From Ignavibacteria bacterium (GTDB taxonomy: Bacteria > Bacteroidota > Ignavibacteria > Kapaibacteriales > UBA2268): a DNA stretch of 43,107 nucleotides. Where the stretch lies: positions 1 to 43,107 of the forward strand of contig JAAYTD010000085.1 of assembly GCA_012518115.1 (NCBI GenBank). The letters run 5' to 3'. Of this stretch, positions 1 through 43,107 are shown piece after piece (within the stretch, counting starts at the first letter, position 1; every line of letters starts with the position of its first letter). Under the pieces are notes generated by a model, which was not told the origin of the DNA, ran no database searches, and saw only the letters and a program-made list of their open reading frames with translations. The position numbers and the translations under genes were made by a program.

Positions 1-177
1 CATATTTTATGATAGCAAAAGAACCACAATAAAAGCAATTTTTTTAACCATAAACTTAAAATGTTGCTAAGATAATGATTTTTTATATAATTACAAGGAT
101 TTTACCATTAATTTTGACTATTACGCCTAAATATACAATATTTTCTTAAATTATCAAAATTGTTTTTATCAATCATT
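1..177. other. Intergenic stretch with nothing recognisable
   Basis: AT-rich sequence at the window edge. I see no open reading frame, hairpin or promoter pair that I would defend. It may include the upstream region of a gene outside the window. Confidence 0.4.
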
Positions 178-390
178 ATACCAAATTGAATAACAATTTG
201 CCCAAATATAGTAAGCAAATTTTTCTTTTAAGAGGAATACCTGCGTAGCAGAGGAGATAGTTAAATTCTCCTCTTGATAGGAGTACCCACGAAGCGAGGG
301 AGATGTGGTTTTAAGTACCGTGTCAAGTTTCGCCTGCCACTCCTTCGTACCAAAGAGGGATTTTAACTAATATATTATTCAAAATGGTAT
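178..390. repeat. MITE-like element, copy 1
   Basis: This non-coding element of about 213 bp is bounded by imperfect inverted ends. The left end reads ATACCAAATTGAATAA and the right end is the complement of ATACCATTTTGAATAAT. The interior has GC-richer modules seen elsewhere in the window. On the minus strand one reads GGCAGGCGAAACTTGACACGG, close to modules near 24660 and 37810. Another is like CGCTTCGYGGGTACTCCT at about 14450. There is no transposase inside, so if it is mobile it must be moved in trans. It lies just past the terminator of the ATP synthase operon. Confidence 0.7.
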
Positions 391-424
391 TATAAATTAA
401 GAAGCTATTGAGAAAGGTGAAAAA

Positions 425-470
425 AATTACCCCTAAAGCTCTTTTTGAAAAACTTTAGGGGCTAGTTTTT
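425..470 (-). terminator. Rho-independent terminator of the atp operon
   Basis: CCCCTAAAG at 430-438 pairs with CTTTAGGGG at 453-461. On the minus strand the stem is followed by a T-rich run (TAATTTTTTT). It lies about 45 bases beyond the atpA stop. A T-run also follows on the plus side, so it could work in both directions. Confidence 0.85.
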
Positions 471-505
471 AATAAACTTATTATTTGTGTCTAAATTAAA
501 AAATA

Positions 506-2065
506 TTATTTTCCTGCTATTCCCGCTTTAAATTGTGTAGTAAAGTCTTTGATTGCTGCATCTAATTTTGTTGTAACCTCTTCGGTTAATTCTTTTTTCT
601 TTCGAAGCATTTCTAAAACATCACTAGCACGTGAATCTAAATACAAGAAAAGATCTTTTTCATATTTAGCTATTTTGTTTGTAGGGATATCATCAAGATA
701 GCCGGAAGTAGCACTAAACAAAAGAGCTATTTGTTTTTCTACAGCTATAGGTGAAAATTGCGGTTGTTTTACAACTTCTGTTAATTTTTCGCCACGAGTA
801 AGCTTTTGTTTAGTAGATTCATCAAGGTCGGAACCAAATCTGGTGAATGCTTCTAATTCTCTATACATAGCAAACTCTAACTTTAATGGACCTGCAACTT
901 TTTTCATAGCTTTATTTTGTGCATTGCCACCTACACGTGAAACGGATATACCAATATTCAAAGCTGGTCTAACTCCTGCATTAAATAGTTCAGGAATTAA
1001 ATAGATTTGTCCGTCTGTAATAGAAATTACGTTTGTAGGGATATAAGCCGAAACGTCGCCTGCTTGTGTTTCGATTACCGGCAGTGCTGTAAGTGAACCT
1101 CCGCCTAATTCATCAGAAACTTTTGCTGCACGTTCTAAAAGTCTTGAGTGCAGATAGAAAATATCACCCGGATAAGCTTCTCGTCCCGGTGGTCTTCTGA
1201 GCAATAGCGAAACTTGTCTATATGCAGCAGCTTGTTTACTTAAATCATCGTAAATGATTAAAGCGTGTCGTCCGGAATCTCTGTAGTATTCTCCCATAGA
1301 ACAACCACAGAATGGAGCAATATATTGTAAAGGTGCAGGATCGGAAGCATTTGCTGCTACTATAGTTGTATAAGCCATAGCGCCATGTTCTTCTAAAGTA
1401 GCTACTACGTTAGCAACTGTTGAGCCTTTTTGACCAATTGCTACATAAATACAGTAAACAGGTTCTATACCGTTAGCTTTAGCTTCTTCGGTATGCGTAT
1501 ATTTTTGATTTATAATTGTATCTAGAGCTACTGTAGTTTTTCCCGTTTGTCTGTCACCAATAATCAGCTCTCGTTGTCCGCGTCCAATAGGAATAAGCGA
1601 ATCTACTACTTTAATTCCGGTTTGTAGAGGTTCTTTTACCGGTTGTCTTTCTATTACGCCCGGGGCTTTTCGTTCGAACGGCAAGAAGTGGTCAGAATTG
1701 ATGTCTCCTCTGCCATCAATAGGTTGTCCTAATGGATTTATAACACGTCCAAGAAGCGCTTCGCCAACAGGAACAGAAGCTATTCGTTTTGTTCGTTTAA
1801 CAATATCACCTTCTTTAACAAGAGAGTCATCTCCAAAAAGCATAACACCAACATTATCTTCTTCGAGATTTAGCACCATTCCTATAACGTCATTAGGAAA
1901 TTCTACTAACTCGGACATCATTACTTTTTCAAGTCCATAAACTCTAGCTACTCCATCACCTATTTGTAATACAGTACCAACTTCATAAATATCCGCTTCG
2001 TTTTCAAATCCTGTAAGTTGTTTTCTTAAAATAGAAGAAATTTCTTCTGGTCTAAGGTCAATCAT
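506..2065 (-). CDS. atpA: F1F0 ATP synthase subunit alpha
   Basis: Alpha subunit of the F1 head, which carries the non-catalytic nucleotide sites and forms the hexamer with beta. The 519 residues match the usual length of 500-515. The P-loop GDRQTGKT is at 170-177, a Walker B strand LIIYDDLS follows, and the alpha signature [20 protein letters not shown] is intact. The start [10 protein letters not shown] fits the family N-terminus; only a weak AGGT precedes it. The gene is last in a minus-strand operon, 40 bases after atpH, and ends in a terminator. The gamma gene (atpG), which usually follows, is absent here. Confidence 0.97.
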
Positions 2066-2105
2066 TTTTTATACCTATATCTTTTTTTATTTTCTAATTA
2101 AGTTA

Positions 2106-2663
2106 CTATATATCTTTTATTTTTATTCCTTTCAATAGATGTTCATGCATCAATTGAAGTTGACGTTTTAATGAAGCATCATAGACCCAATTATATATAT
2201 TAATAGTAATACCACCTATAAGGCTACTATCTACTTGATAATTAGGTATAACTTTTTTATTTGTGTGTTTTTCAACACCATGAATAATATTTGTTTTTAG
2301 CTCGTCTGATAGATTTTCTGCCGAAGTAATAGTTACTGGTAGAAGTCCTTTTTCTAAATTATAAGTATGAGTAAAGTTTTCATAAATACTCGGCAATATA
2401 TTTTCACGTCCTTTTTCTGCAAGAAAAACGATGAAATTTAGTACTAATTCCGACACTCTATTCTTAAAAAGTTCAGAAAAAATCTCCATTTTTTTTGATT
2501 GTACTATAATAGGAGTATTTAATAAAGTACGGAAATCTTTAGAGGTCTTTACTAAATTATTAATCTGATCCAATTCAGACATAACTTCGTTTAGCTTGTT
2601 TTGTGATTTTGCTTCACGAAACAATGCTTCTGCATATCGATAAGAAACTTTTGAGTTTTTCAT
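2106..2663 (-). CDS. atpH: F1F0 ATP synthase subunit delta
   Basis: The delta (OSCP) subunit ties the peripheral b stalk to the top of the alpha3beta3 head. It has 185 residues, the normal size. The N-terminus SYRYAEALFREA and the C-terminal stretch around DSSLIGGITINI are the typical family ends. Its ATG overlaps the atpF stop in a TAATG junction, which suggests coupled translation. Little of its sequence is catalytic, so identity rests on length, end motifs and operon place. Confidence 0.93.
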   Translation of the reverse strand: MKNSKVSYRYAEALFREAKSQNKLNEVMSELDQINNLVKTSKDFRTLLNTPIIVQSKKMEIFSELFKNRVSELVLNFIVFLAEKGRENILPSIYENFTHTYNLEKGLLPVTITSAENLSDELKTNIIHGVEKHTNKKVIPNYQVDSSLIGGITINIYNWVYDASLKRQLQLMHEHLLKGIKIKDI

Positions 2664-3166
2664 TATTGTTCCTGACCTTTATTAGCTAATTCTTTTATAT
2701 AATTCTCTATGATTTCTGCATCTTTTTCTGTCGTTAGTTTATCACCTAAAACTTTTTCTGTAGCTTCTATAACTAAATCAGCAACTTCACTGCGTATTTC
2801 TTTTATAGCAGCTATTTTATTACGTTCAATTTCTTCATTAGCTTGACGAAGGATTATATTTTTATTCTTTTCCGCTTCTTTAATTATAATATGCGCTTGT
2901 GCTTCAGCTTGTTGTTTACCTTTTTGTAGCATCTCGTCAACAGTTTTATAAGTCTCTCTTAATTTTGTTTCATTTTCAGAATTTATATTTTTAGCTTTTA
3001 ATTGCGCACGTTCTGCTTCTTCTATAGAATCTTTTATAAATTCTTCCCTTTGAAGTATGTTCTTTATGAAATTTTTGCCACCTATTAAATAAAGTGCAGC
3101 AAGGAAAAAAAGGAAATTAACTATTGACCAAAATACTAAACCCGGTTTTACACTAAGAAAATCCAT
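2663..3166 (-). CDS. atpF: F0 ATP synthase subunit b
   Basis: Peripheral stalk subunit, 167 residues. One N-terminal membrane helix (about 8-27, PGLVFWSIVNFLFFLAALYL) is followed by a long, highly charged Lys/Glu-rich helix, which is the dimeric coiled stalk. It sits between atpE and atpH and overlaps the atpH start by one base. A 163-base gap with a strong hairpin separates it from atpE, unlike the tight junctions elsewhere in the operon. Confidence 0.95.
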   Translation of the reverse strand: MDFLSVKPGLVFWSIVNFLFFLAALYLIGGKNFIKNILQREEFIKDSIEEAERAQLKAKNINSENETKLRETYKTVDEMLQKGKQQAEAQAHIIIKEAEKNKNIILRQANEEIERNKIAAIKEIRSEVADLVIEATEKVLGDKLTTEKDAEIIENYIKELANKGQEQ

Positions 3167-3216
3167 ATTTTTTAGTTTGAATATAATATTAAAAATATTT
3201 TCTAAAGAGTTAAGAT

Positions 3217-3258
3217 CATTGACCTACGGCATAAAGTCGTAGATCAATGGAAACTTAA
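3217..3258 (-). promoter_or_regulatory. Intercistronic hairpin between atpE and atpF
   Basis: CATTGACCTACG at 3218-3229 pairs with CGTAGATCAATG at about 3239-3250, with one mismatch. TTAAG/CTTAA outside can lengthen the stem. No T-run follows directly on the minus strand, so it is not a classic terminator. A stem here could protect the upstream atpE message or reduce read-through into atpF; that role is inferred. Confidence 0.6.
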
Positions 3259-3329
3259 CATTTATATTATGTTTTGAAAAATTATAAGTTCAAAACGTAA
3301 TTTAATTTACTTTACACAATAAGTGCAAA

Positions 3330-3557
3330 CTATTTTAAAACAAGTAATAAACAAATTGCGGCCGCGAAAAACGCAACACCCTCTATAAGAGCTGCTGCAA
3401 TAATCATACTTGTTCTTAATTGACCGCCTGCTTCAGGTTGACGTCCTATAGCTTCTAAAGCTGCTGCACCTATACGAGAAATTCCAATACTCGCACCTAT
3501 TACAACTAAACCTGCGCCTATTGCGGCTGCCAAATAAGCAATTGCTAATGATTCCAT
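3330..3557 (-). CDS. atpE: F0 ATP synthase subunit c
   Basis: Ring-forming proteolipid of 75 residues with two membrane helices joined by the polar RQP loop (R39-Q40-P41). The ion-carrying acid is E59 in AALIEGVAFF. The Gln and Ser/Thr ligands of sodium-type c subunits are not seen around it, so proton coupling is the likelier reading. The product is needed in about ten copies per enzyme, which may relate to the hairpin downstream of the gene. Confidence 0.97.
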   Translation of the reverse strand: MESLAIAYLAAAIGAGLVVIGASIGISRIGAAALEAIGRQPEAGGQLRTSMIIAAALIEGVAFFAAAICLLLVLK

Positions 3558-3633
3558 GATATCTCCAATGTTTTTTAATTAATAATTAATTGTTAAAATA
3601 ATTTTTATGTTAAATTATAAATGTCGTAAAAAA

Positions 3634-4632
3634 TTAATGTTCCGAACGAACATGATCGCCTATAGATTGTCCTGTATAAATTGCAACTAACATCGTAAAA
3701 ACAAACGCTTGAATGAACGCTACCAATAACTCTAATAGATAGAGAAAAACAGAAAATGGAACGATTATAGTAGCAAGTACATATGTGTTAAAGAAAAATA
3801 ATAACCCTAAAAACGAAAGTATAATTATATGACCGGCTGTCATATTTGCAAAAAGACGTATTGTCAAAGAAAAAGGCTTGATGAAAAGAGTTAATATTTC
3901 AATAGGCACCATTATCGGAGCAAGACCAACAGGAGCTCCACCTAATAAATGCTTGAACCAAGACTTAATACCCGAGTATTTAATAGCTGCTCCGTTAATT
4001 ACAAAAAAAGCAATTAAAGCTAAAGATCCTGTAAGCGGAATAGCGCTAGTAGCGGTATGACCACCGGGCAACAAACCTAGAATATTTACAACTAAAATAA
4101 AAATAAAAGTTGCAACAAAATAAAACGTTAAAGAATTTACAATTTTAGGGTATGGAATATTCGGAGCAACAATTTCGTCACGAACATAAAGAATTATTTT
4201 CTCTGCCACGTTAGCCAAAAAACCTTTAGGTGGTTTATTATATGCTAATTTCTTTTTCTTGCTGATATTACGAAAAACAAGCAGTATGAAAACAATAGCT
4301 ATCCATTGAAATACTACTAAATTTGTAACAGAAAGATCTAAAGCGGGTGCTTGTCCATCAGATGTTCTAACAATACTGTGATCTACTTCTGTAAATAAAC
4401 CACTAGAAAGCATCGACGACTTGCTAAAATAAACATGAAGCCCATTGTCTACTAAAACTATAGGTAAGTCGCAGACATGATGGGGACCTATATAAAATCC
4501 ATTATGGTCACCTAAAGTAGCAAAAATTTCACCGAAAACATCGGCATTGGCTTCTTTATGAACTGTATCTACAGCGCTAGAATTAGTAGATAAATCTTCT
4601 GAATGTTTAATGTTATCTATAGAAAAACTCAT
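3634..4632 (-). CDS. atpB: F0 ATP synthase subunit a
   Basis: Membrane subunit forming the two proton half-channels. The essential arginine is R259 in FIKPFSLTIRLFANMTAGH. The 332 residues are longer than the 240-270 of many relatives because of an N-terminal extension of about 100 residues before the first membrane helix. That extension contains HHVCDLPIVL and is typical of Bacteroidota and Chlorobiota a subunits. The C-terminus FTMLVAIYTGQSIGDH is canonical. It stands between the small AtpI-like protein and atpE. Confidence 0.97.
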   Translation of the reverse strand: MSFSIDNIKHSEDLSTNSSAVDTVHKEANADVFGEIFATLGDHNGFYIGPHHVCDLPIVLVDNGLHVYFSKSSMLSSGLFTEVDHSIVRTSDGQAPALDLSVTNLVVFQWIAIVFILLVFRNISKKKKLAYNKPPKGFLANVAEKIILYVRDEIVAPNIPYPKIVNSLTFYFVATFIFILVVNILGLLPGGHTATSAIPLTGSLALIAFFVINGAAIKYSGIKSWFKHLLGGAPVGLAPIMVPIEILTLFIKPFSLTIRLFANMTAGHIIILSFLGLLFFFNTYVLATIIVPFSVFLYLLELLVAFIQAFVFTMLVAIYTGQSIGDHVRSEH

Positions 4633-4670
4633 ATATTATCATTGAATAATTTAATTGTAAAATAAAAAAT

Positions 4671-4955
4671 TCATTCTGATTTCATCTTATTTAAATGAAA
4701 AACTTCAAGTAATTTGAATATAAAATAAAAAAGGAATAATGATATTAAAAAAACTTTCTGTGAAATTAATAAAAACTTTAAAATTAAAAATGAAATCAAT
4801 AAAATTGCTAAAGTCCTAAATATGTAAAATAATAAAATATGTTTGACAAAATTTTCATCACTTACACGAGGATAAACAATTTTTATAGCAATAAAATAAC
4901 CTAATATACAAAGTAAAAAGGAATATAAAATTCCAAACATATATAGACTATTCAT
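4671..4955 (-). CDS. Small AtpI-like membrane protein
   Basis: A 94-residue, very hydrophobic protein with about three to four membrane helices and a short charged tail. It overlaps the AtpZ gene by 8 bases and precedes atpB, the position of the ATP synthase accessory protein AtpI in this phylum. AtpI-type proteins help assemble the c ring. I see no diagnostic motif, so the name rests on size, topology and place. Confidence 0.6.
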   Translation of the reverse strand: MNSLYMFGILYSFLLCILGYFIAIKIVYPRVSDENFVKHILLFYIFRTLAILLISFLILKFLLISQKVFLISLFLFYFIFKLLEVFHLNKMKSE

Positions 4956-5199
4956 TTTCGTTTTTATTGTTTATATTTCTAAAAAAATTAAAAAAACCTG
5001 CAAAAAAACCAAAAAAAGTAAAAAAAAGTGTTAATAATGGCGATAAATCAAACTTCTTATCAAGCCACCAACCTAAAACTATACAAAGTCCTATCGTTAA
5101 TGCTAATTGCAAACCCAAATTAAGATAAGGAGCTACTTCTTTATAAATATTTTGAATATTTTGCTTGTCTGATTTCTTATTTTTTTCGTCTTGATCCAT
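4948..5199 (-). CDS. AtpZ/AtpI family protein
   Basis: An 83-residue protein with a charged N-terminus (about 1-25) and two membrane helices. It has the family pattern LGLQLALTIGLCIVLGWWLDKKF followed by GFFAGFFNFFR. AtpZ proteins accompany F-type ATPases and are thought to help assembly or ion balance of the complex. It is the first gene of the operon. No clear TAnnTTTG promoter was found in the 250 bases upstream. Confidence 0.85.
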   Translation of the reverse strand: MDQDEKNKKSDKQNIQNIYKEVAPYLNLGLQLALTIGLCIVLGWWLDKKFDLSPLLTLFFTFFGFFAGFFNFFRNINNKNENE

Positions 5200-5370
5200 A
5201 ATAGTCTTAACTTTACTAATTTAATAATTTTTTTTGTAAAAATTGCTAAAAAAAGTAAAAAATATAAAAATATTATAGTTGGCAGTTCTAATCGCCTTGA
5301 AATTATTAGGAATAAAAATTATGCAGAGATTTTTTGAAATTTAGTAGCATATAGTTAGCTTATAAATAAG

Positions 5371-5400
5371 ATAAGGACGAACATGTAAGTTCGTCCTTAT
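5371..5400. terminator. Hairpin terminator downstream of glgP
   Basis: ATAAGGACGAAC at 5371-5382 pairs perfectly with GTTCGTCCTTAT at 5389-5400 around a 6-base loop. On the minus strand a loose T-rich tract follows. It lies about 50 bases beyond the phosphorylase stop codon, so it probably ends that transcript. Confidence 0.7.
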
Positions 5401-5450
5401 TCTATGTGTTATAGTTTGCTTTAAGCTAACCATTTAGAAAAAAACATGTT

Positions 5451-8000
5451 TTATTTTGCCCATTTACACATAAACATATCCGTATTTGCGATATTGTGAT
5501 TTTTCGGTATAACCCTTACTGTAAATCCTTGTACTCCACTTTCTTTGCAAGTAAATTCACCTTGGAAACAATAAAGATCATTTTCCATATTTTTGAAGTT
5601 AAGTGATTTTGTAAGTGGTTTTACAAATTCATTTCTATGATTTATTTCACCGAAATACACTTGTACAGCTACATCTTCATGCGATAGATTTCCTAATTTA
5701 ACTTTAACATTTATAGGTATAGGTCTATTTATTTCGGAGCTATCTTCTATATTTGTCTCTACATTAACAATGTCAACGTCTTTCCAGTTATCATGTATTT
5801 TGTTTCTCCAATCTTGCAGTAGTGTAGCTTTTGCACCTGAATTTTCAGAAAGTGTTTTATAGCTATTTAACGCAGGTACATAGAATCTTGATGTATATTC
5901 TTTGACCATTCGAGAAGTAGAGAACATAGGAGCGTTAGTTTCTATACAATTTTTCATCATTTCAACCCATTCCTCTGGCGTATGATTTCTTGAGCTTCTA
6001 TCATAGAACATTGGAATAATAGTTGTTTCCAATAAGTCATATATCATTTCTGACTCAATAATTTCATACTCTTCATTGTTTTCGTGTTCTTCGCCAGTAC
6101 CTATAGCAAATCCGTTATTTCCCTGATAACCTTCGTCCCACCAGCCGTCTAAAATAGATAGGTTGAGCGTTCCGTTCAGAGCGGCTTTCATTCCGCTTGT
6201 TCCACTAGCTTCAAGAGGTCTGATAGGATTATTGAGCCATATATCGCAACCTTTAACCATCATTCTAGCTATAACCATATCGTAATCTTCAAGGAATACG
6301 ATATTTCTTTCGAGATCGGCTTCTCTTATTTTTTGGATAATAGATTGGATAACTTCTTTTCCTTGTGTATCTTTTGGATGTGCTTTACCTGCAATAATAA
6401 TTTGAACAGGTTTTTCGCTGTTTTGTACAATTTTTTTCAATCTATCTATATCTTTAAATATTAGATTAGCTCTTTTATATGTCGCAAATCTTCTAGCGAA
6501 ACCAATAGTTAGAGCATCGGGATCTAATAACTCATTGACTGAAATTTTATTTTTAGCAGACAACGCTCTATTAGTTCTACCTTTTAAGTAATTTCTAGCG
6601 AATAGTACTAATCTTGTTCTTCTTCTTTGTTTTTCTCGCCATAGCTCTTCGGAAGGTATAGTGTGTACTTTTGTCCAATCTGTACTATCGGGCAACATTC
6701 TCCAAGATGGGCTAATATATCTATCAAATAGTTCTGCAAATTCTCTAGCTACCCAAGTAGTAGTGTGTATTCCATTAGTTACAGATGTGATAGGTACTTC
6801 ATCTATTGGGAAATCTTTCCATAAGTTTGCCCACATTTTTCGGGATACTTCACCATGTAATTTACTTACTCCATTTCTGTAGGCAGTTAATTTCAAGCCT
6901 AATATAGTCATAGAGAAAGGTTGACTTGGGTCATATTTTCCGAATTGTCCTAGCTCTATAAAGTTTTCTTTTGTCATTCCAAATACATTATAGTATTGTT
7001 TCAGATAAGCATCAACTTTATCTATTTCAAAAGCTTCGTTTCCTGCGGGAACAGGTGTATGAGTAGTAAAAACAGAACTTGCTAAGTTTAGATTTCTCGC
7101 AGCCTTAAAAGTTAAATTATATTTTTTTATAAGCATTTTTATTCTTTCTATTAGCGCAAAAGCTGCGTGTCCCTCGTTAATATGTACTACTTCCGGATTC
7201 AGATTCATAGCTTCTAGCGCTCTCATACCGCCTATACCTAAAACTATTTCTTGCTGGATACGTGTTTCTCTGTCGCCACCATATAGTTGATTCGTTATTT
7301 GTTTTACATTAAGATCGGCATTGTCATTTATGTTCGTATCTAAGAAATACATTCTAATTCTACCGACTTTCATTTCCCAGACTTGACACCATACTGTTCC
7401 GTTTGGCATTTCAACTGCAATTTTGAGCGGCGTATTATCTTCTTTTTTAACGATATTCAAAGGCATAGTATAGAAATCATTATAATGATAGATTTCATTT
7501 TGCCAACCACTGTGTGAAAGTTTTTGTCGGAAATAACCTTCTTGATATAGCAAGCCTATTCCAACTAACGGCAAACCTAAATCGCTGGCTGATTTCATAT
7601 GATCTCCCGACAATACTCCTAATCCACCAGAATAGTTTGGAAAGCTTTCATTTATTCCATATTCAGGACTAAAATATGCGATAACTCCGCGTTCTTGCGG
7701 GAAATTTTGTGAGAACCACGTTTCGTCTTCCATATATTTTTTGAATCTTTCATAAATATAATCGAGATAGCTTACAAAATCAGCTTGTTCGGAAAGTTTA
7801 ACTAGCTTTTCATAAGGAATTTTGTTTATAAGTTGCACAGGATTATGCGATACTTCTTCCCAAATTTTTCTATCCATACGAATAAATAACTCTCTAGCGT
7901 CGGAGTTCCAACACCAATAGTAGTTATAGGCAATTTCTTTTAGCTTTTCAATTTTTGGGGGTAAATTTGTTGTAACTAAAAAAGTTTTAAGTGGAAACAT
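5451..8000 (-). CDS. glgP: Alpha-glucan (glycogen) phosphorylase, GT35
   Basis: Splits glycogen or maltodextrin with phosphate to give glucose 1-phosphate. The 849-residue protein is the short alpha-glucan phosphorylase form: a DUF3417-like N-terminal part (about 1-110), then the catalytic region. EASGTSGMKAALNGTLNLS carries the lysine (K605) that holds pyridoxal phosphate. GGLGVLSGDH and GFARRFATYKR are further family motifs. The gene starts at MFPLKTF behind AAGGAGAAGG. It pairs in function with the GH57 branching enzyme nearby, although scpA lies between them on the other strand. Confidence 0.95.
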   Translation of the reverse strand: MFPLKTFLVTTNLPPKIEKLKEIAYNYYWCWNSDARELFIRMDRKIWEEVSHNPVQLINKIPYEKLVKLSEQADFVSYLDYIYERFKKYMEDETWFSQNFPQERGVIAYFSPEYGINESFPNYSGGLGVLSGDHMKSASDLGLPLVGIGLLYQEGYFRQKLSHSGWQNEIYHYNDFYTMPLNIVKKEDNTPLKIAVEMPNGTVWCQVWEMKVGRIRMYFLDTNINDNADLNVKQITNQLYGGDRETRIQQEIVLGIGGMRALEAMNLNPEVVHINEGHAAFALIERIKMLIKKYNLTFKAARNLNLASSVFTTHTPVPAGNEAFEIDKVDAYLKQYYNVFGMTKENFIELGQFGKYDPSQPFSMTILGLKLTAYRNGVSKLHGEVSRKMWANLWKDFPIDEVPITSVTNGIHTTTWVAREFAELFDRYISPSWRMLPDSTDWTKVHTIPSEELWREKQRRRTRLVLFARNYLKGRTNRALSAKNKISVNELLDPDALTIGFARRFATYKRANLIFKDIDRLKKIVQNSEKPVQIIIAGKAHPKDTQGKEVIQSIIQKIREADLERNIVFLEDYDMVIARMMVKGCDIWLNNPIRPLEASGTSGMKAALNGTLNLSILDGWWDEGYQGNNGFAIGTGEEHENNEEYEIIESEMIYDLLETTIIPMFYDRSSRNHTPEEWVEMMKNCIETNAPMFSTSRMVKEYTSRFYVPALNSYKTLSENSGAKATLLQDWRNKIHDNWKDVDIVNVETNIEDSSEINRPIPINVKVKLGNLSHEDVAVQVYFGEINHRNEFVKPLTKSLNFKNMENDLYCFQGEFTCKESGVQGFTVRVIPKNHNIANTDMFMCKWAK

Positions 8001-8024
8001 TTCATCCTTCTCCTTTTTTTATAT

Positions 8025-8032
8025 CAAAATTA
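8025..8032 (-). promoter_or_regulatory. Putative -7 element of glgP promoter
   Basis: On the minus strand TAATTTTG matches TAnnTTTG about 25 bases before the glgP start. No good TTTG lies 20 bases further up, so only half of the promoter is supported. Confidence 0.4.
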
Positions 8033-8142
8033 AAAATAATTCTAACCTATAAAATACATAAAAAAAAATTAAAAATTATAATTAAATTCTAGAAAATATC
8101 TAAATAATGTAACAAAACTTATTTTAATTATAAAAAATAAAA

Positions 8143-8174
8143 TTTGGCAGAGTATAAATATTTTTTTATTTTTA
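8143..8174 (+). promoter_or_regulatory. Promoter of scpA
   Basis: TTTG at 8143-8146, 20 bases, then TATTTTTA at 8167-8174, one base off TAnnTTTG. Transcription would start near 8181, about 14 bases before the ATG at 8195. This argues against the upstream TTG at 8144 as start codon. Confidence 0.6.
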
Positions 8175-8194
8175 CATTTAGGCTTTTTTTTATT

Positions 8195-8926
8195 ATGTAT
8201 AAAATCATTTTACCAAATTTTGAAGGTCCATTTGACCTTTTACTTTATTTTATCAAACGTGATGAAATAAATATCTACGACATTCCTATTGCGAAGCTTG
8301 CCGATGAGTTTTTGAATTACATTAAATTAGCTTCTCATTTTAATTTGGAGTTAGCAGGCGAATTTATTGTTATGGCTAGTAATTTAATGTACATAAAATC
8401 TCAAATGCTATTACCTTACAAGCAAGAGCAAGATGGAGTAGAAATTGAAGAACCGCGAGCCCAATTAGTGCAAAACATCCTAGAATACCTACAATATAAA
8501 GAGGTAGCGAAAGATTTATTAAATCTATATTCTAAACAAGAATTTATGCTTTGTCGCGGTAATTTTTCTGCAGAATATGCAAATGCAAATTTTAGTGCTA
8601 TCTATAAAAATGCTAATCTAATTGATCTATTAAAAGCTTTTGCTAAAGCTATTAATCGTAATTTAGAACCGACTAACGTCCATGTAGTTGAGATGATTAG
8701 CATTACTGTTGAAGAAAAGAAACAGCTAATTTTAGATAATTTACAAGCAAAGAAACGTTTAACTTTTTTTGAACTTGTAAAATCTCAAACCAAACAGCAT
8801 ATAGTTATAACCTTTTTAGCAATGTTAGAACTAATAAAACTTAAAATCATATTCGTTACTCAAGACAAAATTTTTGAAGATATTATAATTGTAGAATATC
8901 CGAAAGAATTAGAAACTTCTTTATAA
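8195..8926 (+). CDS. scpA: Segregation and condensation protein A
   Basis: ScpA is the kleisin subunit that bridges the SMC heads with ScpB during chromosome condensation. The N-terminus MYKIILPNFEGPFDLLLYFIKRDEINIYDIPI is the family signature. The C-terminal winged-helix region is around FFELVKSQTKQHIVITFLAMLELIKL. I use the ATG at 8195 (243 residues) because family members start here. A longer TTG frame from 8144 would begin inside the promoter. scpB is not adjacent. The gene is convergent with the GH57 gene, with only 25 bases between the stops. Confidence 0.93.
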   Translation: MYKIILPNFEGPFDLLLYFIKRDEINIYDIPIAKLADEFLNYIKLASHFNLELAGEFIVMASNLMYIKSQMLLPYKQEQDGVEIEEPRAQLVQNILEYLQYKEVAKDLLNLYSKQEFMLCRGNFSAEYANANFSAIYKNANLIDLLKAFAKAINRNLEPTNVHVVEMISITVEEKKQLILDNLQAKKRLTFFELVKSQTKQHIVITFLAMLELIKLKIIFVTQDKIFEDIIIVEYPKELETSL

Positions 8927-8951
8927 TTCTATTATAGTATTTCATGTTTTT

Positions 8952-10667
8952 TTAATCTGTCCACCATTCTAATTTTAGTTCTTGGAATGGTGCGTTTCTT
9001 TTTTTAGTTTCTTCAAAATATGCTTTTTGTTCTTTTGTCAATTTTTTACCACTTCTGACAAGTTCAAATAAGTCACAAATCTTATTGAAATCCGAGTGAT
9101 GAAACGAGAATCTTTGTTCAGCATAATCTTTTGCCGAATATGTATGTATCAAAAACTGCCAATCTGATGATTGCAGTAGCATTAATTCTCTTAGTGCTTG
9201 CGTAAGTAGTTCTCGTTCTGTTTCATTTAATTTTTCAGGCGGATTTTTTTCTAATATGTTATTAAATCTTAGTTCATTATCATATATATATTGCCAAGTC
9301 CAGCCATTTTCGTTATCAAACCATACGCTATGGTCGTTATTTTCGCCCCACGAACCTTCAGGTAAAGATATAACTTCACACGGTTTTATCTTAAATAACT
9401 GTTCAGCTGCAGTCGCCATATTCACCCATGGTGAATGCGCTAGTCCTTTGCATAACATACGAATAAACTCAGGTCCTTCAAACCACCAATGTCCAAAAAG
9501 TTCTGTATCGAATGGCAATGTTATCGTAGCAAATTCGCCTGTTTTATTATGATAATAGTTAGCAGTATTTTCAATTTGATGGATAAAATGATTTATTTGC
9601 AAATCTAATTTATCAAATACCCAGTCCGGATGATATAAAGTTTTATACATCATATCAGCTTTTTTATCGGTAACTCGCCAATATTTCAAGCGGGACGGAT
9701 AATGTGTTTTATGGAAATCCAAATAATCAGGGTGAGCCGGATAGCCTATAGAACCGCTCCACACTTGCATAGAAATATCGTGATGCCGTGTAAAAGCTAC
9801 TGCCGTTCCATATTCTACTTTTTCACTTGAACTAACTTCATATAGCTGTAAAGGTGTTTTGCCGAACTTTGAAATTGGTTTATAGTTTGGCGAGAGAACA
9901 TGTTCAAAATGGCTTTTGTTTGTATCGGTAAAAGCTCCTATAGTAGAGCTCCTTTTTAACAAATCTTCGTCCACAACGAAATAAAGCAATTCGTTTTGTG
10001 CTAGTATTTGTTCTACGCCACGTCTTAAATGCTTTTTATTGAATGGTGCTACTGGTGTCAAAGAATGCCATTCATAAGAAGGACGATAAGCACATTCAGG
10101 CAGCCATGTTCCGCGTGGCTTGCGTCCAAAATGTTTTTTATAATTTTCAACAGCGGCTTTGAACTGTAAATTCACACTTTTATCGTATCCAAGTAGCGGT
10201 GCATATCCGTGTGTAGCGCCACAAGTCATTATTTCAACAGCTCCTTTATCTTGTAGATCACGAAAGCCGCCTATAACAGAATAATTATACTTATGGATGT
10301 AATCATTTTTGCGAGCTTCATACCATTCTTTCCACCATTTAGCTAAATAAATATGATGCGGCTCATAACCCCATTTTGTAAAATTATCGTGATCCTCTTG
10401 TGCGGCATTTATTTTATTATCGCAATAATTAATAAATATATTTTTAGTATTACTATGCTCTAATTGTTCACAAAGTACGGGAGAAATATCAAGCGTAATT
10501 TTCGGTAAAATTCCTTCGTTTGTCAAATCGTTAAAAACATTTAACAAGGGAATGTAACACTCTGCGATTGCTTCTGTAAGCCAATCTTCACCATGAGGCC
10601 AAGTCCCGTGATGTAAGACCCAAGGGAGATGTGTATGTAAAATAAGTACAAGATTTCCTGATGCCAT
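8952..10667 (-). CDS. GH57 1,4-alpha-glucan branching enzyme
   Basis: Makes alpha-1,6 branches in glycogen. The 571 residues fit the GH57 branching-enzyme form with its DUF1957 region. The N-terminus LVLILHTHLPWVLHHGTWPHGEDWL is characteristic. The catalytic nucleophile motif GTWLPECAYRP gives E191, and the acid motif TLPFDTELFGHWWFEG gives D387, as in the archaeal and Thermus enzymes. Together with glgP it forms a small glycogen locus; no glgA or glgC is in the window. The start at 10667 (MASGNLVLIL) leaves the normal N-terminal strand. Confidence 0.93.
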   Translation of the reverse strand: MASGNLVLILHTHLPWVLHHGTWPHGEDWLTEAIAECYIPLLNVFNDLTNEGILPKITLDISPVLCEQLEHSNTKNIFINYCDNKINAAQEDHDNFTKWGYEPHHIYLAKWWKEWYEARKNDYIHKYNYSVIGGFRDLQDKGAVEIMTCGATHGYAPLLGYDKSVNLQFKAAVENYKKHFGRKPRGTWLPECAYRPSYEWHSLTPVAPFNKKHLRRGVEQILAQNELLYFVVDEDLLKRSSTIGAFTDTNKSHFEHVLSPNYKPISKFGKTPLQLYEVSSSEKVEYGTAVAFTRHHDISMQVWSGSIGYPAHPDYLDFHKTHYPSRLKYWRVTDKKADMMYKTLYHPDWVFDKLDLQINHFIHQIENTANYYHNKTGEFATITLPFDTELFGHWWFEGPEFIRMLCKGLAHSPWVNMATAAEQLFKIKPCEVISLPEGSWGENNDHSVWFDNENGWTWQYIYDNELRFNNILEKNPPEKLNETERELLTQALRELMLLQSSDWQFLIHTYSAKDYAEQRFSFHHSDFNKICDLFELVRSGKKLTKEQKAYFEETKKRNAPFQELKLEWWTD

Positions 10668-10786
10668 AATATATTCCTAATAATTTTGATAATGATAAAT
10701 AAATGATAATATTATGATTACGTTTTTAATGACAAAATATTTTATAAATATAAAAATAATTGTGAATATCAGCAAAATATTACTTT

Positions 10787-12265
10787 TTACCTTCTACGGA
10801 TAAAGCTTTTTAAAAATTGCAACTCGCTTTTTGTGAAAAAACCTAATAATTTAAGCAAGATGAAGAATAAAACTAAACATAAAAGTTTTAATACAAAAGC
10901 TATTTGCAAATCAAAACTATGTATTATGTATTTTCCAATAGCAAAAACTATAAAAGTAGCTAAGAAAATTAAGGCAATTCTTCGCCATTCATAATCAACT
11001 TTGAAATTAACTTTACGCTGAAAGAACTTCATCAAAGCAGCGCCAGAAAAATAAGCTATGAGCAAAGCAATAGAAGCACCTAAAATACCGAGTTTAGGAA
11101 TTAAAGTAAAGTTCAAAACTACACTTATTGCTGCTGAAAGAGAAATAGCTATAGGTAAGTATTTCGTTTTCTTTTCTATATGAAAAACGGCTGCAAAATT
11201 ATTCGTTACTCCTGAAAAGAAATAACCGAAAAGCAGTATAGGAACTATGTACATAGCGTGCCAATAATCTTGATGAATAAAATATCTGCCGTTCCAAAGA
11301 GGAATACGCACAATGTTGTCAATGAAAAGTGTAACAAAAAGAAAGACCGCAGCACAAACAAGAGTAAAATAAGTCAAAACGCGACCGAAAAGGCGCGGAG
11401 CTTCTTCATCTTTATAATGCGAAAGATAAAAAGGACGCCACGCATAATCAAAAATTGTAACCATTAACATCATTGGAATAGCTAGCTTAGCATTAATCTG
11501 ATAGATACCTATTTGAGCATCATTTGTAAACAGTTTCATAATAGGACGATCTAACATCTGCATAGCAACCGTTGATAAACTTGCAGGTAAAGTTGGCAAA
11601 CCAAACTTTAACATTTCTTTGAAGAGCTTCTTATCGAAATTGAGATCTAAACTTTTTATTATATCTGGTAAGAAAATACAAGTTCCTACAAAAGAAGCTA
11701 TAAGTTGAGCGAAAAATACGCCTAATATACCTAATTCCGTGAAAATTAAGAAGAATACGTTTAAGGTTACTGATAGTAAAATAATGCAAAATCGCGTAAT
11801 AGCAAAACGTTTTACACGATGTAACATACGCAAGCGACCATAAGGAATAACCATTAACATATCAAAAAGCGGAATAAGAGCAGCAACTTGAATAATAGCT
11901 TGAGCATTTTGATATGTGTCGCCTATGATAGAGCTAGCTAGTTCTTCTGAAAATAATAAAATAAGAAGTGTACAAGAAAAACTTATTAATGTAATCGTTA
12001 AAAATGAGACAGAGAAAACTTTACGATTATTCGCTTCGTCGCCTTGTTTGAAAAAACGGAAAAATGAAGCTTCCATTCCGAAAGAATAGATATATACAAT
12101 TAATGCGATTATAGCAAATAGATAAGCTACAACTCCATTCTCATCTTGCGATAAATAATTGGAATATAAAGGTGTTAAAAGAAAGGATAAAAAGCGTCCT
12201 AATGTCTGAAATATCCCGTAAGTAAGCGTATCACTAGCTAGTGATTTTATTTTATCTCTTATCAT
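10787..12265 (-). CDS. Polysaccharide flippase (Wzx/MurJ-like, MOP superfamily)
   Basis: Integral membrane protein of 492 residues with about 12-14 helices. It begins KIKSLASDTLTYGIFQTLGRFLSFLLTPLYSNYL, the typical start of the polysaccharide biosynthesis protein family. Members export lipid-linked sugar units for surface glycans. It is the last gene of the minus-strand run after the TPR protein (19-base gap). The substrate cannot be read from sequence, and no glycosyltransferases are nearby. Confidence 0.85.
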   Translation of the reverse strand: MIRDKIKSLASDTLTYGIFQTLGRFLSFLLTPLYSNYLSQDENGVVAYLFAIIALIVYIYSFGMEASFFRFFKQGDEANNRKVFSVSFLTITLISFSCTLLILLFSEELASSIIGDTYQNAQAIIQVAALIPLFDMLMVIPYGRLRMLHRVKRFAITRFCIILLSVTLNVFFLIFTELGILGVFFAQLIASFVGTCIFLPDIIKSLDLNFDKKLFKEMLKFGLPTLPASLSTVAMQMLDRPIMKLFTNDAQIGIYQINAKLAIPMMLMVTIFDYAWRPFYLSHYKDEEAPRLFGRVLTYFTLVCAAVFLFVTLFIDNIVRIPLWNGRYFIHQDYWHAMYIVPILLFGYFFSGVTNNFAAVFHIEKKTKYLPIAISLSAAISVVLNFTLIPKLGILGASIALLIAYFSGAALMKFFQRKVNFKVDYEWRRIALIFLATFIVFAIGKYIIHSFDLQIAFVLKLLCLVLFFILLKLLGFFTKSELQFLKSFIRRR

Positions 12266-12284
12266 AAAATACTTGTTTTTTTAT

Positions 12285-12740
12285 CTACCAATTCTTATGA
12301 TTAAAATATCTTGTTTTTTTCTGATTTTTCTTTAAATTCCGTTTTGCTTGAATTTCTAATTCTTCAGATTTCTTCATAATTTCTTCTATTTTCCGTTCTG
12401 TTTCCAAGAGCTCCGGATTATTAAAATTCTGGCTATCTAACTTATGTCTTGCTAAAGTTAGATTATATTTAGCTTCATAAAAATTGCTATTTTTGCGTAA
12501 AGCTTCTTTATAAAAATGAATACTTTTTATAAAGTCTTGTTCTTTAAAATAACTGTTTGCAATGTAAAAATATGCTTTTGATTGTGTAGTTGTATCTAAT
12601 TTTTTCACGATAGCGGTAAAAGTTTCACGTGCTTCGTTATAGTTCGCCGATGAATATAGTTTAATTGCTTTATTAAATTCTAAAGCAGTTGAATCAACAA
12701 CAGAAAATATAGATATTAAAATTAAATTTAGATATAGCAT
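12285..12740 (-). CDS. Small TPR-repeat protein with signal peptide
   Basis: A 151-residue protein. The N-terminal 16-20 residues (MLYLNLILISIFSVVDS) look like a short export signal. Two to three tetratricopeptide repeats follow (about 20-115; for example AYFYIANSYFKEQDFIKSIHFYKEAL and FYEAKYNLTLARHKL). The tail is basic and coiled, rich in Lys, Glu and Arg. The start lies two bases after the stop of the iron-sulphur gene, so the two are probably co-translated. The partner is unknown. Confidence 0.75.
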   Translation of the reverse strand: MLYLNLILISIFSVVDSTALEFNKAIKLYSSANYNEARETFTAIVKKLDTTTQSKAYFYIANSYFKEQDFIKSIHFYKEALRKNSNFYEAKYNLTLARHKLDSQNFNNPELLETERKIEEIMKKSEELEIQAKRNLKKNQKKTRYFNHKNW

Positions 12741-12742
12741 TA

Positions 12743-13750
12743 TTATCGTTTAACAGTTAGTTCTATCAATTGCTTAGGACATTTTGACAAACAGTTTCCA
12801 CAAGCTATGCAATTAGATGCATCTACGCTTCTTGTCTCTTCTTTTACCGTGATAGCTTGCATTTCACAGCTAGTGGAACAAGCTTTGCAAGCGCTAGTTT
12901 CTTGTTCGGGAGTGTGTGGCGAAATTATCACTTGTCGCGAAAAAGGTAATTTAGAAACAAAACCGAGCAAAACACCTATAGGACAAGCAGCGCGACAAAA
13001 TGGTCTATAGATAAATATCGAAAGAATTATGACAACAATTGATAAAATGATTGATAAAGTGTTGCGGAATTCAAATCCGAAAATTGCTTTGAATGGATCT
13101 ACATCACAAAAAGTACGCATCTGGTAAATAGCCGCATGTAATCCTATTATTATAACTAAAACAATACGCAACCAGCGCATTATTTTTTGTATCCGTTCCG
13201 ATTTTAGCACCTTAAATTTATTTTTTGTAAATAAAAATTCTTGAAAACCACCAAGATGACATACCCAACCACACCAAGTTTTGCCAAAAAAGAACGTTGC
13301 TATAAGCAATAATATAATAAAGGAAATACCTATAAGATAGTTAGGTAAAGTTTCTGTAAATATGAATAAATTTTGGAAAGCACCTACAGGGCAAATACAA
13401 GGTCCCGCATAAAAACCGTGAAAACCAAAAAATATCATTGATAAAAACAGGAATAATTTTCTGTAATTTCGCAATGTCTTGAATTTTACAAAAACACCTG
13501 CTAAAATCGTGAAAAGTACACCTAAAACGGGAAATTTTAATCGCGAATAATTAATGAACTCTTCTTTTGTTGTTTCTTCTGTAAATTCTTCAAACTCCTC
13601 AAATTCTTCAAATTCATCGTTTCCCGTTTCAGCTTCTACATTTTGACTGCAATTTGAATCTTTGCAAGATGAACATTGAGCATTTAATTCATAAAGAGTA
13701 AATGGCAGAAGAAACAAAAAAAGCAATTTTAATATAAATATCTTGTTCAT
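12743..13750 (-). CDS. NapH/CcoG-like membrane iron-sulphur protein
   Basis: A 335-residue electron-transfer protein. It has a signal peptide and a small Cys-rich part (CSSCKDSNC, 26-34). A very acidic EFEEFEEFEEF stretch (46-56) follows, then about four to five membrane helices with paired CxxxCP-type motifs: GPCICPVGAF 117-125, WCGWVCHLGG 160-168, FCRAACPIGV 251-260. The C-terminal ferredoxin domain has one full motif (C314, C317, C320, C324). The other has only C288, C291 and C295; the usual first Cys is T285. NapH-like proteins pass electrons between quinol and periplasmic partners. The partner here is unknown. Confidence 0.8.
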   Translation of the reverse strand: MNKIFILKLLFLFLLPFTLYELNAQCSSCKDSNCSQNVEAETGNDEFEEFEEFEEFTEETTKEEFINYSRLKFPVLGVLFTILAGVFVKFKTLRNYRKLFLFLSMIFFGFHGFYAGPCICPVGAFQNLFIFTETLPNYLIGISFIILLLIATFFFGKTWCGWVCHLGGFQEFLFTKNKFKVLKSERIQKIMRWLRIVLVIIIGLHAAIYQMRTFCDVDPFKAIFGFEFRNTLSIILSIVVIILSIFIYRPFCRAACPIGVLLGFVSKLPFSRQVIISPHTPEQETSACKACSTSCEMQAITVKEETRSVDASNCIACGNCLSKCPKQLIELTVKR

Positions 13751-13770
13751 AGCTATCTTTCTATACTAAT

Positions 13771-13797
13771 CAAAAAAAGCCGATTAAAAAATCGGCT
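13771..13797 (-). terminator. Rho-independent terminator of the ferredoxin gene
   Basis: AGCCGATT at 13778-13785 pairs with AATCGGCT at 13790-13797. On the minus strand the stem is followed at once by TTTTTTTG. It separates the ferredoxin transcript from the NapH-like gene that starts 20 bases further on. Confidence 0.9.
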
Positions 13798-13849
13798 CCT
13801 CTCATTATATCTGAGAAAATTAATGTAAAAAAATCACACTATATGCATA

Positions 13850-14038
13850 TTAAGCTTTCACAATAGCGTCTACAGGACAAGCAGCTACACATTGTGATTC
13901 GTCAAAGTAACCTTGACATTCTACACATTTGGAAGCATCTATTTCTGTATGTTCTTCGCCTTCTGCAATAGCTTCTACGGGACATTCACTAATGCAAGCA
14001 CTGCAGCTAATACATTCATCTGTAATTTTGTAAGCCAT
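13850..14038 (-). CDS. 2[4Fe-4S] ferredoxin
   Basis: A 62-residue soluble electron carrier. The first motif is CISCSACISECP. The second is CVECQGYFDESQCVAACP, where eight residues separate the second and third Cys. This insertion is typical of the Alvin-type ferredoxins of phototrophs and their relatives, which have low-potential clusters. I choose the ATG at 14038 (MAYKITDEC) because GGAGAG lies at proper spacing; a TTG five codons up would sit on that site. It has its own promoter and terminator, so it is a single-gene unit. Confidence 0.93.
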   Translation of the reverse strand: MAYKITDECISCSACISECPVEAIAEGEEHTEIDASKCVECQGYFDESQCVAACPVDAIVKA

Positions 14039-14087
14039 TTTTTCTCTCTCCAATCAAAATTAAATTAATTATGCAAAATTGCAAGTA

Positions 14088-14119
14088 CAAAGATAAAGAA
14101 AATATATCTTAAAAACAAA
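14088..14119 (-). promoter_or_regulatory. Bacteroidota-type promoter of the ferredoxin gene
   Basis: On the minus strand TTTG (14119-14116), exactly 20 bases, then TATCTTTG (14095-14088). This is a perfect match to TTTG-N20-TAnnTTTG. The predicted start is near 14083, about 45 bases before the ATG. Confidence 0.75.
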
Positions 14120-14205
14120 TAAAAATATTTTGCAGCATACATTGACATTTTTTTGATAGTAAATAAAACGATGAATTTCAGTTCTGTATTTACTAAAAAT
14201 CATCT

Positions 14206-14570
14206 TCTTTGATGTCGGGGCGTATTTGATACGCCCTTTTTTGTCTGAACTATGATTTATGTGATTATTATGATTAACAGGATTATTGACACATGTGCCG
14301 TAGGCACAAAATTTCGGTAAAAGAAATGTAATCTTACTCATCTCGTCCCGTACGGAACGAAACATTAAGAAAGTATAAGTTTTACCGATATTTAATCCCT
14401 ACGGGATTTTATAAGGATAAATAATTAATAACCACACCTCCCCCGCTTCGCGGGTACTCCTTTCAAAGAGGAGAATTTCCCCTCTGCGAAGTTGGCAAAT
14501 TCCCCTTCGGCAGCTGTCGGGCGTGTCGCATACGCCCTACGCAGCTTGACGAGGTAGTCTATTAAATGTC
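14206..14570. repeat. Composite block of intergenic repeat modules
   Basis: Several short repeats known from elsewhere in the window lie side by side. A GGGCGTAT/ATACGCCC hairpin is at 14218-14236. A module beginning TGTCTGAACTATGATTTATG follows. Then come small palindromes (TGCCGTAGGCA, CCCGTACGG, ATCCCTACGGGAT), a CCCGCTTCGCGGGTACTCCT module, and near 14520 a GGGCGT/ACGCCC stem ending in GACGAGGTAGTC. No complete MITE ends are seen. An open frame on the minus strand across this block (14069-14365) is a by-product of the repeats. The rest of 14054-14628 is featureless apart from the ferredoxin promoter. Confidence 0.7.
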
Positions 14571-14628
14571 ATGTTCTAAAATAAGTTTATACTTTAATAA
14601 GAACCATGTTTTTTGATATTTGTTGCAA

Positions 14629-15594
14629 TTATTTTATTCTTGAAAAAACAGCACAATTATACCAATTTGAATCACTTAATTGTTCTAAGTCATCGTCGTT
14701 AGGAAAAGGATTGCAATTACCCATTTTGAGAATTTTGCAAGTCTTCGGATCAAATTCAAAAAATCCATCTTGATTGTAGTAAAGCTTTAATAAATCACCT
14801 TCTACTTCGTAACCTATATCATGAAACTTTGGAACTACATTTTCTAAATTTTCATTCGGAAAAGCCATAAGATACATTCCTATTCGGTCCCATGTATAAT
14901 GTGGCATATAGAACCAAATCCTAGCGCTAAGATCAACAGTTATTTTAGGATAATCCTCAGATGCTGCAACTTTTAAAAAACCACGAATGTCATCTGTAAA
15001 GGATAACTCCGGAACAAGTTTGGTACATATCTCATCACCAACATATATAGGCTTTTCTACATTGGTTGCTGTGTGTATCAACTTAGTTAATTTCCAATTC
15101 GTTCCTGCTAATTTTGGTTTGTCTTTATAAGGTGTTACTTCTTTTAAGATAGGTGCAAATTCCAAATAATCTGTATCGTTAGAATATAATCTTAAATTCT
15201 TTCCGACGAATGAAAATTTCTTGATCGATAACAAATTATTTACAAATAAAGAACCATCATGAAGCTCTTTGATTTCTGTCCCTGCTAAATCTTTAATTTG
15301 AAATGTCTTTGTTTCTGTATCCAATGTGAACTTTCCATGTAAATCATTTGTTGAAGTTCTTACTATTATAGTGTTATCGTTTTTTAAAATAACCCAAAAA
15401 CAAGCTTCTGAAGTAGGTTCAGGTGCTTTATCAGAGGAGCTATTAACAAAATTAATAAGCTTCCATTTTACATCGAATAATTGTTGCTCCTCCTGTACAA
15501 CTGTACTAGGGTTATCTTTGCAGCTAGCTATTACAAATAAACAGGCAAATGCAAATATTGCCATGAAAAACATTTTCGTTTTTGTCTCTTTCAT
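14629..15594 (-). CDS. Lipoprotein with two META/HslJ-like repeats
   Basis: A 321-residue predicted lipoprotein. The signal ends in FVIASC, a good lipobox with Cys as residue 1 of the mature form. Two related segments begin LFDVKWKLINFV and LAGTNWKLTKLI, the pattern of small META or lipocalin-like beta domains. A final LSDSNWYNCAVF looks like the end of a third strand set. I start at MKETKTK (15594) because AAGGAG lies nine bases before it; the longer frame adds 16 residues without a site. The function is unknown. It stands alone between repeats and the divergent secA. Confidence 0.65.
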   Translation of the reverse strand: MKETKTKMFFMAIFAFACLFVIASCKDNPSTVVQEEQQLFDVKWKLINFVNSSSDKAPEPTSEACFWVILKNDNTIIVRTSTNDLHGKFTLDTETKTFQIKDLAGTEIKELHDGSLFVNNLLSIKKFSFVGKNLRLYSNDTDYLEFAPILKEVTPYKDKPKLAGTNWKLTKLIHTATNVEKPIYVGDEICTKLVPELSFTDDIRGFLKVAASEDYPKITVDLSARIWFYMPHYTWDRIGMYLMAFPNENLENVVPKFHDIGYEVEGDLLKLYYNQDGFFEFDPKTCKILKMGNCNPFPNDDDLEQLSDSNWYNCAVFSRIK

Positions 15595-16108
15595 TTCTAT
15601 TTTCTCCTTCCTTAAAGTGAAACAATATCTATTCTTAATCAATAAATTTATTATCTTATTATTTCTAATCTGTTATATTATGCATTTACTATCAAGCTCT
15701 TGACTGTCAACAAGTAAAGTGTAAATATATATTCTTTCTTTCAATTCTTTCCCATTAATTGTTAGCGAGGAATACAATCAAGCATATTCACTTTTTGAAT
15801 CATCATCACATACGCCTTTATTTATTTTTGATAATAAAGATAATAAAAACATATATATAATGACGATATAAGAATATAATTATTATGTTTTTCTGAAACT
15901 TTTCTCCAAGAGTTTTGTAAGTCTCAAATTCTTAAACATTTTTAAGTTTCATTTATAGTATTAAATCTATATTTTTTTTTACAATTTAATGCAATTATTT
16001 TATATTTTTTTCGTATATTTATAAGTTTATCAAAAACATAATAATTAAGTTTTTAATATGATATTTAATTATTACAATTTCAGCAAATAGATAGGAACAA
16101 ATAAAAAT
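15595..16108. other. Divergent intergenic region before secA
   Basis: 514 AT-rich bases between the lipoprotein and secA starts must hold both promoters. TATATTTA near 16013 is a weak -7 candidate for secA, without a TTTG 20 bases upstream. No hairpin or known riboswitch shape was seen. Confidence 0.35.
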
Positions 16109-19100
16109 ATGTTAGAATTTATTTCAAAATTTATTTCCAAACTTTTCGGCGGAAATAAAAGCGAAAAAGACATTAAACGAATTAAACCGATAATAGAAGA
16201 GATCAATAGTATTTATGAACAATATCACTCTCTTTCTGACGATGAAATAAAGGCTAAGACTTCAGAATTTAAGGCTATTATCAATGAGAATAAGCAAAGT
16301 TTAGAGGACGAGAAAGCAGCAATATTAGAAAGATTGCGAAATGAGAAACTTACTGCTGACCAAACAGCCGATCTTTCCGAGCGTTTAAAGAGTTTAGAAA
16401 AAGAGCTTTTTGGAGTTGTGCAAGACACTTTAGATGAAATACTTCCTGAAGCCTTTGCAGTTGTAAAGCAAGCTTGTTATCGCTTGAAAGAAGCGGGTTA
16501 TTCTTACGAGTATGCGGGTAATCATTATAAATGGGATATGGTGCCTTACGATGTTCAGCTTATTGGTGGTGTAGTAATCCACCAAGGTAAAATTTCGGAA
16601 ATGGCAACAGGTGAAGGTAAAACTTTAGTTGCGATTTTACCTATTTACTTAAACGCATTGGCGGGTAAAGGTGTTCATCTTGTAACTGTAAACGATTATT
16701 TAGCAAAACGTGACTGTGATTGGATGCGTCCAGTATATGAATTTTTAGGTCTTACTTGTGAAGCTATTCAATCTAATATGCCGCCAGAAGTACGCAAGCA
16801 AATTTACAATGCTGACATTACTTATGGTACTAATAACGAGTTTGGTTTTGATTATCTTCGCGATAATATGGTAACCGATCCTGAAGATATGGTTCAACGT
16901 GAGCATTGGTTTGCTATAATTGACGAGGTGGACTCCGTTCTTATTGACGAAGCACGAACTCCGCTGATAATTTCAGGACCTGTCGGACAAGTTGACCAAA
17001 AATTTGAAGAGATGAATCCGCGAGTACGTCGTCTTGTAGAAGCGCAATCTAAGCTCATTACAAATACAGTTGCTGAAGCCGAAAAATATCTAGCTAGTGC
17101 CGACACAGACAAAGAAGCAAGAGCCGAAGCAGGAAAATTAATTTTCCGTTCTTGGCGTGGCTTGCCTAAACATAAACGTTTAGCAAAGATTTTACAAGAG
17201 CCTGAATATTTGAAATTAAGACAAGAAACAGAACTTGAATTTTTGAAAGATCGTGGTTCAAGAATGCCTGAAATTGATTCGGATCTCTTTTATACCGTTG
17301 ACGAAAAAAATCATCAAATTGATATAATGGAAAAAGGGCGTCAGCTACTTTGTAATGAACAAGAAGAAGCTGAAATGTTTGTTATTCCTGATATAGCTGC
17401 TTCTCTTAGTGCTTTAGAAAGCCGTACAGATTTAACTCCCGAACAACGCCAATTAGAAGAAAATCAAATCCATTTGCAATTTGCTGAAAGAAGTGATAGA
17501 ATACATACTATTTCTCAACTTCTACGCGCTTATTCGCTTTATGAACGAGATGTTGAATACGTTGTACAAGACGGTAAAATTTTAATTGTTGACGAATTTA
17601 CAGGACGTATTTTAGATGGGCGTCGCTATTCTGACGGACTACATCAAGCTATTGAAGCTAAAGAAAAAGTAAAAGTTGAACGTGATACTCAAACCTTAGC
17701 AACAATTACTTTGCAAAATTATTTCCGCTTATATCATAAATTAGCAGGAATGACAGGTACAGCTGAAACGGAAGCTGGTGAGTTTGATAAAATTTATAAA
17801 CTTGATTGTACTGTAATCCCGACAAATAGACCTATAATTCGCGATGATAGAGAAGATTTAGTTTACAGAACAAAACGTGAAAAATACAACGCAATTATAA
17901 ATGCTGCTGTTGAATATCTAAAAGAAGGACGACCTGTATTAGTCGGAACAGCAAGTGTAGATGTTTCTGAAATTTTAAGCCGAATGTTTACTCAACGTAG
18001 AATCCAACATAATGTACTTAATGCAAAACAGCATGCAAGAGAAGCTGAAATAGTTGCTTTAGCCGGCAGAAAAGGTGCAATAACCATAGCTACAAACATG
18101 GCAGGACGTGGTACGGATATCAAACTAGATCATGAATCTAGAGCAAATGGAGGATTAGCTATTATCGGTTCTGAACGACATGATGCACGCCGTATAGACA
18201 GACAATTACGCGGTAGAAGTGGACGACAAGGCGATCCGGGAAGCTCGCAATTTTTTATCTCTCTTGAAGATGATCTTATGAGACTTTTCCAAAGTGATAG
18301 AATAGCTGCTATTATGACAAAAATGGATTTACCAGAGGGCGAACCTATCCAACACTCAATGATTACAAAAGCGGTGGAAAATGCACAAAAGAAAGTCGAA
18401 GAAAATAACTTCGGAATACGAAAAAGACTAATCGAATACGACGATGTGATGAACCAACAAAGAGAAGTGATCTACAATAGACGGCGTTCAGCTTTAAGGG
18501 GTGAAAGACTTCGTGGCGAAATTCTTGAATATGTTGAAGATATTGCAGCTGAATGGTATGAAACTTTGCAACCAAATGGCGAATATAAACAATTCGTACA
18601 TAATATGCGTTCTACCTTGCTATGTGAACCGAAAATTACAGAACAAGAATTTAAAGCAATAAAAGAAAATGAATTTATTCAAAAAGTTCTAGAAGCAGCT
18701 ACCAATTTTTATGATAAAAAAGAAGAAATGCTAGGTGCAGAATTTACTGCAAAATTAGAACAAGTCGCTATTTTACAAACAATTGATGATAAATGGCGTG
18801 AACATCTTCGTTTGATGGACGACCTTAAAGAAGGTATCCATTTACGTAGTTATGGACAAAAAGACCCGCTTCTTGAGTATAAACAAGAAGCATATAAGCT
18901 TTTTGTAGATTTGATTGCTGATATAAATAAAGCTTCTGTAAGTTTTGCTTTTAAGTTTTTCCCAAGATTAGTAGCTCCTGAACGTTCAGCTTTAAAAAAA
19001 GCTGCAATGAAAAGACCTACTCAAGATGATCTACCAGATATGCAAAAAACAACGATTGCAGGCGGTATGTTCAACTATCAACATTCATCGACAACTATGC

Positions 19101-19255
19101 CTGCTTTCTTGTCATCGGCATCAGAAGATCCAAGACATTCTGCCTCTGTTCCAAGAACAGAAAGACGCGAACAACCTAAAATAGGGCGAAATAGTCCATG
19201 TCCTTGTGGTAGCGGAAAAAAATATAAACAATGTTGTGGACGTGAAGACCAATAA
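16109..19255 (+). CDS. secA: Preprotein translocase ATPase SecA
   Basis: Motor that pushes unfolded proteins through SecYEG. The 1048 residues are longer than the E. coli form (901), as is usual in Bacteroidota. P-loop ATGEGKT is at 166-172 and the DEVD box at 272-275 (IIDEVDSVLIDEARTPLIIS). The extra segment is roughly 310-420, between the nucleotide domain and DLFYTVDEKNHQIDIMEKG. Helicase motif GRGTDI and QLRGRSGRQGDPG follow. The C-terminus RNSPCPCGSGKKYKQCCG is the zinc-binding SEC-C motif that contacts SecB or ribosomes. A strong terminator follows. Confidence 0.98.
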   Translation: MLEFISKFISKLFGGNKSEKDIKRIKPIIEEINSIYEQYHSLSDDEIKAKTSEFKAIINENKQSLEDEKAAILERLRNEKLTADQTADLSERLKSLEKELFGVVQDTLDEILPEAFAVVKQACYRLKEAGYSYEYAGNHYKWDMVPYDVQLIGGVVIHQGKISEMATGEGKTLVAILPIYLNALAGKGVHLVTVNDYLAKRDCDWMRPVYEFLGLTCEAIQSNMPPEVRKQIYNADITYGTNNEFGFDYLRDNMVTDPEDMVQREHWFAIIDEVDSVLIDEARTPLIISGPVGQVDQKFEEMNPRVRRLVEAQSKLITNTVAEAEKYLASADTDKEARAEAGKLIFRSWRGLPKHKRLAKILQEPEYLKLRQETELEFLKDRGSRMPEIDSDLFYTVDEKNHQIDIMEKGRQLLCNEQEEAEMFVIPDIAASLSALESRTDLTPEQRQLEENQIHLQFAERSDRIHTISQLLRAYSLYERDVEYVVQDGKILIVDEFTGRILDGRRYSDGLHQAIEAKEKVKVERDTQTLATITLQNYFRLYHKLAGMTGTAETEAGEFDKIYKLDCTVIPTNRPIIRDDREDLVYRTKREKYNAIINAAVEYLKEGRPVLVGTASVDVSEILSRMFTQRRIQHNVLNAKQHAREAEIVALAGRKGAITIATNMAGRGTDIKLDHESRANGGLAIIGSERHDARRIDRQLRGRSGRQGDPGSSQFFISLEDDLMRLFQSDRIAAIMTKMDLPEGEPIQHSMITKAVENAQKKVEENNFGIRKRLIEYDDVMNQQREVIYNRRRSALRGERLRGEILEYVEDIAAEWYETLQPNGEYKQFVHNMRSTLLCEPKITEQEFKAIKENEFIQKVLEAATNFYDKKEEMLGAEFTAKLEQVAILQTIDDKWREHLRLMDDLKEGIHLRSYGQKDPLLEYKQEAYKLFVDLIADINKASVSFAFKFFPRLVAPERSALKKAAMKRPTQDDLPDMQKTTIAGGMFNYQHSSTTMPAFLSSASEDPRHSASVPRTERREQPKIGRNSPCPCGSGKKYKQCCGREDQ

Positions 19256-19277
19256 CTTATATAAGTACATAGATATA

Positions 19278-19310
19278 CAGGTTTACTATATTTTGTAAAC
19301 CTGCTTTTTT
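19278..19310 (+). terminator. Rho-independent terminator of secA
   Basis: CAGGTTTAC at 19278-19286 pairs with GTAAACCTG at 19295-19303 and is followed by CTTTTTTATTTTT. It separates secA from the Wzi-like gene that starts at 19332. Confidence 0.92.
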
Positions 19311-19331
19311 ATTTTTACATCTAGCTGGTAA

Positions 19332-20993
19332 ATGAAAAATAAATTAAAAAAAATTGTAATAGCTTTTATATTATTTATAAGTATATATAACTTAAGTTTG
19401 GCACAGGTTGAAAATGTTCCTATAGTAAATCCTGTTTATGATTTCTTGTTGAGAAGTGAAACTAAAGGATATTTACCTAATTTTTCGCTTTCCCAATTAC
19501 CTTTGCAAAGGAAAAAAATTGTAGAAGCTTTAAAGCTAGTCCGAGAACATGAAGACAACTTAACGAATGCTGAAAGAAAAATATTAGAACAATTTGAATT
19601 AGAATTTGAAATACAAAAACCTGAAACGGCTGTTCTTTTTTATAGCGAAAGTGATACAAATCAAGTTTTTTCAAAAAAAATGTTTTCTAACTGTGAAAAA
19701 TCATTCTATCGTTATCGTTCTAACGATAGCACAAAAGCTATTACTTCAGTTACTTTTGATCCTATAGCAGGTTTAGATTTTTTATATAAATTTGATAACA
19801 ACAATAAAAACAACAACTTGCTTATAGGTACGTTAGGAGGACGACTGTTCGGAACTTTGACAAGTCATCTCGGATATTATTTGCAAATAACTAATGCTGC
19901 AATGCTATATGGGAATGATTCACTAGCTCTTTTAGATAAAAAATATTTCAACAATAATAAATTTAGGAAGCTTAATAGTGATGCTGATATTTCTGAATCA
20001 CACGTAGCTTTTGAATATGATTGGTTCTATTCAAGTATAGGACGTGAAACGCGCTTGGAAGGTGCTGGCTTAAGTCAACGGATTTTTGTTAATAATCTAT
20101 CGCCCGCTTTTGATGCAATTACTTTAGCAGCAAGATTTTCTAATTTTGAATATAAGTTTAGCCACAATAGCTTGCTGAACTTTCCTGTAGCTAGTGATAT
20201 GGGATATGCAACTGTAATTCCACCTAAATATGTGGCTATGCATACTTTTTCTTTCCGTCCGACTTGGGGCGAAATAAACTTGTTCGAAAGTGTTATCTAT
20301 ACGCGTGAGTTAGACTTAGCTTATCTCAATCCTTTAAGTTTTTTGAAATCGTTAGAGCATTCTCAGCATGATCGTGATAACTCTGGAATGGGAATAAGCG
20401 GCGTTTTTAGACCAATGAAAAATCTGCAACTAAAAGCTAGTTGGTTTCTTGATGATATAATTATTAGTAAAATCGGAACTGGATTTTGGAGCAATAAAAC
20501 AGCGTGGAATATAGCCGGAATTGTTGCTCTGCCAAACAATTTAGACATCGGAATAGAATATACACGTGTTGAACCATATACTTATTCGCATTTTAATCCG
20601 CAAAATTCAAATGTAAATGACTCGATCTTGTTTAGTTCAATGATTTCACCTAATTCAGACAGGTTAACTGCTTTATTTCAATTCTGGTACGGAGAACGCT
20701 ATCCATTAAAATTATCTATAAATTACACAAGGCATGGAGCTAATATATATGACGAATCTGGCGAACTTATTTTTAACGCTGGTGGCGATCCGCTGCAATC
20801 TATAAGATGGGGAAAAGATTCTGAAAAAGTTAATTTTCTTGACGGGAATTTAGAAAAAATATTCGCAATTGAACTAAGCACAGGAATTGAAATTATACGC
20901 GGATTTAATATACAATTTTACTATAATTTTCAACGAAAAAACAAGGAAAATTTAAATGTAGGAAGAATAATATTCCGATTTAATGATTTTTAA
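19332..20993 (+). CDS. Capsule assembly Wzi-like outer-membrane protein
   Basis: A 553-residue predicted beta-barrel. A signal peptide ends at SLAQ (about residue 24). The start of the mature form, VNPVYDFLLRSETKGYLPNFSLSQLPL, is the hallmark of the Bacteroidota proteins annotated as Wzi family. The rest has the alternating aromatic and polar pattern of outer-membrane strands and ends in ...RIIFRFNDF, a C-terminal aromatic as barrels have. E. coli Wzi holds capsule at the surface; whether that is the job here is inferred. The DUF2461 gene follows after 17 bases. Confidence 0.75.
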   Translation: MKNKLKKIVIAFILFISIYNLSLAQVENVPIVNPVYDFLLRSETKGYLPNFSLSQLPLQRKKIVEALKLVREHEDNLTNAERKILEQFELEFEIQKPETAVLFYSESDTNQVFSKKMFSNCEKSFYRYRSNDSTKAITSVTFDPIAGLDFLYKFDNNNKNNNLLIGTLGGRLFGTLTSHLGYYLQITNAAMLYGNDSLALLDKKYFNNNKFRKLNSDADISESHVAFEYDWFYSSIGRETRLEGAGLSQRIFVNNLSPAFDAITLAARFSNFEYKFSHNSLLNFPVASDMGYATVIPPKYVAMHTFSFRPTWGEINLFESVIYTRELDLAYLNPLSFLKSLEHSQHDRDNSGMGISGVFRPMKNLQLKASWFLDDIIISKIGTGFWSNKTAWNIAGIVALPNNLDIGIEYTRVEPYTYSHFNPQNSNVNDSILFSSMISPNSDRLTALFQFWYGERYPLKLSINYTRHGANIYDESGELIFNAGGDPLQSIRWGKDSEKVNFLDGNLEKIFAIELSTGIEIIRGFNIQFYYNFQRKNKENLNVGRIIFRFNDF

Positions 20994-21010
20994 ATTAAGT
21001 ATAGGCGGAA

Positions 21011-21691
21011 ATGGAAAGAATACTGAGTTTTCTGACAGAATTAAAAGAAAACAACAATAGAGAGTGGTTTGAAGCTAATAGGAAAGAATATCTTGATGTA
21101 AAAAAAATATTTGAAAATTTTGTTGTTCAATTAATTGAAGGAATATCTCAATTTGATAAAACAATACACAATATTACTGTAAAAGATTGTACTTATAGGA
21201 TATATCGAGATTTACGTTTTTCCAAAGATAAGACACCATATAAAACGCACTTAGGTGCTTTTGTTTGTCCATTTGGGAAAAAATCAGGTTATTCAGGCTA
21301 TTATTTTCATATTGAGCCAAACACTCAATCATCTTTTTTAAGTGGCGGACATCAATTAATTACAGGCTCATATAGACCTACTCCAAAATTGTTGCAAAGT
21401 ATTCGCGAAGAAATTTGGACAAATGGCGAACAATTTGTAAAAAATATCAAAAAGGCTGAAGGATTTAGCCTAATAAAAGAAGATGCTCTAAAAAAAGCAC
21501 CTCGTGGCTTTCCATCTGATTATAAGTATATTGAATATATTAAGTTAAAAGATTATTGTTTAGCAAAACCTATTGATGATAAATTTATACTAAATAAAAA
21601 TTTGATAGAAAATACTATAAATGAATTCAGAAAAACATATGATTTCAATTATATGCTTAATCAAGCTATAGAATTTGTTTTAGAAGAATAA
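21011..21691 (+). CDS. DUF2461 family protein
   Basis: A 226-residue soluble protein. It has the family signature DCTYRIYRDLRFSKDKTPYKTHLGAFVCPFG (about 57-87) and the N-terminal ILSFLTELKENNNREWFEANR. The family (TIGR02453) is widespread in Bacteroidota and actinobacteria and has no settled function. The gene lies 17 bases after the Wzi-like gene and is probably co-transcribed. A tRNA with its own promoter follows. Confidence 0.88.
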   Translation: MERILSFLTELKENNNREWFEANRKEYLDVKKIFENFVVQLIEGISQFDKTIHNITVKDCTYRIYRDLRFSKDKTPYKTHLGAFVCPFGKKSGYSGYYFHIEPNTQSSFLSGGHQLITGSYRPTPKLLQSIREEIWTNGEQFVKNIKKAEGFSLIKEDALKKAPRGFPSDYKYIEYIKLKDYCLAKPIDDKFILNKNLIENTINEFRKTYDFNYMLNQAIEFVLEE

Positions 21692-21718
21692 AAAAAAATT
21701 AAAAAAAATGCTCAAAAA

Positions 21719-21750
21719 TTTGGTTGTTTCATAAAAAACACGTATTTTTG
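21719..21750 (+). promoter_or_regulatory. Bacteroidota-type promoter of tRNA-Asn
   Basis: TTTG at 21719-21722, exactly 20 bases, then TATTTTTG at 21743-21750. The predicted start is near 21757, giving a leader of about 50 bases before the tRNA. Confidence 0.75.
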
Positions 21751-21805
21751 TATTCCCTTTTTTGATCATTGTATCGCAATGTAAAAAAGGAGTTGAAACT
21801 ATTTT

Positions 21806-21879
21806 TCCTGAGTAGCTCAGCTGGTTAGAGCATCTGACTGTTAATCAGAGGGTCGGGGGTTCAAGTCCCTCCTCAGGAG
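21806..21879 (+). tRNA. tRNA-Asn (GUU)
   Basis: A complete 74-base cloverleaf. Acceptor TCCTGAG (21806-21812) pairs with CTCAGGA (21872-21878), with discriminator G. The anticodon stem is TCTGA/TCAGA with loop CTGTTAA, so the anticodon is GTT at 21840-21842. GGTTCAAGTCC forms the T loop. CCA is not encoded. It stands alone with a promoter upstream and a terminator downstream. Confidence 0.97.
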
Positions 21880-21890
21880 CTCTTATAAAT

Positions 21891-21922
21891 GAGATTGTTT
21901 ATTACTAACAATCTCTTTTTTT
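21891..21922 (+). terminator. Terminator of tRNA-Asn
   Basis: GAGATTGTT at 21891-21899 pairs with AACAATCTC at 21907-21915 and is followed by seven T. Confidence 0.92.
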
Positions 21923-22131
21923 ATTCCTTCATTTCAAACTTATGCATAGTTAACAGAAGTTGATAAGTAATTTTCAAACAACTAAATAGACTCTCATACC
22001 AATAAAAACAAAACAGAATTGAAATATTATTAATTTGTCTATTTATATTTATTTTATTAGAAATTATTAAGGAATTATTATTATATTATTGATTGTGATT
22101 TAATTGTTATTTAATATTTAAAGGGCAAAAA

Positions 22132-23181
22132 ATGTTTAAAAATTATTTCAAGTTAATTGTTTTGTTAGTTTTTCTAACAGTAAATTTATCTGTATTTGCA
22201 GATCCCGGTAAAACTTGGCAAACTGCAGAGTTAATAGTAAGTGGTGAAACTAAGAATGGTTCATTTACTCAGGAAGTAGGAGACGAACTATGGTACAAGA
22301 TCGAAGTTCCTGTAGATGGCGAAGTAGTTTTTATAGTAAATTCAGAAAAAAGTTTAAAGCTGGATCACATCAACATACATTCAATCGGAAAAGATGGTAA
22401 TATATCACAAAGAGCTGGCGAGTTGTTCTCAAACAAGCCTGCTAATAATGAAATTTTTAGAGTTGGGAATTTATCTAATGGACCATACTATGTTAAATTA
22501 AAGAAATGGGAAGGATATGGTGGATATAGTTTAAATTATGTTTTCAATAAAAATACTTTTACTAACGATATTGAGCCAAATAATAATCACGATGAAGTGA
22601 AGCAAACCTTAGTAAAGGGGCAAACTATACAAGGACATTTAGGATATTATTATAATTATGTTGATGCAGATAATGAAGATTGGTACAAAGTAGAAGTTCC
22701 CGAAGATGGCGAAGCTATATTTACAGTAAAAGCAGAAGAAGGTTTAATTCTGCATTGGTTAGAACTATATGATGGTAATTTAACAGAAATAGCCAGCAAG
22801 CTTTTAGAAAACAAACAAGAAGTTCTTAAAGTTTTGAATTTATCTAAGGGAACATACTATATTAAATTAAAGAGATGGAGTGGAGCAGGTGGATATACAT
22901 TAGCTTATGGGTTAATTAATAGTATAGATAGCCCTGAAGATACGTATGTTTCGGTTTATCCAAATCCATCGCAAGATATTTTCTACGTTCAGATTTTAGA
23001 TAAATATCAATATGACTATTTACAAGTATTGTCTGTTGATGGAAAATTACTGTTTAGGCAGAATTGTTTAAATTCAGATGATAATATCAAGATAGATTTA
23101 ACAAATTATCCTTCTGGAATTTATTTAATTAATTTTATAGGTCGCAATACGAGCGATTTCATAAAATTAGTTAAGGAATAA
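22132..23181 (+). CDS. Secreted protein with two PPC-like domains and T9SS sorting domain
   Basis: A 349-residue exported protein. The signal peptide is about 1-23, ending SVFA. Two similar beta domains follow (about 25-140 and 145-262). Each has a DELWYKIEVP/NEDWYKVEVP strand, then PYYVKLKKWEGYGGYSLNY or TYYIKLKRWSGAGGYTLAY, as in pre-peptidase C-terminal (PPC) domains. The last 85 residues (VSVYPNPSQDIFYVQ ... LTNYPSGIYLINF ... FIKLVKE) are a type A sorting domain for the type IX secretion system. No catalytic domain is present, so it is probably a surface or binding protein. Confidence 0.88.
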   Translation: MFKNYFKLIVLLVFLTVNLSVFADPGKTWQTAELIVSGETKNGSFTQEVGDELWYKIEVPVDGEVVFIVNSEKSLKLDHINIHSIGKDGNISQRAGELFSNKPANNEIFRVGNLSNGPYYVKLKKWEGYGGYSLNYVFNKNTFTNDIEPNNNHDEVKQTLVKGQTIQGHLGYYYNYVDADNEDWYKVEVPEDGEAIFTVKAEEGLILHWLELYDGNLTEIASKLLENKQEVLKVLNLSKGTYYIKLKRWSGAGGYTLAYGLINSIDSPEDTYVSVYPNPSQDIFYVQILDKYQYDYLQVLSVDGKLLFRQNCLNSDDNIKIDLTNYPSGIYLINFIGRNTSDFIKLVKE

Positions 23182-23204
23182 AAAATTATACTCCTAAAAA
23201 TTAG

Positions 23205-23238
23205 TCCCATGATCTTAAATGATTATGGGATTTTTTTT
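23205..23238 (+). terminator. Terminator of the T9SS cargo gene
   Basis: TCCCATGAT at 23205-23213 pairs with ATTATGGGA at 23222-23230 (one G-T pair), followed by eight T. Confidence 0.88.
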
Positions 23239-23427
23239 ATTAATTTTAGATTGGAAAAAATATTTGTATTATTTATTCAATTTCACTAATTTTGTAACAG
23301 TGTATTTTTTTATTATTGCCTTTTATAAAATATCATAATAACAATAGCTATCTTAATAAACTTGATGTTCAAAAAAAATAGTTTTTGGAGATGATTATTA
23401 AATATAGCTTTATTTAACTCTTAACAA

Positions 23428-24438
23428 ATGGTAAGAAATCATTCGATAGATACTTTAAGAACAGTAGCAACAATTTTAGTTGTTTTACTTCATACTACTG
23501 GTAAGTATATGAAAATTGGGATGGAAAGTCTTAACTTTGATGAAAATTTTTGGCTCTCGTTAAGTATTAATGCTTTTACGCGAGTTAGCGTACCAATTTT
23601 TGTATTAATTAGTGGAATGTTTTTATTAGGGCGAACTGAATCATTACAAAAATCTTTTAGTAGGTTAATTAATAGAGTTTTAATCCCACTGATATTCTGG
23701 ACTATTTTATATATTTCTTTAAATATTTTAATGTCAATATCTTCTGGTAATAGTATAGATATAGGAGCCATATTAAAAAGTTTAATATTAGGTCAGCCTA
23801 CTTATCATTTGTGGTATCTTTTTATGCTATTAGGACTATATTTAATTACTCCGATTATAAATTATAGTATTCCTAATATATCAGAAAAGACTTTATGGAA
23901 AATTACTTTAGCATTATTCATTTTTGGAATATTTAATGAGTTATATGATTCGCTTTTAGGTAATAAAGTTTTATTTTTGCTTTGGTTTGTTAATTATTTA
24001 GGGTATTATCTTTTCGGTTATTTGATTAAAAGTTATAATAAAAAAATTTCTAACTACATTCTAATCCCAACTTATTTACTTTCCTGTATCTTAATTAGTA
24101 TATTTTCTGTTTGGACTATTAAATACAATAACAATATATATTTCTTTGGGAATTTAACTCCTTTAGTAATCTTAGGTGCATTAAGTCTATTGATTTTTTT
24201 CAAACAGTTAAATTTACAAGAAAATTACTTTTCAAAAATTGCATATTTAACTTTTGGTATTTATTTAATTCATCCGGGTGTTTTATATGCTATTGATTTC
24301 TTTATGAAACTTACTAATCTTACAACATTTCAAAATTTATATATTATTATCCCATTAAAATTTACTATTACTTTCTTTGTTTCGCTATTCATTGCTTATG
24401 TATTCAGTAAAATAAAAATTTTGAAGAAGGTAATATAA
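23428..24438 (+). CDS. Membrane acyltransferase family 3 protein
   Basis: A 336-residue membrane protein with about ten helices. RNHSIDTLRTVATILVVLLHTTG at the start is the acyltransferase 3 signature; H22 in LLHTTG is the likely catalytic histidine. RVSVPIFVLISGMFLL is the second conserved block. Relatives O-acetylate surface sugars or peptidoglycan (OafA, WecH). The acceptor is not predictable. It is monocistronic, with a MITE-like copy about 130 bases downstream. Confidence 0.85.
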   Translation: MVRNHSIDTLRTVATILVVLLHTTGKYMKIGMESLNFDENFWLSLSINAFTRVSVPIFVLISGMFLLGRTESLQKSFSRLINRVLIPLIFWTILYISLNILMSISSGNSIDIGAILKSLILGQPTYHLWYLFMLLGLYLITPIINYSIPNISEKTLWKITLALFIFGIFNELYDSLLGNKVLFLLWFVNYLGYYLFGYLIKSYNKKISNYILIPTYLLSCILISIFSVWTIKYNNNIYFFGNLTPLVILGALSLLIFFKQLNLQENYFSKIAYLTFGIYLIHPGVLYAIDFFMKLTNLTTFQNLYIIIPLKFTITFFVSLFIAYVFSKIKILKKVI

Positions 24439-24566
24439 ATTAGAGGTAGAAACAAAATAAAAGACTGCTTCAGTTTTAACAATGTCAACAGTTGAGTTTT
24501 AAAAATAATCCTATAATTTTGTGATTATGGGGTTATTATATTCTGTTCATTTGCAATAAATAAGTA

Positions 24567-24787
24567 ATACCAAATTGAATTATATATTAGTTCGTTTTTA
24601 TTGTCTGAACTGTGATTTACGTGATTTTAAGATGTTTTTAAAATTCCCCTTCGGAACGAAGGGGTGGCAGGCGAAGCCTGACGGGGTAGTCAATAAGCAA
24701 AAATGAGGACAGAATATTCTCTTCTACAACTCTCAAGATGAGAATTTGCCTACTACATTTGGGGCAAATTGTTATTCAAAATGGTAT
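24567..24787. repeat. MITE-like element, copy 2
   Basis: An element of 221 bp bounded by ATACCAAATTGAAT at the left and the complement of ATACCATTTTGAATAA at the right. Inside are a TGTCTGAACTGTGATTTACG module and a CCCCTTCGGAACGAAGGGG hairpin joined to GGCAGGCGAAGCCTGACGGGG. The right sub-terminal part (ACAATTTGCCCC on the minus strand) matches the left part of copy 1. The rest of the gap 24439-24903 shows only the hsdM promoter. Confidence 0.75.
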
Positions 24788-24868
24788 AATTTCAAGTAAT
24801 AGAAGAAGTTATTTAGCATTATTTTTAATTTATAGTGATTTATTTTTTAAAATATGGGAAAAAAAACG

Positions 24869-24876
24869 TATTTTTG
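24869..24876 (+). promoter_or_regulatory. Putative promoter of the hsd operon
   Basis: TATTTTTG matches TAnnTTTG. At the expected 20-base distance stands TTTT (24845-24848) instead of TTTG. The predicted start, near 24882, is about 22 bases before the hsdM ATG. Copy 2 of the MITE-like repeat ends about 60 bases upstream of the -33 site. Confidence 0.5.
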
Positions 24877-24903
24877 TAAAAAACTAAAACGTAATAAAAA
24901 GTA

Positions 24904-26472
24904 ATGGCGAAAAAACAAGCAAAAGAAAAAACAATAGAAGTAGCGTTGTGGGAAACAGCAAATAAATTGCGTGGAACTGTTGAGCCTTCGCAATATAAGC
25001 ACGTGGTATTGGCGTTGATTTTTTTGAAGTTCGCGAGCGATAAATTTGAAGAGCAACGACAAAAACTAATTGACGACGGTAAAGAGAAATATGTCGAAAG
25101 ACCAGAGTTTTATAATATGAACAACGTCTTTTTTCTAAAAGAAGAGACCCGTTGGACATACATTGTCAGCCAAGCTCGTCAAAACGACATCTCGCTGATA
25201 ATTGATTCTGCTTTACACACTATAGAAGAAGACAATGAAGCGCTGAAAGGTGCATTACCCAACAACTATTTTTCGAGTCTTGGACTTGACACATCTAAAT
25301 TAGCCGCTCTTATCAGCGAAATAGATAGTATAGACACATTAAAGGACAAAGAACAAGATGTTATCGGACGTATTTATGAGTATTTTCTGAGCAAGTTTGC
25401 CATTGCTGAAGGAAAAGGGAAAGGCGAGTTTTACACGCCCAAAAGCATTGTAAATTTAATTGTTGAGCTGATAGAACCTTATAAAGGCTTTATTTATGAT
25501 CCATGTTGCGGTTCGGGCGGAATGTTTGTGCAATCTATAAAGTTTATCGAGGCACATCACGGCAACCAAAAAGAGGTTTCCATTTACGGACAGGAAAATA
25601 TAAACACAACATATAAATTGGCGAAAATGAATCTTGCCATTCGAGGCATTTCTGCTAATTTAGGCGAAAAAGCCGCTAACACTTTTAGCAACGATTTACA
25701 TAAAGATTTGAAAGCTGATTTTATTATGGCAAATCCTCCTTTCAACCAAAAAGTTTGGCGAGAAGAAAACGAACTTTTAGACGACCCACGCTGGAAAGGT
25801 TACGAAGTACCACCCAAAAGCAACGCTAATTATGGTTGGATACTTCACATGGCATCTAAGCTTTCGGAAAATGGTGTGGCAGGATTTCTTTTAGCAAACG
25901 GAGCATTGAGCGGTGGCGGTGATGAATATAAAATACGTAAACAGCTGATTAAAAATGATTTGGTTGAAGCTATCTTGATTTTGCCACAAAATATGTTTTA
26001 TACCACTAATATAAGCGTAACACTTTGGATATTGAATAAAAACAAAAAAGAATACGTAAGGGCTATACATCAACGAAATTACCGAGACAGACAAAAAGAA
26101 ATTCTTTTTATGGATTTGCGGGAAATGGGCGAGCCGTTTGAGAAAAAATACATACAATTTTCTGAAAAAGATATTAGAAAAATCGCTGATACTTATCATA
26201 GCTGGCAATGTACGGATGAATTGAATTCGCCCTATCAAGATATTCCCGAATTCTGCTATTCTGCAGGTATAGAAGAAGTTAGAGAGAAAGATTATTCGCT
26301 TGTACCGAGCAGATACATAGAATTTGTAAATCGTGATGAAGAAATTGATTTTGACGAAAAAATGAAAACTTTACAGCAGGAAATTGGTGAATTATTGCAA
26401 GAAGAAAAAAAATCGCGAGAAGAATTGTTGGCTGTTTTTAAAAATTTAGGTTATAAAATTGAGTTAAAATGA
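24904..26472 (+). CDS. hsdM: Type I restriction-modification DNA methyltransferase (M subunit)
   Basis: Adenine-N6 methyltransferase of a type I restriction system; two copies join one HsdS. An N-terminal helical HsdM_N region covers about 8-150. The cofactor motif DPCCGSGG is at 199-206 and the catalytic motif NPPF at 277-280 (ADFIMANPPFN). GEFYTPKSIVNLIVELI (175-190) is also typical. The 522 residues are full length. Its stop overlaps the next start in ATGA, so the second gene is coupled to it. No Shine-Dalgarno is visible. Confidence 0.96.
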   Translation: MAKKQAKEKTIEVALWETANKLRGTVEPSQYKHVVLALIFLKFASDKFEEQRQKLIDDGKEKYVERPEFYNMNNVFFLKEETRWTYIVSQARQNDISLIIDSALHTIEEDNEALKGALPNNYFSSLGLDTSKLAALISEIDSIDTLKDKEQDVIGRIYEYFLSKFAIAEGKGKGEFYTPKSIVNLIVELIEPYKGFIYDPCCGSGGMFVQSIKFIEAHHGNQKEVSIYGQENINTTYKLAKMNLAIRGISANLGEKAANTFSNDLHKDLKADFIMANPPFNQKVWREENELLDDPRWKGYEVPPKSNANYGWILHMASKLSENGVAGFLLANGALSGGGDEYKIRKQLIKNDLVEAILILPQNMFYTTNISVTLWILNKNKKEYVRAIHQRNYRDRQKEILFMDLREMGEPFEKKYIQFSEKDIRKIADTYHSWQCTDELNSPYQDIPEFCYSAGIEEVREKDYSLVPSRYIEFVNRDEEIDFDEKMKTLQQEIGELLQEEKKSREELLAVFKNLGYKIELK

Positions 26473-28508
26473 ACGAAAAGCAAATAAATCCTTTTGAATT
26501 AGATGATGAGTATGTTATATATTCACTCATAAACAAAGAATTTTTACCGGAAGAATACCATGAACTTGAATATAAATCCGGTAAAGATGGATTTCCAAAA
26601 GAGATTTGGAAAACATATTCAGCCTTTGCCAACACAAATTCTGGTATTATTATCATTGGTATAAAAGAGAAAAGAGGTGTTTTTCTAGTTGAGGGATTGA
26701 CAGACGAACAAATTTCAAACTATAAAAAGCATTTTTGGGACAGCTGCAACAATCCGAATACCGTTAGTGTCAATCTTTTGAGTAACGAAGATATAAAAGT
26801 AATTGAGACAAATTCAAAAAAACTGTTAGTTATTCGAGTTCCTTTCGCTCATCGTACCAAAAGACCGGTTTTTCTTACACGAAATCCATTTGGAAACACG
26901 TACAAACGCAACTACGAAGGCGACTACAGATGTACTGATGACGAAGTAAGAAGGATGCTAGCTGAAGGCGGCACAGAGCTTAAAAGAGATAACTTGCTTT
27001 TAGAAAATTTCACGATAGACGATTTAGATCCTGTCAGTATTCGTCAGTTTCGTCAATTGTTTTCATCTACAAGACCAGGGCACCCTTGGCTTGCTTTAGA
27101 AGATAAAGACCTACTAAAGAAACTCGGAGCTTATCGCATTGACCGAAAAACTGGACAAGAAGGAATTACGCTTGCTGGGCTGTTAATGTTTGGCAAAGGA
27201 GACAGCATACGAGAACAAGATGCTTTACCTGATTACTTTCCTGATTTTAGAGAGCGTTTGTCAATAGATGAAAAAGTGCGTTGGACGGATCGTATTTATC
27301 CAGACGGAACTTGGGAAAGCAATTTACTTCAATTTTATTTGAAAGTATTGCCCAAATTATCATCTACATTACCTAAACCATTCCGCTTAGATAAAGATGA
27401 ACGTGTTGATGAAACACCTGCTCATATTGCGCTGCGTGAAGCTTTTGTAAATGCATTAGTGCATACTGATTATTCGTTAAGTGGCAACATTATCATTGAA
27501 CTTGATACCGAACAATTTGTATTTTCAAATCCCGGTACACTACTTGTTTCTTTGGAACAATATTATGCGGGAGGAGTGAGTGAGTGTCGTAATCCTGCAT
27601 TACAACAAATGTTTATGCTGATTGGTCGTGCTGAAAAAGCTGGTAGTGGAGTGGACAAAATTATGTCAGGTTGGCAAGATTCTCATTGGCGAAAACCTTT
27701 TCTTGTGTTAGAAAACAAACCAGATAAAGTTAAACTCACTTTACCTATGTTTAGCGTATTGCCTAAACAAGTACTAAACGAGTTAAATACTATTTATGGC
27801 GATGTGAGCCATTTTAGTCCCGACGAACTAACTGCACTTTCTTTCTGTCTGATAGAGGGCTCAATTTCCAACCACCGCTTGCAATATGTGTTAAATATGC
27901 ACAGTTCAGACATTACGAAAATGCTTAAAAAATTGTGTGTGGGTGATTATTTAGAAGCTGAAAATTATGGTCGCTGGACTACTTATAAAATTAAACATAA
28001 GGTTGCAAGCTCAGGCGGAAACCTTGCAAGCTCAGGCGGAAAGGTTGCAACCTCAAGCGGAAAGGTTGCAAGCTCAGGCGGAAAGGTTGCAAGCTCAGGC
28101 GGAAACCTTGCAACCTCAAGCGGAAACCTTGCAACCTCAGGTGGAAAGGTTGCAAGCTCAGGCGGAAACCTTGCAACCTCAGGCGAAAAGGTTGCAAGCT
28201 CAGGCGGAAAGGTTGCAAGCTCAGGCGGAAACCTTGCAAGCTCAGGCGGAAACCTTGCAAGCTTAACCGAACTTCCTAAAAGGATAAGTATAGCAAAAAT
28301 GGAAGATATAATTATGAGAATTTGTAAGGATAATTACGTTAAAAAAGAAGAGATTGCAACATTATTGAACCGTTCAGAAAACTACATAAGAAATGAAATT
28401 TTACCTAAAATGATAAAAGAGAAAAAAATAGAGAAAAAATATCCGTACACACACAATCATCCTGAACAAGCTTATAAAACTACAGAGGAATATGCGGAAA
28501 AACTATAA
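26469..28508 (+). CDS. AlbA_2 / HATPase_c_4 DNA-binding protein with heptapeptide repeats
   Basis: A 679-residue protein of the COG2865 type. The AlbA_2 (Schlafen-like) domain is about 25-165 (EYHELEYKSG ... FANTNSGIIIIGIKE). A GHKL-type ATP-binding domain holds EAFVNALVHTDYS (324-336), FSNPG (352-356) and AEKAGSGVDKI (388-398). A helix-turn-helix part (about 440-505) follows. Then come twelve seven-residue repeats of form (V/L)A(S/T)S(G/S)G(K/N) at 512-595. The C-terminal winged-helix stretch (about 600-665) has KKEEIATLLNRSENYIRNEIL. It overlaps hsdM by 4 bases and hsdS by 17. Its role in restriction is unknown; control of the system is plausible. Confidence 0.85.
   Translation: MNEKQINPFELDDEYVIYSLINKEFLPEEYHELEYKSGKDGFPKEIWKTYSAFANTNSGIIIIGIKEKRGVFLVEGLTDEQISNYKKHFWDSCNNPNTVSVNLLSNEDIKVIETNSKKLLVIRVPFAHRTKRPVFLTRNPFGNTYKRNYEGDYRCTDDEVRRMLAEGGTELKRDNLLLENFTIDDLDPVSIRQFRQLFSSTRPGHPWLALEDKDLLKKLGAYRIDRKTGQEGITLAGLLMFGKGDSIREQDALPDYFPDFRERLSIDEKVRWTDRIYPDGTWESNLLQFYLKVLPKLSSTLPKPFRLDKDERVDETPAHIALREAFVNALVHTDYSLSGNIIIELDTEQFVFSNPGTLLVSLEQYYAGGVSECRNPALQQMFMLIGRAEKAGSGVDKIMSGWQDSHWRKPFLVLENKPDKVKLTLPMFSVLPKQVLNELNTIYGDVSHFSPDELTALSFCLIEGSISNHRLQYVLNMHSSDITKMLKKLCVGDYLEAENYGRWTTYKIKHKVASSGGNLASSGGKVATSSGKVASSGGKVASSGGNLATSSGNLATSGGKVASSGGNLATSGEKVASSGGKVASSGGNLASSGGNLASLTELPKRISIAKMEDIIMRICKDNYVKKEEIATLLNRSENYIRNEILPKMIKEKKIEKKYPYTHNHPEQAYKTTEEYAEKL
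28002..28265 (+). repeat. Twelve 21-bp tandem repeats inside the AlbA_2 gene
   Basis: Twelve full units (28002-28253) plus 12 bases of a thirteenth. The unit is (G/C)TTGCAAgCTCAGGCGGAAA(G/C). Variation is limited to a few positions: GGTT or CCTT at the joint, AAGC or AACC after the core, and three units with CAAGC, CAGGT or CAGGCG. Each unit centres on the palindrome TTGCAA. Because 21 divides by three, all reading frames stay open, which creates long spurious frames. Confidence 0.97.
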
Positions 28509-29643
28509 ACGATTAGGCGATTATATACAGCTAGTGGATGAAAGAAATTCTGATTTGAAAGTTTCTAAACTTGTCGGCGTAACTATAAACAAAGAATTTA
28601 TTCCGTCTGTAGCAAACACAATTGGCACGGATATGACAAATTACAAAATAATCCGTAAAGACCAATTTGCTTGTTGTTTGATGCAGGTGCGTAGGGATAA
28701 AAAAATTCCGATTGCACTGTTTCTGGAAGAAGAACCAGCTATTATTACACAAGCCTATCCTGTTTTTGAAATTGTTGAAACTCATGTATTGTTGCCTGAA
28801 TATCTTATGATGTGGTTTAGTCGAGTAGAATTTGATAGGCAAGCCTGTTTTCATGCCGTAGGCGGAGTGCGTGGAAGTTTGGAGTGGAGTGATTTCTGCA
28901 ATTTTATGCTTCCTATTCCTGATATTACACAACAACAAGCCATAGTAGATGAATACCAAACTATAGAGAGACGCATACAGATAAACGAAGAGCTCTGCCA
29001 AAAATTAGAAGAAACAGCACAAGCGTTATATAGAAAATATTTTATAGATGATATTGATCCTGAGAATTTACCGGAAGGGTGGAGAATGACAGAAATTAAA
29101 GAAATAGGTGAAGTTATTACGGGAAAAACTCCACCAACAGATGACGAGGATAATTTTGGTAACTTTATGCCTTTTATAACTATTCCTGATATGCACAATA
29201 ATGTTTTTACTTTCAAAACGGAAAGATATCTTTCTAAAAAGGGTGCATTATCACAAAAGAATAAAACTTTACCTGAAAACTCAATTTGTGTTAGTTGTAT
29301 TGGGACGGCAGGATTGGTTACAATTGTTACAGAACCAAGTCAAACAAATCAACAAATAAATAGTATTGTTTGTCACAAAGATTTTAGTGTTTACTATATT
29401 TTTCTAACAATGAGAAATCTAAGCCATATAGTACAAAGTCATGGCGAAAAAGGTTCTGTCGGAAACAATCTAAATAAACAAGAATTTTCAAACCTGATGT
29501 TGGTGGTGCCATCAGGTGATATGATGAAAGAATTTCAAAATAGGGTAGAACCTATTTTTGAAGTTATAAAATATCGAAGTAAAGAAACTCATAAACTAAA
29601 AGAATTACTATCTTTGCTGTTAGCAAAGATGGGGAGAGAATAA
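28492..29643 (+). CDS. hsdS: Type I restriction-modification specificity subunit
   Basis: Reads the two halves of the target site. The 383 residues hold two target-recognition domains. The first (about 1-150) ends with the conserved helix DITQQQAIVDEYQTIERRIQINEELCQKLEETAQALYRKYF. The second (about 190-345) starts ENLPEGWRMTEIKEIGEVITGKTP and ends NKQEFSNLMLVVPS. The N-terminus is short, starting at the RLGDYIQLVDERN strand. It overlaps the AlbA_2 gene by 17 bases. The recognised sequence cannot be read from the protein. Confidence 0.93.
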   Translation: MRKNYKRLGDYIQLVDERNSDLKVSKLVGVTINKEFIPSVANTIGTDMTNYKIIRKDQFACCLMQVRRDKKIPIALFLEEEPAIITQAYPVFEIVETHVLLPEYLMMWFSRVEFDRQACFHAVGGVRGSLEWSDFCNFMLPIPDITQQQAIVDEYQTIERRIQINEELCQKLEETAQALYRKYFIDDIDPENLPEGWRMTEIKEIGEVITGKTPPTDDEDNFGNFMPFITIPDMHNNVFTFKTERYLSKKGALSQKNKTLPENSICVSCIGTAGLVTIVTEPSQTNQQINSIVCHKDFSVYYIFLTMRNLSHIVQSHGEKGSVGNNLNKQEFSNLMLVVPSGDMMKEFQNRVEPIFEVIKYRSKETHKLKELLSLLLAKMGRE

Positions 29644-29646
29644 ATA

Positions 29647-30303
29647 ATGACAATCCAGCACGAACATAATCGCAAAAGTATTCGCCTAAAAGGATACGAT
29701 TATTCGCAAGAAGGATTGTATTTTATAACGATTTGTTGTCAAGATGAAATTTGTAGGTTTGGACATATTGAAAACGACGAAATGATATGTAACCAATATG
29801 GAATTGTGGCATACAACGAATGGATGAAAACGCCACAAATACGTTCAAATATTACGTTGCACGAATTTGTTGTGATGCCCAATCATATCCACGGTATTAT
29901 TGAAATAAATCACGATACGGAATTATATTTCCAAAACCGTATGGGCGAATTGTATATCCCGAATCGTATGGACGAATTATATCCCCAAAACCGTATGGAC
30001 GAATTGCATACCAAAAGCTGTAGGGGCGAATTGCATTCGCCCATTCCAGCGGGCGTATTCAATACGCCCCTACGGATGCGGTCGCCGTCGCAAACGATTG
30101 GTGCAATCGTCCGCGGGTACAAATCGGCGGTTACAAAACAATTGAATGCGTTGGGAATGATCGAAAAATTATGGCAAGGCAATTATTACGAACATATTAT
30201 ACGCAATGAAAAATCATATTTGCATATTTCTGAATATATTCACAACAATCCCATACAATGGATAAACGATAAATTTTATAATCATGAAACTTACAGAAAA
30301 TGA
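29647..30303 (+). CDS. REP-associated tyrosine transposase (Y1_Tnp, RAYT)
   Basis: A single-strand DNA transposase of the IS200-like HUH type. The metal-binding HUH pair is H80-I-H82 in VVMPNHIHGII. The attacking tyrosine is likely Y180 or Y181 in WQGNYYEHIIRNE. Residues about 91-146 are an insertion not normal for the family, made of nine-residue repeats (ELYxxNRMD) and an REP-like palindrome at DNA level. The gene starts three bases after hsdS and ends 20 bases inside hsdR, so it sits in the restriction operon without breaking it. No flanking transposon ends were found. The frame is intact. Confidence 0.88.
   Translation: MTIQHEHNRKSIRLKGYDYSQEGLYFITICCQDEICRFGHIENDEMICNQYGIVAYNEWMKTPQIRSNITLHEFVVMPNHIHGIIEINHDTELYFQNRMGELYIPNRMDELYPQNRMDELHTKSCRGELHSPIPAGVFNTPLRMRSPSQTIGAIVRGYKSAVTKQLNALGMIEKLWQGNYYEHIIRNEKSYLHISEYIHNNPIQWINDKFYNHETYRK
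29920..30027 (+). repeat. Four 27-bp tandem repeats inside the RAYT gene
   Basis: Four degenerate units begin at 29920, 29947, 29974 and 30001. They start GAATT and end near CGTATGGRC or TGTAGGGGC. They encode ELYFQNRMG, ELYIPNRMD, ELYPQNRMD and ELHTKSCRG. The last unit runs directly into the palindrome at 30021. Confidence 0.9.
30021..30072 (+). repeat. REP-like double hairpin inside the RAYT gene
   Basis: TAGGGGCG at 30021 pairs with CGCCCCTA ending at 30072. Between them are two perfect hairpins: GGGCGAAT/ATTCGCCC (30024-30042) and GGGCGTATT/AATACGCCC (30051-30069). The second has the same stem as the hairpin at 14218-14236. RAYT proteins act on such palindromes. Confidence 0.88.
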
Positions 30304-33300
30304 ATTAGAAAAGGTATTTATTGAATTATTAGAGCAAGAGGGCTACGCACATAGTGCAGGTGCTTCGTTGCCACGTTCCTCAATGAACGAGGTGCTAATA
30401 GAAGAAGATTTGCGTAGTTTTTTGCTTTCGCGCTATAAGTCAGACAAACTGACGGAAAACGAGCTTAGTTCTATCATCCAACAACTTAAGTCGCTTTCTT
30501 CTAATGACTTATACGAAAGTAATAAGCGGTTTATGCAGATGCTTTCAAACGGTTTTATTCTGAAAAGAGATGACCACAAGCAGAAAGATATTTACATTGA
30601 GTTTATTGACTATAGATCTTTAGAAAAAAATCTATATCTTAAATCCGAAAAAGCTACTTCTCTAGTTGCGGAAAATAATGAAGACAATAATATCTACAGA
30701 TTTGTAACTCAGTTGAAAATCGAAGGCAACGAAAAACGTATTCCCGACGGAATTATTTATGTAAACGGCTTGCCATTAGTGGTTTTTGAATTTAAGACTA
30801 CCATTAAAGAAGAAACTACAATTCACGATGCTTACAAGCAACTTACAGTGCGTTATCGTCGCGATATTCCCGAACTTTTCAAATACAACGCTTTTTGTGT
30901 TATCAGCGATGGCGTAAACAGTAAGGCAGGCTCATTGTTTGCTCCTTACGAGTTTTATTATGCATGGAGAAGAATAGAAAGTTTATCAAAAGATGTTGAC
31001 GGAATTGACAGTATGTTTACCTTAATCAAAGGAATGTTCAACAAAAACCGTTTTCGAGACATACTTCGTAATTTTATCTTTTTTCCCGATACAGAAAAAA
31101 ATGAAAGTAAAATTGTTTGTCGCTATCCTCAATATTATGCTGCCCGTGCTTTATACGAAAATATCAAGCAAGTTCAAAAACCTCATGGAAATGGAAAAGG
31201 CGGAACATATTTCGGAGCAACTGGCAGTGGCAAAAGCTTCACGATGCTTTATCTTACACGTTTGCTGATGAAAAGCGAATATTTTGCTAGTCCAACAATT
31301 GTACTTATTACAGATCGTACCGATTTAGACGACCAGCTAGCTGCACAATTTGTAAATGCCAAGGAATTTATAGGTGATGATACAGTGCAAAGCGTAGAAA
31401 GTCGTGCAGATTTACGCGAAAAACTACAAGGCAGACAGAGCGGAGGCGTTTTTCTTACTACTATCCAGAAATTTGCTGAAGACACGGAATTGCTTACCGA
31501 ACGCTATAATGTGATTTGCATTTCAGATGAAGCACATCGCACACAAACAAATCTTGACCAAAAAATCCGTATTACCGAGCAAGGAGTTATTAAATCGTTT
31601 GGTTTTGCTAAATATCTGCACGATTCTTTGCCTAATGCTACTTACGTTGGTTTTACGGGAACACCTATAGATGCTACTTTAGATGTTTTCGGTCCAGTGG
31701 TAGATTCTTACACAATGACCGAATCAGTTAAAGATGAAATTACTGTGCGTATCGTTTACGAAGGCAGAGCTGCTAAAGTAGCTTTAGACAATAGCAAGTT
31801 AGAGGAGATAGAGCGTTACTACGAAGCGGCTGCGGAAGCTGGAGCTAATGAATATCAAATTGAGCAAAGTAAAAAAGAAACTGCTAAAATGAACGCTATT
31901 CTTGGCGATCCAAAACGTTTACAAAGTATTGCTAAAGATTTTGTAGAACATTATGAAAAACGTGTTTCGGAAAAAGCAACGTTGAAAGGTAAAGCTATGT
32001 TTGTTTGTAGCAACAGAGAAATAGCTTACGATCTGTTTAAGCGGATTATTGCACTTCGTCCCGAATGGAATGAAATACGTGCAGCAGAAGAAGGAGCAGA
32101 ACTTTCCGACAAGGATAAAAGGGAATTGAAACCAATAGAGCGAATAAAAATGGTAATGACACGCTCAAAAGACGACGAGAAAGAACTTTGGGATTTGTTA
32201 GGAACAAAGGAAGACAGAAAAGAGCTCGACAGACAATTCAAAAATGAGAAATCTAACTTTAAAATAGCTATCGTGGTTGATATGTGGCTAACAGGGTTCG
32301 ACGTGCCTTTTTTGGATACTATTTATATTGACAAACCAATACAGCAACACAATTTAATACAAACTATTTCGCGAGTAAATCGCCGAGTGGAAGGGAAAAA
32401 CAAAGGGCTTGTGGTTGATTATATTGGCATCAAAAAACAGATGAATTTGGCACTTGCTCAATACGATAAAATTGACAGTGATAATTTTGAAGATATATCT
32501 CAATCACTTATGATAATGCGAGAGCATTTGGATTTGTTGAAACGCTTGATGCACAAGTTTGACGATACAAAGTATTTCAAAGGTTCAAACTTAGAAAAAC
32601 TAAATACGCTTAATTTGGCTGCTGAGTTTGTGCAACAAACCAAAGAAACTGAAAGTAAATTTATGGGGCTTACAAAACGTTTGAAAGCTGCTTATGATAT
32701 TTGCGTGGGAAGCGAACAAATAACACCGGAAGAGCGAGATTATGTACATTTTTATCTAGCTATTCGTTCTATTATTTTTAAACTGATTAAAGGCGACACT
32801 CCCGATGTGGTACAAATGAACAACCGTGTGCGTCAGATGATTGAAGAAGCTTTACGAAGTGATGGTGTTGAGGAAATATTGAAAATTGGCGATGAAGCCA
32901 AAAGTGAACAAGATTTGTTTGACGAAGAATATTTGGCAAAAATCAATAAGATAAAGCTACCTAATACGAAAATCAAACTCTTGCAGAAACTTTTAGCAAA
33001 AGCTATTGGGCAACTGCGAAAAATTAATCGTATAAAAGGAATTGACTTTAGCAATCGAATGCAAGAATTAGTGAATCGATACAACAACCGTTCAGCAAAC
33101 GATATTTTGCGAAGCGAGGTATATGAAGAGATGGCTGAAAAGCTTACCGCTATGATTTGGGACGTACACAAAGAATTTTCTGCTGGCGAAGAGTTAGGAA
33201 TTGATTTTGAAGAAAAAGCCTTTTATGATATTCTAAAAGAGTTGTGCGTGAAATACGACTTTACATATCCCGACAACAAAATGATAGAATTGGCTAAAAA

Positions 33301-33496
33301 AGTCAAAAAGCTAGTTGATAGTCAGGCCTGTTATCCCGATTGGAATAAGCGTGAAGATATAAAGTCTACGTTGAAAGCCAGATTGATTTTATTGCTTGAT
33401 GAATACAATTATCCGCCTGCTGTGTTAGATGAAGCTTATACAGAAATTTTTGAACAAGCGGAAAATTTTAAGAAAAATATTAGATATAGTTATTAA
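30284..33496 (+). CDS. hsdR: Type I restriction endonuclease and translocase subunit
   Basis: Cuts DNA after ATP-driven translocation. The 1070-residue protein has the PD-(D/E)xK nuclease site at D155 and E169-F-K171 (RIPDGIIYVNGLPLVVFEFK). P-loop GATGSGKS is at 311-318, the DEAH box at 415-418 (ISDEAHRTQ), then GFTGTPID and the motif with GFDVPFLDTIYIDKP and QTISRVNR. The C-terminal helical part binds the methyltransferase. All key residues are present, so it looks active. The start overlaps the RAYT end by 20 bases. It converges on the permease gene with a 31-base gap and no clear terminator. Confidence 0.96.
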   Translation: MKLTENELEKVFIELLEQEGYAHSAGASLPRSSMNEVLIEEDLRSFLLSRYKSDKLTENELSSIIQQLKSLSSNDLYESNKRFMQMLSNGFILKRDDHKQKDIYIEFIDYRSLEKNLYLKSEKATSLVAENNEDNNIYRFVTQLKIEGNEKRIPDGIIYVNGLPLVVFEFKTTIKEETTIHDAYKQLTVRYRRDIPELFKYNAFCVISDGVNSKAGSLFAPYEFYYAWRRIESLSKDVDGIDSMFTLIKGMFNKNRFRDILRNFIFFPDTEKNESKIVCRYPQYYAARALYENIKQVQKPHGNGKGGTYFGATGSGKSFTMLYLTRLLMKSEYFASPTIVLITDRTDLDDQLAAQFVNAKEFIGDDTVQSVESRADLREKLQGRQSGGVFLTTIQKFAEDTELLTERYNVICISDEAHRTQTNLDQKIRITEQGVIKSFGFAKYLHDSLPNATYVGFTGTPIDATLDVFGPVVDSYTMTESVKDEITVRIVYEGRAAKVALDNSKLEEIERYYEAAAEAGANEYQIEQSKKETAKMNAILGDPKRLQSIAKDFVEHYEKRVSEKATLKGKAMFVCSNREIAYDLFKRIIALRPEWNEIRAAEEGAELSDKDKRELKPIERIKMVMTRSKDDEKELWDLLGTKEDRKELDRQFKNEKSNFKIAIVVDMWLTGFDVPFLDTIYIDKPIQQHNLIQTISRVNRRVEGKNKGLVVDYIGIKKQMNLALAQYDKIDSDNFEDISQSLMIMREHLDLLKRLMHKFDDTKYFKGSNLEKLNTLNLAAEFVQQTKETESKFMGLTKRLKAAYDICVGSEQITPEERDYVHFYLAIRSIIFKLIKGDTPDVVQMNNRVRQMIEEALRSDGVEEILKIGDEAKSEQDLFDEEYLAKINKIKLPNTKIKLLQKLLAKAIGQLRKINRIKGIDFSNRMQELVNRYNNRSANDILRSEVYEEMAEKLTAMIWDVHKEFSAGEELGIDFEEKAFYDILKELCVKYDFTYPDNKMIELAKKVKKLVDSQACYPDWNKREDIKSTLKARLILLLDEYNYPPAVLDEAYTEIFEQAENFKKNIRYSY

Positions 33497-33527
33497 ACAA
33501 GTTTTATGTTATCTATTTCCCACACCA

Positions 33528-35777
33528 TTAATTAATTATTTTTTTCCCGTTTGAATGCACAAAAAGAACGTTTCCAATATCGTCATATCCTTCAAAAAGA
33601 GAAAGATCGCCTTCTCTTTTAAAGGCATTTTCATTAAAACCTATCATTGTAAGTCCAGCATCAAGTGATCTTTTATTAATAATTTCTTTTACGGAAATGT
33701 GTTCATCTCGCTCAATAATTTCAATATTAGCTTCTGTAATTGGCATACGTCCGCTATTAATTAGTTGCTTCATTTTTTGTTTAACTTCTGCTATTTCATG
33801 AGCGAAACAGATATTAAATATTTTTATGTTAGCTTTTCTCCAAGTCGGGTATCCCATTATGATAAAGCCAAGTAGAATCATTAGATTTGTGTTCACGGTA
33901 TCAAAGCTACGCACCCAAATATGAATACCGTTTTTATATAAAATAGGTTTGCGACTTGTGCCTAAAATACAGACATCAAATCCGCCTGCACTTACCATAC
34001 GGAAATTAGTTGTTATATCGTGCAAATCATTCCCGGGCTCACTTTTCATATACTCAAAAATCACCATATTATTTTCCATTCCTGCAATTCCCGGAGTTTG
34101 AACGGATTGCGATATAGCTGATGTAGTTGATGGTGAAATAAGCGTATCGATATAAACTTGATTAGATGTATCGAGATTATTGAGCAAACGTTCTAATTCA
34201 ACTTTTGCTTGTTCGTTTGTCTTTTTTGAGTAGTAGCCATCTATTAAATGTAAGTATGTGCCAAATCCATATTTATAAGAAATCCAGTTTAGTAATTTCA
34301 GTGCAGAATCTCGTTTAAAAGTGTTTCTTGAAATACATATTGCACTTGGTCGCCATTCTTCTTCCGGCATAGTTTGTTCATGGTCATCATCAGTTGAAAC
34401 TCTTTTTCGCTTGTTTTGAAGATATATTTGCAATGCTCTATTCATTTGGAAAAGCGTGTTTGCAAATATCGCTGAAAATCCTTTGCGGTCGCTGTGATAA
34501 TGTTCCATATAAATATAGAGTACAACGATAGCTATATATGCTACAAGCGTATAAATCACACTGATTTGAAACATTGCCCAAACTGAAATAACAAATCCCG
34601 CCAATGAAATATACCATTTCGATTTGAATGTAGGTCTATATGCCGGCGAAGAGCCGAAGTGGTGAAGAAAAGAAATCAAACAGAGACTTCCGTATGTAAC
34701 TAAAAAGAACATAGAGATAATTTGTGCCACCGAATCAACACTACCGAACGCAACAAAAACTATAGCTATCATGCAAGTAATCAATGAAGCATTAGCAGGT
34801 TCATTATCTTTTGCCCGTGTTTGGCTAAGCCATCTATTGTTGCCCCTCATAGGTAGCGAGTCGTCTAAAGCAAGAGCTTGCAATGTGCGAGGTCCCACCA
34901 TAATAGAACTCAAAGCTGATGTAAACGTGCAGGCAGCTAAGCCAAGTGGAATTAGAATCTTACCACCAATAGCTATGTCCGACATAATTAATTGGTTGTT
35001 TAATAAATCTTCAGGCAGTGCAGAGTTTGCAAACTTTAAGCAAATAAGCAGATATAAAACTAATCCTGTAAATGTTGCCGCAGTAGTGCCTAGCGGGATA
35101 GATTTTCCCGGATTTTTCAAATCGCCCGAAAGTCCCACTCCAGCAGTAATTCCTGTAAATGCGGGAAATATGATAGCTAAAACTAAAAACATATTTCCTG
35201 TATTTTTTAATGTAGCGTTTGCACTAAAATAATCTATTCCTGTGCCTCCTACCGGACTACCAAAGAAAAACGCAAGTATAGCAATCAAAACAATTGTTCC
35301 CGCAACATACAACACTTTCAAGCCCACATTAGCTCCTTTTGTTAAAACCAAGACCGATAGCAAGAGCATTGCGGGAATACTTATTACTTGTTTAGGAAGA
35401 ATAATATTGAAGTTGGCGTAAATATAATTGAATAGGAAATCAAAAGCTTCAGTAAAAGCTACTATATAAAAAGCTACGCTAATTGTCTGCGAAAGATAGA
35501 GTAATATGCCTAAAGTAGCGCCAATATTAAGTCCGAATGAACGTGAAATGATAAAATATTCGCCGCCCCCTTCAACGCGTTTGTTTGTAGCTAGTTCCGA
35601 TATGGCAAGAGCTGTAGGAATAGTAACTAAATGTCCAATCATAATGAGAAGAAATGTTCCCCATAAGCCGACTGAACCAACAGCATATCCGAAACGCAAA
35701 AAAACAATAGCTCCAACAATTGTAGAAAGAGCGGTAAAATAAACAGCGGAAGTTCCGAATTTTTTGGTATTGCTCAT
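33528..35777 (-). CDS. SLC12-like amino acid / cation-chloride permease
   Basis: A 749-residue transporter of the APC superfamily. The membrane part (about 10-430) has about 12 helices. The first helix has STIVGAIVFLRFGYAVGSVGLWG, as in Na-K-Cl cotransporters, and GGGEYFIISRSFG is the conserved loop after helix 2. The C-terminal 290 residues are soluble and resemble the tail of that family (PSAICISRNTFKRDSALKLLNWISY; LIDGYYSKKT). The substrate is not certain. It has its own promoter upstream. Confidence 0.85.
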   Translation of the reverse strand: MSNTKKFGTSAVYFTALSTIVGAIVFLRFGYAVGSVGLWGTFLLIMIGHLVTIPTALAISELATNKRVEGGGEYFIISRSFGLNIGATLGILLYLSQTISVAFYIVAFTEAFDFLFNYIYANFNIILPKQVISIPAMLLLSVLVLTKGANVGLKVLYVAGTIVLIAILAFFFGSPVGGTGIDYFSANATLKNTGNMFLVLAIIFPAFTGITAGVGLSGDLKNPGKSIPLGTTAATFTGLVLYLLICLKFANSALPEDLLNNQLIMSDIAIGGKILIPLGLAACTFTSALSSIMVGPRTLQALALDDSLPMRGNNRWLSQTRAKDNEPANASLITCMIAIVFVAFGSVDSVAQIISMFFLVTYGSLCLISFLHHFGSSPAYRPTFKSKWYISLAGFVISVWAMFQISVIYTLVAYIAIVVLYIYMEHYHSDRKGFSAIFANTLFQMNRALQIYLQNKRKRVSTDDDHEQTMPEEEWRPSAICISRNTFKRDSALKLLNWISYKYGFGTYLHLIDGYYSKKTNEQAKVELERLLNNLDTSNQVYIDTLISPSTTSAISQSVQTPGIAGMENNMVIFEYMKSEPGNDLHDITTNFRMVSAGGFDVCILGTSRKPILYKNGIHIWVRSFDTVNTNLMILLGFIIMGYPTWRKANIKIFNICFAHEIAEVKQKMKQLINSGRMPITEANIEIIERDEHISVKEIINKRSLDAGLTMIGFNENAFKREGDLSLFEGYDDIGNVLFVHSNGKKIIN

Positions 35778-35821
35778 AACAATATAGTTTTATGTTTTCG
35801 TTATTCTAATATCATATACTA

Positions 35822-35854
35822 CAAATATACAAAACTCCTAATTAATACAACAAT
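35822..35854 (-). promoter_or_regulatory. Promoter of the permease gene
   Basis: On the minus strand TATATTTG (35829-35822) is a perfect -7 element; the predicted start is about 40 bases before the ATG. The -33 element is weaker: GTTG at 18 bases or ATTG at 21 bases. The sequence 35820-35890 is duplicated around the MITE-like copy 3. Confidence 0.6.
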
Positions 35855-35891
35855 TCATTATCAAAAAAATCTTGAAATTTTTAAAAAATAT

Positions 35892-35990
35892 TTGTCTGAA
35901 CTATGATTTATGGGATTTGTGTGATTTATATGATTATTAAAATTTAACTTGCCTAAAGGTCGGGCTACAAATTATTATTCAAAATGATAT
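35892..35990. repeat. MITE-like fragment (one end only)
   Basis: It begins with the TGTCTGAACTATGATTTATG module, holds CCTAAAGGTCGGGCTACAA, and ends in ATTATTCAAAATGATAT, the right inverted end with one change. The left inverted end is missing. Its right edge is exactly where the first tandem unit begins. Confidence 0.65.
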
Positions 35991-35999
35991 AAGCAGAGA

Positions 36000-36098
36000 A
36001 AAATTTTGTGCAGATTTAAAAGGAGTAAGCCTCTCAAGTGCTGTCAAAGACGCTTTCCTAAGAGGCTCTATATTATGCTCAAAAAATTAAAAAATTAA
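36000..36098 (-). ncRNA. Candidate small RNA, unit 1
   Basis: Predicted from the promoter at 36103-36134 (minus) and the hairpin AGCCTCT/AGAGGCT (36028-36034 with 36061-36067). An inner stem is possible (GTC-AAA-GAC with AAGT/GCTT around it). After the stem the RNA reads ACUCCUUUU. The outermost stem pair seen in units 2 and 3 is lost here. Ends are inferred; no classic terminator was found. Confidence 0.55.
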
Positions 36099-36102
36099 CA
36101 TA

Positions 36103-36134
36103 CAAATATACAAAAATTATTTTAACTATGCAAA
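36103..36134 (-). promoter_or_regulatory. Promoter of small-RNA unit 1
   Basis: On the minus strand TTTG (36134-36131), exactly 20 bases, then TATATTTG (36110-36103). A near-perfect palindrome, TGCA-AATTTTAATTAAAATT-C-TGCA (36129-36153), overlaps the -33 element and could bind a regulator. Confidence 0.75.
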
Positions 36135-36245
36135 TTTTAATTAAAATTCTGCATTTTTTTCTAATTTTGTTAAAAAATCTTGGTTCAGATATTATCTCAT
36201 AAAATAAAAACAGGCTACATAATGAAGCAGAACTTGTGAAGTAAC

Positions 36246-36344
36246 AAGCAGAGAAAAATTTTGTGCAGATTTAAAAGGAGTAAGCCTCTCAAGTGCTGTC
36301 AAAGACGCTTTCCTAAGAGGCTTTATATTATGTTCAAAAATTAA
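36246..36344 (-). ncRNA. Candidate small RNA, unit 2
   Basis: Same layout as unit 1. Stem AAGCCTCT (36282-36289) pairs with AGAGGCTT (36316-36323), a full 8 bp. The core is identical to the other units. The pyrimidine run CUCCUUUU lies at 36280-36273 on the minus strand. Confidence 0.55.
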
Positions 36345-36348
36345 CATA

Positions 36349-36380
36349 CAAATATATAAAAATTATTTTAATTATGCAAA
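36349..36380 (-). promoter_or_regulatory. Promoter of small-RNA unit 2
   Basis: On the minus strand TTTG (36380-36377), 20 bases, TATATTTG (36356-36349). The same palindrome as in unit 1 spans 36375-36399. Confidence 0.75.
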
Positions 36381-36489
36381 TTTTAATTAAAATTCTGCAT
36401 TTTTTTCTAATTTTATGCAAGTTTTGGTTCAGATATTATCTCATAAAATAAAAACAGGCGATATAATGAAGCAGAACTCGTGAAGTAAC

Positions 36490-36587
36490 AAACATAGAAA
36501 AATTTTATGCAGATTTAAAAGGAGTAAGCCTCTCAAGTGCTGTCAAAGACGCTTTCCTAAGAGGCTTTAATTATGTTAAAAAATTTA
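36490..36587 (-). ncRNA. Candidate small RNA, unit 3
   Basis: Stem AAGCCTCT (36526-36533) with AGAGGCTT (36560-36567). The core is identical to the other units although the flanks are the most diverged. This unit is the first on the minus strand, nearest to the orphan gene. Confidence 0.55.
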
Positions 36588-36591
36588 AGCA

Positions 36592-36623
36592 CAAATATAT
36601 AAAATTTATTTTAATTGTGCAAA
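36592..36623 (-). promoter_or_regulatory. Promoter of small-RNA unit 3
   Basis: On the minus strand TTTG (36623-36620), 20 bases, TATATTTG (36599-36592). Both boxes and the spacing are kept although the spacer has changed. The palindrome of units 1 and 2 is decayed here. Confidence 0.72.
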
Positions 36624-36846
36624 TTTTTAATTAAAAAATTCACATTTTTTTGTTCTAGTCTTATAAAAAACTTCATTTTATTAAGATTTATAAGGTGCTT
36701 ATATTTATCTAACAATTAGTATAAGATAGACTTAGTTTATTATTCGAAACTTCTATAAACACACTTATTAATTTCGTCATCTTTTTTTTGATAAAAGAAG
36801 CTTTAAAGTTTGCTTTCAGAAATCTTATTATGGTTTGAAATTTACA

Positions 36847-37584
36847 TTAGCTGTTTACATCTGCATTGTCTTTGGAGCTTATATAATCCAATAAAAAATA
36901 AGAAAGCAAAATGAGTTCGTCTTTGTCTTGTTCATTTACTTCTAAAATATCCTTCGCAACAGCACAAACCTGATAGTTTTTTTCATAAATACTTTCGTTA
37001 CTATTGTCATCAAAGAATTCATTATATAATTCATCTATATGTTCTCTATGATAGATGTGTACGAAGTCCGATACATTGTCCAATATTGCTAATTTCATCA
37101 AAATATGTTTAGCACTATAATTGCTTTTTTCAATTGTTTGAATTTTCTTGAATGGGTTAGTTTCAGATACTATGCTCTCTAATAATCCTTTGATATTTTC
37201 GTTGAAATATTCCTCTGCTTCTTCCCTTGAAGCATTTTCTTTGTTTTCCTTTTTAATATAATAGGTTTGATTATCCTGATTAAGTTTTACTTCAAAGTCT
37301 TTCGCATTAGTAACCTTAGAGAAACCTAAAACATTATTTGTAGTTTGTTCTAAAAAATTACACAGATAAGCACCCGGCATTCTGTCTTTAGCATTTTCCA
37401 TAGTGTTTGTGTAATCATCTAAAGTCAACGTGCCGTCTGTTATTTTCTTTCTATATATCTTCCAGTTTGAAAGCAGCTCGTCAATTTCTTTTTGATCTTT
37501 CAACTTAGTTTTTCTTTTAAACTTTTTCCAAAGATCTTTGATTTGAGCTTTTTGTTCTTCTGTAAGTGAACTTTTCTTTTCCAT
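36847..37584 (-). CDS. Orphan protein of unknown function, possibly McrB-N-like
   Basis: A 245-residue, charged, soluble protein that I do not recognise securely. The first 40 residues are a Lys/Glu-rich helix. The middle has MPGAYLCNFLEQTTNNVLGF. A later stretch, YSAKHILMKLAILDNVSDFVHIYHREHIDELYNEFF (about 156-191), loosely recalls the N-terminal part of some McrB-type restriction proteins. No ATPase domain follows, so at most this would be a stand-alone piece. AAAGGAG lies before the ATG. A decayed promoter lies about 150 bases upstream next to a MITE-like element. The small-RNA array follows its 3' end. Confidence 0.6.
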   Translation of the reverse strand: MEKKSSLTEEQKAQIKDLWKKFKRKTKLKDQKEIDELLSNWKIYRKKITDGTLTLDDYTNTMENAKDRMPGAYLCNFLEQTTNNVLGFSKVTNAKDFEVKLNQDNQTYYIKKENKENASREEAEEYFNENIKGLLESIVSETNPFKKIQTIEKSNYSAKHILMKLAILDNVSDFVHIYHREHIDELYNEFFDDNSNESIYEKNYQVCAVAKDILEVNEQDKDELILLSYFLLDYISSKDNADVNS

Positions 37585-37736
37585 TTTTTCTCCTTTGTAA
37601 GTAAATTATTTATTTTAATACTAGCTATATCTATTTTAGTTTTTTTATCTTTATTAAAATAAAATCAGTATAACACAATATATTAATAATATTTTATTTG
37701 TTTCAACTTGTCGCTTCGCTTATATTAAATATACAA

Positions 37737-37744
37737 AAAATATA
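37737..37744 (-). promoter_or_regulatory. Remnant -7 element of a duplicated promoter
   Basis: On the minus strand TATATTTT, one base off TAnnTTTG, in a context (TATACAAAACTC on the plus strand) shared with the permease promoter at 35822. The MITE-like copy 3 starts 14 bases away, inside what would be the spacer to the -33 element. It would serve the orphan gene if still active. The remaining 37585-37736 is AT-rich without other signals. Confidence 0.4.
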
Positions 37745-37757
37745 CAAAACTCTTATT

Positions 37758-38080
37758 ATACCATTTTGAATAATATATTAGTTCAATGATGTTTTAAAAT
37801 TCCCCTTCGGAACGAAGGGTGGCAAGCGAAGCTTGACAGGGTAGTCTATTAAAAAATTAACAACAAACCCCGTAGGGGTGAAATTATTATAGAAAAAAAA
37901 TTAGCAGAATGACAAACAAACCCCGTAGGGGTGACATACCGTTGTCGTTATGGCTAATTAAAAATGTCACCCCTACGGGGTTTTATAAAAATTTGGATTT
38001 CACAATACTATAATAATGTCATCCCTACGGGATTAATTAGGATAACTACGTTTAGAGCAAATTATAATTCAATTTGGTAT
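37758..38080. repeat. MITE-like element, copy 3
   Basis: A 323-bp element with ends ATACCATTTTGAATAAT and ATTCAATTTGGTAT. It carries the CCCCTTCGGAACGAAGG and GGCAAGCGAAGCTTGACAGGG modules and several CCCCGTAGGGGTGA repeats. A perfect 20-bp inverted repeat (37918-37937 with 37964-37983) lies inside, which makes this copy longer than copies 1 and 2. Confidence 0.78.
37918..37983. repeat. Perfect 20-bp inverted repeat with CCCCGTAGGGGTGA cores
   Basis: AAACCCCGTAGGGGTGACAT pairs with its complement at 37964-37983 around a 26-base loop. Related single copies are at 37866 and 38012, and ATCCCTACGGGAT occurs near 14390. On a transcript this would fold into a very stable stem. Confidence 0.9.
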
Positions 38081-38146
38081 TAATCCTACAATTCATTTCT
38101 AAAAAAATCTTGAAATCTATAAAAAATCAAAAATTATTGTTTAAAA

Positions 38147-38187
38147 ATAAGACAAAAATCCCGATTAAAAATATCTTCAATCGGGAA
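38147..38187 (-). terminator. Rho-independent terminator of the porin gene
   Basis: TCCCGATT at 38159-38166 pairs with AATCGGGA at 38179-38186. On the minus strand TTTTTGTC follows. It lies about 70 bases beyond the porin stop. Confidence 0.85.
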
Positions 38188-38255
38188 ATTTTTGCTATAA
38201 ATATCTGAACTGCTAAATTTGGTTAGCAGTTGTTTTTGTAAAGGATTAAGTAGAA

Positions 38256-39518
38256 TTAAAACTTCGACTTTAAAATAGTAGGATTCACGTTCAGTGAAAT
38301 AAACATCCAGTTTTGTATGCGATTTTTATCCCCACCTTTGATTTGGAAAAATGCATCTGTGCCGAACATCATCGAGTAACCGCCTTGTAGCGTGATATAC
38401 GAAAGAATAGGGTAGGTAACCGTTAAATCAATTTCAGTGCCTAATCCTTTTTTCTCTTCGCCGTTCACATAAACAGGTTGTTGAGCGAAAAAGCTATGGG
38501 CTGCAAGATCTATTGTAAATTTATTTGCAGGTTTGAAAACAAGTGAGCCATAAAAATCTAGCAAACCATAATCCCCAAACGGTGAAGCGTAGAAATAATC
38601 CATTGTACCATAATATTTATGGTTAGTGCCATAAATCGGATTAAAAGCGTTGAATTTTTCGCTTGTTTTGTCGTCGCCTGAAAGATAATCAGCGCCCAAA
38701 GCTGCTGAAAATGTAGGTGTAAACTTGTACTCTCCTTTAAAATTTCCCATTAATGCGCTTAAATCTAATCCTGCTGCCGATTTTCCCATTTGATAATAAA
38801 ATGAGCCGACTAAATTTAAATTGCCAATGTTATAGATAAGGTTTGTTCCTGCCGTTTGCATATTGTTAATGCTTGGTTCTGCCTCAGTGCCAGCCTGAAA
38901 ACCAAGATTCATAAATAGTAAGGAGCCCGTAAAGTTTTTGTTGTTATTATATAAGTAGTGAGCTGTTTGCATAAGCTTGTAAGGTTGCCCACCAAATTCG
39001 TAAAATGTGCCTTGACGCGGAGATTTTGGCATTTGGTTATATGCTAAGACTAAATGTAGCCGATGCTCTTTGTTGTCAAAACCCATTTTAAGAGCATCGT
39101 GCCAGCGACTTGCCTGATGCCAGTCAGGTGATCCAAGAATACGACCGTCATCATAAGACAGTGCTTGACGTCCTAATTGTAGAAACCAATTGTTTTGGGT
39201 TAGTTTTGCCCATGCTTCGTTTAGTGTGAAATTAGGAGCATCGTCAACTTGCGGTTTTTGTCCCCAAAGCGAAATGTCTTGTCCCGATAGTCCCATCGAT
39301 AAAAAACCGTTATCGTAGCCAAGAGTTAAACGAGCTCTATTAGAAATAAAAGCAATAGGCTTGTCGTCTTCTCTTAACGGTAGCTTTGCACCATGATTAA
39401 ATTCGAAACGTGGTCTAATCTGTGCCTTCATAAAAAAATCTCCTCCTGCTTGAGCAAAAACCATATTTTCAGGTATAAGGAGTACAATAGCAATGATAAA
39501 TAGATAAATCTTTTTCAT
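38256..39518 (-). CDS. Outer-membrane porin, alginate-export family
   Basis: A 420-residue beta-barrel protein. The signal peptide ends at VFAQA (about residue 23). The mature part begins GGDFFMKAQIRPRFEFNHG and continues with SNRARLTLGYDNGFLSMGLSGQDISLWG and WFLQLGRQALSYDDGRILGSPDWHQASRWHDAL, the pattern of the alginate_exp family. Many short amphipathic strands follow. Such proteins often act as general or substrate-specific outer-membrane channels; alginate itself need not be the substrate. It is monocistronic with a terminator. Confidence 0.85.
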   Translation of the reverse strand: MKKIYLFIIAIVLLIPENMVFAQAGGDFFMKAQIRPRFEFNHGAKLPLREDDKPIAFISNRARLTLGYDNGFLSMGLSGQDISLWGQKPQVDDAPNFTLNEAWAKLTQNNWFLQLGRQALSYDDGRILGSPDWHQASRWHDALKMGFDNKEHRLHLVLAYNQMPKSPRQGTFYEFGGQPYKLMQTAHYLYNNNKNFTGSLLFMNLGFQAGTEAEPSINNMQTAGTNLIYNIGNLNLVGSFYYQMGKSAAGLDLSALMGNFKGEYKFTPTFSAALGADYLSGDDKTSEKFNAFNPIYGTNHKYYGTMDYFYASPFGDYGLLDFYGSLVFKPANKFTIDLAAHSFFAQQPVYVNGEEKKGLGTEIDLTVTYPILSYITLQGGYSMMFGTDAFFQIKGGDKNRIQNWMFISLNVNPTILKSKF

Positions 39519-39915
39519 AAATGTAAAGTTAATTAATTGAAAAATCAGTTAGTTAAAATATTATATGCCATTTTGCATTCAGGTTAAAGTTGTTCATTGT
39601 GTTTAACTTGTAGCCCATAAGTTACGGCTACAATAGTAAAAAAGTATATGAACGATTTTCAATTCATTTTAATTTTTATGACTTTTTTAAAAAAATTAAA
39701 TTAAATAAAAATTAAATTGCGACTAATATAATAATAATTTCAACAAGAATAACTATATGATTATCAATTGATAAATATTTTTCTTTATAAACAACATGTT
39801 TTAATTTAGGAGCTATGTAAAAAGCAAACTTGATTTGTTAAGCTAAATTATATAATTTTGTCTTAATGTGTTTTTAGCAGACAACAATATTTTTAGATAT
39901 ATTTTATCAACTTTC
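39519..39915. other. Intergenic region between typA and the porin gene
   Basis: 397 bases. TTGTAGCC at 39608-39615 pairs with GGCTACAA at 39626-39633; this small REP-like hairpin resembles CGGGCTACAA in the fragment near 35960. On the plus strand CTTG, 20 bases, TAATTTTG (about 39831-39858) looks like a promoter pointing into the 3' end of typA, but no plus-strand gene follows. The porin promoter should lie here but was not identified. Confidence 0.4.
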
Positions 39916-41712
39916 TTACTTCTTACTTTTTTTCCGCTCTGTACTGTCTAAAATAATTTTACGTAATCTCAAAAATTTTGGAGTAACTTCTAAATATTCA
40001 TCTTCAGCAAGATATTCCATAGATTCTTCTAAAGATAATTTTTTTGCAGGCACAATCATAGCTTTATCATCTGAGCCTGATGCTCTCATATTAGTAAGTT
40101 GTTTCCCTTTTACAACATTAACACCTATATCTTCTGTTTTGCTATTTTCGCCAATAATTTGTCCGCAATATACAGTGTCGTTTGGTTCAATAAAGAATAT
40201 ACCTCTATCTTGCAATTTGTCAATAGAATATGCGGTTGCCACACCTGTTTCTATAGCTATAATAGAACCTGTTTTTCGACTTGAAATATCACCTTTCCAA
40301 GGTCCGAACTCTTTAAATCTGTGTGTCATGATAGCTTCGCCTTGCGAGACTGTAAGTATATTATTTCTTAGTCCAATAATTCCTCTTGAAGGGATATCAA
40401 ACTCGATTTGTGTTCTATCTCCTTTTACATCAATAGATACGATTTCTGCTTTTCTTGCAGTAGCTTGTTCGATAACTTTTCCTGCTAATTCTTCAGGCAC
40501 AACAATTGTAAGTTGTTCCATAGGTTCGTAAATTTCGTTATTAATTTCTTTTGTAATAACTTTCGGTTGTCCAACTTGGAGCTCGTAGCCTTCGCGTCGC
40601 ATAGTTTCTATTAAAATTGATAAATGTAAAATTCCGCGTCCATATACAGTAAAAGCGTCAGGTGAATCAGTAGGTTCGATGCGTATAGCTAGATTCTTTT
40701 CTGTTTCTTTGTAAAGTCGTTCTTTCAAGTGGCGTGAGGTAACAAACTTTCCGTCTTTTCCAAAAAATGGTGAGTTGTTGATTGTAAATAGCATACTCAT
40801 AGTAGGCTCATCTACTGCAACAGGCTCTAAACCTTCAGGATTTTCAAAGTCTGCAATTGTATCGCCAATGTCAAAATTTTCAGGACCAAGTACTGCAACA
40901 ATTTCACCTGCTTCAATTTTATGTTTTACTTTCTCTTTGCCAAGTCCTTCAAACACATAGAGCTCTTTAACTTTAGAATGTTCTATTTGCTTGTTTCTTT
41001 TTACAATAGATATGTTTTGTCCGGCAATAAGCGAACCGCGGCTAAGTCTTCCGACCGCTATTCGTCCAACAAATGAGGAATAATCTATAGAAGTGATCAT
41101 CATTTGCGTTGTACCTTTCTCAAAAACAGGCGGAACAAAGTATTCAAGAATTTTATCTAATAAATACATTACGTTATCTGTCGGTTTCTGCCAATCAGCC
41201 GACATCCAACCTTGTTTGGAAGAACCATAGACTACAGGATAATCAAGTTGTTCGTCTGTAGCTCCTAAATTGAACATAAGCTCCCAAACAGCATCATTTG
41301 TTAAACTAGGGTTGCAGTTCGGTTTATCTACTTTGTTTATAACAACAATAGGATTTAATTCCATTTCTAAAGCTTTTTGCAAAACAAAACGTGTCTGCGG
41401 CATAGGACCTTCGAAAGCATCAACTAAAAGTAAAACACCGTCAGCCATATTTAAAACACGCTCTACTTCACCACCAAAATCCGAGTGTCCGGGCGTATCA
41501 ATTATATTTATCTTCGTGTTCTTATACCTTACCGAAACATTTTTTGAAAGGATTGTAATACCTCGCTCACGCTCTAAATCGTTGTTATCTAATACTAAAT
41601 TGCCAACATCTTGATTCGTTCTAAATAAATTTGTTTGATATAAAATTCTATCTACTAAGGTAGTTTTACCGTGATCAACATGAGCTATTATAGCAATATT
41701 TCTAATTTCCAT
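39916..41712 (-). CDS. typA: Ribosome-associated GTPase TypA/BipA
   Basis: Translational GTPase that acts in ribosome assembly and stress. The 598 residues are normal. HVDHGKT is at 11-17, RERGIT at 48-53, DTPGH at 72-76 and NKVD at 126-129, so all GTP-binding motifs are intact. Domain II, the EF-G-like domains III and V (GRGILHLSILIETMRREGYELQVGQPKVI; PSRGIIGLRNNILT) and the BipA-specific C-terminus follow. The ATG start is the only sensible one for the P-loop spacing. Confidence 0.97.
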   Translation of the reverse strand: MEIRNIAIIAHVDHGKTTLVDRILYQTNLFRTNQDVGNLVLDNNDLERERGITILSKNVSVRYKNTKINIIDTPGHSDFGGEVERVLNMADGVLLLVDAFEGPMPQTRFVLQKALEMELNPIVVINKVDKPNCNPSLTNDAVWELMFNLGATDEQLDYPVVYGSSKQGWMSADWQKPTDNVMYLLDKILEYFVPPVFEKGTTQMMITSIDYSSFVGRIAVGRLSRGSLIAGQNISIVKRNKQIEHSKVKELYVFEGLGKEKVKHKIEAGEIVAVLGPENFDIGDTIADFENPEGLEPVAVDEPTMSMLFTINNSPFFGKDGKFVTSRHLKERLYKETEKNLAIRIEPTDSPDAFTVYGRGILHLSILIETMRREGYELQVGQPKVITKEINNEIYEPMEQLTIVVPEELAGKVIEQATARKAEIVSIDVKGDRTQIEFDIPSRGIIGLRNNILTVSQGEAIMTHRFKEFGPWKGDISSRKTGSIIAIETGVATAYSIDKLQDRGIFFIEPNDTVYCGQIIGENSKTEDIGVNVVKGKQLTNMRASGSDDKAMIVPAKKLSLEESMEYLAEDEYLEVTPKFLRLRKIILDSTERKKSKK

Positions 41713-42153
41713 ATTTTTATTTTATTCTTTTATAAAGATTATAAAAATAATATTTTTTTGTGAATTTATTATTAATTATCACAAGTAAAAAATTATCAGA
41801 CAGAAAAATAATATAATTTACAATAATTATAGAAGTTATATATTATGACAATATTTCTACAAAAATGTTGTATAATTTCAATTGTAAAGTATTCGTTTAC
41901 TTTAGCAACTTTGTTTTATTTAAGGATTTATAGTTTTTATTGTTGTTTAATATTATTAATGATGTATTGTTTCGGCTGTAGCTATTAAAAGATAGAGTTT
42001 TGGGAAACAAGTGGTCGCATAATTCTTGTGGAAGATATGAAAGGACAATAGCTAAAACTTTAATATAGCTAAGAATATGGAGCATAAATTATTTAAATTA
42101 ATTAATAATAACGGAATTTTTAATGAACTAAGTAAATAAGATATAAGAAAAAA
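41713..42153. other. Intergenic region upstream of typA, with an unexplained richer segment
   Basis: 441 bases. Most is AT-rich, but about 41940-42080 has a more complex composition than its surroundings. A 62-codon frame on the minus strand (41897-42085) covers it. It has no start signal or family resemblance that I can name, so I do not call it a gene. It may be a decayed gene or an untranslated RNA. Confidence 0.3.
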
Positions 42154-43080
42154 TTATCCAAAAGATAAAACTTTTACAGCATTTTCATATTCATCTATTA
42201 AGGATTGTTTTATGATAGTTAAAGCAGAATCGTAAGTTAAACTATCATTATCAACAATCTCAAATACTAGTTCATTAGAAATATAGTAATTAGGTTGTGT
42301 GTTTTCTGCATCCCATTGTTTATTATTGCATTCGAAAGATAACCATTCAGATAAAGAGACAATAGCAGAAAGCGGATGTTCTATTTTTTTGAAACTTGGA
42401 TTGATAATAAAATCGTCTTCATAGTCTATTTTATCTGCAATAAAAAATGGAGTATGATGATTATACAATGCAGTAACTATTTGTTCAGGAAAATTCCATC
42501 TTTCTGCAAACCAGGCGCCTACATCAGAATGAGTACATTCAAAAACATGCATCTCAGCTTCAATAATAGTATATCCTTCCGAAGCTTGTAGTTTTCGAAC
42601 TTTATTAAAGTTATTCCTGAATTTATCTATTAAAATTAAAATTCCTATATCATGTATAAGTCCTGCAACAAACGCTTCGGAAACTAATTTATAATTCAAC
42701 TTCCGAGCTAAGAAACGTGAAGCAGCGCCACAAAAAATAGAGTAGTGCCAAAATTGTCTAATGTCAAAACTTTCTAACTTTATATTTCTAAAAACCCTAT
42801 GCAACAACAAACTTATTAAAATCTCTTTTAATATATTCGCTCCAAGTATAACGATTGCTAAATCTACTGTTGAAATTTTTCTAACCAAACCATACAGTGG
42901 AGAGTTTGCAACACGGAGAATCCTTGCAGTTAATCCTTGATCTTGTTCTATAAGAGTAGATACAGTTTTCACATTGAAATTAGGATTATCTATTTCTTTT
43001 AGAACGTCGGCAATAACAATAGGTATTGCTGGTAAATCAGTAAATGATTCTAACTTACGTTTTACTTTTTGGCTAAGCAT
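42154..43080 (-). CDS. HDOD domain signalling protein
   Basis: A 308-residue protein made almost wholly of one HDOD domain. DLPAIPIVIADVLKEIDNPN and LIEQDQGLTARILRVANSPLYGL (about 15-65) are the typical start. H143-D144-I-G (GLIHDIGILIL) keeps the HD pair that many HDOD proteins lose, and YNHH follows near 225. HDOD proteins take part in signalling and often bind partners rather than hydrolyse nucleotides. No receiver, GGDEF or EAL domain is attached. The start is 27 bases from the window end, so upstream partners are not visible. Confidence 0.88.
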   Translation of the reverse strand: MLSQKVKRKLESFTDLPAIPIVIADVLKEIDNPNFNVKTVSTLIEQDQGLTARILRVANSPLYGLVRKISTVDLAIVILGANILKEILISLLLHRVFRNIKLESFDIRQFWHYSIFCGAASRFLARKLNYKLVSEAFVAGLIHDIGILILIDKFRNNFNKVRKLQASEGYTIIEAEMHVFECTHSDVGAWFAERWNFPEQIVTALYNHHTPFFIADKIDYEDDFIINPSFKKIEHPLSAIVSLSEWLSFECNNKQWDAENTQPNYYISNELVFEIVDNDSLTYDSALTIIKQSLIDEYENAVKVLSFG

Positions 43081-43107
43081 TATATAGTTCTTTCATTTTA
43101 ATTCTCA

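Follow-up and report, generated by a model that had tools for sequence, protein, structure and literature searches.

In an Ignavibacteria bacterium, a type I restriction operon carries a RAYT gene between its hsdS and hsdR genes. This gene has probably, with a likelihood that we put at roughly 0.6, settled in a slot whose cargo rotates, and it is most likely a passenger and not a component of the restriction machine. RAYTs are long-lived relatives of transposases that often occur in single copy, and to our knowledge the reasons why they are kept are poorly explained. The operon was analyzed within a stretch of 43,107 nucleotides (contig JAAYTD010000085.1), hereafter referred to as the window, in which hsdM, an SLFN_AlbA_2 gene, hsdS, the RAYT gene, and hsdR follow one another head to tail on the plus strand (Table 1). 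The coordinates confirm the arrangement described in an earlier note on this DNA, with the RAYT gene starting 3 nt after hsdS, its last 20 bases overlapping hsdR, and all genes pointing in one direction. Lying between hsdS and hsdR on the strand of the operon, the gene occupies the position of hsd cargo (R-linked ORF). A simple scan from hsdS to the start of hsdR did not find a terminator-like site on the plus strand, and a single transcript therefore appears plausible. An Rfam scan of the window returned nothing beyond one tRNA. The gene between hsdM and hsdS and the inverted palindromes in the RAYT ORF (30020-30073) had gone unmentioned in the earlier note. The former carries a 21-nt tandem repeat (28003-28263, 12.4 copies), which encodes an ASSGG-type peptide run in the C-terminal part of the protein and is a candidate length-variable tract.

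Table 1 Positions of the operon genes, RAYT motifs, and palindromes in the window.
Feature	Position	Strand	Basis
hsdM, type I methyltransferase subunit	24904..26472	+	Pfam N6_Mtase 3.6e-106, HsdM_N 1.2e-22
SLFN_AlbA_2 / HATPase_c_4 gene, between hsdM and hsdS	26469..28508	+	Pfam
hsdS, specificity subunit	28492..29643	+	Pfam Methylase_S 3.7e-26
RAYT (TnpA-REP-type HUH enzyme), 218 aa, ATG start	29647..30303	+	NCBIfam NF047646 65 bits; fold match 4er8
HUH motif codons, H80-I81-H82	29884..29892	+	sequence
Linker, residues 92-144	29920..30078	+	pLDDT <50 save one residue; 27-nt tandem repeats in first part
GTAG-tagged palindrome, left arm of inverted pair	30020..30042	+	
GTAG-tagged palindrome, right arm of inverted pair	30051..30073	-	
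Y197 codon, equivalent to Y115 of 4er8	30235..30237	+	alignment
RAYT 3' end / hsdR 5' end overlap, 20 nt	30284..30303	+	
hsdR, restriction/translocase subunit	30284..33496	+	Pfam HSDR_N, SWI2_SNF2, T1RH-like_C

The RAYT protein matched the NCBIfam model REP_Tyr_transpos (NF047646) at 6.4e-18 with 65 bits, below the model cut-off of 80, and Pfam Y1_Tnp with 24.6 bits, just above the cut-off of 23. The former match is interrupted by the linker, and seven other RAYTs from hsdS-hsdR slots gave similar values (six at 54-74 bits, that of L112 at 79.7 bits); we read these scores as a poor fit of the model to this RAYT subclass and not as non-membership. A sequence search of solved structures (E up to 1) returned the E. 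coli TnpA-REP structure 4er8 as the sole match. The same structure was the best fold match (E 5e-7, prob 1.00) of an AlphaFold2 model with a mean pLDDT of 71 and core blocks at about 87-98, followed by IS200/IS605-type transposases. The His pair and Y197 align with 4er8, Y197 corresponding to Y115, which we take to be the catalytic tyrosine. That the catalytic HIH and Tyr residues are intact had been claimed before, and H80, H82, and Y197 are indeed invariant across an alignment of 13 of the 19 slot RAYTs seen. Judged by sequence and modeled structure, the gene is thus predicted with good support to encode an HUH/Tyr enzyme of the TnpA-REP fold that has kept its catalytic residues. While the fold, the His pair, and the aligned Tyr are shared with the E. 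coli protein, the two are only 17% identical in the fold alignment, and the latter has 165 aa and no long linker. In the window's RAYT, pLDDT values below 50 for residues 92-98 and 100-144 predict a disordered linker. RAYT linkers much lengthened by tandem peptide repeats were observed in L117 (1447-2472) and L124 (RAYT ORF of 402 aa), and the slot RAYT of L118 reads to us as frame-shifted. The genome of the window, a 97% complete draft, gave one RAYT match at E <= 0.001, in agreement with the description of RAYTs as single-copy enzymes in the earlier note. A Pfam Y1_Tnp profile search of this genome gave no match; it missed even the RAYT that passes the model in the window and is therefore too insensitive for copy counts.

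To see how often hsdR follows a RAYT, we searched with the window's RAYT protein, found RAYT relatives in 103 of 198 related genomes, and drew loci from the matches listed. Together, 30 loci and 80 further regions, reaching down to about E 2e-15 among the matches listed, yielded 109 distinct RAYT units. In 11 of them, the window included, the next gene downstream is an hsdR on the same strand, which makes 10 among the 108 others, and 98 units lack a direct downstream hsdR. If, as a guess, 1 gene in 1000 were located upstream of hsdR, 10 of 108 would be reached with a binomial probability of about 4e-17. Although the search started from a RAYT that is hsd-linked, six of the ten further direct cases (L117, L118, L124, L132, L140, L150) fall outside the 30 best loci. 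The commonest families among 75 same-strand downstream genes were ResIII (12), HSDR_N (11), and SWI2_SNF2 (11), and among 83 upstream genes Methylase_S (7), Eco57I (6), and N6_Mtase (4). The RAYTs of L009 and L024 adjoin Eco57I-type restriction-methylase-like genes (Pfam Eco57I), as do those of L017 and L127 by eye. Matches were few among plasmids and phages, with only three records and one record, respectively.

The junctions are alike as well. At 10 of the 11 RAYT-hsdR junctions, the end of the RAYT gene is overlapped by an ATG in frame with hsdR, compared to 8 of 64 other same-strand downstream ORFs (Fisher p = 5e-7; the 64 include unverified ORFs), the sole junction without overlap being that of L014 (+20 nt). 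A 4-nt ATGA overlap was found at six of the 11 junctions and at 2 of 64 elsewhere. All 19 slot RAYTs seen, i.e., those of the 11 direct units and of L111/L008, L112, L202, L206, L210, L214, L218, and L224, are oriented as hsdR, which places RAYTs in the hsdS-hsdR interval of 18 loci besides the window. These counts are limited by the material, since drafts and MAGs make up many of the genomes and several loci are cut off by contig ends; ORFs were taken as stop-to-stop frames, and hsd genes were identified with profiles seeded from the window, which may miss distant ones.

Approached from the HsdR side, the hsdS-RAYT-hsdR order, which the earlier note had proposed to look for in relatives, recurs too. 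A RAYT lies in the hsdS-hsdR interval, or directly upstream of hsdR at a contig edge, in 9 of 60 hsdR loci of relatives (L062, L063, L075, L076, L082, L084, L092, L111, and L112), eight of which also belong to the RAYT-side set. The slot RAYT of L112 is a much more distant one, and in L078 a RAYT is located upstream of hsdR but an opposite ORF intervenes. Two genomes have two RAYT-bearing hsd operons each, G061 (L063, L111) and G078 (L076, L084). In a named-genome scan with an alignment of six HsdR orthologues, 559 relatives were ranked and the 80 best, with identities of 65-84%, were considered. RAYTs are present at six of these 80 orthologue loci, two of the 60 with hsdS visible and four of the 20 without, and the remaining 74 show no RAYT in the visible part of the interval. 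Since most orthologous operons do without it, the RAYT is not needed for restriction.

What the interval holds instead is mostly other cargo. Among the 60 intervals with hsdS visible, 55 contain at least one gene and five are empty. As the sign of a recent insertion, the earlier note had named close relatives in which hsdS and hsdR adjoin without a RAYT; no such relative was found near the window, as none of the five empty intervals belongs to the 7-row HsdR clade of the window. The 185 cargo genes, from which RAYTs were counted apart, are headed by SLFN_AlbA_2 (21), HATPase_c_4 (20), TIR_2 (17), and AAA_21 (15), followed by AAA_15 (14), GmrSD_N (12), ThsB_TIR (12), and AbiEii (9). The commonest cargo families of the interval are thus of defence type, and the most frequent one, SLFN_AlbA_2, is the family of the window's gene between hsdM and hsdS. 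In the nearest HsdR relative (L196, 84% identical), a RhuM-family gene takes the place of the RAYT, and homology to the window starts at 30264, 20 nt before the ATG of hsdR. Recurring cargo sets were noticed in the intervals of L196-L275, for example an AbiEii/DUF6088 pair directly before hsdR. One HsdR, 67% identical to the Bacteroidota HsdR of the window, is encoded on a contig titled Methanosarcina sp. UBA402 (L269), which reflects either a cross-domain transfer or a binning error.

The company of defence-type genes raises the question of whether the RAYT itself acts in defence, by cleaving single-stranded DNA of phages or DNA that HsdR opens as it translocates. The shared interval, the retained catalytic residues, and the methylase genes that adjoin other RAYTs (Eco57I and N6_Mtase upstream of 6 and 4 of 83, respectively) fit such a role. 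However, no PADLOC family matches the RAYT at E <= 0.001 and 98 of the 109 RAYT units are not directly upstream of hsdR, and we regard a defence function as improbable. Still less credence is due to the idea that the RAYT moves the operon or drives the exchange of cargo or of hsdS. RAYT relatives are transposases and the cargo turns over quickly, as this idea would have it, yet the cargo varies between loci although 74 of 80 show no RAYT.

The history of the association was followed on trees of both proteins. In a quick first RAYT tree (111 rows), hsd residence required 12 changes for 13 hsd rows, at least 8 of them forced, and did not cluster (shuffled mean 12.5, 207 of 500 shuffles as low). 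A second, careful run (110 rows, bootstrap not settled), which left out L112, L179, L163, L172_1, L185, L164, and L153 for long branches or odd composition, gave 12 changes for 18 rows, with at least 9 forced by well-supported branches. Here hsd residence clusters (16.9 changes on average after shuffling, with none of 500 shuffles as low as 12), in part as a product of sampling because six RAYTs had been added via HsdR. On a quick HsdR tree under a simple model, the 9 carriers of a RAYT call for 9 changes, of which no fewer than 8 are forced, a result no better than that of shuffled labels (mean 8.7). The 12 changes in the RAYT tree and the 9 in that of HsdR lead us to reject a single ancestral RAYT kept by all hsd operons.

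One lineage has nevertheless stayed. The window's RAYT forms a clade (support 100/97) with those of G058, L210 (Confluentibacter lentus), and L214 (a Cytophagales MAG), and all four sit in intervals of the same HsdR family. With the linker left out, RAYT dN is 1.1-1.7 times HsdR dN in all six pairs of the clade. For L210-L214, dS is 0.47 for the RAYT and 0.60 for HsdR, and the RAYT dN/dS of about 0.11 shows that this pair is under purifying selection. dS is saturated or nearly so in the other five of the six pairs; co-descent is therefore shown for L210-L214 and merely consistent with the data elsewhere. The HsdR of G061 falls within the window's 7-row HsdR clade, yet the RAYT of this genome (L117) does not belong to the clade of four RAYTs. 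Together, these data indicate that RAYTs entered the hsd slot many times independently, that one lineage has long been resident, and that replacement is frequent. The view of the earlier note that the gene is maintained with the operon holds only in part, given the number of changes among carriers on the HsdR tree and the RhuM-family gene of L196.

The same data bear on a recent insertion that happened to fall between hsdS and hsdR. In its favor, the nearest HsdR relative has no RAYT; however, the site in that relative is filled by another cargo gene and not empty. Related RAYTs occupy the interval at three other loci, DNA homology in L210, L224, and L062 extends across the junction, from the 3' part of the RAYT gene into hsdR, and RAYTs are also found in the interval of unrelated hsd lineages. 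We consider a recent insertion very improbable and reject it on the basis of the all-hsd clade (unless this clade is an artefact), the recurring overlaps, and the continuous junction homology. The conclusion of the earlier note that the junction is settled rather than fresh is supported by the recurring start-stop overlaps, the clade that tracks HsdR, and the low dN/dS in one pair.

Purifying selection and co-divergence could alternatively mean that the RAYT serves the operon. In its broadest form, this would imply that hsd operons repeatedly adopted RAYTs as working parts, through a brake formed by hairpin and overlap or through an action on single-stranded DNA, with one lineage co-diverging with HsdR across Bacteroidota, a scenario that we find rather unlikely. 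The palindromes in the RAYT gene are of particular interest in this respect. In the coding sequence of the linker, 27-nt tandem repeats are followed by the inverted GTAG-tagged pair, both between H82 and Y197. Strong hairpins (perfect, arms of at least 9, at least 50% G+C, anywhere in the ORF) are present in 66 of 109 RAYT ORFs compared to 0.75 expected from codon shuffles. The RNA of positions 29900-30110 folds better than all 200 of 200 shuffles (z -3.4). The RAYT gene might accordingly be a regulatory part whose mRNA hairpins and hsdR overlap keep synthesis of the nuclease below that of the methylase and help the operon to become established in a new host. Besides the RNA fold, the overlap at 10 of 11 junctions and the strong hairpin in 9 of the 11 hsd-linked RAYT ORFs agree with this possibility. 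On the other hand, hairpins are also common in other RAYTs (57 of 98, p = 0.19), and 74 of the 80 orthologous loci have no RAYT in the visible part of the interval; we judge a regulatory role to be unlikely. The candidate notion that hairpins are special to hsd-linked RAYTs is unsupported by the same comparison. Hairpins in the 200-nt flanks are rarer at hsd-linked RAYTs (1 of 20 vs 51 of 180, p = 0.03), a deficit that is explained equally well by coding flanks.

Palindromes related to those of the RAYT gene occur elsewhere in the window's genome, where we counted 44 of the form GGGCG-N9-CGCCC. Their interpretation as dispersed REPs of the RAYT was weakened by the finding that the GTAG-tagged form, GTAGGGGCG-N9-CGCCC, is confined to the RAYT ORF in this genome, and further by the 24 copies that we read, which are part of a longer element with other flanks. 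A dispersed element of ~65 nt with the core GGGCGTATNNNATACGCCC was observed in the window at 14218-14236 and 14519-14537 and in loci L276-L295. The window's genome contains 37 copies of the core, whereas 53 other genomes of the family contain none, and the right palindrome of the RAYT has the same core; the link between this family and the window's RAYT is suggestive only. We also looked for the less stringent GGGCGWATNNNATWCGCCC in 10 genomes. The window's genome has it at 38 places, 36 of them outside the RAYT. Confluentibacter lentus has two, both within the RAYT. The Cytophagales genome has four, of which three are within the RAYT and the fourth, at 188-206, shortly precedes the RAYT start at 223. 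Of the three in G058, two belong to the RAYT and the third lies some 18 kb away. Three copies of a short ACCCCGTAGGGGT-like palindrome at 37868-37976 may represent a further repeat family.

In-frame REP sequences between HuH and Y have already been published (Quentin et al. 2018, PMC6006769) for RAYT subclass 2.4, which, according to the main text of the study, is common in Bacteroidetes and whose variable linker lies at a distance from the active site. The window's RAYT shares with this subclass the HUH/Tyr residues and the in-frame palindrome pair between H82 and Y197, and by resemblance, not by placement in the Quentin tree, it would belong to subclass 2.4. It differs from the published account in its location inside an hsd operon, the main text giving 0 hits for 'restriction', 'hsd', and 'defense'. 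Regarding the slot, a 2005 study, as described in PMC5183652, found additional ORFs in two places, one between hsdR and hsdS and the other between hsdS and hsdM. Both interval positions are used in the window as well; the bacterial group is another one, and that description mentions no RAYT. In EPEC, DarTG2 is located between hsdS and hsdR, for which the authors suggest a potential recombination hotspot (PMC12255303). The same interval is thus used by defence cargo, although the cargo there is a toxin-antitoxin pair and the searched text has 0 hits for 'transposase'. A literature search, mainly of open-licence papers, returned no RAYT inside an hsd operon among the matches listed. Palindromes within the ORF were therefore already known, and the recurrence of RAYTs in the hsdS-hsdR interval was not found in the literature searched.

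Returning to the RAYT as a settled passenger, we envisage that it is read from the hsd transcript, that translation of hsdR may be coupled to it, and that the enzyme would act on single-stranded GTAG-tagged hairpins. The operon would supply the RAYT with expression and transfer, and thereby let the passenger persist. As a rule, restriction operons are costly to lose. Loss of the RAYT would be costly too, because a break between the methylase genes and the nuclease gene would disturb hsdR. As the palindromes lie inside the RAYT gene, we propose that the enzyme carries its own substrate wherever the operon moves. As the GTAG-tagged form is confined to the RAYT itself in the window's genome, a spread of this form by the RAYT is at most conjectural.

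Overall, a recurrent home in a mobile operon that is costly to break provides a concrete and testable route to RAYT persistence. It also adds an enzyme from outside defence to the known cargo of the hsdS-hsdR interval, and similar HsdR proteins with and without a RAYT offer natural comparisons for experiments. The slot bears on how restriction operons gather and retain passengers.

Follow-up and report, generated by a model that had tools for sequence, protein, structure and literature searches.

A tandem array of three near-identical short units lies on the minus strand at 35991-36657, within a single intergenic region of the 43,107-nucleotide stretch of Ignavibacteria DNA analysed here (the window), and on balance it probably represents a tandemly triplicated ('sibling') candidate small-RNA gene. 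The units were delimited by repeat search and alignment:

36422-36657, minus strand: unit 3 (U3), full, the first that would be transcribed
36180-36414, minus strand: unit 2 (U2), full
35991-36168, minus strand: unit 1 (U1), its 3' side cut off after CTCTGCTT

Unit starts are spaced 246 and 243 bp apart. The earlier note had described three tandem units of about 245 bp; the tandem repeat is real, but the truncation of U1 leaves two full units and a partial one. A DNA search of the organism's own genome recovered only the array and short chance matches, and no further copy of it, tandem or dispersed. The array is situated between a type I restriction-modification locus (24904-33496) and a truncated McrB gene, and its immediate neighbours are as follows:

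36847-37584, minus strand: McrB-like N-terminal part (245 aa), upstream neighbour, without AAA domain and without mcrC
33528-35777, minus strand: amino-acid permease / K-Cl cotransporter-like protein, downstream neighbour, with its own TATATTTG at 35824-35831

The 245-aa protein shares 50% identity with the N-terminus of a McrB-like protein in genome G022 (L061), which goes on to an AAA domain and has McrC encoded after it. Neither the AAA domain nor McrC is present in the window, and the array therefore adjoins a truncated restriction gene. The minus-strand gene at 36847-37584 is possibly the remnant of a decayed or split McrBC locus.

Every unit carries the sequence TTTG-N20-TATATTTG, with a spacer of exactly 20 nucleotides in all three cases:

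36592-36623, minus strand: U3 promoter TTTG-N20-TATATTTG, -33 box 36623-36620, -7 box 36599-36592
36349-36380, minus strand: U2 promoter TTTG-N20-TATATTTG, -33 box 36380-36377, -7 box 36356-36349
36103-36134, minus strand: U1 promoter TTTG-N20-TATATTTG, -33 box 36134-36131, -7 box 36110-36103

When a single unit is shuffled with its dinucleotides preserved, 0.36% of the shuffles contain the pattern TTTG-N20-TAnnTTTG; the units are duplicates of one another, so that their promoter and stem matches count once and not three times. The same -7 and -33 boxes are found in Bacteroides and represent the phylum's promoter type (PMC7366714). Promoter statistics were compiled from 443 kb of the organism's own genome, comprising the window and a further 400 kb, in which TTTG-N19-21-TAnnTTTG occurs 47 times, the array's own three promoters included. 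Thirty-two of these 47 matches are intergenic, although intergenic DNA makes up 15%, and for 30 of the 47 a gene on the same strand follows within 400 bp; as a control, the motif in reverse yielded 12 matches, none of them intergenic. The spacers of the intergenic matches peak sharply at N20 (19 matches) and N19 (10 matches), together 29 of 32, with no spacer-length peak in the coding DNA of the sample. One more match is located just 5' of the tRNA-Asn gene at 21806. The earlier attribution of these boxes to the main sigma factor thus agrees with the genome's own intergenic spacing, which peaks at N20, and the peak at N19-20 combined with the promoter type of the phylum renders the promoter reading well supported: each unit of the array carries a promoter that is valid for the organism. 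Across the units none of the 12 box positions is variable as opposed to 4 of the 20 spacer positions, a contrast that alone is not significant. An AT-rich dyad overlaps the -33 box on the minus strand (36616-36644 in U3, 36375-36399 in U2 and 36129-36153 in U1), and its arms read TGTG/CACA in U3 and ATGCA/TGCAT in U2 and U1, with matching changes in both arms. It is possibly an operator or a cruciform; the matched arm changes amount to one event in promoter DNA and were left out as evidence.

Downstream of the promoters the units share a block that is identical in all three, flanked by sequences that differ, and that encompasses a hairpin and a CU-rich tail:

36508-36566, minus strand: invariant 59-bp block of U3, hairpin and CU-rich tail
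36264-36322, minus strand: invariant 59-bp block of U2, hairpin and CU-rich tail
36009-36067, minus strand: invariant 59-bp block of U1, hairpin and CU-rich tail
36528-36565 (U3), 36284-36321 (U2) and 36029-36066 (U1), minus strand: folding hairpin GCCTCTTAGG...CTTGAGAGGC
36517-36524 (U3), 36273-36280 (U2) and 36018-36025 (U1), minus strand: exposed CU-rich tail CTCCTTTT

An identical block of about 57 bases had been noted before, and the alignment bears it out at 59 bp. The fold computed for the minus-strand core consists of a 12-bp stem with an internal AAA/A loop, capped by a small hairpin, and an exposed UACUCCUUUU comes directly 3' of the stem. This core is more stable (z -3.2, P 0.004) than shuffles that preserve its dinucleotides, whereas folding of the plus-strand core is no better than chance (z -0.9), a strand specificity that backs the minus-strand hairpin of the earlier note; a GC-rich perfect 7-bp stem occurs in 1.2% of core shuffles. 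The hairpin resembles an intrinsic terminator but has a poor U-tract, and a terminator scan called none in the array because the U-tract is too weak. The best matches of a covariance model of the core elsewhere are intrinsic terminators at gene ends, which makes the hairpin look terminator-like and is what would be expected of the 3' hairpin of a small RNA. High-confidence small RNAs of B. thetaiotaomicron end in intrinsic terminators (PMC7366714).

In the small-RNA reading each unit would be read on the minus strand from its housekeeping-sigma promoter of the Bacteroidota type, with the RNA starting approximately 6-7 nt past the -7 box. The transcript would begin with roughly 20-30 AU-rich nucleotides, continue into the 12-bp terminator-like stem with its structured apical part and then into UACUCCUUUU, after which it probably ends. 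The terminator-like hairpin suggests a length of about 70-80 nt rather than the roughly 100 bases proposed earlier, and with so poor a U-tract transcription may run on into the unit tail. The principal ATG-started frame across the core, 51 aa long in U2, is interrupted in U1 and U3, which favours a non-coding role. Such an RNA may act in trans by base pairing of its 5' AU segment and/or its CU-rich tail with purine-rich sequence near start codons, a step that, taken alone, we put forward tentatively and rate as rather improbable; three copies would raise the RNA dose, as in other sibling small RNAs.

Relatives of the array were sought widely. Rfam covariance models gave no match in the array at the gathering threshold or at E values up to 5, in keeping with the earlier remark that no described RNA family with this core was known to the note's author. 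DNA searches of overlapping sets of genomes (54 from the family, 123 from the order, 391 from the class and 395 from the phylum) found no homologue, and neither did a second genome of the same genus contain one; several short DNA matches that were inspected have no hairpin. The covariance model of the core likewise detected no homologue at the level of the order (123 genomes) or of the class (391 genomes): the order-level matches are at chance level, those in the own and same-genus genomes lie inside genes, and the three matches from the class are intrinsic terminators of the ordinary kind, located at gene ends. A match of approximately 34 bp at 89% to the unit tail in G458 is single-copy, follows a gene end and is probably due to chance. 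No convincing match emerged from plasmids, phages or viral contigs, and scanning 84,980 species, each represented by one genome, for a sequence pattern returned 12 matches, none with the stem. Among the genomes searched the array appears to be confined to one species, and since no homologue was found there are no changes in the stem, compensating or breaking, to be counted.

Constraint on the core was gauged by comparing the units. The invariant run is longer than a random placement of differences gives, both for U2 and U3 (P 0.002, or P 0.0009 with substitutions only) and in a three-way test in which each gap counts as one event (0/50000). The long run sustains the earlier suggestion of selection on the core within the array only, where it is indistinguishable from gene conversion, a process from which conservation inside a tandem array can stem. 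These figures also bear on an unlikely alternative, namely that the array is a non-functional recent tandem duplication in which the promoter and terminator-like hairpin of a remodelled restriction locus were copied twice, the core seeming constrained only through its youth, base composition or gene conversion. The position of the array after a truncated mcrB, the cut-off U1 and the failure to find a homologue in the second same-genus genome or beyond all fit such an origin, as does a further 36-bp identical stretch that U2 and U3 share in the unit tail; what speaks against it is that the invariant run exceeds random placement at P 0.002 or less and falls on the block that folds, in company with intact promoters.

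A coding role for the array was weighed on account of hydrophobic open reading frames that start with TTG (LRGLLLLNLHKIFLCLLLHKFCFIM):

36215-36292, minus strand: TTG-started hydrophobic ORF in U2, 25 aa
36441-36536, minus strand: TTG-started hydrophobic ORF, 31 aa
35975-36037, minus strand: TTG-started hydrophobic ORF, 20 aa

These would be tandem small hydrophobic peptides akin to type I toxins, with the start held within the hairpin. All three units keep this frame open, its codons 1-16 holding four differences, every one of them synonymous; moreover, toxins of the Ldr type are likewise arranged as tandem repeats and are hydrophobic peptides. We nevertheless consider this quite unlikely, given that the TTG start sits in the stem with no upstream ATG, that the C-termini are unlike (20, 25 and 31 aa), with K/E, M/I and the loss of a stop among the later changes, that Leu/Phe frames arise by chance in pyrimidine-rich DNA, and that the terminator-like hairpin would stop the RNA ahead of the frame. 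The long direct repeats Ldr/Rdl of E. coli resemble the array in being tandem, with a promoter each and a possible hydrophobic peptide, but differ from it in that the TTG start here lies inside the stem, the peptide ends are not conserved and the plus strand of the array contains no TTTG-N19-21-TAnnTTTG, i.e. no antisense promoter was found opposite the putative toxin. Very unlikely, in our estimation, is a repeated 5' leader or attenuator of the downstream permease (33528-35777): it is encoded on the same strand with its ATG about 230 nt 3' of the U1 core, yet a TATATTTG box of its own stands 46 nt ahead of the ATG, such a leader has no need for three separate promoters, and the fetched locus of a distant family homologue (G026, 30% identity) is without such an element. 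A relative of the REP-associated tyrosine transposases is encoded 6 kb away (29647-30303) and the hairpins are repeated, which brings to mind a plus-strand or DNA-level element, either a REP-like hairpin mobilised by a RAYT-like transposase or a terminator pair. REP elements with a RAYT form many dispersed hairpin copies per genome, with a GTAG mark expected beside the stem; the three copies here all lie within the array with none dispersed, no GTAG adjoins the stem and plus-strand folding is at chance level, all of which makes this explanation highly improbable. The RAYT-like gene itself (29647-30303, plus strand) lies between hsdS and hsdR of a type I restriction locus and scores 65 bits with its NCBIfam model, below the cut-off of 80. 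Type III toxin-antitoxin systems (ToxIN-like), which we take to comprise pseudoknot repeats of about 35-45 nt beside a ToxN-like toxin gene, were considered and rejected for the array, where the repeats measure about 245 bp and the neighbours are a partial McrB and a permease.

Returning to the small-RNA reading, the array would act, if at all, by analogy with multicopy or sibling small RNAs. LhrC1-5 of Listeria monocytogenes (PMC4132741) similarly comprise several near-identical short copies with CU-rich unpaired motifs, whose binding close to a target's Shine-Dalgarno site has been established; they possess three such motifs per RNA whereas the putative RNA here has one, their regulation and targets are demonstrated whereas the RNA here is a candidate, and they belong to another phylum, use another promoter type and have no sequence relation to the array that we could find. 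AbcR1/2, OmrA/B and PrrF1/2 (PMC4211561) are likewise duplicated small-RNA genes adjacent in one intergenic region, but these are proteobacterial pairs with known expression and targets, whereas the array has three members and no sequence match to them. Intergenic small RNAs of the GibS type in Bacteroides (PMC7366714) share the promoter type (-33 TTTG, -7 TAnnTTTG), and the single-stranded 5' end and 3' terminator hairpin of GibS have counterparts in the 5' end and the terminator-like hairpin of the RNA predicted here; GibS, however, is conserved within Bacteroides, in contrast to a triplicated element with a weak U-tract found in one species only. If transcribed, the array would be a triplicated small RNA in Bacteroidota, where few small RNAs have known functions, and a small testable case of how young small-RNA genes arise and multiply; for now it is no surprise but a good candidate for annotation.

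Blocking of Shine-Dalgarno (SD) sites by the CU-rich tail is possible, although two enrichment tests gave no support for it. Against 317 start regions drawn from about 18% of the genome the tail reached -10 kcal/mol in 28 cases as compared with 31.9 in shuffled controls, and the 14-nt complement of the tail shows no genome-wide enrichment (110 occurrences vs 181 for the reversed control). GGAG-like SD sites precede 34 of the 317 starts, a minority, as opposed to 6 at a control position. The McrB-like N-terminal gene has an SD-like AAAGGAG that is complementary to CUCCUUU of the tail over 7 bp. That the array might be a lineage-restricted new RNA family working with the neighbouring restriction loci, for instance by regulating this gene, strikes us as highly unlikely; if true, an RNA family tied to restriction loci would constitute an RNA-controlled defence module in Bacteroidota.

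Several further features were observed in the surroundings and elsewhere in the genome. A protein of the AlbA_2/Schlafen type is encoded between hsdM and hsdS (26469-28508, plus strand) and becomes strongly repetitive towards its C-terminus (KVASSGGNLATSSG...). The gap upstream of the McrB-like gene (37585-38260) contains several palindromes, CCCCTACGGGG / CCCCGTAGGGG, with flanking TGACAT. Finally, four copies of TTTAAAAGGTGAAA lie within a 4.6-kb stretch on another contig (L110, L111; G000:C80:99431-104002), which suggests a second repeat region.
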